Assembly: GCA_945877255.1 (NCBI GenBank)
Contig: CAMCRE010000001.1
Location: 124,001-188,000, forward strand
Source: an uncultured Erysipelotrichaceae bacterium
GTDB taxonomy: Bacteria; Bacillota_I; Bacilli_A; Erysipelotrichales; Erysipelotrichaceae
Direction: 5' to 3'
DNA: 64,000 nt
Part shown: positions 1 to 64,000 of the stretch, in pieces
Layout: each line of letters begins with the position of its first letter
Numbering within the stretch: the first letter of the stretch is position 1
The notes under the pieces: model-generated
What the model was told of the DNA's origin: nothing
What the model saw: only the letters and a program-made list of their open reading frames with translations
Database searches by the model: none
Made by a program: the position numbers and the translations under genes

Positions 1-1202
1 ATATTAGAAATGATTTATCATCTAATAAAAGTATGTATCGATTATTACAAGGTGATGTGGGAAGTGGAAAAACAATTGTTGCTTTTTTAGCGATGTTAAG
101 TGTTAAAACACAAACTGCATTGTTGGCGCCGACAGAAATATTGGCACGCCAACATTATGAAAACTTCAAGCAATATTGCGATAATGTTGTATTATTAGTT
201 GGCAGCATTTCTCAAAAAGAAAAAAATTCGTTATATCAAAAAATAAAACAAAACGAAGTCCAACATATTATCGGAACACATGCTATCTTTCAAGAAAATG
301 TGCTATTTCATGACTTGGGGTTAGTCATCATTGATGAGCAACAACGCTTTGGTGTGAATCAAAGAAAAACATTATTATCAAAAGGCGATAATTTAGATGT
401 ATTAATTATGAGTGCAACACCAATACCACGTACACTTGCAATGACAGTTTATAACGATTCTGATATTTCAATTATAAAAACATTACCAAAAACTAAAAAA
501 ACGATACATTCTTATGTTATACCAGTCAATTCTGTTAAACCAATATTATCGCATATCGAACAAAAAATCATTGATAAAGAACAAGTGTATGTTGTTTGTC
601 CATCAATTGAGAAAAACGATAATGAAATTAGAAATATTGAAGAAGTTTACAATAGTTTTGAAGTAGTGAGTAAAGGGAAATATCGTGTTGGGATGTTACA
701 CGGTAAAATGAGTGCTGAAGAAAAAAATATAATCATGAATAAATTTATTAATAACGACATTCAATTACTTGTATCGACAACTGTGATTGAGGTAGGTGTA
801 AATGTTAAAAATGCAAATACAATGGTTATTTATAATGCTGATCGTTTTGGATTAAGTCAACTACACCAATTAAGAGGACGATGTGCAAGAGGGGATAAAG
901 AAGGTTATTGTTATTTTTTAACTGATTCTAAAGAAGAACTCGCACTCGAAAAATTAAAAGTATTGTCAGAAACGCAAGATGGTTTTTTAATAGCGGAACA
1001 TGATTTAAAATTAAGAGGACCTGGTGATGTTCTCGGGATAAAACAAAGCGGTGTCCCGAATTTTATTTTAGGAGATGTAATTGATGATAAAAATATTATG
1101 TCAATTGCAAAACAAGATGCCATAGCACTATTATCAACAATAGACGATTATCCATATATTAAAAACAATATTTTAACACATGTTGATGATTATTTGGACT
1201 AG
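1..1202 (+). CDS. recG: ATP-dependent DNA helicase RecG, C-terminal part (5' end outside window)
   Basis: RecG remodels stalled replication forks and branched DNA. The reading frame is open from the first complete codon at position 3, and the ATG at 33 is internal, so the gene begins before the window. About 400 of roughly 680 residues are present: helicase motif I (GDVGSGKT), a DEQQRFG box (DEQ in place of DEAH), SATPIPRT (motif III), the second RecA-like lobe with GMLHGKM, TTVIEVGVNV and QLRGR, and the family C-terminal signature LRGPGDVLG. The N-terminal wedge domain is missing only because of the window edge. The TAG stop overlaps the ribosome binding site AGGAGG of rnc, which suggests cotranscription. 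Confidence 0.95.
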   Translation, partial: IRNDLSSNKSMYRLLQGDVGSGKTIVAFLAMLSVKTQTALLAPTEILARQHYENFKQYCDNVVLLVGSISQKEKNSLYQKIKQNEVQHIIGTHAIFQENVLFHDLGLVIIDEQQRFGVNQRKTLLSKGDNLDVLIMSATPIPRTLAMTVYNDSDISIIKTLPKTKKTIHSYVIPVNSVKPILSHIEQKIIDKEQVYVVCPSIEKNDNEIRNIEEVYNSFEVVSKGKYRVGMLHGKMSAEEKNIIMNKFINNDIQLLVSTTVIEVGVNVKNANTMVIYNADRFGLSQLHQLRGRCARGDKEGYCYFLTDSKEELALEKLKVLSETQDGFLIAEHDLKLRGPGDVLGIKQSGVPNFILGDVIDDKNIMSIAKQDAIALLSTIDDYPYIKNNILTHVDDYLD

Positions 1203-1211
1203 GAGGTAAAA

Positions 1212-1889
1212 ATGAATATTAAAATTTTGTTAGATAAGCTTAATATCCAATCACGAGATTTATCGATAGTAAAAAATGCTTTTATGCATGCATCATATGC
1301 AAATGAGCACAGTGAGTTTGAAAATAATGAGCGATTAGAATTTTTAGGCGATGCTGTATTACAACTTTGGATTAGTCAATATTTATACAGTATGCCTGAA
1401 CATTTAAGTGAAGGTAATATGACAACATTACGTGCTCAATTAGTTTGCGAAAGTTCACTTGCTCAATATGCAACAGATTTATCTTTAGGCGATTACTTAC
1501 TTTTAGGAGTAGGTGAAGAAAAAAACGCGGGAAGAACACGCACTTCGATTTTAGCTGATTGCTTTGAAGCGTTTTTAGGTGCAGTATATTTAACAACTGA
1601 TTTTGTAACGATATCGGAATTATTAGAAAAAGTAATTGTTCCATATGTGAAGAAGCCAAAAACAGAAGAATTAGTTGATTATAAAACAATGTTGCAAGAA
1701 TATGTACAAGCAGATACACGCCGAAATGTAAAATATGAGCTTCTAAAAACAGAAGGACCAAGCAATGCACCAATGTTTTATGTGGTCGTAAAATTAGATG
1801 AAATCGTGCTTGGATATGGAAATGGTACCACTAAAAAAAAGGCAGAACAACGTGCTGCTCAAGCAGCGTTTGAAAAATTAGCGATTTAA
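1212..1889 (+). CDS. rnc: Ribonuclease III
   Basis: RNase III cleaves double-stranded RNA, including rRNA precursors. The 225-residue protein has the usual two domains. The N-terminal endonuclease domain carries the signature NERLEFLGD near residue 40 and the second acidic cluster in ILADCFEAFLGA near 115. A C-terminal dsRNA-binding domain (from about 155) ends in the typical KKKAEQRAAQAAF helix. ATG 1212 follows AGGAGG by 5 nt. In Bacillus rnc precedes smc and ftsY; here it follows recG, and smc-ftsY lie about 38 kb away, so the ancestral cluster is split. Confidence 0.96.
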   Translation: MNIKILLDKLNIQSRDLSIVKNAFMHASYANEHSEFENNERLEFLGDAVLQLWISQYLYSMPEHLSEGNMTTLRAQLVCESSLAQYATDLSLGDYLLLGVGEEKNAGRTRTSILADCFEAFLGAVYLTTDFVTISELLEKVIVPYVKKPKTEELVDYKTMLQEYVQADTRRNVKYELLKTEGPSNAPMFYVVVKLDEIVLGYGNGTTKKKAEQRAAQAAFEKLAI

Positions 1890-1900
1890 ATCAAAAATAG

Positions 1901-1929
1901 TAGATTTCTTTTTTAAATTATGATATAAT
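1901..1929 (+). promoter_or_regulatory. Promoter of hup
   Basis: Extended -10 box TGATATAAT at 1921-1929, with a weak -35 candidate TAGATT at 1901-1906 and a 17-nt spacer. It lies in the short gap between rnc and the HU gene. The -10 is near consensus; the -35 is an inference from spacing. Confidence 0.6.
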
Positions 1930-1961
1930 ATAATTGTCATATTCAAAAAGGAGGTTACGAC

Positions 1962-2234
1962 ATGAATAAGAGATTATTAGCTGAAGAAGTAAGCAAATTA
2001 TTAGAAACAGATAAAAAAACAGGGTTGTTAGCTGTTGATGCGGTATTTTCAACTATCTTAGCACAATTATCAGAAGGAAACACTGTTGATATCAGTGGAT
2101 TTGGTAAATTTGAAGTAAGAGAAAGAGCAGCAAGACCAGGATTTAATCCAAGAACAAAAGAAGCAATTGAAATTGCTGCTTCAAAATCAGTTGGATTTAA
2201 AGCATCTAAAGCATTAAAAGAAGCTGTTAAATAG
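1962..2234 (+). CDS. hup: DNA-binding protein HU
   Basis: HU is a small histone-like dimer that bends DNA and organises the nucleoid. The 90-residue protein has the full HU/IHF fold: an N-terminal helical dimerisation part, the core [20 protein letters not shown] with the DNA-intercalating arm and its conserved proline, and a closing helix. A strong AAGGAGG lies 8 nt before ATG 1962, with its own promoter upstream and a hairpin terminator directly behind, as expected for a highly expressed single gene. Confidence 0.96.
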
Positions 2235-2240
2235 TTAAGC

Positions 2241-2267
2241 AAATACACCCTTGGGTGTATTTTTTTG
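2241..2267 (+). terminator. Rho-independent terminator after hup
   Basis: AAATACACCC (2241-2250) and GGGTGTATTT (2253-2262) form a perfect inverted repeat running into a T tract. The 2-nt centre means the top base pair must open. It separates hup from dnaE, although read-through could still supply dnaE, whose start is 15 nt further on. Confidence 0.85.
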
Positions 2268-2281
2268 TGAGGAGGGAAAAT

Positions 2282-5266
2282 ATGATTCATTTACACACAC
2301 GTAGTAATTATTCTTTATTATCGAGTGCATTAAAAATCGAAGATATTATCGAATTAACGAAAAAAAATAATATGTCGGCGATTGCATTAGTCGATCAAGA
2401 TGTACTATTTGCAACTGTACCGTTTTTTGATTTGTGTAAAGAAAATAATATTAAACCAATTATTGGAATAGAAAAAACAATTGAATCCAATCATTTTATT
2501 TTCTTAGCAAAAAATGATATTGGGTATCGTGAATTAATGGCTATTTCTAAAAATGAAGTGACTTATAACAGCATAAATAAGCAGCATCTTATAACTATTT
2601 TGTTGGCGCATGAAGGTGAAATTAAACAATCAATAATTCACCAAAAAAATAATGAAATTTTAAGTATTTTAAATAAATATATCGTAGATGATTTTTATGT
2701 TGCGATTACAAATACAGAGCATTCTATCGATCAAAAATATAATTTATATTTATCTAACATACTTAATCAGCATCATATAAAAGAAGTAGCACTATCTTAT
2801 GTATTATATAAAGCAAAAGAAGATGTAGAAATATTAGATGCATTAACAGCAATTCGAGATAATTTAACACTTTCTGATTATCGACTACAAACAGCCCAAA
2901 ATCGTCATTTTCGAACAGTACGTGAAATGCAACAATTATATACTAAAAATCAATTAGCTAACACGATTGAAATTGCGGATAAATGTAATGTTGAATTAAC
3001 GTTTGAGAAAAATAGTGTGCCACAATTTAATAATAATTCAGATTTTTTAAGGCAACTTTGTCAAAAAGGATTAAATAAAAGATGTAATGGTAATGTTCCT
3101 AAAAGTTATCAAGCGCGATTAGATTATGAGCTTGATATTATCATAAAAATGAATTTTACGGACTATTTTATTTTAACATGGGACTTAGTGCTATATGCCA
3201 CAAAACAAAAAATATACGTTGGTCCAGGACGTGGTAGTAGTGCCGGATCATTAGTTGCGTATTGTTTAGGTATTACAAAAATTGATCCTGTAAAAAACAA
3301 TATTACATTTGAGCGTTTTTTAAATCCTGAACGTATTACAATGCCTGATATTGATTTAGATTTTCCAGATGATAAGCGACAAGAAATGATTGAATACGTT
3401 ATTAATAAATATGGGAAAGATAAAGTTGCACATATTATCGCATTCAATACATTAAAGGCAAAAGCAGCGTTACGTGATGTTGCAAAAATTATTAATATCT
3501 CAAATTATGAATTGGAAATTGTTTTAAAATTAATTCCAAATAAATTAGATATAACATTATTAGAAGTTACAAAAATTCCTACTGTACATGCCATTATCAC
3601 TAAAAACAAAAAAATTGCAAAATTGTTTGCACTAGCGTTAAAAATAGAGCATTATCCACGTCATTTAACGGTGCATGCTTCTGGAATTGTGATTGCTGAA
3701 AAACCAATTGTTGCATATGCACCACTTGTACGTGTTGATGAAATGTATGCCACACAATATTCTATGAATTATTTAGAAAGATTTGGATTAATTAAAATTG
3801 ATTTTTTAGGGTTAAGAAACTTATCAATTATTAATCAATGTGTGACTAAAATTTCTGATAAACTAGGACAACCATTCGATATTAGTAAAATAACGTATGA
3901 CGATAATAAAACTTACGAACTATTATCACAAGGTGATACACTCGGGATATTCCAATTAGAAAGTGAAGGTATGCGTCAATTATTAATGAAATTAAAACCA
4001 ACTTCACTGCAAGATATTGCCTTAGCACTCGCACTGTATCGACCAGGTCCAATGCAACACATTGATGATTTTATTAAAAAAAGACAGCATTCAGAATTAA
4101 TTAATTATTATGATGAATCATTAAAACCAATATTGCAAGAAACACTCGGAACAATGGTGTATCAAGACCAAATTATGCAAGTAGCACAACAAGTTGCAAA
4201 TTTCAGTTTAGGAAAAGCCGATTTATTAAGAAGAGCAATGGGGAAAAAAGATTCGCAGGCATTTACGACACTAGAAAGCGTATTTAAAAAAGAAGCATTA
4301 AAAAATCATTATCCACAACAATTAGTTGATCAAATATTCAATGATATGATTGCGTTTGTTAATTATGGATTTAATAAAGCACATGCTTATTCATATGCAA
4401 CACTTTCATATCAAATGGCGTTCTTAAAAGCTAATGCACCACTATATTTTTATACAAGTTTATTAAATAGTGTGATCGGCAGCACTAAAATGTTTTCGTA
4501 TCTACAAGAAGCGAAAAAAAATGGGATATATATTCAAGCACCAGATATTCGTTATAGTAGCTTAGAATATATTATTTATGACGATAAAATTTATTTACCG
4601 TTAAATGCGATTAAAGGAATTGGTATAACGATTGTAGAAAAAATCATTAATAATCGTCATGAGTTTAACGCATTAGAAGAAATTGTTGTGTTTTGTATAA
4701 ATAATAAAATAAATAGACCAGTATTAGAAAATTTAATATATGCCGGAGCGTTAGACTTTTTAAATATTTCTAGAACACAACTAATTGCGAATTTAGATGC
4801 AACATACCGCTATTGTGAATTGATATTAGTAAAAAATGATGCTGGTGAATATTATCCAAATTATGATTTATTAACGAAGCCAAAATGGATTGATGTATCA
4901 AGTGATAAAATGCAAGAAATTCAAAATGAAAAAAATGTACTTGGATTTTATTTTTCAACACATCCAATAACTGCATTACGTCATAAAAATTATAATGCAA
5001 TTCCAATAAATGCGTTGATAATGAATACATATCAAAACATTTTAGTATTAATTGATAAAATAAAATTTCATAAAACTAAAAAAGGTGATCAAATGTGTTT
5101 TATTGTTGGAAGTGATGATGTTTCATCGATTGATTTATTATTAATGCCGCAACAATTCCAACAATATAAAGAAATCTTAAAAGTTGGAATGTGTTACTTT
5201 ATGCGAATCAAAAAAGATAAAGAAACTTCTGCAATCATTCAATCAATGACGCTTATTGACAATTAA
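2282..5266 (+). CDS. dnaE: DNA polymerase III alpha subunit, DnaE type
   Basis: DnaE is a family C replicative polymerase; in PolC-containing Bacillota it extends lagging-strand primers. Start ATG 2282 (994 residues) follows GAGGAGGG; an in-frame start at 2255 lies inside the terminator and is unlikely. Order: PHP domain (residues 1 to about 190), palm with GPGRGSSAGS (near 313) and catalytic PDIDLDF (near 354), fingers with IDFLGLRNL, GIFQLES and ALYRPGPM, the YGFNKAHAYSYA segment, helix-hairpin-helix and a C-terminal OB fold. It is shorter than E. coli DnaE (1160) and like Bacillus DnaE has a PHP site without its metal ligands: HLHTRSNYS in place of HLHVHSEYS, and VDQD in place of TDHG. Confidence 0.95.
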   Translation: MIHLHTRSNYSLLSSALKIEDIIELTKKNNMSAIALVDQDVLFATVPFFDLCKENNIKPIIGIEKTIESNHFIFLAKNDIGYRELMAISKNEVTYNSINKQHLITILLAHEGEIKQSIIHQKNNEILSILNKYIVDDFYVAITNTEHSIDQKYNLYLSNILNQHHIKEVALSYVLYKAKEDVEILDALTAIRDNLTLSDYRLQTAQNRHFRTVREMQQLYTKNQLANTIEIADKCNVELTFEKNSVPQFNNNSDFLRQLCQKGLNKRCNGNVPKSYQARLDYELDIIIKMNFTDYFILTWDLVLYATKQKIYVGPGRGSSAGSLVAYCLGITKIDPVKNNITFERFLNPERITMPDIDLDFPDDKRQEMIEYVINKYGKDKVAHIIAFNTLKAKAALRDVAKIINISNYELEIVLKLIPNKLDITLLEVTKIPTVHAIITKNKKIAKLFALALKIEHYPRHLTVHASGIVIAEKPIVAYAPLVRVDEMYATQYSMNYLERFGLIKIDFLGLRNLSIINQCVTKISDKLGQPFDISKITYDDNKTYELLSQGDTLGIFQLESEGMRQLLMKLKPTSLQDIALALALYRPGPMQHIDDFIKKRQHSELINYYDESLKPILQETLGTMVYQDQIMQVAQQVANFSLGKADLLRRAMGKKDSQAFTTLESVFKKEALKNHYPQQLVDQIFNDMIAFVNYGFNKAHAYSYATLSYQMAFLKANAPLYFYTSLLNSVIGSTKMFSYLQEAKKNGIYIQAPDIRYSSLEYIIYDDKIYLPLNAIKGIGITIVEKIINNRHEFNALEEIVVFCINNKINRPVLENLIYAGALDFLNISRTQLIANLDATYRYCELILVKNDAGEYYPNYDLLTKPKWIDVSSDKMQEIQNEKNVLGFYFSTHPITALRHKNYNAIPINALIMNTYQNILVLIDKIKFHKTKKGDQMCFIVGSDDVSSIDLLLMPQQFQQYKEILKVGMCYFMRIKKDKETSAIIQSMTLIDN

Positions 5267-5301
5267 AATGTAGTTCAAAAGATGAAATATTGATTATTTT
5301 A

Positions 5302-5310
5302 TGATATAAT
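5302..5310 (+). promoter_or_regulatory. Upstream promoter of ezrA (extended -10)
   Basis: TGATATAAT at 5302-5310 is a consensus extended -10. No convincing -35 lies 16-18 nt upstream. It is the first of two -10 elements in the 142-bp gap between dnaE and ezrA, which holds nothing else I can identify. Confidence 0.5.
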
Positions 5311-5359
5311 TACTACATAAAAATACTGATAATTTCATAAATATTACAAATATCAGCAG

Positions 5360-5388
5360 TTCACAATTATGTTTAATTATGTTATAAT
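5360..5388 (+). promoter_or_regulatory. Proximal promoter of ezrA
   Basis: -35 TTCACA (5360-5365), a 17-nt spacer and -10 TATAAT (5383-5388) preceded by TGT, making an extended -10. Transcription would start close to 5395, giving a very short leader before ATG 5409. Confidence 0.7.
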
Positions 5389-5408
5389 ATTTTAAAAGAG
5401 GTGTAAAT

Positions 5409-7160
5409 ATGGAACAAATCTTCACAAATATCAAAAATATCGTCCCAATTCAGGCAGTATATGCAATTATTGCATTAATAGTTGGTTTACTATTTATTTT
5501 ATTACTATTACGTAACATGCGATTACGATTCGCTAAAAAAGAATTAGAGCGATTAGAAAGTAAATTTGATTCAATCAAAGGGATTCCTTTATCATTTAAA
5601 ATTAATAAAGCTGTAGCATTAGGAAGAGTAAATAAATCGTTGAATGATCGTGTTTTTGAAGCACAGCAAATATATGATAAAGTTAATGAAGAAATGCGAA
5701 AAAGTACAACACTATTAGCAGAAATGGATGATTTATTATATAGTAAAAAACATCGTCAAGTTGTTGATAAAGCAACCGACTTAGAAAAACAACTCGACAA
5801 ATTGAAAATCGATGTAGAAAACGTCGATGTTGTATTAGATGATATTTTAAGTCAAGAAAGTGAAAAAAGAGATCAAATCAATCGTTTAAAAGAACAATTT
5901 AGATTGTTGAAACAAAAAATTGGTATTGATAAAACTAAGTTTTATCAAGGTAAAGAATATATTGATTTTGAAATTACGTCAATAGAAAAAATGTTTTCAT
6001 TATTTGAAGAATGGATGTTTGCTTCTGAGTTTGAAAAAGCAAATGAACAGTATAATGAAATTAATGAACACTTGACGCACTTAGAATCATATGTAAATGC
6101 AACACCAGCTATTTTTGATATTATTCATAATAAACTTCAAAAACAAATTGATTCAATTTCATATGCGTATCAAAGTTATCGTAATGAACATATTTATATT
6201 GAACACTTAGGGGTGAAAAATAATTTAGAGTTAGTATCAAACGTTATTAAAGAAAGTATTGCAAAATTATTTAAAGGGAAGTTTGAAAACACAAAAGAAG
6301 AATTAGAACAATGTGATTTAAGATTAATTCAATTGAGTGATCAATTAGTAAAAGAATTTGAAGCATTCAATGAAATACCAATTTTATATCCAGCAATTGT
6401 AAATCATGTTGAACAATTAAATAAAAACACAAACAATATTCAAGCGTTGTATGAAAAATACTATGTTCGCTTCTCGTTAGAAGACTTCAGTACACAAATT
6501 GAAGAATTTAAAGTTAGAATGACTACGATCAATGAAACACTTGAAAAATTAAATGTAGAAGAAAATGCAAATGTGCCAGCTACAACTTATATTGTTGAAC
6601 TTAAAAAAATGCAAGAAGATTGCAATAAATATGAAGCAAGCATTGCAAAATTAAAATCATTACTGCATAATGTTGTGAGTGATGAAAAACGTGCTCGCCA
6701 ACAATTACTAAAATTAAGTTTAATCGTGCATGAAATAGGTATTAAAATGTCAAAATCAAAAGTGTCCTATATTGAAAAAGAATATGAAGATGATCTTGCT
6801 AAAGCACGTAGTATGGTATTTGAAATTCAAAATTTAATTGATGCTTCAGTCGTTAATGTAGAATACTTAAACACAAAAATTAAAGAAAGTATTGATTTTA
6901 TTTATACACTATATCATAATGTGAATAATTTCGTTGGGAAAGCCGTTATGGTTGAAAACTTAATTGTGTTTGGAAACAGATACCGCAGTACTTATCCTGA
7001 ATTAAATTCGCAATTAATTAGAAGTGAGTTATATTACCGTAATGGAGAATATTCTAAGTCACTACAAATTGCAGTAAGTGCGATTGAAAAAATTGTTCCA
7101 GGAATATATGAAAAATTAATTTCTGGTGTTAAGAAAGAAGAAGTAGCAGATATACAATAA
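5409..7160 (+). CDS. ezrA: Septation ring formation regulator EzrA
   Basis: EzrA is a membrane-anchored spectrin-like protein that restrains FtsZ ring assembly and links division to wall synthesis in Bacillota. The 583-residue product (family about 560-575) has a short outside N-terminus, one transmembrane helix at about residues 14-35 (VYAIIALIVGLLFILLLL), then an almost wholly helical, coiled-coil cytoplasmic region rich in Lys and Glu. The early KGIPLSFKINKAVALGRVNKSL block is typical of the family. ATG 5409 follows AGAGG. Its position just before a cysteine desulfurase gene matches Bacillus (ezrA-nifZ) and supports the call. Confidence 0.9.
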   Translation: MEQIFTNIKNIVPIQAVYAIIALIVGLLFILLLLRNMRLRFAKKELERLESKFDSIKGIPLSFKINKAVALGRVNKSLNDRVFEAQQIYDKVNEEMRKSTTLLAEMDDLLYSKKHRQVVDKATDLEKQLDKLKIDVENVDVVLDDILSQESEKRDQINRLKEQFRLLKQKIGIDKTKFYQGKEYIDFEITSIEKMFSLFEEWMFASEFEKANEQYNEINEHLTHLESYVNATPAIFDIIHNKLQKQIDSISYAYQSYRNEHIYIEHLGVKNNLELVSNVIKESIAKLFKGKFENTKEELEQCDLRLIQLSDQLVKEFEAFNEIPILYPAIVNHVEQLNKNTNNIQALYEKYYVRFSLEDFSTQIEEFKVRMTTINETLEKLNVEENANVPATTYIVELKKMQEDCNKYEASIAKLKSLLHNVVSDEKRARQQLLKLSLIVHEIGIKMSKSKVSYIEKEYEDDLAKARSMVFEIQNLIDASVVNVEYLNTKIKESIDFIYTLYHNVNNFVGKAVMVENLIVFGNRYRSTYPELNSQLIRSELYYRNGEYSKSLQIAVSAIEKIVPGIYEKLISGVKKEEVADIQ

Positions 7161-7189
7161 GCAATCGTTTAAGCGATTGCTTTAATTTT
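7159..7189 (+). terminator. Hairpin between ezrA and nifS
   Basis: AAGCAATCG (7159-7167) pairs with CGATTGCTT (7174-7182) around a 6-nt loop, followed by a T-rich run TTTAATTTTA that ends at the nifS ribosome binding site. The short imperfect T tract suggests partial termination, so nifS could be reached by read-through. Confidence 0.6.
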
Positions 7190-7199
7190 AGGAGGTAAA

Positions 7200-8315
7200 A
7201 TGGAAGTATATTTTGATCATAGTTCAGCAACATTCGTAGAACCGGAAGTAATTGAAACTTTTGTGAAAGTAGAACAACAATTATTTGCTAATCCAGATGC
7301 ATTACATCAGAAAGGGTTAGATGTATTAAAACTACAAACACAAGCAAGAGAAAAAATAGCGTCGTTATTAAATGTGAAAAGTGAAGAAATTATTTTTACA
7401 TCAGGAGGATGTGAAGCGAATACATTAGCATTAAAAGGTTACATTGAAAAACATAAGCATCTTAAAAATCATGTTTTAGTTGCGTGTGGAGAGCATTCTA
7501 GTGTTATTAATTGTTTGAAAGCAATTGATAATATTATTGTTGAAGAAATACCATTAAATCATGAAGGTAATATTGATGTTTTGATGTTAAAAAATAAAAT
7601 TAACGATAATACATTACTTGTATCCATTTCTGCTATCCAAAACGAATTTGGAGCAATTAGAGATGTCACTAGTCTAGCAAATTTTTTAAAACAAAATAAC
7701 ATTGTATTTCATGTTGATGCTGTTCAAGCATTAGGAAAACAAGATATTGATTATCAAAATGTTGATTTGATTAGTTTCTCAGGACATAAAATTCATGGAT
7801 TAAAAGGAATAGGAATCTTAGTAAAAAAACAACCTATTCAATTAAATCCGATTATATTTGGTGGTCAACAAGAATTTGGGTTAAGGGGAGGAACAAGTAG
7901 TGTTGCATTACAAGTTGCATTCACAAAAGCACTAAGAATTGCACTCGAAAATATGCGTAAATACCGTGAGCATATTTTAAATTTAAATGATTATTTAAGA
8001 ATGCAACTCAGTAAAATGCCTGAAGTTGAAATCAATTCTACAAATAATGCAACACCCTATATTTTAAATTTTTCGGTAACTGTTTTACCATCACAAGTAA
8101 TATTAAATGCATTAAATCAAAAAGGAATTTATGTTTCTGCGGTTTCAACCTGTGTAACAAAAAGAAAAGCAGTATCGACGATTAGTTGTTATAAAAATGA
8201 TAAAGAAGTGATAGAAGGTGTAATAAGAGTATCATTTTCATATCGTAACACAAAAAATGAAATTGATTATTTTATTAAGGAATTAAAAAACATTATTATT
8301 TCTTATCAAAGATAG
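7200..8315 (+). CDS. nifS: Cysteine desulfurase (NifS/IscS family)
   Basis: A PLP enzyme that removes sulfur from cysteine for tRNA thiolation or Fe-S clusters. The 371-residue protein begins YFDHSSAT (usual form YFDNAAT), has the PLP aspartate in HVDAVQALGK and the PLP lysine at about Lys197 in SGHKIHG, and a mobile-loop cysteine at about Cys318 (VSTCVTKRK), the persulfide carrier. ATG 7200 follows AGGAGG. In Bacillus the gene after ezrA is a desulfurase paired with thiI for 4-thiouridine; no thiI follows here, and accessory DNA starts directly behind the stop. The last 17 nt of the gene recur at 10381. Confidence 0.92.
   Translation: MEVYFDHSSATFVEPEVIETFVKVEQQLFANPDALHQKGLDVLKLQTQAREKIASLLNVKSEEIIFTSGGCEANTLALKGYIEKHKHLKNHVLVACGEHSSVINCLKAIDNIIVEEIPLNHEGNIDVLMLKNKINDNTLLVSISAIQNEFGAIRDVTSLANFLKQNNIVFHVDAVQALGKQDIDYQNVDLISFSGHKIHGLKGIGILVKKQPIQLNPIIFGGQQEFGLRGGTSSVALQVAFTKALRIALENMRKYREHILNLNDYLRMQLSKMPEVEINSTNNATPYILNFSVTVLPSQVILNALNQKGIYVSAVSTCVTKRKAVSTISCYKNDKEVIEGVIRVSFSYRNTKNEIDYFIKELKNIIISYQR
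8299..8315 (+). repeat. Left copy of 17-bp direct repeat (3' end of nifS)
   Basis: TTTCTTATCAAAGATAG, encoding the last residues of NifS and its TAG stop, is repeated exactly at 10381-10397. The bases next to each copy differ, so the match is exactly 17 bp. The pair encloses the lanthipeptide-type genes. Confidence 0.85.
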
Positions 8316-8400
8316 AATTAATGTCGTCATAATGTCAATAACATAAACTATTATGCCAATATAGATGAAATAAAAAATATAAAAAACAATTACGACATCA

Positions 8401-8733
8401 GTGACAGATACATTAACTAAATTGATAGAATCACTTAATATTATTGATACAGTTAATTCTGGATTTTTTTATGGTATAAGTGGTATAGCGTATGTTGTTC
8501 ATGAATATGTAACATATATTGATAATAGTTACGAAGAACGTCTTCGTTTATTGTTAGAAATGCTATGTACACACGCATTTAAATATGATGAGAATTTATA
8601 TTTTTTATCGGATAAATTAATTCGTATTTCACTTGATATTGGTTCAGGTATGTTAGGAATTAGTATGATACTGAATAAAATTTTACACAACAAGGAATTT
8701 AATTTTTTATGTATTGGGGAGGATGGTCTATAA
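8401..8733 (+). pseudogene. C-terminal remnant of a class III/IV lanthipeptide synthetase (LanC-like domain)
   Basis: A 110-codon open frame starting at GTG 8401, with an in-frame TAA at 8380 closing it upstream. GFFYGISGIAYVVHEY resembles the Gly-rich repeats of LanC-like cyclase domains, and the end (FLSDKLIRISLDIGSGMLGI, then FNFLCIG) matches the usual close of LanKC proteins, where a Gln-Leu-Leu-Arg-Leu-Ser then Asp-Leu-Ala-x-Gly-(S/T)-Ala-Gly run precedes a final Leu-Pro-Phe. An intact LanKC has about 800-900 residues with lyase and kinase domains, all absent here. The stop at 8731-8733 is one base from the transporter start, as in a functional operon. This is from family recall without a search, so moderately sure; a free-standing small gene is unlikely because no ribosome binding site precedes the GTG. 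Confidence 0.6.
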
Positions 8734-8734
8734 T

Positions 8735-10279
8735 ATGGGTAATTTATTAAAAATTAAGCTGCATTACAAAATATTGTTAGTTTTTTTGCTATTGATAATA
8801 AGTTTTGAAGGCATATTATTTACATTTATTATTAATTTTGGATATTCGATTAGTACGCATCCAAATATAAAAGATATCGGATTGTTTACTGTAGCACTAC
8901 TTTCCATTAGTGGAGTGATTTATGGAAGTATTTACTTTTTTGAAAAAATAAAGTATTTAATAATCAAACAATCAATGATACATATAAAGAAAAAATATGT
9001 AGCTAATGTTCTATATCGTAATGAAAAACCAGAAACAGTAATTTCGTTTATAAATAACGACTTAAAATTATTTGAGACAAATTATATTAATAGCTATTTT
9101 TCGATTGTTCAAAATCTAGCATTAGCAATTGTTACGACAGTAATAATGTTTACGGTCCAACCATTAATTGCATTAGTTTTTTTAATTTCATCATTATTAA
9201 ATAGTGTGCCTTTAAAAATTTATAAGCATACCTTACATAAAAAAGCAGATCAGTATAAACAAAGTGTAATTGAGTTGAATAAGCAGATGCAAAATACTGT
9301 AAGTGGCGTGAATGTTATCAGACAATATTCTGTGTTTCAATATCACAAAAACCGGGTATTTAATTTTATAAATAAAACTGACGCCGCGTATTATTTTATG
9401 AATTTACAAACTAGATTTGTAACGTTAATAATTAATTTATCATCAATGTTTTCTTTTATTTTTCCTTTTGCAATAGGGCTTTTGTATTCAGCGTATATTC
9501 AATATATTCCGTTTGTTGTATTAATTAATTTTTTTTTTTTAAATGATAGAGTGGTTTCTCCTATTAAAGTTTGCTTTTCAGAATATGTGAAGATAAAACA
9601 AGTTGAATCTATCGTTAGTGAAATTAAAAATGAAATGGAATATGTTATACCTGATGTAGTAGATGATATAGCATTAAGTAGACCAAATGTTAGATTAGAG
9701 AATATTAGTTATTGTATTGAAGACAAATTACTTCTAGATAACACATCATTAGCTATACCATATGGAAAGAAAATTTTGATAACAGGTGATTCAGGTAGTG
9801 GGAAATCCACATTATTAAAGATTATTGCCAATCAAATTAAACCAACGATTGGAAGTGTCATAATACATGATAATAATATTGAATTTGAAAATAATATAGC
9901 ATTTTATTCTTTAATAGAACAAAGTCCACATTTATTTTACGATACTATATTGAACAACATTTGTTTTGGTCGTGAAATGAACATCCATGACGATATTCAT
10001 TTATTGAAAATTAATAAAGAAATCGATGATATGTATGATGACAATTTTTCTGGTGGTGAAAAACAAAAAATCACTGTATTAAGATCAATGTACAGCGATA
10101 GAAAAATATGTCTTGCAGATGAAATGTCTTCAGCGTTGGACAAAGAATCATCTAAAATAATTCGTCGTCAGTTGTTTTCTGATGATATCACTCTAATTGA
10201 AGTAGCACATCATTATGATGATGAATTTATATATGATGAAATATATAAGTTGGAAAACGGCAAATTAATTCGGATATGA
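8735..10279 (+). CDS. ABC transporter, fused permease and ATPase (peptide-export type)
   Basis: A 514-residue half-transporter. Residues 1 to about 280 hold five or six hydrophobic segments (for example ILLVFLLLIISFEGILFTF). The ATPase domain has Walker A GDSGSGKST (near 351), a Q-loop region (IEQSPHLFYDTI), a modified signature FSGGEKQK, Walker B KICLADE and an H-loop histidine in IEVAHH. The helical subdomain between Walker A and the signature is short. ATG 8735 is chosen because GGGGAGG lies 12 nt before it; TTG 8714 and ATG 8723 are too close to or inside that site. The neighbour suggests a lanthipeptide exporter, though no precursor gene or intact synthetase is present, so it may be an orphan. 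Confidence 0.8.
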   Translation: MGNLLKIKLHYKILLVFLLLIISFEGILFTFIINFGYSISTHPNIKDIGLFTVALLSISGVIYGSIYFFEKIKYLIIKQSMIHIKKKYVANVLYRNEKPETVISFINNDLKLFETNYINSYFSIVQNLALAIVTTVIMFTVQPLIALVFLISSLLNSVPLKIYKHTLHKKADQYKQSVIELNKQMQNTVSGVNVIRQYSVFQYHKNRVFNFINKTDAAYYFMNLQTRFVTLIINLSSMFSFIFPFAIGLLYSAYIQYIPFVVLINFFFLNDRVVSPIKVCFSEYVKIKQVESIVSEIKNEMEYVIPDVVDDIALSRPNVRLENISYCIEDKLLLDNTSLAIPYGKKILITGDSGSGKSTLLKIIANQIKPTIGSVIIHDNNIEFENNIAFYSLIEQSPHLFYDTILNNICFGREMNIHDDIHLLKINKEIDDMYDDNFSGGEKQKITVLRSMYSDRKICLADEMSSALDKESSKIIRRQLFSDDITLIEVAHHYDDEFIYDEIYKLENGKLIRI

Positions 10280-10310
10280 GATGCATTTCATGCAGAATAG
10301 TTAAAATTTG

Positions 10311-10397
10311 ATGGCGATTTCAGAATCGAATGTTGTAGCAGGAACGAATTGTGTTGCGACATTTGATTTTGTAATTTACGTTTCTTATCAAAGATAG
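10311..10397 (+). other. Short open frame ending in the direct repeat
   Basis: ATG 10311 opens a 28-codon frame rich in Ser, Thr, Val and Ala with one Cys, ending with the same Ser-Tyr-Gln-Arg-stop as NifS because its last 17 nt are the repeat. There is no clear ribosome binding site. It could be chance, a gene relic, or a modified-peptide precursor fragment; I cannot decide. The rest of 10280-10407 holds nothing I can name. Confidence 0.2.
10381..10397 (+). repeat. Right copy of 17-bp direct repeat
   Basis: Exact copy of 8299-8315 (TTTCTTATCAAAGATAG). It sits immediately before the thrS promoter region and marks the right edge of the accessory patch. Confidence 0.85.
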
Positions 10398-10407
10398 GAC
10401 ATTTTAG

Positions 10408-10436
10408 TTGTAAAAAAATGAAAAATATAGTATATA
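10408..10436 (+). promoter_or_regulatory. Promoter of the thrS T-box leader
   Basis: TTGTAA (10408-10413), 17 nt, TATATA (10431-10436). It gives a transcript start near 10443, at the beginning of the T-box stem I. Confidence 0.55.
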
Positions 10437-10442
10437 TTAAGT

Positions 10443-10652
10443 ATCAGTGATGATAAGGACAACAAATAATGTCAATTATATTTAGAGAAAAAGTGGTTGG
10501 TGAAAACTTTTTATAACACATTATTTTACTACCTTTGAACTATGTTATGAAAATAACATCGTGTTTCTAGCGTTAATAGAGTAGAGGTGTATTTAATACA
10601 TAAAAAAAGGTGGTACCACGAAACTTTCGTCCTTTGGTGAAAGTTTTTTTAT
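10443..10652 (+). promoter_or_regulatory. T-box leader (tRNA-Thr sensing) with terminator
   Basis: The leader has an AAGGACAA start, a stem I apical part (GTGGTTGGTGAAAAC), a candidate threonine specifier ACC at 10531-10533 (ACT at 10528-10530 is also possible), the conserved T-box AGGTGGTACCACG at 10608-10620 and a terminator: AAACTTTC (10621-10628) pairing with GAAAGTTT (10639-10646) and a T tract. Uncharged tRNA would pair with the T-box, favour the antiterminator and allow thrS transcription. Confidence 0.93.
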
Positions 10653-10667
10653 TTTATAGGAGGAAAT

Positions 10668-12413
10668 ATGATTAACTTAGATATTAGAGAAGATGCGTAT
10701 TTGTCAAAACTAAATCACTCAGCAGCCCATGTTATGGCACAAGCAATCTCACGCTTATATCCAAACGCTAAATTTTGGGTAGGACCAGTAATACGAGAAG
10801 GTTTTTATTATGATGTGGATTTAGGTGATATTTCATTAAAAGAAGAAGATTTAGTAAAAATAGAGAAAGAAATGAAAAAAATCTCTAAAGATGGTAAAAA
10901 AATTATACGCGAAGAAATTTCAAAAAAAGATGCACTAGAAGCGTTTAAAAATGATCACTATAAATTAGAATTGATTGAAAATTTAAACGATGGCGAAATT
11001 ACGATTTATCGTCAAGGTGATTGGTTTGACTTATGTCGTGGACCGCATGTTGAAACATGTAAAGAAGTCAAACATTTTAAATTGTTGAAGGTAAGTGGTG
11101 CGTATTGGAAAAATGATGCAAAAAATAAAATGTTGCAGAGAATTTATGGCGTTTGTTTTGAAAGTGAAGAAGCATTAAATAACCATTTATTTTTATTAGA
11201 AGAAGCTAAAAAACGTGATCATAAAAAAATAGGAAAAGAAATGGGATTATTTATGGTTAGTGAATATTCACCAGGAAATCCATTTTTCTTACCAAAAGGA
11301 ATGATTTTAAGAAACATACTTGAAAACTACTGGTACAGTGAGCATGAAAAAGAAAACTACTTATTTATCAAAACACCAATTATGTTAAACCAACAATTAT
11401 GGGAAATAAGTGGGCACTGGAACAATTATCGTGAAAACATGTATGTTTCAGAAGTAGATGACAAATTGTTTGCGATTAAACCAATGAATTGTCCAGGATG
11501 TATTTTAGTGTATAAAAATGGCTTACATTCATATAAAGATTTACCAATACGAATGGGTGAATTAGGACTAGTACATCGTCATGAAGCTAGTGGTGCATTA
11601 AACGGTTTATTTAGAGTACGTAGCTTTACACAAGATGATGCACATATTTTTATGTGTGAAGATCAAATTGAAAGTGAAGTGCTATCATTAATGCACTTTA
11701 TTGAAAGAACATATAAAGTGTTTGGTTTAGATTATGACATTGAGTTGTCTACAAGACCATTAGAAAAATATATCGGAGATATCGAAACTTGGAATAAAAG
11801 TGAAGAAGCATTAGCAAATGCGTGTAAAAAGTTTGGTAAACCATACAAAATTAATCCAGGTGATGGTGCATTTTATGGTCCAAAATTAGATTTCAAAATT
11901 CGTGATTCATTAGGGAGAGTATGGCAATGTGGAACAATTCAATTAGATATGAATTTACCAGAACGTTTTGATATGAATTATATCGATAGTGATGGAAATA
12001 AAAAAAGACCAATCATGCTACATCGTGTAGTATACGGTTCAATGGAACGTTTTATTGGGGTATTAATCGAACATTTTGCAGGAAACTTCCCGCTATGGTT
12101 TGCACCAGAACAAATTCGTGTATTACCGGTGCATCATGAATATCATGGTGAATATGCAAGACAGCTAAACGAACAATTCAAACAATTAGGATTTAGAAGT
12201 ACTGTTGATGATCGAAATGAGAAATTAGGTTATCGTTTACGTGAAGCACAAATGAATAAAGTACCATTACAAGTTGTAATTGGAGATGGTGAAATAGAAA
12301 AAGGGGAAGTAAACTTACGTAAATATGGTCATAAAGATAGTGAAAATATGACATTAGAACAGTTTATTGAATACGTAAAAAACAAAATCGCTTCAAAAGA
12401 ATTAAATGATTAA
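10668..12413 (+). CDS. thrS: Threonyl-tRNA synthetase lacking the TGS domain
   Basis: Charges tRNA-Thr. The 581-residue protein starts almost at the editing domain: HSAAH (residues 17-21) and DLCRGPH provide the His and Cys of the mischarged-Ser editing site. Class II catalytic motifs follow, with MNCPGC (zinc cysteine), motif 2 VHRHEASGALNGLFRVRSF and motif 3 GSMERFIGVLIEHFAG, then a C-terminal anticodon-binding domain. Usual bacterial ThrRS has about 640 residues with a TGS domain of about 60 residues first. ATG 10668 follows AGGAGG by 6 nt and no upstream in-frame coding is possible through the terminator, so the absence looks real. Controlled by the T-box. Confidence 0.95.
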   Translation: MINLDIREDAYLSKLNHSAAHVMAQAISRLYPNAKFWVGPVIREGFYYDVDLGDISLKEEDLVKIEKEMKKISKDGKKIIREEISKKDALEAFKNDHYKLELIENLNDGEITIYRQGDWFDLCRGPHVETCKEVKHFKLLKVSGAYWKNDAKNKMLQRIYGVCFESEEALNNHLFLLEEAKKRDHKKIGKEMGLFMVSEYSPGNPFFLPKGMILRNILENYWYSEHEKENYLFIKTPIMLNQQLWEISGHWNNYRENMYVSEVDDKLFAIKPMNCPGCILVYKNGLHSYKDLPIRMGELGLVHRHEASGALNGLFRVRSFTQDDAHIFMCEDQIESEVLSLMHFIERTYKVFGLDYDIELSTRPLEKYIGDIETWNKSEEALANACKKFGKPYKINPGDGAFYGPKLDFKIRDSLGRVWQCGTIQLDMNLPERFDMNYIDSDGNKKRPIMLHRVVYGSMERFIGVLIEHFAGNFPLWFAPEQIRVLPVHHEYHGEYARQLNEQFKQLGFRSTVDDRNEKLGYRLREAQMNKVPLQVVIGDGEIEKGEVNLRKYGHKDSENMTLEQFIEYVKNKIASKELND

Positions 12414-12432
12414 TTAAAAATCGATATTTTAT

Positions 12433-12461
12433 TTGACTTTTATATAAAAAATCATTATAAT
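12433..12461 (+). promoter_or_regulatory. Promoter of rplM-rpsI
   Basis: TTGACT (12433-12438), 17-nt spacer, TATAAT (12456-12461): one of the strongest promoters in the window, fitting a ribosomal protein operon. Confidence 0.85.
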
Positions 12462-12483
12462 AAATAGTGGCACTTTTAAACTT

Positions 12484-12502
12484 TGTAGCCCCGGAAACTA
12501 CA
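12484..12502 (+). promoter_or_regulatory. Possible L13 leader hairpin
   Basis: TGTAG (12484-12488) and CTACA (12498-12502) close a small hairpin with a GC-rich loop (CCCCGGAAA) in the transcript start region of rplM. An L13 leader element is known from Bacillota; assignment here rests on position and shape only. Confidence 0.45.
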
Positions 12503-12524
12503 TAAATTGAAAGGAAAAGAAATT

Positions 12525-12962
12525 ATGCGCCAAACAACATTTATTAAACCAGCTGAAGTACAACGCACATGGTATGTCGTAGATGGAGCTGGAAAAAACC
12601 TAGGAAGAATTGCAAGTGAAGTTGCTGCAGTTTTAAGAGGAAAACACAAACCAAGTTTTACTCCAAATGTAGACTGTGGAGATTATGTAATTATTGTGAA
12701 TGCTGACTTAATTGAAGTTACAGGAAACAAAATGGAAAACAAAAAATACTACTCTCACTCACAATATCCAGGTGGATTACGTACAAGAACTACTCGTGTT
12801 ATGAAAGAAAAATATACAGTAGAATGGGTTGAAAAAGCTGTTCACGGAATGTTACCACACACGAAATTAGGAAATGTACAACGTAAACATTTATTCGTTT
12901 ACAAAGGGGCAACTCACCCACATGCTGCTCAACAACCAGTTGAGTTAAAAATTAAAGGTTAA
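12525..12962 (+). CDS. rplM: 50S ribosomal protein L13
   Basis: Early-assembling large-subunit protein. The 145-residue product is the full family length, beginning MRQTTFIKPAEVQRTWYVVD with the conserved GKNLGRIASEVAAVLRGKHK and the VTGNKMENKKYYSHS and GGLRTRT blocks, ending with LFVYKGATHPH. ATG 12525 is preferred over the in-frame TTG at 12507, which overlaps the AAAGGA ribosome binding site. It is followed after 12 nt by rpsI, the near-universal bacterial pairing. Confidence 0.97.
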   Translation: MRQTTFIKPAEVQRTWYVVDGAGKNLGRIASEVAAVLRGKHKPSFTPNVDCGDYVIIVNADLIEVTGNKMENKKYYSHSQYPGGLRTRTTRVMKEKYTVEWVEKAVHGMLPHTKLGNVQRKHLFVYKGATHPHAAQQPVELKIKG

Positions 12963-12974
12963 GGAGGATAAAAC

Positions 12975-13367
12975 ATGGCAAATATTACTTATTTAGGAAC
13001 AGGACGTCGTAAAACTTCTGTTGCACGTGTTTTTATGACTCCAGGAACTGGAAAAATTAGTGTAAACGGAAGAACTTTAGAAGATTACTTACCATTAGAA
13101 ACTTTAAGAATGGTAGTGAAATCTCCATTAGAATTAACGGAAACATTATCACAATTTGATGTGAATGTAAATGTAAATGGTGGAGGATACACAGGGCAAG
13201 CAGGTGCAATTAGACACGGAATTGCTAGAGCTTTATTAGAAGCAAGTGAAGATTACAGACCTTCTTTAAAAGCTGCAGGATTCTTAACTCGTGATTCACG
13301 TGCTAAAGAACGTAAAAAATACGGACTTAAAGCTGCTCGTCGTGCACCTCAGTGGTCAAAACGTTAA
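12975..13367 (+). CDS. rpsI: 30S ribosomal protein S9
   Basis: Small-subunit head protein whose C-terminal tail reaches the P-site tRNA. The 130-residue product has the family start ([21 protein letters not shown]), the [20 protein letters not shown] core and the basic tail ending QWSKR, where the final Lys-Arg contacts tRNA. AAGGAGG precedes ATG 12975. Cotranscribed with rplM and closed by a terminator. Confidence 0.98.
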
Positions 13368-13372
13368 TTTTC

Positions 13373-13399
13373 AAGGCTGCTTTATGCAGTCTTTTTTTA
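13373..13399 (+). terminator. Terminator of rplM-rpsI
   Basis: AAGGCTGC (13373-13380) pairs with GCAGTCTT (13386-13393) with one G-U pair around TTTAT, followed by a run of T. Confidence 0.88.
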
Positions 13400-13427
13400 T
13401 ATATAAAATGCAAATAAAAAAAATATA

Positions 13428-13436
13428 TGGTATAAT
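13428..13436 (+). promoter_or_regulatory. Promoter (extended -10) of the DUF349 gene
   Basis: TGGTATAAT at 13428-13436; no good -35 at the expected distance. The same TGGTATAAT form recurs before alaS, lemA and uppS, so it seems to be a favoured promoter type in this genome. Confidence 0.6.
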
Positions 13437-13456
13437 ACCAAAAAATGGAGGAATTT

Positions 13457-14515
13457 ATGGAGCAACTATTACAACAAGCAAAATATTTAGATAATAATAT
13501 TGATTCAGTTGAAAAATTACAACAATTTGAATCAATTATGGAAGAATTACAAAAAAATAACGCTGATTCTAAAACAGTTATTAAATTAACAGAGAAAATA
13601 GCTTATCACAGACAATGCCTTGAAAACAAAGAAGCAAAATCTCACATTTTAAATGCACTACAACAACTAGTAAATGATAATGCAGAAGATTTAGTTTCAC
13701 ATTCTAAAACGTTACAATCACAGTTTAACCAAATAGGTTATGCAGGTAAAAATACTGATGAATTATTAAGTCGTGAATTTAAGCAACTATTAGAAACAAT
13801 TAGTGAGCAAAAACATGCTGAAAGATTAAAAAAACAAACTGTTTTAAAAGAAAAAGTAGAACATAAAAAAGCATTAATTGAACAAGCTAAAAAAATATCG
13901 CAATTAGAAAACTTTAATCAAGCCCAAAAACAATTAAATGCATTGTTTGATGAATGGAAAGCAATTGGTTTTTCTGGTAAAGAAGATGATGGATTATGGG
14001 AAGCATTCAATAAAGAAAGACAAACTTTCTTTGTTAGAAGAGCAAAATATTTTGAAGAATTAAAATTATCGCAAGAAAAAAATGCTGAATTAAAAAAAGC
14101 ATTAATCGCTAAAACAATAGAAATTGTGGATAAAGAAGATTATTCTAATGAAGTAGCAACTCAAATGAAACAAATTGATGTTGAATGGAAAGAAATTAAA
14201 AATGCTGGAAAAGAAGAAGAAAAATTGTGGTCTGAATTTTCTTCAATAAAAGAAAAATTCTGGTCAAAACGAAATGAAATAGCATCTAGTAAATTTGCTG
14301 AATTTAAAACAATGATTGAAGAAATCATTGCAAGAAAAAATACACAACTACAAAATGTTAGTAACCAAATATTAGACTTAAGAACTAAAATTGGTAGTAT
14401 TAAAAATGATGAATATGTTGCTAGAATGCAAACATGGATAAGTGAAAAAGAAGAAATTGTTGCTAAGTTACAAAAAGAAATTAATAGTTTAACTAAAAAA
14501 ATTACAAAAAATTAA
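13457..14515 (+). CDS. DUF349 domain-containing protein
   Basis: A 352-residue cytoplasmic helical protein with at least three DUF349-type repeats, recognisable by Trp-x2-Ile-x3-Gly-Lys and a later Leu-Trp-x2-Phe: FNQIGYAGKN near residue 95 (degenerate, lacking the tryptophans), DEWKAIGFSGKEDDGLWEAF near 175 and VEWKEIKNAGKEEEKLWSEF near 250. The spacers are Lys/Glu-rich coiled coil, and the end (from about 285) is also coiled coil. Function is not established for the family. ATG 13457 is preferred to 13445, since the upstream ATG overlaps the GGAGG site. Followed after 2 nt by another uncharacterised gene. Confidence 0.8.
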   Translation: MEQLLQQAKYLDNNIDSVEKLQQFESIMEELQKNNADSKTVIKLTEKIAYHRQCLENKEAKSHILNALQQLVNDNAEDLVSHSKTLQSQFNQIGYAGKNTDELLSREFKQLLETISEQKHAERLKKQTVLKEKVEHKKALIEQAKKISQLENFNQAQKQLNALFDEWKAIGFSGKEDDGLWEAFNKERQTFFVRRAKYFEELKLSQEKNAELKKALIAKTIEIVDKEDYSNEVATQMKQIDVEWKEIKNAGKEEEKLWSEFSSIKEKFWSKRNEIASSKFAEFKTMIEEIIARKNTQLQNVSNQILDLRTKIGSIKNDEYVARMQTWISEKEEIVAKLQKEINSLTKKITKN

Positions 14516-14517
14516 AT

Positions 14518-15402
14518 ATGAGTGTTATGTTTTATGTTTCTAATAAGAAAAAATTATTTTTTTATGAAAAACCACTAACAATTAAACAAATTTTAGAATT
14601 AGATAAAGATTTACAACAATTCACTTATTTTGATAATTACGATGAAAACACATCAATTGAAAAAGTAGATATATTATCTTTGGGAAATGATTTGTGTGGT
14701 AGAGGATTTGAAATAGCATTTGATAAAAAAAATCAAAAATATATGATACGCATTACAACACCTGCTACAACATATGATTGGAAGTTGATGTTAGTATTTA
14801 TTGAAAAACTTGCAATTACAATGCATTCAAATATCCAACATGAAAACGGAACAGTATATAAACCAAATACAATTCATGACTTTAATTATATGTTTGATAT
14901 AGAGTATGGTATTAATCATTTGAATTCAATTGAAATGCCAGAAATTATTTTTGATGGGTTAAAAAGACCAGTTTTCTTAAAAAAAGATACGATCCAACAA
15001 ATCGTTAATAGTCAAAATATGATTAAAGAATTCGAAAAAATAATGAATAAAACGCAAAATCTTCAAAGTTTCAGTGCGAATTGTGCTTATTTTAAAAATA
15101 ATCAAGACGAAATATTTGGAATATATACGATCACAATGCATACAGCAATTAGTTTGCCATATAAGCCATTTGTTGAGATTAAAAACATGGATATTACGCA
15201 AAATAGTCAAGTATCATACTACAATATTGCATTAGTAGTATTTGAAGATGAAAATGATTATGACACATATCAAGTTTATAAAACACTAAAATATGAAAAA
15301 TTTATTGAACAACTACAAGAACATCAATATAGTTGGATTGATGATGGCTATATTGAACTAAAACCATTATCAAAATTAGAATTTGATAAATTTGTAGCGT
15401 AA
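14518..15402 (+). CDS. Conserved hypothetical protein, DUF4299-like
   Basis: A 294-residue soluble protein without signal peptide or membrane segments, rich in aromatic and acidic residues. The start (SVMFYVSNKKKLFFYEKPLT followed by IKQILEL) and a GRGFEIAFDKKNQKYMIRI segment recall the DUF4299 family of Bacillota, whose role is unknown; this is family recall and I am only moderately sure. It begins 2 nt after the DUF349 gene with no separate promoter, so the two are probably cotranscribed. The pheS promoter overlaps its 3' end. Confidence 0.6.
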   Translation: MSVMFYVSNKKKLFFYEKPLTIKQILELDKDLQQFTYFDNYDENTSIEKVDILSLGNDLCGRGFEIAFDKKNQKYMIRITTPATTYDWKLMLVFIEKLAITMHSNIQHENGTVYKPNTIHDFNYMFDIEYGINHLNSIEMPEIIFDGLKRPVFLKKDTIQQIVNSQNMIKEFEKIMNKTQNLQSFSANCAYFKNNQDEIFGIYTITMHTAISLPYKPFVEIKNMDITQNSQVSYYNIALVVFEDENDYDTYQVYKTLKYEKFIEQLQEHQYSWIDDGYIELKPLSKLEFDKFVA

Positions 15403-15411
15403 TTTTATATT
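15383..15411 (+). promoter_or_regulatory. Promoter of the pheS T-box leader
   Basis: TTGATA (15383-15388), 17 nt, TATATT (15406-15411). The -35 and most of the spacer lie inside the end of the preceding gene. Confidence 0.7.
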
Positions 15412-15417
15412 AAATGA

Positions 15418-15616
15418 GTGAGTAGGACTAGTAAATTTATTAGCTTTTTACAGAAAGAAAAACGTGATGAGAGTTTTTTATAAGCGGTAAATTGAATTCA
15501 CCTATGACAGAGGCTAATCACCTACCTAAGCACAGGTTACGTGCAAGAGTGCATCATTTGATGAAGCAAGATGGTACCACGCAACTGCGTTCTTGCATTT
15601 CGTGGTACTTTTTTTA
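15418..15616 (+). promoter_or_regulatory. T-box leader (tRNA-Phe sensing) with terminator
   Basis: Stem I begins AGTAGGACTAGTA, with the GTGATGAGAG region after 15460. A phenylalanine specifier TTC is available at 15497-15499 (GAATTCACC). The T-box AAGATGGTACCACGC spans 15567-15581. The terminator pairs GTACCACG (15574-15581) with CGTGGTAC (15601-15608), followed by seven T; this is mutually exclusive with the antiterminator that tRNA would stabilise. It controls pheST. Confidence 0.93.
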
Positions 15617-15631
15617 TTTGAAGGAGTTAAT

Positions 15632-16660
15632 ATGTTACAGAAAATACAATTAGAAGCATTAGAAAAAATTATGCAATGCCAAAATAATACGCAATTAAAT
15701 GAAATAAAAGTATTATATTTAGGTAAAAAAGGTCCATTACAAGAAGTTATGCAACAACTAAAAACATTAAGTGTTGAGGAAAAAAAAGAAGTAGGTAAAA
15801 AAGTAAATGAATTAAAATCATTGTTGGAAAGTACGATTGAAACTAAAAGAATCCAATTAAATGAAATAGCATTACAGCAACAATTAGAAAATGAAAAAAT
15901 TGATTTAACATTAGAAGCAGACTATTACGAACAAGGAAATTTACATCCATTAATCAAAATTCAAACAGAATTGGAAGATATTTTTATTGCAATGGGATAT
16001 GATGTTGCAAAAATAGGTGAAGTTGAATTGGATTTATATAATTTTGAAAGAGCGAATATACCACACGATCACCCAGCACGTGATATGCAAGATACATTTT
16101 ACATTGATGATGAAAAATTATTACGTACACATACAACTGCTGTTCAAATGCGATATTTAGAAGAACACGCAAATAATTTACCAATTCAAGTTGTTTGTCC
16201 TGGTAAAGTATATCGTCGAGATGATGATGATGCAACACATTCACATCAATTTATGCAAATTGAAGGATTAGTTGTCAAAGAAAACGTAAAGATGTCGGAT
16301 TTAAAAGGTACATTACTTTTAATGGCACAAAAAATGTTTGGTGAGAATCAAAAAATTCGCTTTAGACCATCGTATTTTCAATTTACAGAACCTAGTGTTG
16401 AAGTAGATGTCAGTTGTCCATTTTGTGGTGGGAAAGGTTGTAACGTCTGCAAACAAACTGGTTGGATAGAAATATTAGGAGCTGGAATGGTACATCCAAA
16501 AGTACTAGAAATGGCAGGTATTGATTCTACAAAATATTCAGGATTTGCGTTCGGTGCAGGAATTGATCGTATTGCAATGTTACGATATGGCGTAGAAGAT
16601 ATTCGTCATTTCTTCACGAATGATATTCGTTTCTTAAAATCGTTTAACCGTTTTGATTAG
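15632..16660 (+). CDS. pheS: Phenylalanyl-tRNA synthetase alpha subunit
   Basis: Catalytic subunit of the alpha2beta2 PheRS. The 342-residue product has an N-terminal coiled coil (about 1-85), GNLHPL then motif 2 ([22 protein letters not shown]), the phenylalanine pocket [13 protein letters not shown] and motif 3 [19 protein letters not shown] Cys4 insert ([12 protein letters not shown], about 265) is usual in Bacillota PheS. ATG 15632 follows AAGGAG; an upstream in-frame start at 15593 lies inside the terminator hairpin and is rejected. Cotranscribed with pheT (9-nt gap) under the T-box. Confidence 0.96.
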
Positions 16661-16669
16661 GAGAGTAAA

Positions 16670-19027
16670 ATGTTAGTAAGTAGAAAGTATATTGAACAAT
16701 ATTTTAATTTAGAAAATTACACTAATGATGCAATTGCAGAAGCATTAACCACATCTGGGTTTGAAGTAGAAGGCGTAATTGCTTATGATTTCAAAAACAA
16801 ATTAGTTGTTGGGGAAGTATTAACATGTGAAAAACATCCAGATAGTGATCATTTGCATATTTGTACTGTTGATGTAGCAATCGAACAACTACAAATTGTT
16901 TGTGGTGCAAAAAATGTAGCTGTTGGACAAAAAGTAATTGTTGCATTGGTAGGGTGTGAATTACCGCAGTTGAAAATCACAAAAAGTAAAGTTAGAGGGA
17001 TTGAAAGTAGTGGCATGTTATGTTCATTAGTAGAATTAGGTGTACCTGAAAGTACACTAACTGATGAACAAAAAAATGGTATTGAAATTTTAAAGTCTGA
17101 TGCAATTATAGGAGATATTGCGAATAAATATATTGGATTAGATGATGTTATTTTTGAATTAGGTGTGACACCTAATAGAAGTGATGTTGTAGCTTTAAAT
17201 AACTTGTTGAAAGAATTAGCAGCGATTTTCAACCAACAAATTAATATTGAAATCCCAACTGTTACCACAAATTTAATTGATACACCATTAAAAGTAGCAT
17301 GTTCAGAGAATCGTTATATTTCGGCACAAAAAATTGAAAATATTACAATCAAAGATAGTAGTGAACATATCCAATCATTACTAAAAACTTATAATATTAA
17401 ATCAATTAACAACATTGTGGATATTTCAAACTATGTTGCACTATTAACAGGACAACCAAACCATATATATGATGCTGAATTTGTGAAAGGTTCTTTAAGA
17501 ATAGTTGATGACTATGAAGGCGAATTTGTGGCATTAGATGGTAATACATACAATATTGTTAAAGGTGATCTGATGATATTTGATGATGAAAAACCGTTAG
17601 GAATTGCTGGTATTATGGGTGGAGAGTATAGTAAAGTAACAGAAAACACTAAAAATGTGATTATCGAAGTAGCTAATTTTGAAAGAATGAAAATTAGAAA
17701 CACATCACGTCGACTAAATATTACAAGTGAATCAAGTATTAAATATCAAAAAAATATTGATCCACAAGCTAGTGACTACGCTAGTCGTTATATTGTTGAT
17801 TTACTAATTAAAGAAGCAGATGCAAAAAATGTTTATAATAAAATTGAATCATCACAAAAACAAATTAATTTAACAACATTAAAATTAGACTATCAACGTT
17901 TAAATAACCATTTAGGAAGTCATTTCTCAAAAGAAGAAGTGTTTTCTGTTATGAAAAGATTAGATTTTGAAATTAAAAATGATGAAATAACGATTCCTTC
18001 ATATCGTAGTGATATTACAGTTGCAGAAGACTTATATGAAGAAGTAATTCGTTTGTTAGGATATGATCATTTACCGACAACATTACCGACTGTTTCAGCA
18101 AGTAATAAATCATTGCCATTAATTCAGAAAATGCAACGCAATATCTCACAATTTTTAAATAAAAATGGTATACAACAAGCTATGACATATACATTAATTA
18201 GCGATGAATTGAATAGTTTTGCGTTAAATGTAAAAGAAGATGCAATTTCACTTGCATCACCATTAAGTGATGATCGTAAAATAATTAGAAGAAGTATTTT
18301 ACCATCACTATTAGAAGTATTAGCGTACAATGAATCACGCAGTGTTGAAAATTGTTCATTGTATGAAATTAGTGATGTTACGGATAAAGAAAGTTCAGAA
18401 AATCGTTTATCAATTGTATTATCTGGCAATAAATACGCAAATAAATGGAACAATCATGTTGTAACGAATGATTTTTATGTCATGAAATCGTTAATTACGC
18501 AAATGTTGGTGCAGTTAGGTTATGATAAACAACGAATAGTGTATCAAGCAAACACAAATCAATCATTAATGCACCCTTATCAATGTGTTGATGTATATAT
18601 CGGACGTGATTTCATCGGAACGTTTGGAACGATACATCCTACTATCTCTAAAAAGTTCATTGTTTCTAAATGTGTATTAGCAGAATTAAACTTAACTAAA
18701 TTAGAATCATTAAAAGTAGGAAAAATAAAATATACACCAGTATCCCGTTACCAAAGTGTAAAACGAGATATTGCGATTTTAGTAGATAAAAGTGTAACAT
18801 ATGGTGCAATTAAATCTGTGATTGAAAAAACAGGAAAATCATTAATAAAATCGCTTGAAGTATTCGATATTTATGAAGGTGAAAATATTGGTAGCGATAA
18901 AAAGTCAATGGCGATTCGTATTACATTACAATCACAAACAGAAACGTTAGATAATCACACGATCCAATCATTAATGGAAAATATTACAACAACATTAACA
19001 ACACAATTAAACGCACAAATAAGATAG
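16670..19027 (+). CDS. pheT: Phenylalanyl-tRNA synthetase beta subunit
   Basis: Tetramer partner of PheS with editing and tRNA-binding roles. The 785-residue protein (usual about 800) shows the domains in order: N-terminal B1, an EMAPII-like OB fold (LVVGEVLTCEKHPDSDHL and CGAKNVAVGQKV, residues 40-150), B3/B4 editing domain (210-360, with NNIVDISNY), B5 (about 400-470), the catalytic-like core, and a C-terminal anticodon-binding domain (YTPVSRYQSVKRDIAILV, from about 695). ATG 16670 follows AGGAGAG. Confidence 0.96.
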   Translation: MLVSRKYIEQYFNLENYTNDAIAEALTTSGFEVEGVIAYDFKNKLVVGEVLTCEKHPDSDHLHICTVDVAIEQLQIVCGAKNVAVGQKVIVALVGCELPQLKITKSKVRGIESSGMLCSLVELGVPESTLTDEQKNGIEILKSDAIIGDIANKYIGLDDVIFELGVTPNRSDVVALNNLLKELAAIFNQQINIEIPTVTTNLIDTPLKVACSENRYISAQKIENITIKDSSEHIQSLLKTYNIKSINNIVDISNYVALLTGQPNHIYDAEFVKGSLRIVDDYEGEFVALDGNTYNIVKGDLMIFDDEKPLGIAGIMGGEYSKVTENTKNVIIEVANFERMKIRNTSRRLNITSESSIKYQKNIDPQASDYASRYIVDLLIKEADAKNVYNKIESSQKQINLTTLKLDYQRLNNHLGSHFSKEEVFSVMKRLDFEIKNDEITIPSYRSDITVAEDLYEEVIRLLGYDHLPTTLPTVSASNKSLPLIQKMQRNISQFLNKNGIQQAMTYTLISDELNSFALNVKEDAISLASPLSDDRKIIRRSILPSLLEVLAYNESRSVENCSLYEISDVTDKESSENRLSIVLSGNKYANKWNNHVVTNDFYVMKSLITQMLVQLGYDKQRIVYQANTNQSLMHPYQCVDVYIGRDFIGTFGTIHPTISKKFIVSKCVLAELNLTKLESLKVGKIKYTPVSRYQSVKRDIAILVDKSVTYGAIKSVIEKTGKSLIKSLEVFDIYEGENIGSDKKSMAIRITLQSQTETLDNHTIQSLMENITTTLTTQLNAQIR

Positions 19028-19036
19028 GAGATAAAT

Positions 19037-19756
19037 ATGGGAAGAGCATTTGAAGTTAGAAAAGCCTCAATGGCAAAAACAGCAGCAGCTAAGGCAAAAG
19101 TTTATTCTAGATTTGGAAAAGAAATTTATGTTGCTGCTAAATCAGGAACACCTGATCCTGAAATGAATGTGGCATTAAAAAGAATTATTGATAAAGCAAG
19201 AGCAAATCAAGTACCAGCAGATGTCATTAAAAGAGCAATTGAAAAAGCTAAGGGCTCAGCTGATGAATCATACACAAGTATTATGTATGAAGGTTTTGGA
19301 AATAGCGATGCAACAATTTTAGTTGAATGTTTAACTGATAACACTAATCGCTCATTAGCAGATGTAAGAGCGTGTTTTAATAAAGCACACGCTAAATTAG
19401 GCGTTGCTGGTGCGGTATCACATTCTTATACAGCAATCGGTATGTTGGTATTCCAATACGAACAAGATGAAGATAGTATGCTAGAAATATTATTAGAAAA
19501 CGATGTTGATGTTTATGAAATTGAAAAAGAAGAACATTTAATTTCAATTAACGTTGCACCAACTGATTTACATAAAGCAAAACATGTGATTGAAGACGCA
19601 TTAGGCGAAATAACGTTTGAAGTGTTAGAAAATGATTTAATTCCAAATGAATATGTCACACTAACGGGTGATGATTTAATGTTATTTGAGCGATTATTAA
19701 ATTTACTTGATGATGTAGATGATGTACAAAAAGTATATCATAACGTGAAACTATAA
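19037..19756 (+). CDS. yebC: YebC/PmpR family protein
   Basis: The family was long called transcriptional regulators; more recent work links it to translation of difficult, proline-rich stretches. The 239-residue product is full length and has the conserved start MGRAFEVRKASMAKTAAAKA, with RFGKEIYVAAKSGTPDPEMN, the central YEGFGNSDATILVECLTDN and a C-terminal acidic part. The MGRAFE start is the type seen in the Bacillus YeeI subgroup. ATG 19037 follows AGGAG and the TAA overlaps the ATG of tex by one base. Confidence 0.92.
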   Translation: MGRAFEVRKASMAKTAAAKAKVYSRFGKEIYVAAKSGTPDPEMNVALKRIIDKARANQVPADVIKRAIEKAKGSADESYTSIMYEGFGNSDATILVECLTDNTNRSLADVRACFNKAHAKLGVAGAVSHSYTAIGMLVFQYEQDEDSMLEILLENDVDVYEIEKEEHLISINVAPTDLHKAKHVIEDALGEITFEVLENDLIPNEYVTLTGDDLMLFERLLNLLDDVDDVQKVYHNVKL

Positions 19757-21891
19757 TGAATATTATTGAAAATATTGCGATTCAATTAAATATCAAAGCA
19801 TCACAAATTACAAACACCTTAAATTTACTTTCAGAAGGTAATACAGTACCATTTATTGCACGATATCGAAAAGAAGTAACAGGTGGTTTAGATGAAGAAA
19901 TTATACGTATTATTGATGAAACATATCAATATCAAACAAACTTAACAAAAAGAAAAGAAGATGTTAAACGTTTGATAGCAGTTCAAGATAAATTAACAGA
20001 TGAATTAAGTGAAGCAATTGATCGCTGTGAAAAATTAATTGAAGTAGAAGACTTATATCGCCCCTACCAACAAAAACGTAAAACTAGAGCGAGTAAAGCA
20101 ATTAATGCTGGATTAAAACCTTTAGCAGAAACAATTTTAAATACTGAAATCGTTAATGATAATGAAATTGAATTATATATTTGTGATGAATATAATACAC
20201 TAGAAAGTGTCATACAAGGTGTGAAAGATATTATTGCAGAGATTGTATCTGATGATGCAAATATTAGAACGCGAGTTAGAAAAGAAATGTTGGAGTTTGG
20301 TAGTATTGAAACTAAAATTAAAAAAGATGCGGATGATCCACAAAAAATATATGAACTATATTATGATAAACAAGAAAAAGTGAAATCAATCGTACCACAT
20401 CGTATTATGGCGATTAATCGTGGTGAAAATGAAAAAATATTAAACGTGAAAATATTGTTTAATAATGAAATTATTGAAAATATTGCGTTTAATAAAGTAA
20501 TAAAATATCGTCATTCTAATAAAATACATGATATTAAAGAAGCGATTTTAGATGGCTTAACACGTTTAGTTTATCCAAGTGTAGAGCGTGAAGTAAGAAA
20601 TGAATTAACGGAAGTTGCACATGAAAAATCAATTGATATTTTTTCACTAAATTTAGAAAAACTATTATTGCAACCACCTTTAAACAATAAAGTGATATTA
20701 GGGGTTGATCCAGCGTATCGAACTGGATGTAAATTAGCTGTCATTGATGAAGTTAGTAAATTAATTGATATTGCAGTTATTTATCCACATCCACCAATTA
20801 ATAAAGTAAATGATGCTAAAAAAATAATCGTTGAAATATTGAAAAAATATCCAATCGAAATTATCGCGATTGGAAATGGTACTGCATCACGAGAAACTGA
20901 AAAATTTATTGCTGATGTCATTAATGAAAATAACTTAACAGTTAAATATACAATCGTTTCTGAAGCAGGAGCTTCGGTTTACTCTGCTAGTACGCTAGCA
21001 AAAGAAGAATTTCCTGATTTATCAGTAGAACAAAGATCGGCTATTAGTATAGCAAGAAGAGTAATTGATCCATTATCAGAGTTAATTAAAATTGATCCAA
21101 AATCTATTGGTGTTGGTCAATATCAGCATGATTTACCAGAAAAACGTTTAACACAGAGATTAGATTTTACTGTTGAAAAAGCAGTAAATAAAGTAGGTGT
21201 GAATATTAATCATGCATCAGCTAAACTACTACAAAAAGTTTCAGGACTTTCTGTAGCAGCAGCTAACAGTATTGTGAAATATCGTGAAGAAAATGGAAAA
21301 ATTCAAAATAGAAATGAAATTAAAAAAATACCAAAAATAGGTGATAAAACGTATACACAAGCAATTGGTTTTTTAAGAGTACTTGATTCAAGTAATTGTT
21401 TAGACGCAACAAGTATCCACCCAGAAAGTTATGTACTCGCAAATCAAATATTATCACATTTTAATATTAAAGATATTTTTAATAAAGATGAAACAGAAAT
21501 TTTAAAAAACGCAAATATTAATGAATTAGCTGAAAAATTTAATAGTGATATGTACACAATTCAAGATATCATTAACGCAATTAGAAATGGATTAAGAGAT
21601 TATCGTGAGCAATTTGATGCACCAATATTAAAGTCATCTATTTTAACGATACATGATTTAAAATTGAATGATATTTTACAAGGTGTAGTAAGAAACGTTG
21701 TTGATTTTGGTAGCTTTGTGGATATTGGTTTAAAAAATGATGCATTAATTCATATTTCTAAGTTTAATAAACGTATCAAACACCCAAGTGAAATTGTTGC
21801 TGTGGGGGATATTATAGAAGTTAAAATTATTGATATTGATTTAGAAAAAAATAAAGTATCACTTAAATTTATTAAAAAAACTAAAAATTAA
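19756..21891 (+). CDS. tex: Tex-like S1 RNA-binding protein
   Basis: Tex proteins are nucleic-acid-binding factors related to eukaryotic Spt6. The 711-residue product has the whole set: N-terminal helical region with the PFIARYRKE motif (about 30-40), a YqgF-like RNase H fold (GVDPAYRTGCKLAVID, near 316), helix-hairpin-helix repeats (VNINHASAKLLQKVSGL to KIPKIGDKTYTQAIGFL, 475-540) and a C-terminal S1 domain (GVVRNVVDFGSFVDIGLKND, about 640-705). The start overlaps the yebC stop (TAATG), so translation is probably coupled. Confidence 0.95.
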   Translation: MNIIENIAIQLNIKASQITNTLNLLSEGNTVPFIARYRKEVTGGLDEEIIRIIDETYQYQTNLTKRKEDVKRLIAVQDKLTDELSEAIDRCEKLIEVEDLYRPYQQKRKTRASKAINAGLKPLAETILNTEIVNDNEIELYICDEYNTLESVIQGVKDIIAEIVSDDANIRTRVRKEMLEFGSIETKIKKDADDPQKIYELYYDKQEKVKSIVPHRIMAINRGENEKILNVKILFNNEIIENIAFNKVIKYRHSNKIHDIKEAILDGLTRLVYPSVEREVRNELTEVAHEKSIDIFSLNLEKLLLQPPLNNKVILGVDPAYRTGCKLAVIDEVSKLIDIAVIYPHPPINKVNDAKKIIVEILKKYPIEIIAIGNGTASRETEKFIADVINENNLTVKYTIVSEAGASVYSASTLAKEEFPDLSVEQRSAISIARRVIDPLSELIKIDPKSIGVGQYQHDLPEKRLTQRLDFTVEKAVNKVGVNINHASAKLLQKVSGLSVAAANSIVKYREENGKIQNRNEIKKIPKIGDKTYTQAIGFLRVLDSSNCLDATSIHPESYVLANQILSHFNIKDIFNKDETEILKNANINELAEKFNSDMYTIQDIINAIRNGLRDYREQFDAPILKSSILTIHDLKLNDILQGVVRNVVDFGSFVDIGLKNDALIHISKFNKRIKHPSEIVAVGDIIEVKIIDIDLEKNKVSLKFIKKTKN

Positions 21892-21893
21892 AA

Positions 21894-21924
21894 AAAATAA
21901 AGCTGAATAGGGCTTTATTTTTTT
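21894..21924. terminator. Bidirectional terminator between tex and the ECF gene
   Basis: AAAATAAAGC (21894-21903) and GCTTTATTTT (21912-21921) form a perfect stem with A and T runs on the two sides, suited to ending tex on + and the B6 operon on -. Confidence 0.85.
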
Positions 21925-21925
21925 A

Positions 21926-22465
21926 TCATTGTTTAAAATGTGTTGTTATTTTGTTTAAAACAGGTTTGAGGTTAAAGTATATAATTGGTGTAACCACGAA
22001 AGTAAAAATTCCGGTAATAATTGAATTAGGCATTTTTGTAATTGTTAATGGTAACGCAGTTGCAACGCCACTGATTATCATGTTTGTAATTAATCTTCTA
22101 GTAAAAATCACAATTATTTTTACAATTGCAGCTGTAAAAGAAATCGTTATAATCGATACGAGATGATCTTTTTCATTGAAAAGTTTGTATAAAAAATGAA
22201 TAACAATTAAAACGATTAATGATTCTAAAATCGTAAAATGTAGTGAAGTAAAATAGCCATTTAAAATATCAAATAAACTAAAACCGACAACTGTAGCAAG
22301 TAAAGAATATTTAAATCGTAACGTTAAAAATGTTACTACAACTAATGCATTCCCTAAATGTACCATTGTTTTGGGTGCGATTTCAAATTTTAAAAACGTT
22401 GTTGCTAAGTAAATGAGTGTTGCAAAAAGTGCAGTATAAATTAATTTAATTGTGTTTGTTTTCAT
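21926..22465 (-). CDS. ECF transporter substrate-binding (S) component, probably for vitamin B6
   Basis: A 179-residue membrane protein with about six hydrophobic segments and almost no soluble part, the usual size of an ECF S component. The stretch MVHLGNALVVV followed by FDILNGYFTSLHF has the Gly/Asn/Asp pattern seen in PF07155-type S components. It has no ATPase of its own and would rely on a shared EcfAAT module encoded elsewhere. It overlaps the upstream pyridoxal/pyridoxamine kinase gene by 20 nt, so the likely substrate is pyridoxine or a related B6 vitamer; a hydroxymethylpyrimidine role is the main alternative. Confidence 0.75.
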   Translation of the reverse strand: MKTNTIKLIYTALFATLIYLATTFLKFEIAPKTMVHLGNALVVVTFLTLRFKYSLLATVVGFSLFDILNGYFTSLHFTILESLIVLIVIHFLYKLFNEKDHLVSIITISFTAAIVKIIVIFTRRLITNMIISGVATALPLTITKMPNSIITGIFTFVVTPIIYFNLKPVLNKITTHFKQ

Positions 22466-23276
22466 GTTGCTCCTTTATAAAATTGTAAAGTTGTTGTAAT
22501 TGATGACTAACAACAATACCTTCTTTTTTATTGTGTTGATATTTAACTGTGTCTTGAATGCAATTTACAATGAATTGCATTGCAAATACAATCATTTTTT
22601 CAACTGAGATATCGTTATGAATAGCTACTGTAATTAATGTAGAAAAAATATCACCAGTACCAAAAAAGTTATCACTTATACGTTCAATACTAAATTTTTG
22701 TGTTAAATTTCCGTTATAATAATAAACATAAATTGTATTTTGAATAATTACACCAGTTATAATAAAATGGTTGTATGTTGTTTGTAATTTTAAAATCACT
22801 TTTTCCACAAAGTCATTTGTAACAATAGTAGGATAATCAATATTACACAGTAAACAAGCTTCTGTTAAATTAGGAATAATTAAATCAGCATGTTGACATA
22901 ATTTTTGTAATGCAATAATGTAATTGTTATCCATACCACTATAAAGCTTACTGTTATCACCCATGATAGGATCGACAATTAATGTTTTTTTGGTATCTAA
23001 TAAATCAATAAACTTAATAATTTGTTGGTGGTTATAAAAATAACCTGTTAAAACGGTTTGATGTGTATTATTGAGTATTTTAAAATGATTTAAAATATTC
23101 ATCATTTCATTTGTTAAATCAACTTTGTGATAATGTGGATATGCTGTATGTGATGAAAGTAATACAGTAGGTAAAATATCGAATGGATTACCAGTTGTCG
23201 CAACTAGTGGTATGGATACATTTAATGCAACTTTTCCAAGGCATGTAATATCATTAACTAATAAAATTTTATTCAT
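22446..23276 (-). CDS. pdxK: Pyridoxal/pyridoxamine kinase (PdxK/PdxY type)
   Basis: Phosphorylates B6 vitamers to the 5'-phosphates. The 276-residue protein starts with the ribokinase-fold pattern ILLVNDITCLGKVALNVSIP, then PTVLLSSHTAYPHY, the DPIMGDNSKLYSG block near residue 110, PNLTEACLL, and the catalytic anion hole GTGDIF near residue 208. Start 23276 is preferred because AAGGAGC precedes it; an in-frame ATG at 23291 lies upstream of that site. Together with the ECF S gene it forms a two-gene B6 salvage operon reading against its neighbours. Confidence 0.85.
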   Translation of the reverse strand: MNKILLVNDITCLGKVALNVSIPLVATTGNPFDILPTVLLSSHTAYPHYHKVDLTNEMMNILNHFKILNNTHQTVLTGYFYNHQQIIKFIDLLDTKKTLIVDPIMGDNSKLYSGMDNNYIIALQKLCQHADLIIPNLTEACLLCNIDYPTIVTNDFVEKVILKLQTTYNHFIITGVIIQNTIYVYYYNGNLTQKFSIERISDNFFGTGDIFSTLITVAIHNDISVEKMIVFAMQFIVNCIQDTVKYQHNKKEGIVVSHQLQQLYNFIKEQHENKHN

Positions 23277-23300
23277 AGTTGCTCCTTTCATACAAGCATA

Positions 23301-23328
23301 ATTATAACATATTACATACTACAGACAA
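23301..23328 (-). promoter_or_regulatory. Promoter of the B6 operon
   Basis: On the minus strand: TTGTCT (23328-23323), 16-nt spacer, TATAAT (23306-23301) with TGT before it (extended -10). It is divergent from the alaS promoter within the 219-bp gap 23277-23495. Confidence 0.6.
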
Positions 23329-23443
23329 ATTATAATACATATATTTTATTGCAAGGAATTACTAAATTATAGTTATTTATATGCTGATAATTGCATTAAT
23401 TATTGTTTTTAGCATAAAAGACTAAAATACTTATTGTTCCACA

Positions 23444-23472
23444 TTTACAAAAATTAAAAAAAATGGTATAAT
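23444..23472 (+). promoter_or_regulatory. Promoter of the alaS operon
   Basis: TTTACA (23444-23449), 17 nt, TATAAT (23467-23472) as part of TGGTATAAT. No T-box elements are visible between here and alaS, unlike thrS and pheS. Confidence 0.8.
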
Positions 23473-23495
23473 ATTTTAAGTATAGTGGAGGTTTT

Positions 23496-26102
23496 ATGAA
23501 GAAATTAACAGGGAATCAAGTAAGAAAATTATTTTTAGATTATTTTGCACAACAACAACATATGATTGAACCAAGTGCATCATTAGTTCCGTATAACGAT
23601 AACACATTACTTTGGATTAATTCTGGTGTTGCAGCATTAAAAAAATATTTTGACGGTACAATTAAACCTAAAAATAATCGTATTTCTAATGCACAAAAAT
23701 CAATTCGAACGAACGATATTGAAAATGTAGGATATACAGCAAGACATCACACTTTTTTCGAAATGTTGGGGAATTTTAGTATTGGTGATTATTTCAAAAA
23801 AGAAGCCATTCATTACGCATGGGAATTTTTAACATCATCAAACTATATCGGTTTTGATAAAGAAAAGTTGTATGTAACGGTGCATATTGATGATGAAGTT
23901 GCATATGATATTTGGGTAAATGATATTGGTGTTAACCCTAATAAAATTTTAAAAACTGAACATAATTTTTGGCAAATAGGAGAAGGACCTTCTGGTCCTA
24001 ATAGTGAAATTTTTTACGATCGTGGTGAAAAATATGATCCTGAAAAATTAGGTGAAAAATTATTTTTCGATGAACTAGATAATGATCGTTATATTGAAGT
24101 ATGGAATATCGTTTTCTCGATGTATGATGCAAAAGAAGGTGTTGCAAGAAAAGACTTTAAAGAACTTCCACAAAAAAATATTGATACAGGAATGGGATTA
24201 GAACGTTTAACATGTATTGTGCAAGAAGTGGACACAAACTTTGATACGGATTTATTTATGCCAATTATTAGAAAATGTGAAACATTTACAACTAAAAAAT
24301 ACGAAAATGAAAATTTAATGGCATATCGTGTTATTGCTGATCATATAAGAACATTGACGTTTGCATTAGCAGATGGAGCAATGTTTTCTAATGAAGGAAG
24401 AGGTTATGTATTAAGACGTATTCTAAGAAGAGCAGTAAGATTTGCGAAAAAACTAGGAATTGAAAAAGCATTTTTATTTGAATTAGTTTCACAAGTCAAT
24501 GAAATAATGGGAGAATTTTATCCATATATTTTAGAAAAAACACCACACATTCAAAAACTAATTAAGCAAGAAGAAGAAAAATTTCATTTAACATTACATG
24601 ACGGTGAAAAATTATTAAATGAAATGATCGCGAATGCAAAAGCAATATCTGGAAAAGATGCGTTCAAATTATATGACACGTATGGTTTCCCATTTGAATT
24701 AACTTTGGAAATTGCAAATGAGCATCAAATTACTGTCGATAAAGCAGAATTTGATGAAGAAATGGAGCGTCAAAAACAACGTGCTAGAAATTCTCGACAA
24801 GAAAATGCTTCTTTTGGTTCTCAGTCTAAAGATTTAATGGCATTTACAAAAGAGTCAAATTTTGTGGGATATGAAACATTACAAAGTCATGCTGAAGTTA
24901 TCGCGATTGTATTGAATGGTGATTTAGTAGAAAGTGCTTCTGATATAGTTGGATTAATATTTAATGAAACACCATTTTATGCAACTAGTGGTGGACAAGA
25001 ATTTGATAAAGGTTCATTATTAATTGATGGTATAAGTTACCCTATTCAAGAAGTAGTGAAAGCACCTAACAAGCAACATATTCATTATGTTGAATTACCA
25101 AAAGTTCAAATTGGTGATAAAGTGTTATTACAAGTTGATAAATCTAAACGAGATGCTACATCAAGACATCATTCAGCTACACATCTTTTACAATTAGCAC
25201 TTAAAACGTTTATTTCAAAAAATATTGCACAAGCAGGATCGTTTTATAATGAAGAATATTTAAGATTTGACTTCACACATTTTGAAAAAATAAATGATGA
25301 AAACTTGCTAGCGATCGAAAACTTTATAAATGATGCGATTAAACAAGATTATACTACTGAAATTGAATATATGGCACTAGAAGATGCTAAAAAAACAGGT
25401 GCAAATGCGTTGTTTGATGAAAAATATGGTGATATCGTACGTGTTGTAACGATTGGTGATTCAAAAGAATTATGTGGTGGAACACATGTGAAATCTTCCG
25501 GTGCTATCCAACAGTTCAAATTACTTTCAGAAGAAAGCGTTGGATCTGGAGTAAGAAGAATTACTGCGATAACAGGTGATAAAGTTGTCCAATTATATAA
25601 AGAAAACACAAATAAATTATCTGAAATTCAAGCAATGGTACAGGCCCAAAATATTGATCAAATTACGATTAAAATAAAAAACTTACAAGATGAATTGCAA
25701 CAACTAAAAAAATTAAACGAACAATTAAATAGCAAGCTCGCTAATAATTTAGTAAATGATTTAATTACTAATGCAACTAGAAAAAATGATGTTGTTTATA
25801 TCGTTGAGGCACTTGAAGATGTTAATGTCGACCAAATGAAAAATATGGTTGATGCAATTAAATCAAAAGTCGAACATTATTTCGTATTCTTTGTTTCTAG
25901 ATTAGCGGATAAATTAATGTTTGTGGCGGCATGTAGTGATCATGTTGCTAAAGTGCATTCTGCTGGAAACATTGTAAAAGAAGTTGCACAGTTATGCGGT
26001 GGAAATGGCGGAGGGAAACCAACACTTGCTACTGCTGGTGGTAAAGATATATCAAAAGTAAATGAAGTAATTACAATCGTTAAAAATAAAATAGGAGAAT
26101 AA
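23496..26102 (+). CDS. alaS: Alanyl-tRNA synthetase
   Basis: Charges tRNA-Ala. The 868-residue protein (usual about 875) has the class II catalytic part with ARHHTFFEMLGNFSIGDYFK, the RRAVRFA tRNA-recognition helix region, the editing domain with RHHSATH (near 563) and CGGTH (near 662) metal ligands, and a C-terminal coiled coil plus DHH-associated domain ending CGGNGGGKPTLATAGGKD. GTGGAGG precedes ATG 23496. It heads a seven-gene operon to greA with gaps under 10 nt or overlaps, the same order as in Bacillus (alaS-yrzL-yrrK-yrzB-...-yrrL-...-udk-greA). Confidence 0.97.
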   Translation: MKKLTGNQVRKLFLDYFAQQQHMIEPSASLVPYNDNTLLWINSGVAALKKYFDGTIKPKNNRISNAQKSIRTNDIENVGYTARHHTFFEMLGNFSIGDYFKKEAIHYAWEFLTSSNYIGFDKEKLYVTVHIDDEVAYDIWVNDIGVNPNKILKTEHNFWQIGEGPSGPNSEIFYDRGEKYDPEKLGEKLFFDELDNDRYIEVWNIVFSMYDAKEGVARKDFKELPQKNIDTGMGLERLTCIVQEVDTNFDTDLFMPIIRKCETFTTKKYENENLMAYRVIADHIRTLTFALADGAMFSNEGRGYVLRRILRRAVRFAKKLGIEKAFLFELVSQVNEIMGEFYPYILEKTPHIQKLIKQEEEKFHLTLHDGEKLLNEMIANAKAISGKDAFKLYDTYGFPFELTLEIANEHQITVDKAEFDEEMERQKQRARNSRQENASFGSQSKDLMAFTKESNFVGYETLQSHAEVIAIVLNGDLVESASDIVGLIFNETPFYATSGGQEFDKGSLLIDGISYPIQEVVKAPNKQHIHYVELPKVQIGDKVLLQVDKSKRDATSRHHSATHLLQLALKTFISKNIAQAGSFYNEEYLRFDFTHFEKINDENLLAIENFINDAIKQDYTTEIEYMALEDAKKTGANALFDEKYGDIVRVVTIGDSKELCGGTHVKSSGAIQQFKLLSEESVGSGVRRITAITGDKVVQLYKENTNKLSEIQAMVQAQNIDQITIKIKNLQDELQQLKKLNEQLNSKLANNLVNDLITNATRKNDVVYIVEALEDVNVDQMKNMVDAIKSKVEHYFVFFVSRLADKLMFVAACSDHVAKVHSAGNIVKEVAQLCGGNGGGKPTLATAGGKDISKVNEVITIVKNKIGE

Positions 26103-26103
26103 T

Positions 26104-26364
26104 ATGAAAGTGAATGAAAGTACAATAGCGTTTAATACAGAAGAAGTAAAACAAGAAAACATCGCTAGAATTATGCGTTTATGTGAAAATGCACTTAATG
26201 AAAGAGGATATAACGTTATTAATCAAATTGCTGGTTATTTAATTTCAAACGATCCTGCATATATTTCTAGTTACCAAAATGCACGCTCAATTATGCAAAG
26301 TGTAGAGCGTTATGAAATTATTGAAGAATTAGTTCGTTTCTATTTAGCGAACAATCAAAAATGA
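26104..26364 (+). CDS. ireB: IreB family regulatory phosphoprotein
   Basis: Small conserved Bacillota protein (YrzL/DUF965); in Enterococcus IreB is phosphorylated by the PASTA kinase IreK and affects cephalosporin tolerance. The 86-residue product has the family core NALNERGYNVINQIAGYLIS and DPAYISSYQNAR. Threonines near the N-terminus (Thr7, Thr12) are candidate phosphosites. One nucleotide separates the alaS stop from the ATG. Confidence 0.9.
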   Translation: MKVNESTIAFNTEEVKQENIARIMRLCENALNERGYNVINQIAGYLISNDPAYISSYQNARSIMQSVERYEIIEELVRFYLANNQK

Positions 26365-26777
26365 TGAAAATTATTGGATTAGATTTAGGTAGTGCAACAC
26401 TAGGTGTAAGTATATCGGATGCATTAGGCTTAATCGCAACAAATTTAACTACGATTAGATTTAAACCTAATGATTACGATGACGCATTGCAACAACTTTT
26501 ACAGTTAAATAGCACGTATAATGTTAAAAAAATGGTGCTTGGCTTGCCTAAACACATGAATGGCGATATAGGTATTCGTGGTGAAATTTCACTAAATTTT
26601 AAAAAGAAACTAGAACAACATCACATTGAAGTCATACTTTGGGATGAACGCTTATCAACAGTAAGTGCCCATAAATTATTGTCGAGTTTAGATGTAAAAG
26701 CTAAAAAACGTAAAAATATTATTGATCAATTTGCAGCAAGTAATATTTTACAAGGATACTTAGATAGTATTAGATAG
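26361..26777 (+). CDS. ruvX: RuvX/YqgF family nuclease (16S rRNA processing / Holliday junction resolvase-like)
   Basis: YqgF-family RNase H-fold nuclease; E. coli YqgF matures 16S rRNA 5' ends, and a Holliday junction role has also been proposed. The 138-residue product has the catalytic positions: LDLGSATLGVS (Asp near residue 8), LGLPKHMNGDIGIRGE, DERLSTVSA (Glu near 96) and DQFAASNILQGYL (Asp near 125). ATG 26361 overlaps the ireB stop as ATGA; ATG 26364 would also serve and fits the family start Met-Lys-Ile-Ile-Gly. Confidence 0.92.
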   Translation: MMKIIGLDLGSATLGVSISDALGLIATNLTTIRFKPNDYDDALQQLLQLNSTYNVKKMVLGLPKHMNGDIGIRGEISLNFKKKLEQHHIEVILWDERLSTVSAHKLLSSLDVKAKKRKNIIDQFAASNILQGYLDSIR

Positions 26778-26785
26778 GAGGAAAT

Positions 26786-27034
26786 ATGGAAGATAACACA
26801 ATTATACTCGTTGATGAAAATGGAAAAGAAGAAGTATTTAAAATTGTTTTGACGTTTTCACACCCAGAAACAAATGCACAATATGTCGTATTTGAAAAAG
26901 AAAATAATGATGACGCTGTTTACGCATATCGCTATGATGACGAAAACAACTTGTACCCAATAGAAGATGAAAAAGAATGGCAATTCGTAGAAGAAGTCCT
27001 AGAAAGTTTTAATTCAGATGAACAAGAAGATTAA
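26786..27034 (+). CDS. yrzB: YrzB family protein (DUF1292)
   Basis: An 82-residue acidic protein of unknown function, found in this operon position across Bacillota. The sequence follows the DUF1292 pattern: a Glu/Asp-rich start, FSHPETNAQYVVFEKE, YRYDDENNLYPI and a C-terminal EWQFVEEVLE. AGGAGG precedes ATG 26786. Its 3' end overlaps mltG by 17 nt, giving translational coupling. Confidence 0.88.
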   Translation: MEDNTIILVDENGKEEVFKIVLTFSHPETNAQYVVFEKENNDDAVYAYRYDDENNLYPIEDEKEWQFVEEVLESFNSDEQED

Positions 27035-28076
27035 AATTATTATCGCGTTACTAGTTGTAATTGTAATATCAACAGTAAGTGGTGTTGTATTTGTTAAGAA
27101 AATGATCGCACCATTAAATACTGGAGTAGTTATTCGTTATGAAGTAAAAAGTGGAGCAAATTTAAAAACTGTTTTAAAAGACTTACAAACACAAAAAGTA
27201 ATTAAAAATGCCGATATTGCACATTTATATTCTCGTATATTTAAAAAAACTAAATTAGTTTCTGGTAAATTTAATATTTCTTCAAATCAATCACTCGAAC
27301 AAATATTAGAAACGATTTCTAATCCGACTAAACTTGTTCACGATCATTTAGTTGTACCATTAATTGAAGGAAAATGGGCAATTCATTACGCTGAAAAATT
27401 AAGTGAAATATTAAAAATACCTGCTAAAAATTTTATTGATAAATGGAATGATAAAAATTATGTTCGTTCATTAAAAAACAAGTATTTCTTTATTACAGAC
27501 GATACTTTGAATCGTGATACAAAAGTGTTGCTTGAAGGTTATTTAGCACCAGACACATACTATTTTACTAAAAATGAAACAGTAGAAACTGTAACAGAAA
27601 AAATCTTAAACAACACATTGAAAAGATTAACTGAATTTAAAAATCAACTTCAAAATAAAAATATACATGAAATTTTAACACAAGCATCATTAGTACAATA
27701 TGAAGCAAAGACATTAGAAGATATGCAAAAAATAGCATATGTCACAACGCAAAGAATTGCTAAGAAAATGAAAATTGAATATAGTGTAACGGTTTGTTAT
27801 GCTTTATACGAAAAATTAAACGATTGGAAACAATGTGAACAGCAAACGAATGTGGATTCTAAATACAACACATATCGTAATTACGGATTACCACCAGGAC
27901 CAATTTCAAATCCTTCAAGAAATGCAATTTATGCTGTTTTAAATCCAATTAAACATGATTACTTATTCTTTGTGGCAGATGTTTGTCGTGATAGTAAAAT
28001 ATATTACTCAAAAACATATGCTGAACATGAAGCAAAAGTTAAGCAATATTTGAGGGACACAAAATGTCTACCATAA
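27018..28076 (+). CDS. mltG: Endolytic murein transglycosylase MltG
   Basis: Membrane-bound enzyme that cuts nascent peptidoglycan strands. The 352-residue product has one N-terminal transmembrane helix (about 5-30), a LysM-like region, and the YceG domain with EGYLAPDTYYF (near 173) and the C-terminal NYGLPPGPISNPSRNAI (near 292). The usual Ala-Ser-Ile-Val-Glu-Lys-Glu motif reads ASLVQYE here (about 223-229), so its first Glu is Gln while the second is kept; this may matter for activity. ATG 27018 lies inside yrzB, and the 3' end overlaps udk by 13 nt. Confidence 0.9.
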   Translation: MNKKIKIIIALLVVIVISTVSGVVFVKKMIAPLNTGVVIRYEVKSGANLKTVLKDLQTQKVIKNADIAHLYSRIFKKTKLVSGKFNISSNQSLEQILETISNPTKLVHDHLVVPLIEGKWAIHYAEKLSEILKIPAKNFIDKWNDKNYVRSLKNKYFFITDDTLNRDTKVLLEGYLAPDTYYFTKNETVETVTEKILNNTLKRLTEFKNQLQNKNIHEILTQASLVQYEAKTLEDMQKIAYVTTQRIAKKMKIEYSVTVCYALYEKLNDWKQCEQQTNVDSKYNTYRNYGLPPGPISNPSRNAIYAVLNPIKHDYLFFVADVCRDSKIYYSKTYAEHEAKVKQYLRDTKCLP

Positions 28077-28708
28077 AAGAAGTTAAAATTATTGGAATTA
28101 CAGGTGGGAGTGCTTCTGGTAAAACGAGTATTGCAACTAAAATAGATGAAGTTTTTAGTGAAACAAAGTCTGTAATTATTATTAAATTAGATGATTACTA
28201 CCAAAATCTAGATCATTTAACGATGGAAGAAAGGCAAAAAGTAAACTTTGATCATCCAGATGCTTTTGATTTAGAATTGTTGTATCAACACTTAGCACAA
28301 CTGAAAAAAGGATTACCAATTGAAAAACCCACATATGATTTTGTACAACATACAAGAAGTGATGTTGTTGAAAAAATTAATCCTGTTGATGTTATTATAT
28401 TAGAAGGACTTTTCGTATTGCAGAACCAACAATTGCGTGATATTTGTGATATCAAAATATTCGTTGATACCGATAGTGATATTCGTTTCATTCGACGTTT
28501 AACAAGAGATGTTAAAAAACGTGGAAGAAGTGTTGATAGTGTGATTACACAATATTTAACTACCGTTAAATCAATGCATGATGCGTTTGTCGAACCAAGT
28601 AAACGATTTGCGGATATTATTATTCCTGAAGGTGGTAAAAATATGATAGCGATTAATTTAATCATTAATCAAATAACAAGTTTAATTAAAGGAGAACAAA
28701 ATGTCTAA
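28064..28708 (+). CDS. udk: Uridine kinase
   Basis: Phosphorylates uridine and cytidine to the monophosphates in pyrimidine salvage. The 214-residue product shows the P-loop GITGGSASGKTSIA (near 12), the DDYYQNLDHLT nucleoside site, NFDHPDAFD, PTYDFVQHTR and the LID-region RRLTRDVKKRGRS. It overlaps mltG upstream and greA downstream (8 nt), the usual alaS-to-greA operon arrangement. Confidence 0.95.
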   Translation: MSTIKEVKIIGITGGSASGKTSIATKIDEVFSETKSVIIIKLDDYYQNLDHLTMEERQKVNFDHPDAFDLELLYQHLAQLKKGLPIEKPTYDFVQHTRSDVVEKINPVDVIILEGLFVLQNQQLRDICDIKIFVDTDSDIRFIRRLTRDVKKRGRSVDSVITQYLTTVKSMHDAFVEPSKRFADIIIPEGGKNMIAINLIINQITSLIKGEQNV

Positions 28709-29180
28709 AAAAGATGACTTATCTAATAAAATTATATTAACTGAAGAAGGTTTAAAACAAGTTCAACTTGAAAGAGAACAATTATTAATAGAAATTGAAA
28801 ACAACAAAGTTGAATTACAAGAAGCACGTGCACAAGGAGATTTATCTGAAAATGCTGAATACGATGCTGCACGTGATAATCAAGCACGTTTAGATGCTAA
28901 ATTAAAAGAAATAGAAGCAATTTTATCAAATTACCAAATTATTGAATCAACTCGCAATGATATTGTTTCTTTAGGAAATACTGTAACGATTTTAGATCAC
29001 GACACAAATGAAGAAAGCACATATAAAATCGTAGGTTCAGTTGAAGCTGATCCGTTAAATGGTAAGCTTTCTAATGTGACGCCACTTGCAATGGCAATCA
29101 TGGATCACAAAGTGAATGATGTTGTATTAGTCGAAAAAGTTGAAGAACCTTACAAAGTAACGATTGTAAAAATTAATTAA
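28701..29180 (+). CDS. greA: Transcription elongation factor GreA
   Basis: Stimulates RNA cleavage by backtracked RNA polymerase. The 159-residue product has the N-terminal coiled-coil hairpin with the acidic tip GDLSENAEYDAARDNQ (about 52-67) and the C-terminal FKBP-like domain with ADPLNGKLSNVTPLA. AAAGGAG precedes ATG 28701. It is the last gene of the alaS operon; no convincing terminator follows. Confidence 0.96.
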   Translation: MSKKDDLSNKIILTEEGLKQVQLEREQLLIEIENNKVELQEARAQGDLSENAEYDAARDNQARLDAKLKEIEAILSNYQIIESTRNDIVSLGNTVTILDHDTNEESTYKIVGSVEADPLNGKLSNVTPLAMAIMDHKVNDVVLVEKVEEPYKVTIVKIN

Positions 29181-29226
29181 AATTTTATGTTTTTTCATAA
29201 AACACTTCTATAATAAGAGGGGGCTT

Positions 29227-29679
29227 ATGAAAAAACTTTTTTTATTATTGATGTTAGTAGGATGTAAAGAACAGCCTAATATTAAAAAATTTGCAACAAA
29301 TACAATAACAGTAACAATTAGTGGGCAAGTTAAAAAACCGGGAACGTATATTTTACCGGTATTTTCACAATTAAATAATTTAATAGTTGAAGCAGGAGGA
29401 TTGTTGTTAGATGCTGATATAAACACAATTGATCATCATCGTATACTGCGACAAGATGAACATATTGAAATTTATAAAAAAAACGATAATAAAATAAACA
29501 TTAATACAGCAAATATCATACAATTAAAATCACTGCCTGGAATAGGCGAAACAACTGCGAAAAAAATAATTGAATTTAGAAAAAAAGAAGCCATAACAAA
29601 CGAAACAATATTGCTAAAAATAAAAGGATTAACAAATAAAAAAATTGAAAAATTTATATCGTATATTAGATTTAAGTGA
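29227..29679 (+). CDS. comEA: ComEA-like DNA-binding protein with a lipobox
   Basis: ComEA binds transforming DNA outside the membrane. The 150-residue product has an SLBB-type domain (TVTISGQVKKPGTYILP, about 24-80) and a C-terminal helix-hairpin-helix domain (ININTANIIQLKSLPGIGET, from about 89). The N-terminus MKKLFLLLMLVGC ends in a lipobox (Leu10-Val-Gly-Cys13), so it looks like a lipoprotein, whereas most ComEA proteins of Bacillota use a membrane helix. A weak -10 TATAAT lies at 29209-29214. It overlaps comEC by 35 nt. Confidence 0.82.
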   Translation: MKKLFLLLMLVGCKEQPNIKKFATNTITVTISGQVKKPGTYILPVFSQLNNLIVEAGGLLLDADINTIDHHRILRQDEHIEIYKKNDNKININTANIIQLKSLPGIGETTAKKIIEFRKKEAITNETILLKIKGLTNKKIEKFISYIRFK

Positions 29680-31120
29680 AAAACAATTATTTTTAAGCAG
29701 TATCGTTTGTATTTTATATTTTTATTTTAATAATGTGTTAGTTACTAGTTTATTGATATTGTTATTATGTATATACTATAAAAAACCACATTTTTTAATT
29801 TTATTGTTGTTGTTGGTTAAAGTTAATAATCATCAAATTAAAATAATTGAAATAAAAAATAACTACAGTATAGGTGTTTATGATAATCAAAAATATATGA
29901 TTAAAAAACGTTATAATTTTGAAGATAAAATAACAGGTACGTTTAAATTTTATCGCATACAAGAAAACGATTATTTCAAAATAAATAATATAGTTGAAGA
30001 AATAAAAATAAAAAACGAAAAAATAACACCAGCTATTCATATTAAACCACTATTATATTCGTACATTGATAAATCATTTAATGATAACCACAAACAATTT
30101 TTATTCAGCATTTTCTTCAATATGCACCCTAAAAATAGCATTGCATTTCAACTGCAATTTCATTTTTTATTTATTATGAAATATTTAAAAAAGAAAAATA
30201 AAAAAATAAGCAACATTTTTGGTTTATTATCGTTATTATATCAATTTAATAGTTTTGTTTTGTTTGAATTATTGGAAAATTTAAAAGATGACACATCACT
30301 TAAAAATTTTTCTAGTACGATAATTGTTTCGATATTGTTTTTTAAACATCAATTAGGCATTAATTTTTTATTGTTTGTGGTATTAAAAATCGCAACAATT
30401 TTTTATCAAAAATATAAATTAACGAAACCTATTATACTTTTATTTTCGATGATATTTTTTAATAGTATATCAATTATAAACTTTTTGTTTTATAAATTTT
30501 TTAAATGGATAGCAATTATTAATGCTATAATCTGTACATTATTACTAATGCTACCAAAAATATTAAGTATCTATTTAGATATTGCAATCACAATATTTGA
30601 AAAAATACCACAATATGCTTACTACCAAAAACTAGAAATACTCACAATATTAATATGTGTAATTTGTATGTTTAAAAATAAAATACTGTTTTATATTATA
30701 TTATTATTACCTAATCATTTTAGGTTTCATCAAGAAGTAATTGTGGATGCTGATACGATTATTGTAAAAGAAAATTTTTTAAAAAAACCGATAATTTATT
30801 GTGATAAAGTTAATGAAATAACATTAAAAAAGTATGGAATAAATTATTACGACAAACATTCGATGCCAAATTATCTGTTTTATTTAAATGATTATTATTT
30901 TAAAGGAATAAATTTAGATAATTATCGTAATTTACCACTTACATTTTATATTGGTAATGAAATTGATGTTAATGTTTTAAAATTTAATAAACCGGAATAT
31001 ATTGTTATACAATCCGACAACCACGAAAATATATTAATAGCATTAAATAGACAATATTATAAATCAAAGAAATTTAGAGTAATTTACATATTAGGTTATC
31101 GACATATTATATTCGACTAA
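29645..31120 (+). CDS. comEC: Reduced ComEC-like DNA uptake channel protein
   Basis: ComEC forms the transmembrane DNA channel in competence. This 491-residue version is short (usual 700-800). It has N-terminal hydrophobic segments, a small soluble domain (about 75-130), a central membrane block (FGLLSLLYQFNSFVLFELLE to about 345) corresponding to the competence domain, and a C-terminal soluble part where the metallo-beta-lactamase domain normally sits, but no His-x-His-x-Asp-His motif is present. The frame starts at TTG 29645, inside comEA; the start is unsure. Position after comEA is the best evidence for identity. Whether it works is open. Confidence 0.65.
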   Translation: MKNLYRILDLSEKQLFLSSIVCILYFYFNNVLVTSLLILLLCIYYKKPHFLILLLLLVKVNNHQIKIIEIKNNYSIGVYDNQKYMIKKRYNFEDKITGTFKFYRIQENDYFKINNIVEEIKIKNEKITPAIHIKPLLYSYIDKSFNDNHKQFLFSIFFNMHPKNSIAFQLQFHFLFIMKYLKKKNKKISNIFGLLSLLYQFNSFVLFELLENLKDDTSLKNFSSTIIVSILFFKHQLGINFLLFVVLKIATIFYQKYKLTKPIILLFSMIFFNSISIINFLFYKFFKWIAIINAIICTLLLMLPKILSIYLDIAITIFEKIPQYAYYQKLEILTILICVICMFKNKILFYIILLLPNHFRFHQEVIVDADTIIVKENFLKKPIIYCDKVNEITLKKYGINYYDKHSMPNYLFYLNDYYFKGINLDNYRNLPLTFYIGNEIDVNVLKFNKPEYIVIQSDNHENILIALNRQYYKSKKFRVIYILGYRHIIFD

Positions 31121-31137
31121 AATATATTGCATATTAA

Positions 31138-31166
31138 TTTACAATTGATCACATTTCATCTATAAT
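31138..31166 (+). promoter_or_regulatory. Promoter of the metal P-type ATPase gene
   Basis: TTTACA (31138-31143), 17-nt spacer, TATAAT (31161-31166). Predicted start near 31173, inside the operator described next. Confidence 0.78.
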
Positions 31167-31200
31167 ATGAATACATATACATATGAATACATGTTCATAT
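31165..31200 (+). promoter_or_regulatory. ArsR/SmtB-type operator
   Basis: ATATGAA (31181-31187) and TTCATAT (31194-31200) form a perfect inverted repeat with a 6-nt centre, the ATATGAA-TTCATAT form known for CzrA/SmtB-family zinc sensors. A further direct copy of ATATGAATACAT starts at 31165, 16 nt upstream. The block covers the end of the -10, the start site and the region up to the ribosome binding site, so a bound repressor would block transcription. Confidence 0.75.
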
Positions 31201-31213
31201 ATTGGAGGAGAAT

Positions 31214-32989
31214 ATGAAAAATAGAGGTTTACTAATTTATTTTATTGGAATAATTTTATATTTAATAGGGTGGCATAGTCAGATAATGATATTTTTTTTA
31301 TTAAGTGCGATTTTATGTGGGTTAGAGGTATCAATAGAAGGAATACAAGAAACGATTGAAAATACACAATCAACTAAAAAGTTTGCACCAAATGCACATA
31401 TATTAATGTTGTTAGCTTCTATTGGAGCAATTTTAATTAATCGCAGTCAAGAAAGTGCGTTATTAATGATTATTTTTGGTGCTTCACATTACTTAGAAGA
31501 ATACGCCAGCAATAAAACAACTAAATCACTGACTGCACTACTTAATCTTAGACCGACTTTTGCAAGAGTTGTTGGACATTCTGAATTACTAAAAGTTGAA
31601 GATGTTACAATCGGATCATTAATTGAAGTACATATTGGTGAGCAAATTCCATTAGATGGCATACTTGTTTCTAGTCAAGCAACAATTGATGAATCAATTT
31701 TAACTGGTGAAAATATCCCAAATCAAAAAACAAAAAATGATCAAGTATTTGGTGGAACGATTAATGTTGAAGAAAAAATAGTGGTAAAAGTGACAACATC
31801 GTTTTCTGATAGTGCTGTTGCTAAAATCGTGAAATTAGTAGAACATGCACAAAAACATCGATCAAAAATTCAAACATGGATAGAAAAATTAGAAATCAAA
31901 TACGTTTGTTTCGTGTTAATAACGTTGCCTATAGCATATAGTATATTTTATATTTTAAACCCAATTACTGCGTTTTATCAATTGATTATACACTTAATAA
32001 TCGCCTCTCCATGTGCATTGGCAGTAAGTGTGACACCTGCAATATTATCGAGTTTATCAGCGTTATCTAAAAAAAATATATTGTGTAAAGAAGGTAGTAA
32101 GCTATTGCTATTCAAAGATATTAAAGTAATAGCATTTGATAAAACAGGAACATTAACTACAGGTGCATTAAAAATTTCTCATATCGCGTTAGAAGAAAAA
32201 TATTTTTCAATCGTAAAATCAATGGAAAAACAATCAAATCATCCTATTGCAAAAGCTATTGTGAATCATTTTAATGCTATTCCAACTATCGATACATTAG
32301 AAATTAAAAATAAAATAGGATATGGTATTTCGACTATTATTGATAATACATCGTATGTCATTAGAAAAAAAATGAATGATGATAATATCACTGTCCAAAA
32401 CGATAAGCATACAATTGTGGTAGTAGAAAAAAATAATGTTGTAATCGGGCATATCGAGTTAGTAGATGAATTAAATAAAAATGCTCAACAACTGATTCAT
32501 TACCTCCAACAAAAAAATATACACTGTGTTATCGTGAGCGGGGATAGTGCTAATAGTGTTAAAAAAATTGCAGATGAATTAGGCATACCCGAATACTATT
32601 CAAATGTGACACCGGAAGATAAAAACAACATCATACTACAATTAAAACAAAAATACGGTTTAATTGCAATGGTTGGAGATGGCATAAATGATAGTGTTGC
32701 ACTAAGTAATTGTGATATCTCGTTTGCGATGGGACAAGGAAGTGATGTAGCGATTGAAAGTAGTGATATAGTGTTATTAAATGACGACATTAATTTAATC
32801 TCAAATATTTATAAAAAATCTATTAAACTAAACAACGTTATTAAAATCAATTTATTTTTTGGTTTTACAATGATAGTATTACTATCAATTATGAATTTCT
32901 TTAATATTACTAATGTATTAATATCTGTAGTTGGACACGAATTAAGTACGATTATCATTATTTTACATTCATTAAAACTAATATTGTGA
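31214..32989 (+). CDS. Heavy-metal P1B-type ATPase (probable Zn/Cd/Co or Fe efflux)
   Basis: A 591-residue metal pump without an N-terminal metal-binding domain. Landmarks: four N-terminal membrane segments; actuator motif TGEN (usual TGES, near 170); SPCALAVS in the membrane (metal-site motif, near 265); phosphorylation site DKTGTLTTG (near 311); the P1B His-Pro dipeptide in QSNHPIAKAIV; GDGINDSVAL hinge; two C-terminal membrane segments. The SPC form occurs in the Bacillus PfeT/ZosA and CadA-like group, so the metal cannot be fixed from the pump alone; the zinc-type operator argues for Zn/Co. ATG 31214 follows GGAGGAG. Confidence 0.88.
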   Translation: MKNRGLLIYFIGIILYLIGWHSQIMIFFLLSAILCGLEVSIEGIQETIENTQSTKKFAPNAHILMLLASIGAILINRSQESALLMIIFGASHYLEEYASNKTTKSLTALLNLRPTFARVVGHSELLKVEDVTIGSLIEVHIGEQIPLDGILVSSQATIDESILTGENIPNQKTKNDQVFGGTINVEEKIVVKVTTSFSDSAVAKIVKLVEHAQKHRSKIQTWIEKLEIKYVCFVLITLPIAYSIFYILNPITAFYQLIIHLIIASPCALAVSVTPAILSSLSALSKKNILCKEGSKLLLFKDIKVIAFDKTGTLTTGALKISHIALEEKYFSIVKSMEKQSNHPIAKAIVNHFNAIPTIDTLEIKNKIGYGISTIIDNTSYVIRKKMNDDNITVQNDKHTIVVVEKNNVVIGHIELVDELNKNAQQLIHYLQQKNIHCVIVSGDSANSVKKIADELGIPEYYSNVTPEDKNNIILQLKQKYGLIAMVGDGINDSVALSNCDISFAMGQGSDVAIESSDIVLLNDDINLISNIYKKSIKLNNVIKINLFFGFTMIVLLSIMNFFNITNVLISVVGHELSTIIIILHSLKLIL

Positions 32990-33000
32990 TGATTTGTTGT

Positions 33001-33030
33001 TTGCGACATTTAATGCTGTTATGGTATAAT
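33001..33030 (+). promoter_or_regulatory. Promoter of lemA
   Basis: TTGCGA (33001-33006), 18 nt, TATAAT (33025-33030) in TGGTATAAT. No ArsR-type palindrome lies here. Confidence 0.6.
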
Positions 33031-33052
33031 ATATAAAAACAGGAGGTTATAT

Positions 33053-33622
33053 ATGAAAAAAACGAGTATCATTATAAGTGTGATTGTAGGGGTAATATTG
33101 TTGGTGTTTTTAATGTTTTCTGGAACATACAATAGTTTAAACGCTAGTCGTCATGACGTTGAAAATGCATATGCAAAAATCGAAACACAATTACAACGTC
33201 GATATGATTTAATTCCTAATTTAGTGAACGTGACAAAAGGTTATATGGAACACGAAAGTGAAATTTTCACAAAAATTGCTGAATCACGTAATTTAGTTAG
33301 TGCTGCAAAAACTCAAAACGAAAAAATAGCAGCTAATATGCAATTAGATAGTGCGATTTCACGATTATTAGTTATTCATGAAAATTATCCTACTTTAAAA
33401 TCTGATGTTCAAGCACAACAATTAATGGCTGAACTAGCAGGAACTGAAAATAGAATTCAAGTTGCAAGAACAGACTACAATGATGTCGCAAATGTATACA
33501 ATAAAAAAATATCAGCATTCCCGAATGTTATGTTTGCGGGTGCATTTGGATTTTCAAAAGCAGAATTATATCAAGCAGTATCCGAAGCAAAAACTGTTCC
33601 TAACGTTAACTTAAAACCATAA
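33053..33622 (+). CDS. lemA: LemA family protein
   Basis: A 189-residue protein of the LemA family, whose function is not settled. It has one N-terminal membrane helix (about 5-24), then the family core YNSLNASRHDVENAYAKIET, QLQRRYDLIPNLVNVTKGYM and the helical remainder, with the closing AYNKKI-type stretch (VYNKKISAFPNVMFAGAFGF). AGGAGG precedes ATG 33053. It is followed by a TPM-domain gene with a 1-nt overlap (TAATG), a common pairing for LemA. Confidence 0.92.
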   Translation: MKKTSIIISVIVGVILLVFLMFSGTYNSLNASRHDVENAYAKIETQLQRRYDLIPNLVNVTKGYMEHESEIFTKIAESRNLVSAAKTQNEKIAANMQLDSAISRLLVIHENYPTLKSDVQAQQLMAELAGTENRIQVARTDYNDVANVYNKKISAFPNVMFAGAFGFSKAELYQAVSEAKTVPNVNLKP

Positions 33623-34386
33623 TGATTAAAAAAAGTATCGTTGCAATAATTATAGGACTATTCGTCAGTTTATTTAATTTAGGAACAGTGACTGCGAAAG
33701 TTCCAGATACTGCACCAATTAATGGTATTTATGATGAAGCGAGAATATTAGATTCTCGTTTCATTAATTATATTGAAAAATTAAACACACAATTACAAAA
33801 TACTGATAGAAAAATTCAAGTCGGAATAGTAACGGTTGAAAGTTTAAATAATGAATCCATCGAAAGATTTGCCTTAAACATTGCTCGAAAATGGAAAATA
33901 GGTTATTCTCAAAGTAATCATGGGTTATTATTTGTTGTTGCGATAAAAGATCGAAAAATGCGACTAGAAATTTCTGATCAACTATCCACAATATTCACAG
34001 ATGGAGAAGCTAATTTATATTTAGAAATTGTTAAGCCGTATTATCGTATACAAGATTATAGTAATGGTACATTAAAACTAATCGAAACGATTGCAAATGA
34101 AAAATTAATACCACATTCAAAAAATGAAACGATCATTTATCATAAAAAACAAACATCCACTTTAGGTAATTTCATTAAATTTTCAATTTCGGTAATATTT
34201 ATAAGTATTATTATTGCTATTTTTTTCAAAAGAAGAGGTGGAAGAGGTGGCAGGGGAGGAGATTACCTTTTCACAACAATGGCTATTTTAGATGCTTTAA
34301 GTTCTTCAAAATCAAATAATAGTCATAATAGTGGTAGATGGAGCGGGGGAGGATTCTCTGGTGGTGGCTCTTCTGGAAGCTGGTAG
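33622..34386 (+). CDS. TPM domain-containing membrane protein
   Basis: A 254-residue exported protein: N-terminal signal peptide (about 1-25, ending near VTAKVP), a TPM_phosphatase domain (30-150; GIYDEARILDS, VGIVTVESLNNESIERFA and SNHGLLFVVAIKDRKMRLEI), one membrane helix (about 180-200), basic Arg/Gly patch, and a Gly/Ser/Trp-rich tail (GRWSGGGFSGGGSSGSW). This build is typical of YgcG-type proteins next to lemA. Possible role in envelope upkeep; not established. Confidence 0.85.
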   Translation: MIKKSIVAIIIGLFVSLFNLGTVTAKVPDTAPINGIYDEARILDSRFINYIEKLNTQLQNTDRKIQVGIVTVESLNNESIERFALNIARKWKIGYSQSNHGLLFVVAIKDRKMRLEISDQLSTIFTDGEANLYLEIVKPYYRIQDYSNGTLKLIETIANEKLIPHSKNETIIYHKKQTSTLGNFIKFSISVIFISIIIAIFFKRRGGRGGRGGDYLFTTMAILDALSSSKSNNSHNSGRWSGGGFSGGGSSGSW

Positions 34387-34397
34387 AAAGGATATTT

Positions 34398-34736
34398 ATG
34401 AATAATCATGTTTTTAATGAAATGTTGTCGTTTTTTGAGTTATTAAGTAATTCAACACGTTTAAAAATTGTGATGGCATTATTAAAACAACCATTAAACG
34501 TTAAACAACTACAAATGGCAACCGAAATGTCACAAACTGCTGTATCGCATCAACTAAAAAAATTAAAACACGCTAATTTAGTTGTTGATACACAAGTTGG
34601 AAAAGAAAGAATTTACGCATTAAAAGATGAACACGTTAATATTGTTTTAATGAGCACAAAAGGTCATATAGAACATACTTTAAAAGAAAAAAATTGTGAA
34701 ACGTGTTATCTTAGAAAGGAATGTAAGCATGAATAA
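34398..34736 (+). CDS. ArsR/SmtB family metal sensor, CzrA-like
   Basis: A 112-residue winged-helix repressor. The recognition helix is MSQTAVSHQLKKLKHANLV (about 44-62). The alpha-5 metal site is complete: Asp77, His79, His90 and His93 have exactly the spacing of S. aureus CzrA Asp84, His86, His97, His100, the Zn(II)/Co(II) site. An extra tail carries Cys100, Cys103, Cys109 and His111, which could form a second metal site. Start 34398 follows GAAAGGA; an in-frame ATG at 34338 would overlap the TPM gene. The palindrome before the P-type ATPase gene 3.2 kb upstream is its likely target. It overlaps cshB by 8 nt. Confidence 0.87.
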   Translation: MNNHVFNEMLSFFELLSNSTRLKIVMALLKQPLNVKQLQMATEMSQTAVSHQLKKLKHANLVVDTQVGKERIYALKDEHVNIVLMSTKGHIEHTLKEKNCETCYLRKECKHE

Positions 34737-36087
34737 ATTTACAGATTATCAATTTAAACCGAATACTAAAAAATTTATTGAACTCAATCAATTTACAACA
34801 CCAACACCAATCCAACAAAAAGTAATACCATTAATTTTGAAAAACAAAAATGTTATTGGTATAGCGGAAACTGGAACAGGAAAAACACATGCTTTTTTAA
34901 TTCCAATTATGGAAAAAATTGATTCTAGTAAAAACGAAGTGCAAGTAGTTATCAGTGCACCAACACGTGAATTAGCACTCCAAATATATACACGTGCAAA
35001 AGAAATGCAAGAAATTGATAAAGATTTAGATATTCGTTTAATAACTGGTGGTATTGAAAAGACGAAAATGACTGCTTCATTAAAAAAACAACCACATATT
35101 GTAGTTGCAACACCTGGAAGATTAAAAGACTTGTTTATTAATGAAAAAGTGTTAAGATTAGATACCGTGAAATTATTTGTTGTGGATGAAGCAGATATGA
35201 CATTAGAATTTGGATTTTTAGAAGATGTAGATGTTGTAGCGGGTAAAATGCGTAAAGACCTTCAAATGCTTTCATTTTCAGCAACTATACCACAGCAATT
35301 GCAATTGTTTTTAAAAAAATACATGACAAATGCTACAACGATTCATATTAACCAAAAACAACTCACAAACGCTAAGATTGAGCATATTTTAGTTCCGTGC
35401 AAACATTTAACTTATCAAGAAAAATTATTGGAAATTATTGGTAATATTACACCTTATGTTTGTTTAATATTTGCGAATACACGTAAAATCGCTTCAGAAG
35501 TTGCACAATCACTTCGCGATAAGCAAATTAAAGTAATTGAATTACACGGTGATTTACAAGCAAGAGAGCGTAAAATTGCGATGAAAAATATTATGAGTGA
35601 TGAAAATAATTTTATCGTTGCAACAGATATTGCTGCACGTGGTTTTGATATTGACGGTGTGAGTCATGTTATTTCACTAGGGTTTCCAAATGATGCAAAA
35701 TTTTATGTTCATCGTAGTGGTCGAACTGCACGAAGTCACCGTGATGGTGTTTGTATTGCTTTATACAATGAAAAAGATAATGCGATGATTAAAGAACTAC
35801 AAATAAAAGGAATCGGATTTAAACATCAAGACCTAAAAAATGGACAATGGGTCGAATTAAATAAATACGGCTACAAACGTGTTAAAAAAGATGATCCATT
35901 AGAAAAAGAAATCGCAAAAATTGTACAACGCAAAACAACAAAAGTTAAACCTGGTTATAAAGTAAAAAGAAATGCAGAAATTACGAAATTAAAAAGAAAA
36001 GCAAAACGTGCTATGATACAAGCAAGCATTAAAGAACAACAAAAAGCGAAAGCTAAAGCACGTCAACTAGAAAGAGGTAAAAATTGA
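34729..36087 (+). CDS. cshB: DEAD-box RNA helicase, CshB-like
   Basis: ATP-dependent RNA helicase that unwinds structured RNA. The 452-residue product has FTTPTPIQQKVIP (Q motif), AETGTGKT (motif I), APTRELALQ, TPGRL, VDEADMT (motif II, DEAD), SFSATIP (motif III), VATDIAARGFDID and HRSGRTAR (motif VI), then a basic Lys/Arg-rich tail from about 400. In Bacillus cshB (yqfR) sits directly before nfo, as here, which supports the assignment. ATG 34729 follows AAAGGA inside the end of the arsR gene. Confidence 0.9.
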   Translation: MNKFTDYQFKPNTKKFIELNQFTTPTPIQQKVIPLILKNKNVIGIAETGTGKTHAFLIPIMEKIDSSKNEVQVVISAPTRELALQIYTRAKEMQEIDKDLDIRLITGGIEKTKMTASLKKQPHIVVATPGRLKDLFINEKVLRLDTVKLFVVDEADMTLEFGFLEDVDVVAGKMRKDLQMLSFSATIPQQLQLFLKKYMTNATTIHINQKQLTNAKIEHILVPCKHLTYQEKLLEIIGNITPYVCLIFANTRKIASEVAQSLRDKQIKVIELHGDLQARERKIAMKNIMSDENNFIVATDIAARGFDIDGVSHVISLGFPNDAKFYVHRSGRTARSHRDGVCIALYNEKDNAMIKELQIKGIGFKHQDLKNGQWVELNKYGYKRVKKDDPLEKEIAKIVQRKTTKVKPGYKVKRNAEITKLKRKAKRAMIQASIKEQQKAKAKARQLERGKN

Positions 36088-36971
36088 AATTAGGAAGTCA
36101 TGTATCAATGAGTGCTCCAGATTATTTGTTGGGTGCAGTTAAAGAAGCTGTTTCATACGGTGCAAATGCAATGATGATTTATTCCGGAGCACCACAAACT
36201 ACAAAACGTGTTTCAACGAGTTTGTTTAAAATTCCAGAAGCACATCAATATATGGATAGTATCGGTTTTGATAAGGAAAACATTATTTTACACGCACCAT
36301 ACATTATTAATCTAGGTAACACAGTTAAACCTGAAACATATGCGTTAGCTGTTGATTTTTTAAAACAAGAAATTAATCGTGCAAAACAACTACAAGTTAA
36401 AATAATTGTATTACACCCTGGAAGTCATGTACAAGCCGGTTCTGAAGCAGGATTAAATAAAATTATTGAAGGATTAAATACTGTATTAAATGATGAGAAA
36501 GACATTATTATCGCACTAGAAACAATGGCTGGAAAAGGTAGTGAATGTGGTAGAAGTTTTGAAGAAATTAAATATATTATTGACGGCGTCCAAAATAAAC
36601 AATGTATCGGCGTATGTTTAGACACATGCCATATTTGGGATGCTGGGTATGATTTAACACAATTTGAAAATGTTTTAGATCAATTTGACACCATTATTGG
36701 ACTACATTATTTAAAAGTGTTACACATTAATGATTCAAAAAACAGTTTAGGTGCAAGTAAAGATCGTCACGAAAACATTGGATTTGGTCATATTGGTTTT
36801 GAAAATTTAATTGAAATTTTATATCATCCTAAATTAATGCACTTAGTTAAAATACTAGAAACGCCATATATTAATGATATTCCACCATACAAAGAAGAAA
36901 TCGCGATGATTAAAACTAAAAAATTTAATGCGAATTTAAGAGAAGATGTGTTGTCAAAAAATGAGAATTGA
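36084..36971 (+). CDS. nfo: Endonuclease IV
   Basis: AP endonuclease of base excision repair. The 295-residue TIM-barrel protein has KLGSHVSM, YSGAPQTTKR, the metal ligands in LHAPYIINLG, VLHPGSHV, LETMAGKGSE, VCLDTCHIWDAGYD, HINDSKN and DRHENIGFGHIG. The TTG start at 36084 overlaps the TGA of cshB and is preceded by AGAGG; it gives the family-standard N-terminus Met-Lys-Leu-Gly-Ser-His. Its end overlaps the next small gene by 11 nt. Confidence 0.95.
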   Translation: MKLGSHVSMSAPDYLLGAVKEAVSYGANAMMIYSGAPQTTKRVSTSLFKIPEAHQYMDSIGFDKENIILHAPYIINLGNTVKPETYALAVDFLKQEINRAKQLQVKIIVLHPGSHVQAGSEAGLNKIIEGLNTVLNDEKDIIIALETMAGKGSECGRSFEEIKYIIDGVQNKQCIGVCLDTCHIWDAGYDLTQFENVLDQFDTIIGLHYLKVLHINDSKNSLGASKDRHENIGFGHIGFENLIEILYHPKLMHLVKILETPYINDIPPYKEEIAMIKTKKFNANLREDVLSKNEN

Positions 36972-37272
36972 TTATACTGAAATATTAATATCCACGATCA
37001 AAAAAAGATTTAACACACGAGATATTGAGATATCTTGTATTAATAATATTCCGTTTTTACCAATAATTAAATCTAAAAATATAATATTTGGTGAAACTGT
37101 AGAAGATCGATTATTATTAAAAAATTGGATTATCGGAAATGGTATTGATTATTATGACGAAACAACAATTAATGTATTTGATGATAATCCTATCATGAAG
37201 CAGTATACATTAGAAATGGCAGAAGAATTCGTATTTGAAAAATTTAAAAAATTAGTGTTAGAAAATATGTGA
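36961..37272 (+). CDS. Uncharacterised small protein after nfo
   Basis: A 103-residue protein that I do not recognise. It is predicted to be soluble, with no signal or membrane helix, mixed charge and many Ile/Asn; Asp/Glu-rich centre (YYDETTINVFDDNP) and an amphipathic C-terminal helix (MAEEFVFEKFKKLVLENM). ATG 36961 lies in the last codons of nfo, so it is translated with nfo, and a strong terminator follows. Gene-like features are the length, the overlap and codon use like its neighbours; the function is unknown. Confidence 0.65.
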   Translation: MRIDYTEILISTIKKRFNTRDIEISCINNIPFLPIIKSKNIIFGETVEDRLLLKNWIIGNGIDYYDETTINVFDDNPIMKQYTLEMAEEFVFEKFKKLVLENM

Positions 37273-37313
37273 AAACAATAAACTTTCATTTTATGACAGT
37301 TTATTGTTTTTTA
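37272..37313 (+). terminator. Terminator after nfo and the small gene
   Basis: AAAACAATAAACT (37272-37284) pairs perfectly with AGTTTATTGTTTT (37298-37310) around a 13-nt loop, running into T. It closes the cshB-nfo unit. Confidence 0.9.
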
Positions 37314-37346
37314 TTAGCTTATCCAAATGCTATTTCATTATGAATG

Positions 37347-37355
37347 TGGTATAAT
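37347..37355 (+). promoter_or_regulatory. Promoter of uppS (extended -10)
   Basis: TGGTATAAT at 37347-37355 with no clear -35 (ATGCTA at 37327-37332 has the right distance but poor match). Confidence 0.55.
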
Positions 37356-37377
37356 AATATAGATAGTGAGGTTTAAT

Positions 37378-38091
37378 ATGAAATATAAAATTCCTACACA
37401 TTTAGCCATCATTATGGATGGAAATGGAAGATATGCAAAAGAAAAAGGATTACCTAGAAGTGTTGGTCATAAAAAAGGTAGTGATGCAATTAAATCACTC
37501 TCATTATATGCTAATAAAATAGGAATCCAATATTTAACTGTATATGCTTTTTCAAGTGAAAACTGGAAAAGACCTGAAGATGAAAAAAACTATTTATTTA
37601 AATTACCAAAAATATTTTTTGATTTATATTTACAAGATTTCATTAATAACAACATTAAAATAGAAACTATTGGCGATTTAACGCAATTTCCTATTGATAT
37701 GCAAAAAATATTACAATCTGCTAAAGATAAAACATCACACAATACCGGTTTAAAATTGTGTTTTGCGTTAAATTATGGTGGACAACAAGAAATTATGTCA
37801 GCAATGCAACAATATGCAACACAATGTCTACAAGAAAACAAATTAATTGATTTATCACTAGAAAATGCACCGAATTATTTTTTAAAACCAGAATATCCAA
37901 TGGTAGATTTAGTTATAAGAACAAGTGGTGAAATGCGTATTTCTAATTTTTTATTATGGCAAATTGCATATGCTGAAATGATATTTGTGCAGCAACATTG
38001 GCCAGATTTCGATAATATATTACTAGATGAATGCCTAGCAATTTATACTAAACGAGATCGCCGTTTTGGAGGGTTAAATGATGAAAACTAG
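37378..38091 (+). CDS. uppS: Undecaprenyl diphosphate synthase
   Basis: Makes the C55 lipid carrier for peptidoglycan and other wall polymers. The 237-residue cis-prenyltransferase has AIIMDGNGRYAKEKGLPRSVGHKKG (catalytic Asp near 14), YAFSSENWKRP near 65 and the C-terminal LVIRTSGEMRISNFLLWQIAYAE. ATG 37378 is chosen over GTG 37366, which overlaps the GTGAGG ribosome binding site. It overlaps cdsA by 14 nt and opens the unit uppS-cdsA-rseP-smc-ftsY-ylxM. Confidence 0.96.
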   Translation: MKYKIPTHLAIIMDGNGRYAKEKGLPRSVGHKKGSDAIKSLSLYANKIGIQYLTVYAFSSENWKRPEDEKNYLFKLPKIFFDLYLQDFINNNIKIETIGDLTQFPIDMQKILQSAKDKTSHNTGLKLCFALNYGGQQEIMSAMQQYATQCLQENKLIDLSLENAPNYFLKPEYPMVDLVIRTSGEMRISNFLLWQIAYAEMIFVQQHWPDFDNILLDECLAIYTKRDRRFGGLNDEN

Positions 38092-38824
38092 AGTTTTAAC
38101 TGCACTGATTTTAATACCAATTGCTGCATTAGCGTTTATTTCTGGTGGGTTATTATTAGATTCACTTGTATTACTATGTGTGCTATTAATTAGTGATGAA
38201 TTGCATCGCAACATTATCAAGAAAGATTATTTTATTTTAGCTTTATTACCAGTACTATATGCTATTTCTTTCATTTTTTTTAGAAATATCATACTACTTA
38301 TATTATTTATCTTAATTATTTTACTATATTATGTATTGAATACACGATTTAATTTCTATCATATTACTACTAGTATATTTATTTTAGTGTTTATTGCATG
38401 TGTTTTATTTGCTTTTTATTACACTTATGAAGTGGGCTATAAATATTTAATATATGTGTGTATTGCAACATTTGGATGTGATACTGGTGCATATTTTTTC
38501 GGTATATTATTTGGTAAAAGAAAACTTGCACCAATTTTATCACCTAAAAAAACAATTGAAGGTGCAATTGGCGGTTGGTTAACAGGTGCAATTTGTTCGT
38601 TTGTGTTTATTATTATTTTTGCTGGTTATAATTGGAAATTTTTATTAATTAGTATCATTCTACCAATTATTTCACAATTCGGTGATCTCGCATTCTCTAA
38701 AATTAAACGAGAACTAAATATTAAAGATTTCTCTAATTTATTACCAGGTCATGGCGGTGTGTTAGATCGAATCGATTCATTCACATTCACATTAATAACG
38801 TTTGTGTTATTAATGCAAATTTAG
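38078..38824 (+). CDS. cdsA: Phosphatidate cytidylyltransferase
   Basis: Makes CDP-diacylglycerol for phospholipid synthesis at the membrane. The 248-residue product has seven or eight hydrophobic segments and the family signature SPKKTIEGAIGGWLTG plus the C-terminal LLPGHGGVLDRIDSF. Two consecutive ATG codons (38078, 38081) are possible starts, both inside uppS. The uppS-cdsA-rseP order is standard for bacteria. Confidence 0.95.
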   Translation: MMKTRVLTALILIPIAALAFISGGLLLDSLVLLCVLLISDELHRNIIKKDYFILALLPVLYAISFIFFRNIILLILFILIILLYYVLNTRFNFYHITTSIFILVFIACVLFAFYYTYEVGYKYLIYVCIATFGCDTGAYFFGILFGKRKLAPILSPKKTIEGAIGGWLTGAICSFVFIIIFAGYNWKFLLISIILPIISQFGDLAFSKIKRELNIKDFSNLLPGHGGVLDRIDSFTFTLITFVLLMQI

Positions 38825-38832
38825 GAGGTTTT

Positions 38833-39876
38833 ATGCAATTTATTATCAATATCGTTATTTTTGCTTTTGTTATGGGGGTTATTGTATTCGTTCATGAATT
38901 AGGGCATTTCTTAGCAGCTAAAAAATTTGGTGTGTATTGCAATGAATTTGCAATCGGAATGGGGCCTAAACTATTTTCGTTTAAAAAAAATGAAACAACA
39001 TATACAATAAGAGCATTACCATTAGGTGGATTTGTTGCGATGGCAGGAGAAGCTGATAATCCAAATGTACCAGAAAATATACCATTTGAGCGTACAATAA
39101 ATGGTATATCAAAAATAAAAAAAATCATTGTATTAATTGCTGGAATAGTCATGAATTTTTTATTAGCGTTTATTATTTATATCGGAATATATTTAGCACA
39201 AGGTAGTGCAAGAGTAGATGGTCCAATTAAAGTGGAGGCAGTAGTTGAAAATTCTAATGCAGCGAACTTAGGTTTAAAAACAGGCGATGAAATTACTGCC
39301 TATATTATCAACAACAACACAACAACAATTAAAGATATGAATGCAGCAATAACATCATTAGTCATAGAAGATGTTTCACATATCATTGTTAGAAGGGGGA
39401 ATGAAACAATACAACTGCAATATCCTAGCACAAAATTAGAATCATTTACTGGTAGTCAATTAGCGCCAAACGTTAAAAAAATTACAAAATTACAATCAAT
39501 TTCATTCGCTTTTAAAAAATTAACAACTGAAAGTACAACTGTTTTTAAAACTTTAAGTAAATTAATAAGAGGAAAAGGATTACAACATGTCAGTGGTCCT
39601 GTTGGTATATTTAATGTAGTAGGTAATGCAGCAGAAAGAGGAATAATGCAAATTATGGCATTAATCGCTGTTTTATCAATTAATATCGGATTATTTAATG
39701 CACTGCCAATACCAGCATTAGATGGTGGTCGTATTTTATTAACGATTTTTGAAAAAATATTAGGCAATAAATACAACAAAAAAATTGAGAATGTCTTAAT
39801 AATCGGTAGTTTTTTACTATTGTTATTACTTATTGTTTTTGTAACATTTAATGATATTACACGATTAATTAAATAG
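38833..39876 (+). CDS. rseP: Site-2 intramembrane metalloprotease (RseP/RasP)
   Basis: Cleaves membrane anti-sigma factors and remnant signal peptides. The 347-residue product has HELGHFLAAK with the zinc HExxH at residues 21-25 in the first membrane segment, a single PDZ domain (about 115-195; VVENSNAANLGLKTGDEI), and the third zinc ligand in NALPIPALDGGRIL (near 290), followed by a final membrane helix. AGGAGG precedes ATG 38833. Confidence 0.95.
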   Translation: MQFIINIVIFAFVMGVIVFVHELGHFLAAKKFGVYCNEFAIGMGPKLFSFKKNETTYTIRALPLGGFVAMAGEADNPNVPENIPFERTINGISKIKKIIVLIAGIVMNFLLAFIIYIGIYLAQGSARVDGPIKVEAVVENSNAANLGLKTGDEITAYIINNNTTTIKDMNAAITSLVIEDVSHIIVRRGNETIQLQYPSTKLESFTGSQLAPNVKKITKLQSISFAFKKLTTESTTVFKTLSKLIRGKGLQHVSGPVGIFNVVGNAAERGIMQIMALIAVLSINIGLFNALPIPALDGGRILLTIFEKILGNKYNKKIENVLIIGSFLLLLLLIVFVTFNDITRLIK

Positions 39877-39884
39877 GAGGGTAT

Positions 39885-42788
39885 ATGTTCTTAAAAAGAA
39901 TTGAACTTCAAGGATTTAAATCATTCGCTGATAAAACGGTTGTGCATTTTAATCATAATATGATTGGCATAGTAGGACCGAATGGATGTGGTAAAAGTAA
40001 TATTAATGATGCCATTCGTTGGGTGTTAGGGGAACAATCTACAAAGTCTTTACGTGCATCAAACATGAGTGATGTTATTTTCAGTGGTTCTACCACTAAA
40101 AAAAGTGTTAATATTGCAAAAGTTAGTTTAATTTTTGATAATTCAAAACGTTATTTTGATTTAGATTTTGATGAAGTCGAAATAACACGTGTATTACACC
40201 GAATTGATAATGAAAATGAATATTTTATTAATAAAACACCATGTAGATTAAAAGACATCACTAACCTTGTGTTAGATTCCGGTTTAGGAAAAGATTCATT
40301 AAGTATTATTTCACAAGGTAATATATCTAGTTTTGCTGAAGCGAAACCATATGAAAGAAGAGCTATTTTTGAAGAAGCTGCGAGTGTCGCAAAATATAAA
40401 AAAAGAAAAACAGAATCAATTAATAAATTAGAACGCACTAATGAAAACATTGTTCGATTAGAAGATATTTTAAATGAGTTGGAAAAACAAGTCACACCAT
40501 TAAAAGCACAAGCAGAAAAAGCAAAAATCTACATTGAAAAAGAAAAACGATTAAAAGAAATTGAAATAACTGTTATCGTTGATAATATTAAAAAACATAT
40601 TCATGACAAATCACAACAAACTACTAAATTAAGTGATATAACTATTGATATTAATCAAAAAAATCAATTTATTGAAGAAAATGATATTAAAAACGAAAAT
40701 ACGCGCAAGCAAATGTATCGTTTAGATTTTGATATTAACCAATTACAAGAAAAATTTTTAGAACACGTTAATGAAATAAAATCATTGGAAGCACGTAAAA
40801 TTGAAATTGAAGAAAAAAGAAAATACGTTAAAGATAACAGTGATAATATATTGAAAAAACAATTATTGTTTGATGAATTATCTGAAATTAACTTTGAATA
40901 TGAAAATCGTCAATCAAGATATAAACAATTGAATAATGAATTAAATTTCGCTAAAAACGAATTACAAACGATTCAATCACAAATAGCATTACATACACAA
41001 GAAGAAAATAAAACTATCCAACACTTAACACAGATCAAAAATGATATTAATGTTATAAGTCGCTTAATTACACAGCCATTTCTATCCCAACAAGGTGTAA
41101 AAAACATACTTGAAGCAAAACATATTAACGGTATATATAATACTGTAAGTCACTGCTTTAAACCAATAAATAACTATGAAATTGCAATTAGTTCAGCATT
41201 TAATTCAATTATGTATCATGTGTTAGTAGAAAATAGTGAAGTAGGGAAAACAGCAGTAAAATACTTAAAACAAAACAATGCTGGTCGTGCAACTTTTTTA
41301 CCTATTAACTTAATGCAACCAAGAATAATAAAAAAAGAACATCTTATCGTTTGTGAAAGTGTAGTAGGTTATTTAGGAATTGCGAGTGATTTTGTAGTAT
41401 GTGATGCTAAATTCTCAAATGCAAAACTAGCATTATTAGGTAATATTTTTATATGTGATACAATTGATTCTGCTAATCAATTAGCACATTTATTAAACCA
41501 CCAATATAAAATTATTACATTAGATGGTGATGTTATTCATCGTGGAGGAAGTATAACAGGAGGAAGTATAAAACAAGCAAGCTCTGTTTATACATTAGAA
41601 AATGATAAAGAAAAACTAATTATACAAGAAAGTGAATATAACAATATTCTTAACGCATTGCGTGAAACTATCACACAACTCACAAATCAAAAAAACAATA
41701 TCGAAAATGATATTTTAAAATTACAATTAAATATCGCCAAATTATCGACAGTCATTGATAATATTTCTAATAAAAAAGAAAAAATAACTGCTGAATATGA
41801 AATGCTACAAGTTGATGGTGAATTTGAATTTGATGATCGTTTTATTAAAGCATTATCAGATGCATATGAATTACAAGATAAAATAAATTCCGATTTACAG
41901 TCAAAAAGAGAACAACGATTTAATTTATCCAATACATTAGAATTAAGTGAAAATCAATTGCGAGAAACAAGACGTGAATTAAATATATTATTGCACGACC
42001 AAAAAACAATTGAACTTTCACTCGTTAAAACAACAACAATGTTGGAAAATGAAATGGATATATTGCGTTCTCAATACCAAATGACATATGATTATGCGTT
42101 AACACAAGTAATTGATGTCGATGTTGTATTAGCACGTCAAGAAGTATTGCAATTAAAAAATGCAATATCTAAACTAGGAAACGTTAATTTAGATGCACCA
42201 GCACAATACGAAGAAGTTTCACAACGATACCAAAATTTAAAAGATGAAACACAACAATTATTAGCTGCAAAAAATGATATTTTACATGCGATAGATGAAA
42301 TGGATACGATGATGAAAACCCAATTTAAAGAATCGTTTGATAAAATTAATAATCAATTAAATATTGTGTTTAAATCATTGTTTCCAACAGGACAAGCTAC
42401 TTTAGTATTAACGGATCCGTTAGATTTATTAGAAACTGGTATTGATGTTAATGTAAGTTTCCCAGGTAAAACATTAAAAAATATTAAATTATTTTCTGGT
42501 GGAGAAAAAGCATTAGTTGCGATATGTGTATTATTCGCAATTATTAAAGCACGTACAATGCCACTATGTATTTTTGATGAAGTAGAAGCAGCATTAGATC
42601 AAGTGAATGTTGATAAATTCGCCAATTACATTGCATCATTAAAAGATGAAACACAATTTATTGTTGTAACACATCGTCCTGGAACGATGGTAAAATGTGA
42701 TGCGTTATTCGGTGTCACAATGCAACAAGCTGGCGTATCAAATATATTATCTGTTCAATTAAGTGATGCAATGTCAATGATAAAATAG
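39885..42788 (+). CDS. smc: Chromosome segregation protein SMC (short arms)
   Basis: ATPase of the SMC-ScpAB condensin. The 967-residue protein has the N-terminal head with [20 protein letters not shown] (near 30), a coiled-coil arm (about 170-395), the hinge (about 400-560, including [11 protein letters not shown] near 466 and GGSITGGS), a returning arm (560-800), and the C-terminal head with [12 protein letters not shown] (near 868) and [11 protein letters not shown] (Walker B). Bacillus SMC has 1186 residues, so each arm is about 100 residues shorter while heads and hinge look complete. AGGAGG precedes ATG 39885. Confidence 0.95.
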
Positions 42789-42796
42789 GAGGTTTC

Positions 42797-43756
42797 ATGG
42801 GATTTTTTAGTGGATTAAAAAATTTGTTCTCAAAAAATAAAGATGCAGATAGCTATTTATCTGGATTAAAGAAAACTAGAAGCAGTTTTCTAGAAAAACT
42901 AAAAAAATTTAGTTTAGGATTTTCTGGTGTAGATGAAGCATTTCTAGAAGAATTACTTATTATATTATTAGAAAGTGATGTTGGTATTACTACTGCAACT
43001 AAAATTATTAATGAATTAGAAAGTCGTTGCCATAAACTAAACATTAAAAATTACGCTGACACAATTGACTGTTTAATTGCAATTATTCGTGAAATTTATG
43101 GTGAAAACGTTAATTTAAATGACCAAGATGACTTTACGATTATATTAATGATTGGTGTAAATGGTGCAGGGAAAACAACAACAACCGCAAAATTAGCGTA
43201 TAAATATAAAAATGAAGGACGCAAAGTTTTACTTGCTGCAGCAGACACATTTCGTGCGGGTGCTGTTAAACAACTTGCAATTTGGGCTGAAAAAATAGGT
43301 GTGGACTGTATTGAAGGAAACGACAACGAAGATCCAAGTAGCGTGATTGTTAAGGCGATTCGAGAAGCGAAAGCACACGGTCATAATATGCTCATTATTG
43401 ATAGTGCGGGAAGACTTCAAAACAAAGTTAATTTAATGAATGAACTTTCCAAAATGAATAAAGTAATATATAAAGAAGCAAATAAAGAAGCTGATGAAGT
43501 TTTACTACTTATTGATGCCACAACAGGTCAAAACGGTATTTCACAAGCCCAATTGTTTAATGAATCATGTAAAATAAGTGGTATTGTATTATCTAAATTA
43601 GATGGTAGTTCAAAAGGTGGAATAATTATTGCAATTAAAGACATTTTACAAGTTCCAGTTAAATTAATCGGATTAGGAGAAAAAAAAGAAGACTTAAAAC
43701 AATTTGATATTGATGCTTATTTATATAGCATATTTGATGGTATTATTAATGAATGA
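42797..43756 (+). CDS. ftsY: Signal recognition particle receptor FtsY
   Basis: GTPase that docks SRP-ribosome complexes at the membrane. The 319-residue product has a short N domain without the long acidic A domain of E. coli, then G domain motifs GVNGAGKTTTTAKLAY (G1, near 115), DTFRAGAVKQL, DSAGR (G3), TKLDGS-type LSKLDGSSKGG (G4, with Ser for Thr) and GLGEKKEDL. AGGAGG precedes ATG 42797. It follows smc as in Bacillus and overlaps ylxM by 8 nt. Confidence 0.96.
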   Translation: MGFFSGLKNLFSKNKDADSYLSGLKKTRSSFLEKLKKFSLGFSGVDEAFLEELLIILLESDVGITTATKIINELESRCHKLNIKNYADTIDCLIAIIREIYGENVNLNDQDDFTIILMIGVNGAGKTTTTAKLAYKYKNEGRKVLLAAADTFRAGAVKQLAIWAEKIGVDCIEGNDNEDPSSVIVKAIREAKAHGHNMLIIDSAGRLQNKVNLMNELSKMNKVIYKEANKEADEVLLLIDATTGQNGISQAQLFNESCKISGIVLSKLDGSSKGGIIIAIKDILQVPVKLIGLGEKKEDLKQFDIDAYLYSIFDGIINE

Positions 43757-44054
43757 ATTTGAGAAAATGAATAATTTGTTGGATTTTTATGAAACATTAC
43801 TTACCACAAAACAATTAGAAATTATGAACTATTATTATCGTGAAAATTATTCATTAAATGAAATTGCGGAGATTCTTGCAGTATCAAAAGCAGCAGTAGC
43901 AGATAGTTTAAAAAGAAGCCAAAAAATTATTATTGAACTTGAAAAAAAATTACAACTATATCATAAATTTAAAAAAAGACAAGAAATTTATGAAACACTT
44001 AAACAATTTAGTGAACATCAAGAATTAATTTATAAATTAGAAGAAATTGATTGA
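43749..44054 (+). CDS. ylxM: YlxM family DNA-binding helix-turn-helix protein
   Basis: A 101-residue protein of the YlxM/P13 family, thought to assist the SRP pathway. It has the sigma-like helix-turn-helix YRENYSLNEIAEILAVSKAAV then ADSLKRSQK, and a Lys/Glu-rich C-terminal helix. Start 43749 overlaps the ftsY end (ATGAATGA); ATG 43764 is an alternative. In Bacillus ylxM precedes ffh; here ackA follows instead and ffh is not in the window. Confidence 0.88.
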   Translation: MNEFEKMNNLLDFYETLLTTKQLEIMNYYYRENYSLNEIAEILAVSKAAVADSLKRSQKIIIELEKKLQLYHKFKKRQEIYETLKQFSEHQELIYKLEEID

Positions 44055-44076
44055 CTATAAATTTAATAAAAAATAT

Positions 44077-44085
44077 GGTACAATA
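44077..44085 (+). promoter_or_regulatory. Promoter of ackA (extended -10)
   Basis: TGGTACAAT at 44077-44085; no -35 at normal distance (TTGACT at 44052 is 22 nt away, too far). Confidence 0.5.
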
Positions 44086-44107
44086 ATAAAGAAATCTAGG
44101 AGGAATT

Positions 44108-45304
44108 ATGAGTAAAATTATATCAGTAAATGCAGGAAGTTCATCATTGAAATTTCAATTATTTCAAATGCCAGAAGAAATCGTATTAACATCTGGAATT
44201 GTTGATCGAATTGGTTTTAAAGATGCAACTTTCACAATTAGCGTGAATGGCGAAAAACAAAAGAAAACTTTACCAATTTTTGATCATGTAACAGCAGTAA
44301 ATTTATTGTTGACTGCTTTAATCGAACATAAAATTGTACAAGATTTAAATGAAATCACTGCAGCAGGACATCGTGTTGTGCAAGGTGGTGATGTATATGG
44401 GGAAAGTGTTGCAGTAACTGATGAAGTTGTGAAACAAGTAGATGCTTTCTCAGAATTAGCACCATTACACAATCCAGCTAATTTAATTGGATACCATGCT
44501 TTCAAAGAAAACTTACCAAATTGTAAGCACGCATTTGTATTTGATACAGCATTCCATCAAACAATGACAAGAGAATCATTCTTATTCCCAATTCCATATG
44601 AATATTACACAGAACATAAAGTTAGAAGATATGGGGCACACGGAACTTCACATCAATACGTTGCACAACGTTGTGCTGAATTACTTGGAAAAGATATTAA
44701 AGACACAAAAATTATTACTTGTCATTTAGGTAACGGAGCAAGTATTACTGCTATTGATGGCGGAAAATCAATTAATACTTCAATGGGATTCACACCATTA
44801 GGTGGATTAATGATGGGGACAAGATGTGGTGATTTAGATCCATCGGTAGTAACGTATTTAACGAATAAATTAAATATCACATCAAAAGAAATGAATGAAA
44901 TTTTAAACAAAAAATCAGGTATGCTAGGTGTAAGTGGTATTTCAAGTGATGCACGTGATATTGAAAACGGTATTGCTGAAGGTAATGATAGAGCTGTTTT
45001 AACTGCTGAAATTTACTTAAACCGCTTAATTAATATCGTTGGGGGATACTACCTACAATTAGATGGTTTAGACGCAATTGTGTTTACAGGTGGTATTGGT
45101 GAAAACGATGCTATTTTACGTGAATCATTTGCAAAAGCAACAACTAACACATTAAACTTAGATTTAGATTATGAACTAAACGCTAAATCAAGAGGAAAAG
45201 AACTATTATTGTCTAAAGAAAATGCAACAGTTAAATGTTTCTTAATTCCAACAAATGAAGAATTAGTGATTGCAAGAGATACAGCACGTATATTTAAACT
45301 ATAA
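44108..45304 (+). CDS. ackA: Acetate kinase
   Basis: Interconverts acetyl phosphate plus ADP and acetate plus ATP, giving ATP in fermentation. The 398-residue product is full length: VNAGSSSLKFQLF at the start, GHRVVQGG, FDTAFHQTM, YGAHGTSHQYV, CHLGNGASITAI, GLMMGTRCGDLDPS and VFTGGIGENDA. AGGAGG precedes ATG 44108, its codon use is more G-rich than neighbours, and it has its own promoter and terminator, as for a highly expressed enzyme. No pta gene is nearby. Confidence 0.97.
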   Translation: MSKIISVNAGSSSLKFQLFQMPEEIVLTSGIVDRIGFKDATFTISVNGEKQKKTLPIFDHVTAVNLLLTALIEHKIVQDLNEITAAGHRVVQGGDVYGESVAVTDEVVKQVDAFSELAPLHNPANLIGYHAFKENLPNCKHAFVFDTAFHQTMTRESFLFPIPYEYYTEHKVRRYGAHGTSHQYVAQRCAELLGKDIKDTKIITCHLGNGASITAIDGGKSINTSMGFTPLGGLMMGTRCGDLDPSVVTYLTNKLNITSKEMNEILNKKSGMLGVSGISSDARDIENGIAEGNDRAVLTAEIYLNRLINIVGGYYLQLDGLDAIVFTGGIGENDAILRESFAKATTNTLNLDLDYELNAKSRGKELLLSKENATVKCFLIPTNEELVIARDTARIFKL

Positions 45305-45325
45305 AAGTGGGGAAACCCACTTTTT
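45303..45325 (+). terminator. Terminator of ackA
   Basis: AAAAGTGGG (45303-45311), GAAA tetraloop, CCCACTTTT (45316-45324) and T. It overlaps the ackA stop codon. Confidence 0.92.
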
Positions 45326-45339
45326 GTAAAAGAGGTAAC

Positions 45340-46257
45340 ATGAAAAGTAAAGTATTATTTGATTTTATTAAAAATAACGATATTATAACGATTTTTCATC
45401 ACGAAAGAGCAGATTATGATGCATTAGGTGCATGTTTTGCTTTAAAATTATATTTAGAAAAATATTACCAAAAAACAGTGTATGTATTAGGGGATGATTA
45501 TGGTTCAATCGCAAATGAATTTCCAAAAATAGTTAATGTTTCTGATGAAATCATAAAAAATAGTGTTGCAATTATTTTAGATACCGCAAATATTAATCGC
45601 ATTGATGATAATCGTATTTTATTAGCTCAAAAACGACTAAAAATTGATCATCACATTAATATCGATCAATATGCCGATATTGAAATCGTCGATGAAAATG
45701 CTGCAGCAACATGCGAAATTTTAGGTGAAATATTCAAAGAAAATAATTATCCATTAAATAATGAAATCGCTAAATATTTATATTTAGGAATAATCAGCGA
45801 CACAATTAGTTTTTCAACAACTAATACAACTACTAAAACATTAAAAATTGCTGCATATATCAGTCAATTTATTGATAAAATTAACGAGGTGACTTATCTA
45901 GTATATAAAAAGTCAATCGATGAATTTAAATACGAAAACTACTTGAAACAACAAATACAATATAAAAACGATATTGCTTATGTTGTAATAGAAGATGAAT
46001 ACAACCAGTTTAATGTTTCAAAAGAAAAAGCAAAAGATATGGTGTATATTATGGCTAATGTTGAAGGTATTGAAAAATGGGCATTAATTATTAAAATGAA
46101 AGATGGATATGGTGTGAGTTTACGCAGTAAACGTATACCAGTTAATGAATTAGCCAATAAATATAACGGTGGTGGTCACCGCAATGCTGCGGGATTAAAA
46201 AACTTACCAAAAGAAAAAATTCCACAATTAATAAATGAACTAGCTAATTTAAAGTAA
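45340..46257 (+). CDS. nrnA: DHH family phosphoesterase, NrnA-like (nanoRNase / pAp phosphatase)
   Basis: Degrades short RNA oligomers, pAp or cyclic-dinucleotide products. The 305-residue product has the DHH domain motifs HHERADYDALGA (near 19), LDTANINRID (near 84) and KIDHHINID (near 105), plus a C-terminal DHHA1 domain with NGGGHRNAAGL (near 279). ATG 45340 follows AAGAGG; in-frame GTG 45307 lies in the ackA terminator and is rejected. No separate promoter was seen, so it may depend on read-through. Confidence 0.88.
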   Translation: MKSKVLFDFIKNNDIITIFHHERADYDALGACFALKLYLEKYYQKTVYVLGDDYGSIANEFPKIVNVSDEIIKNSVAIILDTANINRIDDNRILLAQKRLKIDHHINIDQYADIEIVDENAAATCEILGEIFKENNYPLNNEIAKYLYLGIISDTISFSTTNTTTKTLKIAAYISQFIDKINEVTYLVYKKSIDEFKYENYLKQQIQYKNDIAYVVIEDEYNQFNVSKEKAKDMVYIMANVEGIEKWALIIKMKDGYGVSLRSKRIPVNELANKYNGGGHRNAAGLKNLPKEKIPQLINELANLK

Positions 46258-46272
46258 AAAAAAGCTAATTAT

Positions 46273-46301
46273 TTGTGTTTTAATTTAATAATTTGTATAA
46301 T
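46273..46301 (+). promoter_or_regulatory. Promoter of dps
   Basis: TTGTGT (46273-46278), 17 nt, TATAAT (46296-46301). I see no clear PerR-type palindrome. Confidence 0.6.
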
Positions 46302-46328
46302 AATCATGTATAAATAAAGGAGAACAAC

Positions 46329-46763
46329 ATGTCAAAACAACATACACAATTAAACAAACTTGTAGCCAATCTTACTGTGTTATATACTAAATTACACAGT
46401 TTTCACTGGTATGTGAAAGGAACATCTTTTTATACATTACATGAAGTATTTGAAAAATACTACGACTATGTAACTGAATCATTAGATGAAGTAGCAGAAA
46501 GATTTTTAGCTATTGGTGGGCGTCCAGTATCAACATTAAAAGGTGCATTAGAAATAGCAACTATTTCTGAAGCAACAGAAAATGAAACTACAAAAGAAAT
46601 GGTAGCATCTGTATTATCAGATTTTGAATTACTTATTAATGATTTAAGTGAAATTATGGAACTATCAGAAGAAGCTAATGATCAAGGTACTTCAGATCTA
46701 GCATTAGGATTAAAAACTGAGTTAGAAAAAAACACTTGGATGTTAAAAGCATATCTAGCTTAA
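46329..46763 (+). CDS. dps: Dps family ferritin-like DNA-binding / iron storage protein
   Basis: Mini-ferritin that oxidises and stores iron and protects DNA from peroxide. The 144-residue product has the dimer-interface ferroxidase ligands His26, His38, Asp53 and Glu57, with the spacing (12, 15, 4) of Dps proteins, in SFHWYVKGTSFYTLHEVFE and ESLDEVAERF. No long basic N-terminal tail, so DNA binding may be weak. AAAGGAG precedes ATG 46329. It is a single-gene unit with promoter and terminator. Confidence 0.95.
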   Translation: MSKQHTQLNKLVANLTVLYTKLHSFHWYVKGTSFYTLHEVFEKYYDYVTESLDEVAERFLAIGGRPVSTLKGALEIATISEATENETTKEMVASVLSDFELLINDLSEIMELSEEANDQGTSDLALGLKTELEKNTWMLKAYLA

Positions 46764-46770
46764 AATATAA

Positions 46771-46803
46771 AAAGCTAATCAAATTCAATGATTAGCTTTA
46801 ATT
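46771..46803. terminator. Bidirectional terminator between dps and pfkB-like gene
   Basis: AAAGCTAATCA (46771-46781) and TGATTAGCTTT (46789-46799) form a perfect 11-bp stem with a 7-nt loop and A/T runs on both sides; it lies between convergent genes. The last 70 bp before 46840 contain nothing else evident. Confidence 0.88.
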
Positions 46804-46839
46804 TTAAATTACAATTAACTTCGCATAATGTATATTATG

Positions 46840-47622
46840 TTAATTGTTAGATAAGAATGATTCGACCTTATTAGATGCTATTTTTATACATGTTGTTAAT
46901 GATTGCTTGTTTATTAATTCATTTATTATTGTAGCTGTAAATATATCGCCTGTACGAATTTTTGATTGTAAGTTATTTTTAGTAGCTTTATATTGTTTTA
47001 TTTCATCATTTTCTAAATAAATGCAACCATCTTTATCTAATGTAATAATTGCCCAATTTACACCTTTTTCTTTTAATATTTCTAATACTATATTTGGATC
47101 ATTATTAATTTTTTTAGCTTCTTCACGGTTCATAATCACACCTTCAATTTTATTGTATTCGACATTTAAAGGTAAATATGAGTTAATAATCCATTTAGTC
47201 GTCGTATTATTAATTAATTGATTAATAAACATTGCATTTTCAGAGTTTGTTATGCCATAAGTATATTGATTGCATATATTATAGTCAATCACTGTATCAT
47301 GATTAATTTCAAATAAATTCGTTAACGAAGTATAACGTTCTTTTTGATTGATGATTGTGAAGATAGGCATTGGATAATCAACATTAATCGGATATTGCTT
47401 AATTAACTTACTATTAAGAAAGTCTGATACGATATTTGAAAAAGCATCGTTTCCCTTTTTATAAATTAATGCGGAATTATCGCAATTAGACACAATATTT
47501 AAAATAGAACCACCAATTTCATAGTTTATTTTGGAAAAATTACTGTGATTTTTTTCAGAATAATCACTTGTAATAACGATATCCATAAACGCAATTCCAA
47601 TACCTATAACACTTTTTTTCAT
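46840..47622 (-). CDS. PfkB family carbohydrate/nucleoside kinase
   Basis: A 260-residue ribokinase-like protein, shorter than the usual 300-330. Visible: GIGIAFMDIV start, the glycines of EIGGSILNIV (near 37), MNREEAKKI (Mg-binding Asn-x-x-Glu, near 170), AIITLDKDGCIYLEND and, at the anion hole, KIRTGDIFTATI in place of Asp-Thr-x-Gly-Ala-Gly-Asp; the catalytic Asp is kept. Substrate is unknown. Being last in an operon behind phosphopentomutase, a nucleoside or ribose-type substrate (for example pseudouridine) is a reasonable guess. GGGGGA precedes the ATG. Confidence 0.72.
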   Translation of the reverse strand: MKKSVIGIGIAFMDIVITSDYSEKNHSNFSKINYEIGGSILNIVSNCDNSALIYKKGNDAFSNIVSDFLNSKLIKQYPINVDYPMPIFTIINQKERYTSLTNLFEINHDTVIDYNICNQYTYGITNSENAMFINQLINNTTTKWIINSYLPLNVEYNKIEGVIMNREEAKKINNDPNIVLEILKEKGVNWAIITLDKDGCIYLENDEIKQYKATKNNLQSKIRTGDIFTATIINELINKQSLTTCIKIASNKVESFLSNN

Positions 47623-47644
47623 CTTAGTCCCCCATCAAATACAA

Positions 47645-48829
47645 CTATTTTAAGAATTTTAAATAAGAAGTACCATTCTCTGGCATTTTAACATCAAAAT
47701 TATCGGCAACTGTCGCACCTACATTCGCAAAAGTATCACCTTCTGGTAATGCTCCTCCTACTTTAAATCGTTTTGAAAACGCAATAAATGGAACATATTC
47801 TCTTGTATGATCTGTTCCTGGTGCAGTAGGATCATTACCATGGTCAGCTGTAACAATAATTAAATCGTCTTCATTCACAACTTCGATTAACTCAGCTAAT
47901 GCATTATCAAATTTCATTAATTCATTAGCATAGCCAATTGGATCACGACGATGTCCCCAAAAAGCATCAAAATCAACTAAATTAGTGAAAACATGGCCTG
48001 TAAAATCTTTTTTTGCAAGTTCGATTGTTTGTTGCATACCATGTACACTTGATTGTGATTTATGTGTTTCATTAATACCTTCACCATCAAAAATATCATA
48101 AATTTTACCAACACCAATACTTTTAATATTTGCGTCATCTAATGCATTTAATACAGTTGGCGCAAAAGGTTTTAAAGCATAATCATGTCTATTTGCAGTA
48201 CGTGTAAATTCTCCCTTTTTACTTCCTACATATGTTCTTGCAATAACACGTCCAACTTTCCATTCTGGTTTCATTGTAATATCACGTGCAATTTCACAGC
48301 AACGATACAATTCTTCAACACCTAATGTTTCTTCATGACCACTAATTTGTAATACTGAATCAGCAGAAGTATACACAATTAAATCACCTGTTTTCATTTG
48401 ATGTTCACCATATTCATCCAAAATTTCTGTACCAGATGAAGATTTATTTCCCACTACTTTACGACCTGTTCGTTTTTCAAGTTCATCAATTAATTGCTTT
48501 GGAAAACCAGTTTCTGTAAATGTTTGAAATGGTGTTGTTACTTTCAATCCCATAATTTCCCAATGACCAGTCATCGTATCTTTTCCATTACTCGCTTCTT
48601 TTAAACGTGTATAGTAAGCAGTTGGATTATTCACTGGATGAATATTTTTGAAGTGACGAATATTACCTAATCCCATTTTTTCTAACGTTGGTAATTTAAT
48701 TGTGTCTACTACTTCACAAATATGACCTAAAGTATCTACATCTTTATCATTAAATAAATGTGCATCTTCCATTTCTCCTATTCCAAGTGAATCAATAACA
48801 ATCGTAAATATTCTATTAAATTTTTTCAT
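47645..48829 (-). CDS. deoB: Phosphopentomutase
   Basis: Converts (deoxy)ribose 1-phosphate to the 5-phosphate in nucleoside catabolism. The 394-residue alkaline-phosphatase-fold enzyme has [14 protein letters not shown] (metal Asp), [11 protein letters not shown] with the phosphorylated Thr, [24 protein letters not shown] and [11 protein letters not shown]. Start 48829 follows AAAGGA; an in-frame start at 48868 would lie inside xerD. One nucleotide separates it from the xerD stop. Confidence 0.96.
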
Positions 48830-48830
48830 T

Positions 48831-49697
48831 TTATTTTCCTTTCTTTGCACGTGGGTGCAATAATTCATACTGTTGTTTTAATCTTTTACTTTCTACGTGT
48901 GTATATATTTGTGTAGTCGAAATATCACTATGTCCTAATAATTTTTGAACTGCAATAATATTCGCTCCATTATCAATTAAATGTGTTGCAAACGAATGTC
49001 TAAAACTATGTGCAGATAACTTTTCATCTAAACCTAGTTGTCGTAAACGATTTTTTAACGCAATATGCACGCTTTGACGTGAAATTTTTTTATTTTTATG
49101 ATTTGTGAAGACAAATTCAGTTTGTGGTTTTGATTGCAAGTATAATTTTAATGATTCAATAGCACGATCATTAATTAAAACAATACGCTGTTTATCACCT
49201 TTTCCAGTTATTAAAGCTGTTTTTTGGGTTAAATGCAGTTGATTGGATTTCAAATTAACTGCTTCGCTAATTCTTAAACCAGAACTATATAATAATTCAA
49301 ATAGTGCTTTATACATTAAATTATCTTCAGAATCAATTAGTTTATTAATATTAAATTCATTAAAATAACGTGGTAGTTTTTTTTCTTTTTTTAATGCTTT
49401 TAAATGTAATGTTGGATTGTATTGGTTATTACTAATTAAATGATAGTACTTATGAAAACCTTTGATACACGAAATAACACGATTAATTGAACTTTTTTTA
49501 AGATGTTGTTTTAAGTGTTGAATATACGCATCCACAATATCAAAATCAATATCTTCAATTTCATTAATGCCTTTATCTACTAAATATTGTGTATACTGTT
49601 TTAAATCATTTTGATAGGATTCTACCGTTTTATTACTACGTTGTAATTGAATTTTTAAATGTAGTAAATAATCTTCTAAAACACTATTTATTTTCAT
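48831..49697 (-). CDS. xerD: Tyrosine recombinase XerC/XerD type
   Basis: Site-specific recombinase that resolves chromosome dimers. The 288-residue product has an N-terminal SAM-like core-binding domain (about 1-90) and the catalytic domain with Arg in [12 protein letters not shown], His-x-x-Arg in [25 protein letters not shown] with the final Tyr nucleophile. Context (between dinB and deoB, within a housekeeping operon) supports a chromosomal Xer protein over a mobile integrase; XerC and XerD cannot be told apart here. Overlaps dinB by 14 nt. Confidence 0.9.
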
Positions 49698-50844
49698 ATT
49701 TCAACTCTTTCAAATAAATTAATTTATTACCTTTTAATTGATTATTTAAAATCGTTTTAATATCATAATCAACATTTGCATCAAAAACAGTTAATTGATC
49801 AATTTTTTGGTCTTTACTAATTAAACTACCTAAACCAACACCAGCTAACTTAACGCTTTTATTGTTATAATGACGATCAAATAAAGTTAATACTTGTTCT
49901 AAGATTTCGTTATAATCTTGTGTGTACTGTTTTGTTGTTGTAGAGCGAATAATTGATTTACCATTTTCATATCGCAATATTAATGAAATGTGTTTTCCAA
50001 AAATATTTTTTTCTATTGCCCGATCACATATTTTTTTAATCATAATTTTTAGTTCGGATATCACACTTTCACTATCTTGTAATGCATTAATATATGTCTT
50101 TGATTGCGAAATAGATTGTACACTTTGATTATAAACTAATGGTGTTTTATCATTTCCTAAAGCTTTTTCAATCACACTATCACATTGATTACCTAATAAT
50201 GTTTTTAAAATTGAATAATTTTTTTCTAATACTAAATCACCTATTTTTGTAATATGATGTTCGATAAGTTTAGCAGCTAGTTTTGTTCCGATGCCATACA
50301 TTTCATTAATTGGTAAAGTCCATAATTTATCATGCAATTCATTTTTTCTAAGAATTGTAATTCCTAATGGTTTTTTCATATCCGAAGCCATCTTTGCTAA
50401 AAATTTATTACTGGCAATACCGATACTACATGGAATACTCATTTCCTCAAGTAAGCGTGTTTGGATTAAAACCGCTAAATCTAATGGTCTTTTAAATTTT
50501 TTAATCACCTCACTCATATCAACGTAACATTCGTCTATACTTGCAGGTTCAATGTATGGTGAATATTCTTTAATCACATTAAATATTTTTTTAGTGTATT
50601 GTTTGTACAATTCAAAATCAGATTCTACAATAATTAACTTAGGACATAATTTATAGGCAATACTATTTGCCATAGCAGCACGTACCCCAAAACTTCTTGC
50701 AATATAATTGGCACTTAAAATCATACCAGTATTGTTTAATGAATTACTAACTGCAACTGGTACATTATCTAAATCACTGCGAGAAGCTATTGCAACAGAA
50801 GCAAAATAAGCATTCATATCAATATGAAAAATAACTTTAGACAT
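49684..50844 (-). CDS. dinB: DNA polymerase IV
   Basis: Y-family translesion polymerase. The 386-residue product has the N-terminal catalytic FHIDMNAYFASV (first Asp), the steric and triphosphate region ANYIARSFGVRA, EPASIDECYVDMS (Asp-Glu catalytic pair near 105), the helix-hairpin-helix thumb (MYGIGTKLAAKLIEH) and a C-terminal little-finger domain. No beta-clamp motif is evident at the extreme C-terminus. It overlaps recN by 8 nt, joining two repair genes. Confidence 0.94.
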   Translation of the reverse strand: MSKVIFHIDMNAYFASVAIASRSDLDNVPVAVSNSLNNTGMILSANYIARSFGVRAAMANSIAYKLCPKLIIVESDFELYKQYTKKIFNVIKEYSPYIEPASIDECYVDMSEVIKKFKRPLDLAVLIQTRLLEEMSIPCSIGIASNKFLAKMASDMKKPLGITILRKNELHDKLWTLPINEMYGIGTKLAAKLIEHHITKIGDLVLEKNYSILKTLLGNQCDSVIEKALGNDKTPLVYNQSVQSISQSKTYINALQDSESVISELKIMIKKICDRAIEKNIFGKHISLILRYENGKSIIRSTTTKQYTQDYNEILEQVLTLFDRHYNNKSVKLAGVGLGSLISKDQKIDQLTVFDANVDYDIKTILNNQLKGNKLIYLKELKYENK

Positions 50845-52417
50845 TATTTAATTCCTTTTCAGCAATTTCAAGCAATGATTTTGCATTTAATAACGTTGTT
50901 TCACTAATATGACTTGAGGACAACAATGCGATGTTTTCTAAAAGCTCTTGATCTTTTAATTTTTTAACACTAGATGAAGTAATATCATCTGTTGTAGTTT
51001 TAAATACACCATAAACATTTGTGGCACAAGCAGCAACTGCTGCTAAATGTGTAATACATAATACTTGTTTATTTTTACTAATTTGATGCATTTTTTTACC
51101 AATGGATAACGCTATTTTACCACTAACGCCACTATCAATTTCATCAAACACAAGTGTATCAACTGCTTGATATTGCGAAAAAATAGATTTCAACGCTAAT
51201 AAGATTCGTGATAACTCTCCCCCACTTGCAACTTTTTCAATGTTTTGAAGTGGTTCGCCTTTATTTAATGATACTAAAAAAGTAATGTCATCAATACCTT
51301 TATGATTCATTGCTGTTTTTGTAAAATGGATATCGACTAATACAAAATTAAAGTTTAATGTTGTAAGTTGTTGTGTTAATAATGTCGTTAATTTTTCAGC
51401 TTGTTGTTTGCGATGCAGTGATATTTTTTCTGCCTCCTCCAAACAAATTGCATACTGATTCGCAATTTCTTTTTCAAGTTTTGATAATAAGTACACTTTA
51501 TCATCAAGTTTTTTTATTTTCGCATCAATTGTTGTTTTTAATTGAATTATTTCGTCTATTGTACCGTATTTTCTTTTTAATGCCTGAATTTTAAATAAGC
51601 GATCTTGAATATAATCAATATCTATTTGATCAGTATGATTCAATAAATTGATTTTCTTATCAATTTCTTCTTCTATTTGGTAATATAAATCTAATAATTT
51701 TTCATCTTCAAAAATATTACCTAATGATTTAATGCCAGCTAAGTTGATATTATCAAGTGCATTTTGGATAGCGTGTTGCTGTTTTTCTTTTTGTAGGTAT
51801 TGCTTTTGAATATTTAACAATTCATCATCTTCACCTAATTTTGGTTCAACCGCAATTATTTCATTTAATTGATATTTTAAATAATCAATATCATAATCTT
51901 GATTATTTTCTAATTCATTTTTTTCATTTAGTAGTTGCATATATTTTGAATATGCCAATTGATATTGTGATAAATCACTATTCGCAAAATGATCGAGTAA
52001 TGATAGATGTGTTTTAGGATTTAAAAATTCATGTAAGGCGTGTTGCTCATGAATATCAACTAAACACGGCATAATTTGTTTTAAAAGAGCATTTGTGATT
52101 GGTCGATAATTTAATTTAGTAGTCGTTTTATCTTTTGTAATTTCTTTTGTGATCACTATTTCATTATCTAATTCAAATTCATGTAATTGAGATAACACTT
52201 GTTCATTTAATTCAAATACCGCCTCAATTATTGCTTTATCTTTATTTTTCTTTATAATATTAGATGTAACTCTTTGCCCCGATATTACTTGCAAAGCATC
52301 AACGATTAACGATTTACCAGCCCCCGTTTCTCCAATAAACACATTAAAACCAGATTCAAAATTAATCGTGATTTCATCAATTAAAATAAAATTTTTAATA
52401 TAAAGACTTTTCAGCAT
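50837..52417 (-). CDS. recN: DNA repair protein RecN
   Basis: SMC-like ATPase acting early in double-strand break repair. The 526-residue product has an N-terminal ATPase half (YIKNFILIDEITINFESGFN, then GETGAGKSLIVDAL Walker A near 30), two coiled-coil arms (about 160-380), and the C-terminal half with KVASGGELSRILLALKSI (signature) and DTLVFDEIDSGVSG (Walker B). Slightly shorter than E. coli RecN (553). The start is 2 nt after the tlyA stop. Confidence 0.95.
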   Translation of the reverse strand: MLKSLYIKNFILIDEITINFESGFNVFIGETGAGKSLIVDALQVISGQRVTSNIIKKNKDKAIIEAVFELNEQVLSQLHEFELDNEIVITKEITKDKTTTKLNYRPITNALLKQIMPCLVDIHEQHALHEFLNPKTHLSLLDHFANSDLSQYQLAYSKYMQLLNEKNELENNQDYDIDYLKYQLNEIIAVEPKLGEDDELLNIQKQYLQKEKQQHAIQNALDNINLAGIKSLGNIFEDEKLLDLYYQIEEEIDKKINLLNHTDQIDIDYIQDRLFKIQALKRKYGTIDEIIQLKTTIDAKIKKLDDKVYLLSKLEKEIANQYAICLEEAEKISLHRKQQAEKLTTLLTQQLTTLNFNFVLVDIHFTKTAMNHKGIDDITFLVSLNKGEPLQNIEKVASGGELSRILLALKSIFSQYQAVDTLVFDEIDSGVSGKIALSIGKKMHQISKNKQVLCITHLAAVAACATNVYGVFKTTTDDITSSSVKKLKDQELLENIALLSSSHISETTLLNAKSLLEIAEKELNNV

Positions 52418-52419
52418 TT

Positions 52420-53139
52420 TTAATCACCTACTTTCAAATGTACTAAATATTCTTGATTTCCTGTTTTTCCTATTAAATCACATTTTTTAATGTTTTTTAG
52501 TTTTAAATTTTTTAATTTGAATAATTGTTTTTTTTCTTCCAACATTTTTAAAACAACTTTTTCATTTTTAACGATACCATGTTTATTTAAGTGTTGTGCT
52601 CCGACTTCAAATTGTGGTTTAAGTAAAATAACAACATCCGTTTGATGATTCGCAATTTCAATGATTTTATCAATTATTAAATTGATTGAAATAAAACTTA
52701 CATCAACGCAAATAAAAGAAATTTCTAATTTAAAATCACTTTTATCAGCATATCTAAAATTGTAGTGTTCATATTGAATAACTTTTGCGTTATTTTTTAT
52801 TTTAGGATGCAATTGATTCGTTCCAACGTCAACTGCATATACATTTAACGCCCCTTCTTGTAGTAATACATCGCTAAATCCACCTGTGCTTGCACCAATG
52901 TCTAAACATACTTTATTACAAACATTGATATTAAAATTTTTAATTGCATCTAACAATTTATACGCACCACGCGAAACATATTGATTTGTATCGTTAATGA
53001 GTATTGTTTCGTTTGTTATTTCATAACTATTTTTAGTTATAATTTTTTCATTCACACAAACACAGTTGTTTTTTATTAAATTTTGAGCGTATGTTTTACT
53101 GCATTTTAATAATTCAACTACTTTAGCATCTAATCGCAT
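52420..53139 (-). CDS. tlyA: TlyA family rRNA 2'-O-methyltransferase
   Basis: Methylates ribose in 16S and 23S rRNA; some members also act as hemolysins. The 239-residue product has an N-terminal S4 RNA-binding domain (MRLDAKVVELLKCSKTYAQN) and an FtsJ-like domain with YVSRGAYKLLDAI, the SAM motif DIGASTGGFSDVLLQEGA and CVDVSFISINLI, and KPQFEVG. Start 53139 gives the family-like Met-Arg-Leu-Asp; ATG 53157 is an in-frame alternative overlapping ispA by 17 nt. Its place before recN matches Bacillus. Confidence 0.92.
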   Translation of the reverse strand: MRLDAKVVELLKCSKTYAQNLIKNNCVCVNEKIITKNSYEITNETILINDTNQYVSRGAYKLLDAIKNFNINVCNKVCLDIGASTGGFSDVLLQEGALNVYAVDVGTNQLHPKIKNNAKVIQYEHYNFRYADKSDFKLEISFICVDVSFISINLIIDKIIEIANHQTDVVILLKPQFEVGAQHLNKHGIVKNEKVVLKMLEEKKQLFKLKNLKLKNIKKCDLIGKTGNQEYLVHLKVGD

Positions 53140-53140
53140 A

Positions 53141-53968
53141 TTATTTATTTCTTTCAATTAATGATTGCATGTAGTTGATAAGATTTGGAAATTCACCAAT
53201 TTCATTAATAATCTTGAAACATTCATCAATTAATTCATAATACAATTTCAAACTGTTTTCATATCCTAAAATTTTTAAATATGTACTTTTATTTAAATCT
53301 TTATCACTACTATCTTTTCCAATTAAATTTTTATCTTCTTGATCTAATAAATCATCTTTTACTTGAAATGATAAGCCATATAATTGCATAGCTTTTGAAA
53401 ATTGATTAATATGTTCTATTTTATCAGCTAAAATTAATGCAATTTTAATTGGTAATACGATCATTGCTCCTGTTTTATTGTAATGAATTTTTTGTAATTC
53501 TTCCTGAGAAATAATATTGTTTTCATTAATGATATCTAATTCTTGACCATAAATCATACCGTTACAACCACTCGCATTAACGAATTCTTGGATAATTGAA
53601 ATTTTTTTAGTTGCTTCAATATTAGATTTTGTGAGTTGATAAAAAGATTCCGTTAATAAGCCATCACCTGCTAAAATTGCGATAGCTTCATTAAATTGAA
53701 TATGTGAGCATGGTAAATTTCTTCGCATTGTTGCATTATCCATCGCTGGTAAATCATCATGAATAAGTGAATACGTATGTATCATTTCAATAGCTGCACC
53801 TATTTCATAATAATTATCATTCATTTCTAAATCTTTCAATAATTGAAAAAACAATTGACTTCTGACACGTTTTCCTGGATTAAGTAATGAGTAATACATT
53901 GCTTCAACTGTTTTACCTTGTGGTAAATAATCAAAAATATGATTTAAGTAATTCTCAAAATTATTCAT
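53141..53968 (-). CDS. ispA: Short-chain polyprenyl diphosphate synthase (FPP/GPP synthase)
   Basis: Makes farnesyl diphosphate, the primer that UppS extends. The 275-residue all-helical enzyme has the first Asp-rich motif DDLPAMD in YSLIHDDLPAMDNATMRR (near 83), the second DDLLD (near 215) and the GKR substrate site (GKRVRSQLF, near 32). It lies in the nusB-xseAB-ispA-tlyA-recN cluster typical of Bacillota, but without dxs or folD between. Overlaps xseB by 8 nt. Confidence 0.95.
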   Translation of the reverse strand: MNNFENYLNHIFDYLPQGKTVEAMYYSLLNPGKRVRSQLFFQLLKDLEMNDNYYEIGAAIEMIHTYSLIHDDLPAMDNATMRRNLPCSHIQFNEAIAILAGDGLLTESFYQLTKSNIEATKKISIIQEFVNASGCNGMIYGQELDIINENNIISQEELQKIHYNKTGAMIVLPIKIALILADKIEHINQFSKAMQLYGLSFQVKDDLLDQEDKNLIGKDSSDKDLNKSTYLKILGYENSLKLYYELIDECFKIINEIGEFPNLINYMQSLIERNK

Positions 53969-54167
53969 TTACAGCTTCCTTATGCGACACCAACATTTCA
54001 TTTATTTTTTGGTCAAATTGCGTTAATTTTAAATTACATGCTTTAACTAATTGTAATCCTTCTTCAAATAGTTCTAATGATTGTTCTAGTGGGGTTGTTT
54101 CGTTATCTAACATCCTCACAATTTCTTCTAATCTTTCTAAGTTTTCTTGAAAATTATTATTTGTCAT
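53961..54167 (-). CDS. xseB: Exodeoxyribonuclease VII small subunit
   Basis: Small helical subunit that binds several-fold to XseA to form ExoVII. The 68-residue product is typical: FQENLERLEEIVRMLDNETT then PLEQSLELFEEGLQLVKACN. It overlaps xseA by 11 nt and ispA by 8 nt. Confidence 0.95.
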   Translation of the reverse strand: MTNNNFQENLERLEEIVRMLDNETTPLEQSLELFEEGLQLVKACNLKLTQFDQKINEMLVSHKEAVNE

Positions 54168-55476
54168 GTTTTACCTCTTTCACTATTGTTGTTATTTCAC
54201 CATCTGATAATTTTAAATTTAGGATATCATTTTTATTAATGGCTTTACTTGATTTAACTATTTCGTTATCTTTTAATGCAATACTATAACCTTTTGACAT
54301 TGTTTTTAACGGTGATAATGCATTAAGCATCGTCGTATGTGCTAAAAATTTTTGATGATGGAATTGATATTTTGTTTTCATTAAATTAATGATGTTTTGT
54401 TCTGATTCAGATAATTGACTTTGATGATACAACAGTATTTTATTAAAATAGTTGTTCAATAAATGATAATTATTTTGCACATTTTTTTTATATTCATTTA
54501 ATGTTTGATTATAATGAATAATTTTTTGTTGGTGTTGAACTAATTTTTGTCTTTTATCCACAATATATAATTGTGGATTCATCAAAAAACGATGATTACG
54601 ATATTTGTTTAGTTCATGTTTTTTAATGTTTATGATGTTTTGTATTTGTTTTAGTAGTCGATATTGATTATCAACTACGCTTTTTTTTGTGTCTTGATAA
54701 TCAAAAGTAGCATATGTTGCTGCGGCTGTTGGCGTTGAACATTTATAATCAGCAACTAAATCTGATAATGATTCATCTTCTTCATGACCAATACCTGTTA
54801 TAATTGGTGTATTTAATGAAAAAATCGTTTTAACGATATTTTCATCATTAAAACACCATAAATCTTCATAACTCCCGCCTCCTCTAGCAAGAATTAAACA
54901 ATCATGTTTATTGTCTGCATTTTTTAATTGTGCAATAATCGCATTAGGTGCAAATGGTCCTTGAACTATGCATGGATAAATCGTAATTTTCACTATTGGA
55001 CAACGCTTGCTTATTGTTTTTTTAATATCTTCAATTGCACGCCCTATTTCAGATGTAATAATTCCTAAATCAAAAACATATTTTGGTATTGGTTTTTTAT
55101 ATTTTGTATCAAAGTATCCTTCTTGTGCTAGTTTATGACGTAATTCTGCAAATTTCTGCTTTAATTTACCTTCGTTATCAATAATTTTATATTTATTGAT
55201 ATTTAAAGTCAATTTTCCTCTTTGTTTGTATATTTCTACTGTTCCTTGTAATCCTATAGTCGTCCCAACATTTAATTCATATTGCGGTTGAATAGCTTGT
55301 TTAGATATGAAACATTCTATCATACTTTCTTCATCTTTTAATGTTAGATACTGATTTCCTCTAGCATCTTTATTAATTTGAAATATTTCACCTGTTACGT
55401 ATATGTTTAAAAATTTTGGTTTAATATTTGCATTAATTTCATCAATTAATTCGCTAATTTTATATATTATATACAT
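54157..55476 (-). CDS. xseA: Exodeoxyribonuclease VII large subunit
   Basis: Catalytic subunit of the single-strand exonuclease ExoVII. The 439-residue product has an N-terminal OB fold (VTGEIFQINKDARGNQYLTL), the catalytic domain with ARGGGSYEDLWCFNDE, TGIGHEEDESLSDLVADYKC and STPTAAA, a long coiled coil (about 265-390) and a C-terminal LSPLKTMSKGYSI segment. The ATG overlaps the nusB stop by one base. Confidence 0.95.
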   Translation of the reverse strand: MYIIYKISELIDEINANIKPKFLNIYVTGEIFQINKDARGNQYLTLKDEESMIECFISKQAIQPQYELNVGTTIGLQGTVEIYKQRGKLTLNINKYKIIDNEGKLKQKFAELRHKLAQEGYFDTKYKKPIPKYVFDLGIITSEIGRAIEDIKKTISKRCPIVKITIYPCIVQGPFAPNAIIAQLKNADNKHDCLILARGGGSYEDLWCFNDENIVKTIFSLNTPIITGIGHEEDESLSDLVADYKCSTPTAAATYATFDYQDTKKSVVDNQYRLLKQIQNIINIKKHELNKYRNHRFLMNPQLYIVDKRQKLVQHQQKIIHYNQTLNEYKKNVQNNYHLLNNYFNKILLYHQSQLSESEQNIINLMKTKYQFHHQKFLAHTTMLNALSPLKTMSKGYSIALKDNEIVKSSKAINKNDILNLKLSDGEITTIVKEVKHDK

Positions 55477-55853
55477 TATCCTAAAATTCCGTTTATTAAT
55501 TTGTATGTGTTTGCGTCACAATATTTTTTACTCAATTCAACTGCTTCAAAAACAACTTCTTCTTTTTTTGCTAAATCAAATGATAATTCACTATGACACA
55601 CTAATAAAATAGCTTGTTCAATATAACCAAATCTATCGAACGTCCAGTTATTATTGATGTTATGACTAATTTCTTCAATAAATTCATCTTTGTATTGCAT
55701 CATATCAATCGTTAAAGTATATAAATATGGATCAATGTTATTTCCTATTTGTTCAAATAAATGTTTTTTAATATCTTTTTTTAATAATAAGCATTGATAA
55801 ACATAAATTACTGCATCTTCACGCTGTTTTTTTCTTTCTTTTTTATCATTCAT
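55476..55853 (-). CDS. nusB: Transcription antitermination factor NusB
   Basis: All-helical factor that with NusE/S10 promotes rRNA antitermination. The 125-residue product has the family features: a short basic N-terminus (KKERKKQREDAVIYVYQCLL), NNNWTFDRFGYIEQAILLVC and VVFEAVELSKKYCDANTYKL then INGILG. Start 55853 follows AGAGGTG; an in-frame start 141 nt upstream overlaps khpA and lacks a binding site. It heads the ten-gene minus-strand operon. Confidence 0.92.
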   Translation of the reverse strand: MNDKKERKKQREDAVIYVYQCLLLKKDIKKHLFEQIGNNIDPYLYTLTIDMMQYKDEFIEEISHNINNNWTFDRFGYIEQAILLVCHSELSFDLAKKEEVVFEAVELSKKYCDANTYKLINGILG

Positions 55854-55872
55854 ATAGTACACCTCTTTATAT

Positions 55873-55902
55873 ATTTTACCATAAATACACCTATTTAGTA
55901 AA
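55873..55902 (-). promoter_or_regulatory. Promoter of the nusB operon
   Basis: Minus strand: TTTACT (55902-55897), 18 nt, TAAAAT (55878-55873) in TGGTAAAAT. It would drive nusB to the pfkB-like gene. Confidence 0.6.
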
Positions 55903-55904
55903 AT

Positions 55905-55940
55905 GAAGTAAAATAAAAAGTACTCCTGCGGAATACTTTT
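55905..55940 (-). terminator. Terminator of rpsP-khpA
   Basis: Read on the minus strand, AAAAGTATTCC pairs with GGAGTACTTTT (one U-G pair) around GCA, followed by a T-rich run. It begins at the khpA stop and separates this unit from nusB. Confidence 0.85.
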
Positions 55941-56187
55941 AATATGCTTCAAATTTGATGTTAAAACGACATCTTTCATTTGAGAATGCAACACCCATTA
56001 AATGTCTAATTGCTGTTGCAGTGCTTCCTTTTTTACCGATTAATACTGAAATATCTTTTTCACTTGCATAAACATAAAGTAATACTTCTTTTTCATTTAG
56101 TGATTCCATTTCTTTAACCGATAATTTATCTTTTTCGCTTACTAATCCTTCAACTAAAGCTAACAATACACTTTCGTGTTGATTCAT
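55939..56187 (-). CDS. khpA: KH-domain RNA-binding protein KhpA
   Basis: Small KH protein (YlqC family) that pairs with KhpB/Jag and influences cell elongation and RNA stability in streptococci and other Bacillota. The 82-residue product has the KH GxxG loop as IGKKGSTATAIRHLM (near residue 50). It starts 2 nt after the rpsP stop, as in Bacillus rpsP-ylqC. Confidence 0.92.
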   Translation of the reverse strand: MNQHESVLLALVEGLVSEKDKLSVKEMESLNEKEVLLYVYASEKDISVLIGKKGSTATAIRHLMGVAFSNERCRFNIKFEAY

Positions 56188-56189
56188 AT

Positions 56190-56462
56190 TTATTTACTAT
56201 TTTTAGCGTCGTGGAATGCTTTTAAGATACCTTCTTTAGAAAATAAATCTTTAACAGTATCTGATGGTTGTGCACCATTGTTTAACCATTTTAACGCTAA
56301 TTCTTTTTCAATACTAACAATAGCTGGTTGTTTAGTTGGGTTGTAGTAACCGATAGTTTCGATAAATTTACCATCTCTTGGGCTTCTTGAATCTGCCGCT
56401 ACGATACGATAAAACGGTGATTGTTTAGAACCCATTCTTTTTAATCTTAATTTTACTGCCAT
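56190..56462 (-). CDS. rpsP: 30S ribosomal protein S16
   Basis: Small-subunit body assembly protein. The 90-residue product has the full family pattern: [40 protein letters not shown], and [21 protein letters not shown] precedes the ATG and a strong promoter lies 20 nt before that. Confidence 0.98.
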
Positions 56463-56481
56463 AATATCCTCCTACACATCT

Positions 56482-56510
56482 ATTTTATCATTAATTTTAA
56501 TGGGTGTAAA
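56482..56510 (-). promoter_or_regulatory. Promoter of rpsP-khpA
   Basis: Minus strand: TTTACA (56510-56505), 17 nt, TAAAAT (56487-56482) with TGA before it (extended -10). Confidence 0.8.
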
Positions 56511-56566
56511 GTAAAATACCTTTACGGGTTAAATATAATTTACGGTGATTAAATAATGATGTCATT

Positions 56567-57556
56567 TTAACTTTTCTTTAGTAAAAATTGAATGGTTATT
56601 TTTTTACTTAATATATCTGAAATCCATTCGAAAATAATTGCAATAATCGTAAGCAAAATAATAAAAACCAACTTCTTACTGAATCCAATATATACATTCT
56701 CATTAAACAATTTAATAATTACTCCATGAATTAAAAAGATCGACAACGATAGATTCTGGCATTTTTTAAAAATATTACTGTTAAATATCTTATTAATAAA
56801 TAAGTCTCTCTCTTGAGCCAATATAATGATAATTCCCATAAATATTAAATACACATTATATTTCGTTCCAATTTTAAGTAATATTACAAACGAAATTAAA
56901 ATATAAATATCCTGAAATTTAAGTTTTTGTAGCCAGTTTTTTCGATAGATTTCATAATAGAAAATACCTAGCAACATTGCACTTCCACGCCTAATAAATG
57001 GCATATGAAAAGGTCCCGGACTTCCCCACATATCATATTTAGCACTCTTTAAAAAAACATAACCCAACATCAGTAATAACGGGAATATAAATGTTCTTGA
57101 AACCGTTTCATTCATTTTTAGCATAGCATAAATAAAATATCCTACAATCACTAAAATACATAACTACCATAACGGATAATTTATTCCACCATTAAAAAAA
57201 CCAATATTTTGAATTAAAAAAATCTCTGGAATACTTTTTATCAGATATAATAAAATTGATTTTACTTTTTCTCCGTGTTTAAGCATGTAAAATGAGCTAA
57301 CTAGAAAAAATAAGATAAATGCTAGAATATATTTGAAGTATATTTTCTTTACTAGCTCTATTACATAATCCAACGCTGAATAATTTACATTCATATTTCG
57401 TTCAAACTTTTTAATTAAATAAAATCCAGAAACAGCGAAGAAAAATTCTACACCAATTGAAGAAATAGGATAATTATACCCAAAGTGGGCTAAAGCAATT
57501 AAAATCGCAAAAAATAATTTTATAAAATCTAAAAAATATAATCTCGTTTTTAACAT
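56567..57556 (-). pseudogene. Acyltransferase 3 (OafA-like) gene interrupted by one in-frame amber codon
   Basis: Membrane O-acyltransferases of this family modify surface sugars. Frame from ATG 57556 (after GAGGAAAAGAGG): LYFLDFIKLFFAILIALAHF, the catalytic-type His near residue 18, then SSIGVEFFFAVSGFYLIKKF. Codon 131 is TAG (57166-57164), after NYPLW; the same frame continues without any indel to 56567 with further membrane segments, total about 329 codons, a normal length. The interrupted spot corresponds to the usual Pro-Leu-Trp-Tyr-Leu pattern, so TAG probably replaced a Tyr codon. GTG 57151 could restart the second half but lacks a binding site. Probably a recent pseudogene or a sequence error. 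Confidence 0.82.
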
Positions 57557-57659
57557 GTCCTCTTTTCCTCCCCCACCTCTCATTTATTATACAATTCTTC
57601 TACTATTTTGTAAATTGGAAAGGCACCAAAATGCTTACAATGTAATTCACATGTGATAA

Positions 57660-57797
57660 TATCGTAATAAAATCACACGCAAAAAAGTCGGAAAAGATAC
57701 ATACGCTAAACAAGGAGAAATCCGTTGTCCTAAAGGCTATTTTTTAGAGATTTTCACCACCCCTACCCCCTTCAAAATTGACAATCTAAAGAAATAA
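57660..57797 (+). other. Coding-like remnant upstream of the toxin-antitoxin genes
   Basis: An open stretch without a start codon, translating to a basic peptide with KVGKDTYAKQGEIRCPKGYF; a CLQCNSH-like piece lies just upstream in another frame (about 57632-57655). Base composition is less AT-rich than the surrounding genes. It may be a broken gene acquired with the neighbouring accessory genes; I cannot name the family. The rest of 57557-57832 holds only the promoter described next. Confidence 0.25.
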
Positions 57798-57806
57798 TTG
57801 TATAAT
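57778..57806 (+). promoter_or_regulatory. Consensus promoter of the toxin-antitoxin operon
   Basis: TTGACA (57778-57783), 17 nt, TATAAT (57801-57806): both hexamers match consensus exactly, the strongest promoter in the window. Confidence 0.92.
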
Positions 57807-57817
57807 ATCTTTAGATT
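57783..57817 (+). promoter_or_regulatory. Inverted repeat around the -10 box (probable autoregulatory operator)
   Basis: AATCTAAAGA (57783-57792) and TCTTTAGATT (57808-57817) are perfect 10-bp arms with a 15-nt centre that contains the -10 box. Antitoxins of this type usually repress their own operon, so this is the likely binding site. Confidence 0.75.
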
Positions 57818-57832
57818 GAAGGAGGTGCTATT

Positions 57833-58105
57833 ATGCCAAACATTAAATCAAGTACAGATTTACGCAATAATTACAATGAAATCTCTTCATTTTGCCACGA
57901 AACAGGCGAACCTATCTTCATTACCAAAAATGGTCGTGGAGACCTTGCTGTTATGAGCATTGATTTATTCAATAAATTGATGGGAAGATATGAACTCTAT
58001 CAACTTCTAGAACAAAGTGAATCTGATTTCACAAACGGTCGTACCCTAACTTTTGATGACTCTATGAAAAGTTTAAGGGAGGGGCTAAAAAATGGAACAC
58101 TATAA
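57833..58105 (+). CDS. Antitoxin, Phd/YefM family
   Basis: A 90-residue type II antitoxin. The N-terminal DNA-binding Phd/YefM part shows SSTDLRNNYNEISSFCHETG, EPIFITKNGRGDLAVMSID and LYQLLEQ; the C-terminal part (from about 62) is the charged toxin-wrapping tail. GGAGG precedes ATG 57833. It overlaps the toxin gene by 14 nt, the usual antitoxin-first order with coupled translation. Base composition is less AT-rich than the core genes, suggesting transfer. Confidence 0.9.
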   Translation: MPNIKSSTDLRNNYNEISSFCHETGEPIFITKNGRGDLAVMSIDLFNKLMGRYELYQLLEQSESDFTNGRTLTFDDSMKSLREGLKNGTL

Positions 58106-58406
58106 GATACTTGTTTCTGAGACGTATCATAGAGACCTAGAATCTATCATTCGCTACATTTCTCACAATTTAAATGCACCGTTTACTGCATCTCACTTAC
58201 TTGACGAGATAGAATCTACTGTTGTTAGCCTATCTGCCATACCACATCGCTATGGAGTAGCAGATGATCCCTATCTGCGCCATAAAGCGTTCAGAAAATG
58301 TCATGTTAAAAATTACATCATTTTCTATAAAGTACATGAAGAAAGTAAGACTGTAATGATTCATCGAATTGTTCATGCAAAACAAAATTGGATTGATATC
58401 CTATAA
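58092..58406 (+). CDS. Toxin, RelE/ParE superfamily
   Basis: A 104-residue type II toxin. ETYHRDLESIIRYISHNLNA is the N-terminal helical hairpin with the ParE-like Asp-Leu-Glu-x-Ile-x-x-Tyr-Ile pattern; PHRYGVADD and a C-terminal beta part (RKCHVKNYIIFYKVHEESKT, HRIVHAKQNW) match RelE/ParE proteins with the conserved arginine and Tyr positions. Whether it cleaves mRNA (RelE) or poisons gyrase (ParE) cannot be decided here; the YISHNL segment favours ParE-like. A terminator follows directly. Confidence 0.87.
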   Translation: MEHYKILVSETYHRDLESIIRYISHNLNAPFTASHLLDEIESTVVSLSAIPHRYGVADDPYLRHKAFRKCHVKNYIIFYKVHEESKTVMIHRIVHAKQNWIDIL

Positions 58407-58439
58407 AATAGCCTTTCCACTCGAAGTGGCTATTTTTTT
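58405..58439 (+). terminator. Terminator of the toxin-antitoxin operon
   Basis: AAAATAGCC (58405-58413) pairs with GGCTATTTT (58428-58436), followed by more T. It overlaps the toxin stop codon. Confidence 0.9.
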
Positions 58440-58524
58440 ATGCCTATCATTATTATCCCCCCCGAAAAAGTCAAGTAAAATTATCTTCTGCATTTTAATA
58501 TTTGTAATTTACGACGTTAAAATG

Positions 58525-58592
58525 CTCAAAAAAATAAAATAAAAATAACCTAGATAATTGCTCCTATAAAAATTGCAATATCTAGGTTATCA
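58525..58592 (-). terminator. Terminator of the lipase gene
   Basis: ATAACCTAGAT (58546-58556) and ATCTAGGTTAT (58579-58589) form a perfect outer stem, extended inward by ATTGC/GCAAT; the A-rich run at 58525-58545 gives the T tract on the minus strand. Between 58440 and 58524 I see nothing else. Confidence 0.88.
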
Positions 58593-58601
58593 TTTTATTG
58601 A

Positions 58602-61169
58602 TTATCTTACTGTAAACTTTATTGGTGGTGTACCATTCATTTGAATAGTAACAACATCACCTTTTTTCAGTGCATCAACTGTTATAATGTTTTGTCCTTT
58701 TTTTAATGTTATTTTTTGTGTATAAGATTGTGTAGTTGCTTTTAATATTGTAATTGTACCTTTAATATTATTATCACTTGCCGTTAAAACTAATTTTTTT
58801 TGATTTCTAATCGGTCTTTGAATATCAACTTTTCCTCTTGTTTCAGATTGTGGTTGATAAACAACCATATTACCTAATAAATCAAGTAATTGAAGTCCTT
58901 GTTGTTCTAATAAAGTGTCAGAAACTACATAATAACGATATTTTTGATCTTGTACTTTTTTTGTGATGGATTGAATTTTATCATTTTGTTTGATGATGAT
59001 TTCTTCATTAGTTATAAAATCATAATATAACTTATTTTTAAACAATATTAAATGTCCCGTATTAATAGTCGGTAATTCTGGCGCTTGTAAATCTAGTGTT
59101 ACCGGCACAATCGTTTCCGATTTATTTGGTTCTTTTACTTTTATAAAATACGATTCACCATGTCTTAATATTGTTTTATCGATATCAAATATATATTTAT
59201 TTTCATGTTTCGTTGCTGCATATGGCAGATTTTGCTTCATTAACTGTATTTTTTGATTTTGGTCGTTTTGTTTCATCAAAACAAGTTGTGTTTGCGCATC
59301 TAATTGACTTCTAAACGTTACTTCAATTTGTTGTCCATTAGTTTCAGAGTACACTTGATTAATTGTTTCTGGTGTTTGACTTGGATCTTGTGTAATTTCA
59401 AGTGTTAAATTAATAATTTTCTTTAAACCTGAAGCATTTGTTGCTTCAACAGGTATCAGATGTGTTCCGACAGGATAACTTACTTGTATTGGATTAACTA
59501 AACGATAACGTGGTGTTTCATTTGGTAATAAACGATAATTATTTGTGTTAGCCGTTAATGCAAACTCTAACATTTCGTTGTCGATATTAATTGGTTGTCC
59601 TAATTTTCTAACGATTTTATTTCTTGTAGGACGTACACTCATTACCACAAACTTAATGTTATTCGTGAATATTGTGTGTGGATAATCTTCTATTTTTAAT
59701 ACACGATTATACTCGCCTTCATTAACGTTTGCTTTTCCTGTCAAAACAAGTTTTGAAGTTGTATTATTAGTTTCAAATCTTAATTCACCGATATTTGATG
59801 CAGTTGCTTGATTGCGATTACCATACATGTTGATTGTTTCTATTGTAATTGGATTTTCTTCATTTGTGATTGGTATCTCATACCTTGGTTGCACATCACC
59901 TTCTTCATATTTCCATAAAAATATTTTTTGTCCTTCTGAAATATTAATGTTTGGTGCAGCATTATCAAAAATTCTTAAATTCGCTAAAACTGGATCTTTA
60001 TATCCTGTTTGGTGAATACTCCCTCTTCTTCCAACAGTAAAACCTCGTAATTGATGCGTACGATGAATGTTATTCATTCTTTCTTCAAAATACGATCTTG
60101 AACCATGTCCTGCTGCTGAATTACCAATAGATTTTGACCCATAAAAATTACCTATTTGGGCAATTAAACCATCATTTTCAGTTTTATAGTGAACCGAAAT
60201 TCCGCGATCTGTTAGTTCATCACCTAATCTAGCACGATCATTCACCCAATTCACAAAAATATTACCACTTATTTTTGGTGCATTAAACGTATAATTTTGT
60301 CTGAAAAAATCTAATCCTTCACGTTTACTTGTAATTGCACCCCATTCTGATAAATAGCCACCTAATGAGTGTCCTGTAATATATAAATTATTAACGTAGT
60401 TTTGACCAGCTTGATTTCTATCACGATAATTTCTTAACGTAGATTCTAAACTATCGACTTGTTTTGGAACAGTTCTAAACATAATAGCAGTATCATCATC
60501 TAAATCACCCGCTCCTTTTGTTCCACGTATTCCAAGCACTTGTACTTGATTGCTAATGATAAACGGTAATTCAGATACGTTTTCAAATAATACAGCATCA
60601 AAACCATTTGAATGATGATACGTATCTTTTACTTTCCAATAAGGTGCTAATTCATTGTGCATTAATGTATATTCTAATCTACCTTCATGATTGTTAATTG
60701 TTTCAACTTTGTCATTTAATACTTGTCTAATATATTCATCATCACGATAAACTAATTCCATGAATAATGCCATATCTCTTGGTGAAATATCCCACTTTAA
60801 TGGATTTGTTCCTGCTGTTTTTTTAACTTCATCACTGTCTTTATACCCATCACCATCTGTATCGTATAGTTTTGGATGTGAATTATAACCATAAAATGTT
60901 TTACCATTTTTTGTATATGTAAACAATTCTTGTTTATTTAAAAGTCCGTCTTGATCGCTATCTTCATTTGGAATTAATACACTATTACCATGTAATAAAC
61001 TATCTAATTTCCCACTTTCTAATTTAATTTTACCTTCAGCAATTGCTTGTGCAGCTTCTAATGTTAATGGTACTTTAGTAATCGTTTGCGCATGTAGAAC
61101 ATTAGTTTTTAAAATTGATACTGCTATAAATAGTATCGTACTATATACTATAGATTTTTTTGCTTTCAC
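58602..61169 (-). CDS. Secreted class 3 lipase with calcium-binding repeats
   Basis: An 855-residue exported protein. Signal peptide about 1-28 (hydrophobic STILFIAVSIL, cleavage near HAQ). Two EF-hand/thrombospondin-3-like calcium repeats follow: DSDQDGLLNKQE (about 70-81) and DTDGDGYKDSDE (103-114). The alpha/beta-hydrolase lipase_3 domain (about 130-400) has LGIRGTKGAGDLDDD and the nucleophile Ser268 in GHSLGG. From about 420 to the end come beta-rich, probably Ig-like modules; no LPXTG or membrane anchor, so it is likely released or loosely wall-bound. The large size and extra modules suggest a host- or environment-directed enzyme. Own promoter and terminator; the start has only a weak AGGT-type binding site. 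Confidence 0.82.
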   Translation of the reverse strand: MKAKKSIVYSTILFIAVSILKTNVLHAQTITKVPLTLEAAQAIAEGKIKLESGKLDSLLHGNSVLIPNEDSDQDGLLNKQELFTYTKNGKTFYGYNSHPKLYDTDGDGYKDSDEVKKTAGTNPLKWDISPRDMALFMELVYRDDEYIRQVLNDKVETINNHEGRLEYTLMHNELAPYWKVKDTYHHSNGFDAVLFENVSELPFIISNQVQVLGIRGTKGAGDLDDDTAIMFRTVPKQVDSLESTLRNYRDRNQAGQNYVNNLYITGHSLGGYLSEWGAITSKREGLDFFRQNYTFNAPKISGNIFVNWVNDRARLGDELTDRGISVHYKTENDGLIAQIGNFYGSKSIGNSAAGHGSRSYFEERMNNIHRTHQLRGFTVGRRGSIHQTGYKDPVLANLRIFDNAAPNINISEGQKIFLWKYEEGDVQPRYEIPITNEENPITIETINMYGNRNQATASNIGELRFETNNTTSKLVLTGKANVNEGEYNRVLKIEDYPHTIFTNNIKFVVMSVRPTRNKIVRKLGQPINIDNEMLEFALTANTNNYRLLPNETPRYRLVNPIQVSYPVGTHLIPVEATNASGLKKIINLTLEITQDPSQTPETINQVYSETNGQQIEVTFRSQLDAQTQLVLMKQNDQNQKIQLMKQNLPYAATKHENKYIFDIDKTILRHGESYFIKVKEPNKSETIVPVTLDLQAPELPTINTGHLILFKNKLYYDFITNEEIIIKQNDKIQSITKKVQDQKYRYYVVSDTLLEQQGLQLLDLLGNMVVYQPQSETRGKVDIQRPIRNQKKLVLTASDNNIKGTITILKATTQSYTQKITLKKGQNIITVDALKKGDVVTIQMNGTPPIKFTVR

Positions 61170-61202
61170 ATTTGTTACCTCATAACTTTAATTTATATAA
61201 AA

Positions 61203-61211
61203 ATTATAGCA
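61203..61211 (-). promoter_or_regulatory. Promoter of the lipase gene (extended -10)
   Basis: Minus strand TGCTATAAT at 61211-61203; -35 weak (TATACT at 61231-61226). The remaining gap 61232-61312 shows no other element. Confidence 0.6.
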
Positions 61212-61312
61212 TATTTAATAGTAAAAGTATATGTTTATGATAATATCACAATAAAATCCAACATTTACTTTAAAATATGTAAATACATAATATATTATTC
61301 TAAGAATAAAAT

Positions 61313-61441
61313 TCAGGTTGTTGATAAAGTTATCAACAACAATAACACTAGTGGTATACTAGTGTTATCTTTTCCCAATTCACGATAAGCGACTTTATTT
61401 CCGTCTACGATAATGTATTTTTTTGTCGTGATATAAGACAT
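61313..61441 (-). pseudogene. N-terminal remnant of an alpha/beta-hydrolase gene
   Basis: A 42-codon frame from ATG 61441 to TGA 61315-61313 translates as MSYITTKKYIIVDGNKVAYR then ELGKDNTSIPLVLL, the typical first strands of alpha/beta hydrolases that in Bacillota sit beside an NADPH:quinone reductase-like gene. In intact relatives the next motif is a Thr-His-Leu-Ser turn with Asn-Trp-Asp; here it is altered and ends after Thr-Thr. The remaining 220 or more residues are absent. It directly follows the oxidoreductase stop, so a three-gene unit rrf2-oxidoreductase-hydrolase has lost its last gene. Confidence 0.75.
61317..61368. repeat. Two adjacent perfect palindromes inside the hydrolase remnant
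   Basis: GTTGTTGATAA (61317-61327) with TTATCAACAAC (61330-61340), and ATAACACTAGT (61342-61352) with ACTAGTGTTAT (61358-61368). Each stem is 11 bp with a 2- or 5-nt centre. They could act as a terminator or transcript 3' end for the minus-strand operon, although T tracts are weak, and they lie where the remnant loses similarity. Confidence 0.6.
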
Positions 61442-61453
61442 ATTAGTAAATTT

Positions 61454-62455
61454 CTACTTAAAAGTAATAACCGTTTTACCACGTGAGCGTCCATTCGCCA
61501 CTTTATCCAGTGCAGTATTGACTTCATCAAATTTATAAACTGTATCTATAGATGGTTTAATTTTCAACTCACTGAAAATGTCCGCTACTTCTTGAAGCTG
61601 TTGCCCATTTCCTTCAACAAAAATAAAATTATAACGTACACCATATTTTTCTGCCATTTTATCAAACTTGCGTCCTACCAAACTAAATAATACTTTTTTC
61701 CAGCAAGGTAATTTCATACGCTTAGCAAAATCACCGTTTGGCATCGCACGTAGCGAAACTAACTGCCCACCTTTTTTCATAATTGTCATCTGTTTTTCGG
61801 TTTCATGACCACCTAATGTGTCTAATACATAATCAACATTTGATAAAATATTAGTATAATCTTCTTTTTTGTAATCAATGAATTTATCAGCACCTAGTTT
61901 TAAAACTCTTTCAGCGTTTGAACCATCACCATTTGTGATTACTGTTAATCCTTTTGCTTTTGCAATCGGAATAGCCATACCACCTACTCCGCCAGTTCCT
62001 CCTGAAATAAAGATTGTTTTCCCACTTTCAGCATGCATTAAATCTAATGATTGCACAATCGTTAAGGCAGTAAGTGGAATAGCAGCCGCTTCTTCATCTG
62101 TTAAATATTCTGGAACTTTTGCTAAGACATGATCTTCAACAGCAATATATTCTGCAAACGTACCAATTTTGTTAAGTTTCATTCTTCCAAATACTCTATC
62201 GCCTACTTTAAATTTTGAAACACTATTTCCTATTTTTTCCACTATTCCTACAAATTCATTTCCTGCTATTTGTGGTAATTTATATGGCACTATTAACTTT
62301 ACTTCTCCTCGTGAAATCATGTTATCTAACGGATTAACACCTACGGCAGTGACGCTAATTAATAATTCATTACTTTTTATCGTTGGCTTTGGTAATTCTA
62401 TAATATCTAATTTAATGTTGTTTTTATTGTATTGTGTATGTATTGCAGCTTTCAT
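61454..62455 (-). CDS. NADP-dependent oxidoreductase of the quinone reductase/MDR family
   Basis: A 333-residue medium-chain dehydrogenase. The N-terminal GroES-like domain (VTAVGVNPLDNMISRGE, AGNEFVGIVEKIG, VGDRVFGRM) lacks the zinc-ligand cysteines, so it is the zinc-free quinone reductase type. The Rossmann domain has ISGGTGGVGGMAIPIAKAKG (near 150) and VLDTLGG. GGAGGAAAATAA sits before the ATG. It follows rrf2 without gap, so a redox- or electrophile-responsive role under Rrf2 control is likely. Possible substrates are quinones or alpha,beta-unsaturated carbonyls. Confidence 0.88.
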   Translation of the reverse strand: MKAAIHTQYNKNNIKLDIIELPKPTIKSNELLISVTAVGVNPLDNMISRGEVKLIVPYKLPQIAGNEFVGIVEKIGNSVSKFKVGDRVFGRMKLNKIGTFAEYIAVEDHVLAKVPEYLTDEEAAAIPLTALTIVQSLDLMHAESGKTIFISGGTGGVGGMAIPIAKAKGLTVITNGDGSNAERVLKLGADKFIDYKKEDYTNILSNVDYVLDTLGGHETEKQMTIMKKGGQLVSLRAMPNGDFAKRMKLPCWKKVLFSLVGRKFDKMAEKYGVRYNFIFVEGNGQQLQEVADIFSELKIKPSIDTVYKFDEVNTALDKVANGRSRGKTVITFK

Positions 62456-62872
62456 TTATTTTCCTCCTAGTTTATATAATTTTGTTATTAAGTGATTTAA
62501 TTTAATATTGTGCAATTTTTCTAAAAAAGATTGTTTTGCTTCTGTATATACCGGTATTAAAAGTTGTTCAATATTTGATCCTATTGGACATTCTTGATTT
62601 GGTTGTTCATGTATTTTAATCAAATTTTTTTCTGGATAAACACTTAAGTATATTTCTTTTAATGTTATATCTTCCTTATTTTTTGCTAATTGAAAACCTG
62701 CTTTTCCTTGACTACTAATAATTAATTCAGCTTTTTTTAATTTTGCGAGTATTTTTCTAATATGACTACTGTTTGTGTTCACACTTTTTGCTAGTAGTTC
62801 AGAAGATGGAATATTCGTTGATTCAGAAATATAAATCATAATATGTATTGCAATCGAAAATTTTGTATCCAT
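62456..62872 (-). CDS. Rrf2 family transcriptional regulator
   Basis: A 138-residue winged-helix repressor. The helix-turn-helix is SSELLAKSVNTNSSHIRKIL (about 23-42), followed by the wing LIISSQGKAGFQLAKN. Only one cysteine is visible (QECPIGSNIE, near 94), so it is not an Fe-S IscR type with three cysteines; a single-Cys redox or thiol switch of the YwnA/HypR group is likely. It overlaps nothing and is joined to the oxidoreductase gene, and a palindrome lies at its own promoter. Confidence 0.88.
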   Translation of the reverse strand: MDTKFSIAIHIMIYISESTNIPSSELLAKSVNTNSSHIRKILAKLKKAELIISSQGKAGFQLAKNKEDITLKEIYLSVYPEKNLIKIHEQPNQECPIGSNIEQLLIPVYTEAKQSFLEKLHNIKLNHLITKLYKLGGK

Positions 62873-62882
62873 GTATCCCCCT

Positions 62883-62909
62883 AACTTGTATCTGACACAA
62901 ATACAAGTT
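62883..62909. promoter_or_regulatory. Rrf2 operator palindrome
   Basis: AACTTGTAT (62883-62891) and ATACAAGTT (62901-62909), perfect 9-bp arms with a 9-nt centre, located 11 nt before the rrf2 start and touching the -10 box. Fits autorepression. Confidence 0.78.
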
Positions 62910-62935
62910 TACTGTTTTTTTTAAATGATTGTCAA
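62906..62935 (-). promoter_or_regulatory. Promoter of the rrf2 operon
   Basis: Minus strand: TTGACA (62935-62930), 18 nt, TAAACT (62911-62906), the last overlapping the operator arm. Confidence 0.68.
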
Positions 62936-62955
62936 TTACATTGACCATAATATAT

Positions 62956-62988
62956 AAATAAGAATTTGAAAAATTCAAATTCTTATTT
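62956..62988 (-). terminator. Terminator of the surface protein gene
   Basis: AAATAAGAATTTGAA (62956-62970) and TTCAAATTCTTATTT (62974-62988), a perfect 15-bp stem with a 3-nt loop, overlapping the last codons and stop. The T tract on the minus strand is only moderate. Confidence 0.78.
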
Positions 62989-64000
62989 AGTGTGTTTTTT
63001 TAAGTAGTATAAACCGAACAATGATAATAACATCCATGTTACAAAACTAAATGTTGAATCATTCGTATTTACTACCGGTTTTACAATTTTTTTATTTGTG
63101 ATATAACCTAATACAACTACTTCACCATCTTCTTGAATTGTAACTTTAAATTCTTCTGTGGTTGCAACATATCCAGATAACGGTTTTGATTCTGTAATAC
63201 GATATGTACCATATTCTAATCCATCAAATCTTACAATTCCTTCATTATCACTTGTGGCATCAATCGTTATTCCGGCATCATTAGTGATAGTAAATTGCAC
63301 GCCTGCTAGTGGTTGTTTTGATGTGAAATCAATTTTTCTTAATACGACACTACCACGTATTTTTTGGTTATATACGACACCTAAATCAATTGTTGCACCA
63401 TCTTCAGCAATAATTACACCAAATGCTTCATCAGATAATTTATACCCCGTCACGGCGTTTGTTTCTTTTATCGTGTAGAAACCATATTCTACGTTTAAGA
63501 AATTAACGTTTCCTTCTTCATCACTTATTGCTTTTGCAACTTCATCAGCATTTTGGTTATATAATGTAAACTCTACTCCAGATAATGGTGTATTTGTTGT
63601 GGCATCAAATTTTCGTAAGAAAACATTCCCTACGATACGTTTATTTTCAACTGTTCCAATATCGAAGACTTGTCCATCTTCCGCAACAACAATTCCATAT
63701 TGACGCTCACTTGATACATATCCTGCTAATGGTTTTGTTTCTGTAACGACGTATCCCCCATACGCTAAGTTTGAGAATGTTACGATCCCTTCACTGTCAC
63801 TAACCGCAACTACTTTTGAACCATCAGCTTTTTCAAGTGTAAACTCTACTCCAGCAAGTGGTTGTTTTGTTTGTGCATCTAATTTTAATAATTTGGCAGA
63901 ACCATATATTTTTTTGTTTTTGTATGTTCCTAGATCGACTGTTACACCATTTTCAACTACAACAACGCCAACTTGTTCTTGGTTGATTGTATAATTTTTT
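62983..64000 (-). CDS. SpaA/Cna_B-repeat surface protein, C-terminal part (5' end outside window)
   Basis: The frame is open from the window edge (64000) to the TAA at 62985-62983; a GTG at 63453 is internal. The 338 visible residues hold at least three complete prealbumin-like Cna_B/SpaA domains, and the tail of a fourth, with a period near 91 residues: each has a (S/V)xxLxKxD start, PLAGVEFTL or similar, SDxEGxVxFxxLxYGxY and (E)TKPLxGY. Such domains form isopeptide-stiffened stalks in pilins and adhesins. The C-terminus has a hydrophobic helix (FSFVTWMLLSLFGLYYL) and KKHTK tail like a sortase signal, but the expected LPxTG position reads VVNTND. Confidence 0.88.
   Translation of the reverse strand, partial: KNYTINQEQVGVVVVENGVTVDLGTYKNKKIYGSAKLLKLDAQTKQPLAGVEFTLEKADGSKVVAVSDSEGIVTFSNLAYGGYVVTETKPLAGYVSSERQYGIVVAEDGQVFDIGTVENKRIVGNVFLRKFDATTNTPLSGVEFTLYNQNADEVAKAISDEEGNVNFLNVEYGFYTIKETNAVTGYKLSDEAFGVIIAEDGATIDLGVVYNQKIRGSVVLRKIDFTSKQPLAGVQFTITNDAGITIDATSDNEGIVRFDGLEYGTYRITESKPLSGYVATTEEFKVTIQEDGEVVVLGYITNKKIVKPVVNTNDSTFSFVTWMLLSLFGLYYLKKHTK

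What the first reader, a model, noticed from the sequence alone, without database searches (positions are those of the whole stretch)
8401..10279. Beheaded class III lanthipeptide synthetase beside a possibly intact exporter
The open frame at 8401-8733 has the closing motifs of LanKC-type synthetases (Leu-Ile-Arg-Ile-Ser-x-Asp-Ile-Gly-Ser-Gly, then Phe-Leu) and ends one base before an ABC exporter start, but the lyase, kinase and most of the cyclase domain are missing. No precursor gene is visible. Either it is decay after an insertion, or the fragment has been kept. The exporter could now serve as immunity against a peptide the cell no longer makes.
Basis: partly seen in the sequence, partly recalled or inferred. 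Interest (0 to 1): 0.6.

Follow-up and report, generated by a model that had tools for sequence, protein, structure and literature searches.

The report
Remnant lanthipeptide operon with intact exporter
A bacterium with a small genome carries only the last eighth of a gene for making a ring-containing peptide, next to a complete export pump; the peptide gene and the working part of the enzyme are gone, so this is most likely the leftover of a lost peptide-making operon, an ordinary kind of gene decay.

Summary
The 110-codon frame at 8401-8733 is the extreme C-terminus of a class III lanthipeptide synthetase: it matches the last 90 of 833 positions of NCBIfam's LanKC model (E 1.2e-10), the last ~94 residues of solved 866-residue LanKC chains, and the C-terminal repeat of intact LanKCs in Streptomyces and in the same bacterial family. 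The lyase, kinase and most of the cyclase are absent, not scattered in other frames, and no RamC_N domain was found anywhere in this 98%-complete genome. The downstream ABC half-exporter (8735-10279) looks complete: all ATPase motifs, membrane helices, and a predicted fold closest to the peptide exporter PCAT1. One of 273 genomes of the same family has an intact version: regulator, a candidate 31-residue precursor with leader and SxxSxxC core, a full LanKC, and one directly coupled ABC exporter, the same gene order as here. No precursor is recognisable in the window. A perfect 17-bp direct repeat brackets the remnant, suggesting that it entered (or was cut down) as a unit behind the cysteine desulfurase gene. 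Best reading: a truncated lanKC pseudogene plus a still-intact exporter. Retention of the exporter as immunity is possible but untested. Ordinary gene decay; low interest.

The parts
8299..8315 (+). Left copy of a perfect 17-bp direct repeat, the last 17 bases of the cysteine desulfurase gene
   Evidence: exact copy at 10381-10397; 1 of 500 shuffles of the 2.5 kb had any 17-mer repeat, but four other stretches of the 64 kb also hold close 17-mer repeats, so suggestive only
8316..8400 (.). 85-bp AT-rich gap between the desulfurase stop and the fragment; the truncation point of lanKC lies here; single copy in the genome
   Evidence: no second full copy in the genome; no LanKC homology in other frames
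8401..8733 (+). C-terminal remnant of lanKC (class III lanthipeptide synthetase), the last part of the cyclase domain; no ribosome-binding site at the GTG
   Evidence: the genome search places the start of homology at window 8392, three codons before the GTG
8735..10279 (+). Complete ABC half-exporter (514 aa), peptide/RiPP exporter type without C39 peptidase
   Evidence: Walker A GDSGSGKST, signature FSGGEKQK, Walker B ICLADE, H-loop His; mean pLDDT 78.6; Foldseek best PCAT1
10280..10380 (.). Stretch without recognisable gene between the exporter stop and the right repeat
10381..10397 (+). Right copy of the 17-bp direct repeat, just before the thrS T-box leader

Best explanation
The region is the remnant of a class III lanthipeptide operon of the layout lanA - lanKC - one ABC exporter. 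The precursor gene and almost 90% of lanKC (lyase, kinase and most of the cyclase) are missing, with one sharp truncation point, leaving the last ~95 codons of lanKC as a pseudogene and the exporter gene whole. The enzyme cannot work: it has no lyase, no kinase and no complete cyclase. The exporter can still be made from its own Shine-Dalgarno-like sequence if transcription from the ezrA-desulfurase side reaches it, and would pump a peptide or similar substrate out of the cell. Shown: the homology, the truncation, the absence of the rest from the genome assembly, the intact exporter sequence and predicted fold, the same gene order in an intact relative. Inferred: that an ancestor of this DNA held the whole operon, that the exporter is expressed, and what it moves.
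For: Fragment = positions 744-833 of 833 of LanKC model NF038151, E 1.2e-10; matches the C-terminal ~94 residues of full LanKC structures, the last repeat of three actinobacterial LanKCs and of an intact LanKC from the same family (G632, L154). Only one other LanKC-model hit in the genome, and it is a PASTA-type Ser/Thr kinase; no RamC_N domain in G000. Same-family G632 has a candidate 31-aa precursor, a full LanKC (482.6 bits over positions 6-830) and one ABC exporter overlapping the LanKC end. In Mollicutes (TGA=Trp) full-length LanKC-like genes sit directly beside ABC half-exporters. Exporter complete. No precursor by leader+core motif in the window. The fragment alone gave no confident fold (pLDDT 47).
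Against: The fragment keeps a coding-like base pattern (GC by codon position 0.38/0.26/0.155) and an open frame, so decay must be recent or the frame is under some constraint. The genome is a 20-contig draft; an assembly fault at this spot cannot be excluded, although both flanks are housekeeping genes on one 188-kb contig. The exporter is only about 20-25% identical to other RiPP- or LanKC-linked exporters, so its link to lanKC rests mainly on gene order.
Confidence: 0.85

Rival explanations
1. The exporter is kept by selection as self-protection or general peptide efflux after loss of the biosynthetic genes (an 'orphan immunity' pump); the lanKC end persists only because it carries the exporter's translation start region. 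(A sub-case of the best explanation, not exclusive of it.)
For: Exporter ORF and all ATPase motifs intact over 514 codons in a 26% G+C background where stops arise easily. In one Mollicute genome (G149, L077) the lanKC is likewise broken into pieces while both exporter genes are whole.
Against: No close relative for a dN/dS test; no expression data; recent decay explains an intact frame equally well. Many class III lanthipeptides have no known antibacterial activity (my own knowledge), so immunity may not be needed.
Confidence: 0.25
2. The piece arrived already truncated: a horizontally acquired 2.1-kb segment with only the 3' end of lanKC plus the exporter, captured between copies of a 17-bp sequence behind the desulfurase gene.
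For: Perfect 17-bp repeats bracket the unit exactly at the desulfurase stop and before the thrS leader; relatives have thiI, not this unit, after the desulfurase, and thiI is on another contig here; only 1 of 273 family genomes has a RamC_N domain.
Against: No integrase, transposase or terminal inverted repeats; base composition does not differ from the neighbours; close 17-mer repeats occur elsewhere in the window.
Confidence: 0.3
3. The 110-residue frame is a functional stand-alone protein, for example a partner or regulator of the exporter.
For: Open frame with coding-like composition, directly followed by the exporter.
Against: No ribosome-binding site at its start, homology to LanKC runs past the start codon, no confident fold on its own, no stand-alone homologue in any searched collection.
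Confidence: 0.04

Closest known systems
Class III lanthipeptide synthetase LanKC (NF038151; solved ~866-residue chains 8w7a, 8w7j, 8w7l)
   Same: The fragment aligns to their C-terminal ~94 residues, including the closing (I/L)R(I/L)SxD(I/L)xxG motif
   Different: About 740 of 833 model positions (lyase, kinase, most of the cyclase) are missing
Intact class III operon of a same-family genome (G632, locus L154: regulator, candidate lanA 7026-7121, lanKC ending 9706, ABC 9687-11261)
   Same: Gene order lanKC followed at once by a single ABC half-exporter; same C-terminal repeat
   Different: Complete, with a candidate 31-residue precursor (leader LLSLQ, core SSISIIC); lies at another genomic site; its exporter is a distant homologue (E 1.8e-19)
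Streptosactin exporter GggC (NF050039) and PCAT1
   Same: Best NCBIfam hit of the exporter (E 1.5e-42, 146.5 bits); half-exporter size without C39 peptidase as in GggC; predicted fold closest to the PCAT1 core (TM 0.85)
   Different: Score far below the GggC cut-off (750 bits); neighbours here are not radical-SAM genes
Firmicute class III clusters with an ABC transporter and no protease (precursor family III 6 of PMC7268733)
   Same: lanKC with an ABC-type transporter in the cluster
   Different: Complete clusters in Bacillus and Staphylococcus; here only a remnant

Membership tests
Class III lanthipeptide synthetase (LanKC) | C-terminal LanC-like cyclase end of LanKC type | tested here: met
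   (E 1.2e-10 to positions 744-833)
Class III lanthipeptide synthetase (LanKC) | N-terminal RamC-type lyase domain | tested here: not met
   no RamC_N or LanKC N-terminus in the window or genome
Class III lanthipeptide synthetase (LanKC) | Central kinase domain | tested here: not met
   only a separate PASTA kinase elsewhere in the genome
Class III lanthipeptide synthetase (LanKC) | Full score over the curated cut-off | tested here: not met
   40.5 bits versus 575
Functional class III lanthipeptide operon | Precursor gene lanA with leader motif and SxxSxxxC-type core | tested here: not met
   none in 8100-10700 or in the whole window by motif; the same scan finds one in G632
ABC exporter (half-transporter, ABCB type) | Transmembrane domain plus ATPase domain with Walker A/B, signature and H-loop | tested here: met
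Self-immunity exporter | Confers resistance to a peptide | not testable with these tools
   needs an experiment

The most novel reading that the evidence does not exclude
The exporter is under purifying selection as an orphan immunity or defence pump in a lineage that has discarded the matching lanthipeptide, a 'cheater' resistant to a peptide it no longer makes.
Probability: 0.2. Interest if true: 0.4.

Novelty: new member of a known kind. Interest (0 to 1): 0.2.

Why it matters
On its own it is one more decayed peptide operon in a reduced genome. It would gain weight if the exporter proved to be kept under selection, since that would document a change from producer to resistant non-producer for a class III lanthipeptide. 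The comparison also turned up intact class III-like loci with candidate precursors in Mollicutes and in one relative of this organism, for which searches of the held papers found no description.

Tried and rejected
Fragment as part of another LanC-like family: the LanKC model is far better than Pfam LANC_like. Frameshifted rather than deleted lanKC: no further LanKC homology in any frame of the window. lanKC moved elsewhere in the genome: only a PASTA kinase rings. 85-bp gap as a MITE/IS scar: no second full copy in the genome, only short AT-rich matches. Plasmid origin: no DNA match to the 2.1-kb unit and no protein match of the fragment in plasmids. Sister species by pattern scan of genome contigs: none. 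Structure of the fragment: no confident model. Search for lanthipeptides in Spiroplasma, Mycoplasma or Tenericutes in held papers: nothing relevant.

Full report
What is there. The window lies in a 1.26-Mb, 98% complete draft genome. Between a cysteine desulfurase gene (7200-8315) and the T-box leader (10441-10637) of thrS there are two frames in line: 8401-8733 (110 aa, GTG) and an ABC half-exporter whose ATG at 8735 follows the first stop by one base. A GGGGAGG lies at about 8716-8722, inside the end of the first frame, and could start the exporter; nothing like it precedes the GTG at 8401.

Identity of the fragment. NCBIfam's class III synthetase model NF038151 matches residues 3-92 at model positions 744-833 of 833, E 1.2e-10. 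Pfam LANC_like gives only E 0.008. PDB chains of a full-length LanKC (8w7a, 8w7j, 8w7l; about 866 residues) match at residues 766-859, E 8e-5. In intact LanKCs of Streptomyces curacoi, S. chattanoogensis and Kitasatospora xanthocidica the match is again the last repeat, with the same closing motif (for example GEQLLRLSTDLATGAAG against SDKLIRISLDIGSGMLG). A LanKC profile built from 13 Mollicute sequences without the fragment scores it 13.3 bits at columns 625-719 of 723; the best of 1000 shuffles reaches 7.6.

What is missing. A six-frame scan of the whole window with that profile finds only 8383-8730. In the genome NF038151 rings in one other place, a 515-aa Ser/Thr kinase with PASTA domains, and the RamC_N (lyase-side) domain is absent from the genome. 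Homology starts at window 8392, before the GTG start, so the start codon is probably accidental. AlphaFold gives no confident model of the fragment (pLDDT 47). It therefore cannot be a working synthetase, and there is no sign that it is a protein of its own: no homologue in 97 relatives, only marginal matches in 392 genomes of the phylum, none in plasmids or in the pattern scan of genome contigs.

The exporter. 514 aa; Walker A GDSGSGKST, signature FSGGEKQK, Walker B ICLADE, H-loop histidine, and membrane helices over the first half. The predicted fold (mean pLDDT 78.6) is a complete ABC exporter, closest to the peptide exporter PCAT1 (TM up to 0.85 by query length). By sequence its best NCBIfam model is the streptosactin exporter GggC (E 1.5e-42, below that model's cut-off); some of its nearest homologues in the class stand next to radical-SAM peptide-maturase-like genes (L129, L133; that naming is from my reading of the sequences). 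It resembles the exporters that accompany modified-peptide operons.

The intact counterpart. Of 273 genomes of the same family one, G632, has a RamC_N domain. Its locus L154 holds a regulator-like gene, a 31-aa ORF MEELLSLQKMAVQDPAEDFASSISIICHTAE (class III-like leader motif LLSLQ and an SxxSxxC core), a full LanKC (482.6 bits over positions 6-830 of 833) and, overlapping its end, a single ABC exporter of about 525 aa homologous to ours (E 1.8e-19). The same motif scan finds no precursor in the present window. Gene order lanKC - ABC is thus what an intact operon of this family can look like, and our locus equals its 3' end. In Mollicutes, full-length LanKC-like genes (RamC_N, kinase, LanC-like end; TGA read as Trp) are likewise placed beside ABC half-exporters.

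How it came about. A perfect 17-bp repeat ends the desulfurase gene (8299-8315) and recurs at 10381-10397, bracketing the unit. One of 500 shuffles of the 2.5-kb region had such a repeat, but four other stretches of the 64-kb window also hold close 17-mer repeats, so this is suggestive only. Relatives have ezrA - desulfurase - thiI (thiI named from its sequence start); here thiI is on another contig. No mobile element is present at the site and the 85-bp gap is single-copy. Either a whole operon was inserted and then cut down, or a truncated piece was captured; the data do not decide.

Function now. Most likely none for the fragment. The exporter could still be made and could pump a peptide; whether it is kept for immunity is untested. 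Its frame is intact, but the fragment too keeps coding-like base composition, so the decay may simply be recent. In one Mollicute genome (L077) a lanKC is broken into pieces beside two whole exporter genes, which shows that the pattern can recur but not that it is selected.

Known or new. Class III clusters in Firmicutes, some with an ABC transporter and no protease, are described (PMC7268733). This locus is a degenerate example. Interest is low; the side finding of class III-like loci with candidate precursors in Mollicutes deserves more attention than the remnant itself.

Noticed in passing
L064-L076, L079 (Mollicute genomes G199, G187, G110, G308, G215, G196, G209, G142, G352, G162, G181, G117, G269, G208): LanKC-like genes of 600-770 aa (RamC_N, kinase with conserved D/N/D, LanC-like end; TGA=Trp) beside one to three ABC half-exporters, i.e. 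class III lanthipeptide-like loci in Mycoplasma/Spiroplasma-type genomes; held papers searched for Mycoplasma, Spiroplasma or Tenericutes plus lanthipeptide gave nothing on this.
   Followed up: partly
L065:6725-6829 and L066:6159-6263 (+), just upstream of lanKC: 34-aa ORF MTINEILDLQINTEKETPVFASEAIIQITIICKA with a class III-like leader motif (ILDLQ) and a Ser/Thr/Cys tail, a candidate precursor; weaker candidates at L064:5925-6065 and L067:4672-4806.
   Followed up: partly
L154:7026-7121 (+), genome G632 of the same family: Candidate class III precursor MEELLSLQKMAVQDPAEDFASSISIICHTAE between a regulator-like gene and an intact lanKC-ABC pair; an apparently complete class III operon.
   Followed up: partly
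L077:6260-11252 (+), genome G149: lanKC in separated pieces (168 and 149 aa) followed by two intact ABC half-exporter genes, a parallel case of synthetase decay with exporter intact.
   Followed up: partly
window 7200-8315; L145 (G000:C10 around 17131-18219): Relatives have ezrA-cysteine desulfurase-thiI; here thiI is not at the site and lies on another contig.
   Followed up: partly
window 10311-10397 (+): Short frame MAISESNVVAGTNCVATFDFVIYVSYQR without ribosome-binding site, ending in the same 17 bp (SYQR-stop) as the desulfurase gene; contains a VVAGTN run reminiscent of cystatin-type inhibitors, probably chance.
   Followed up: no
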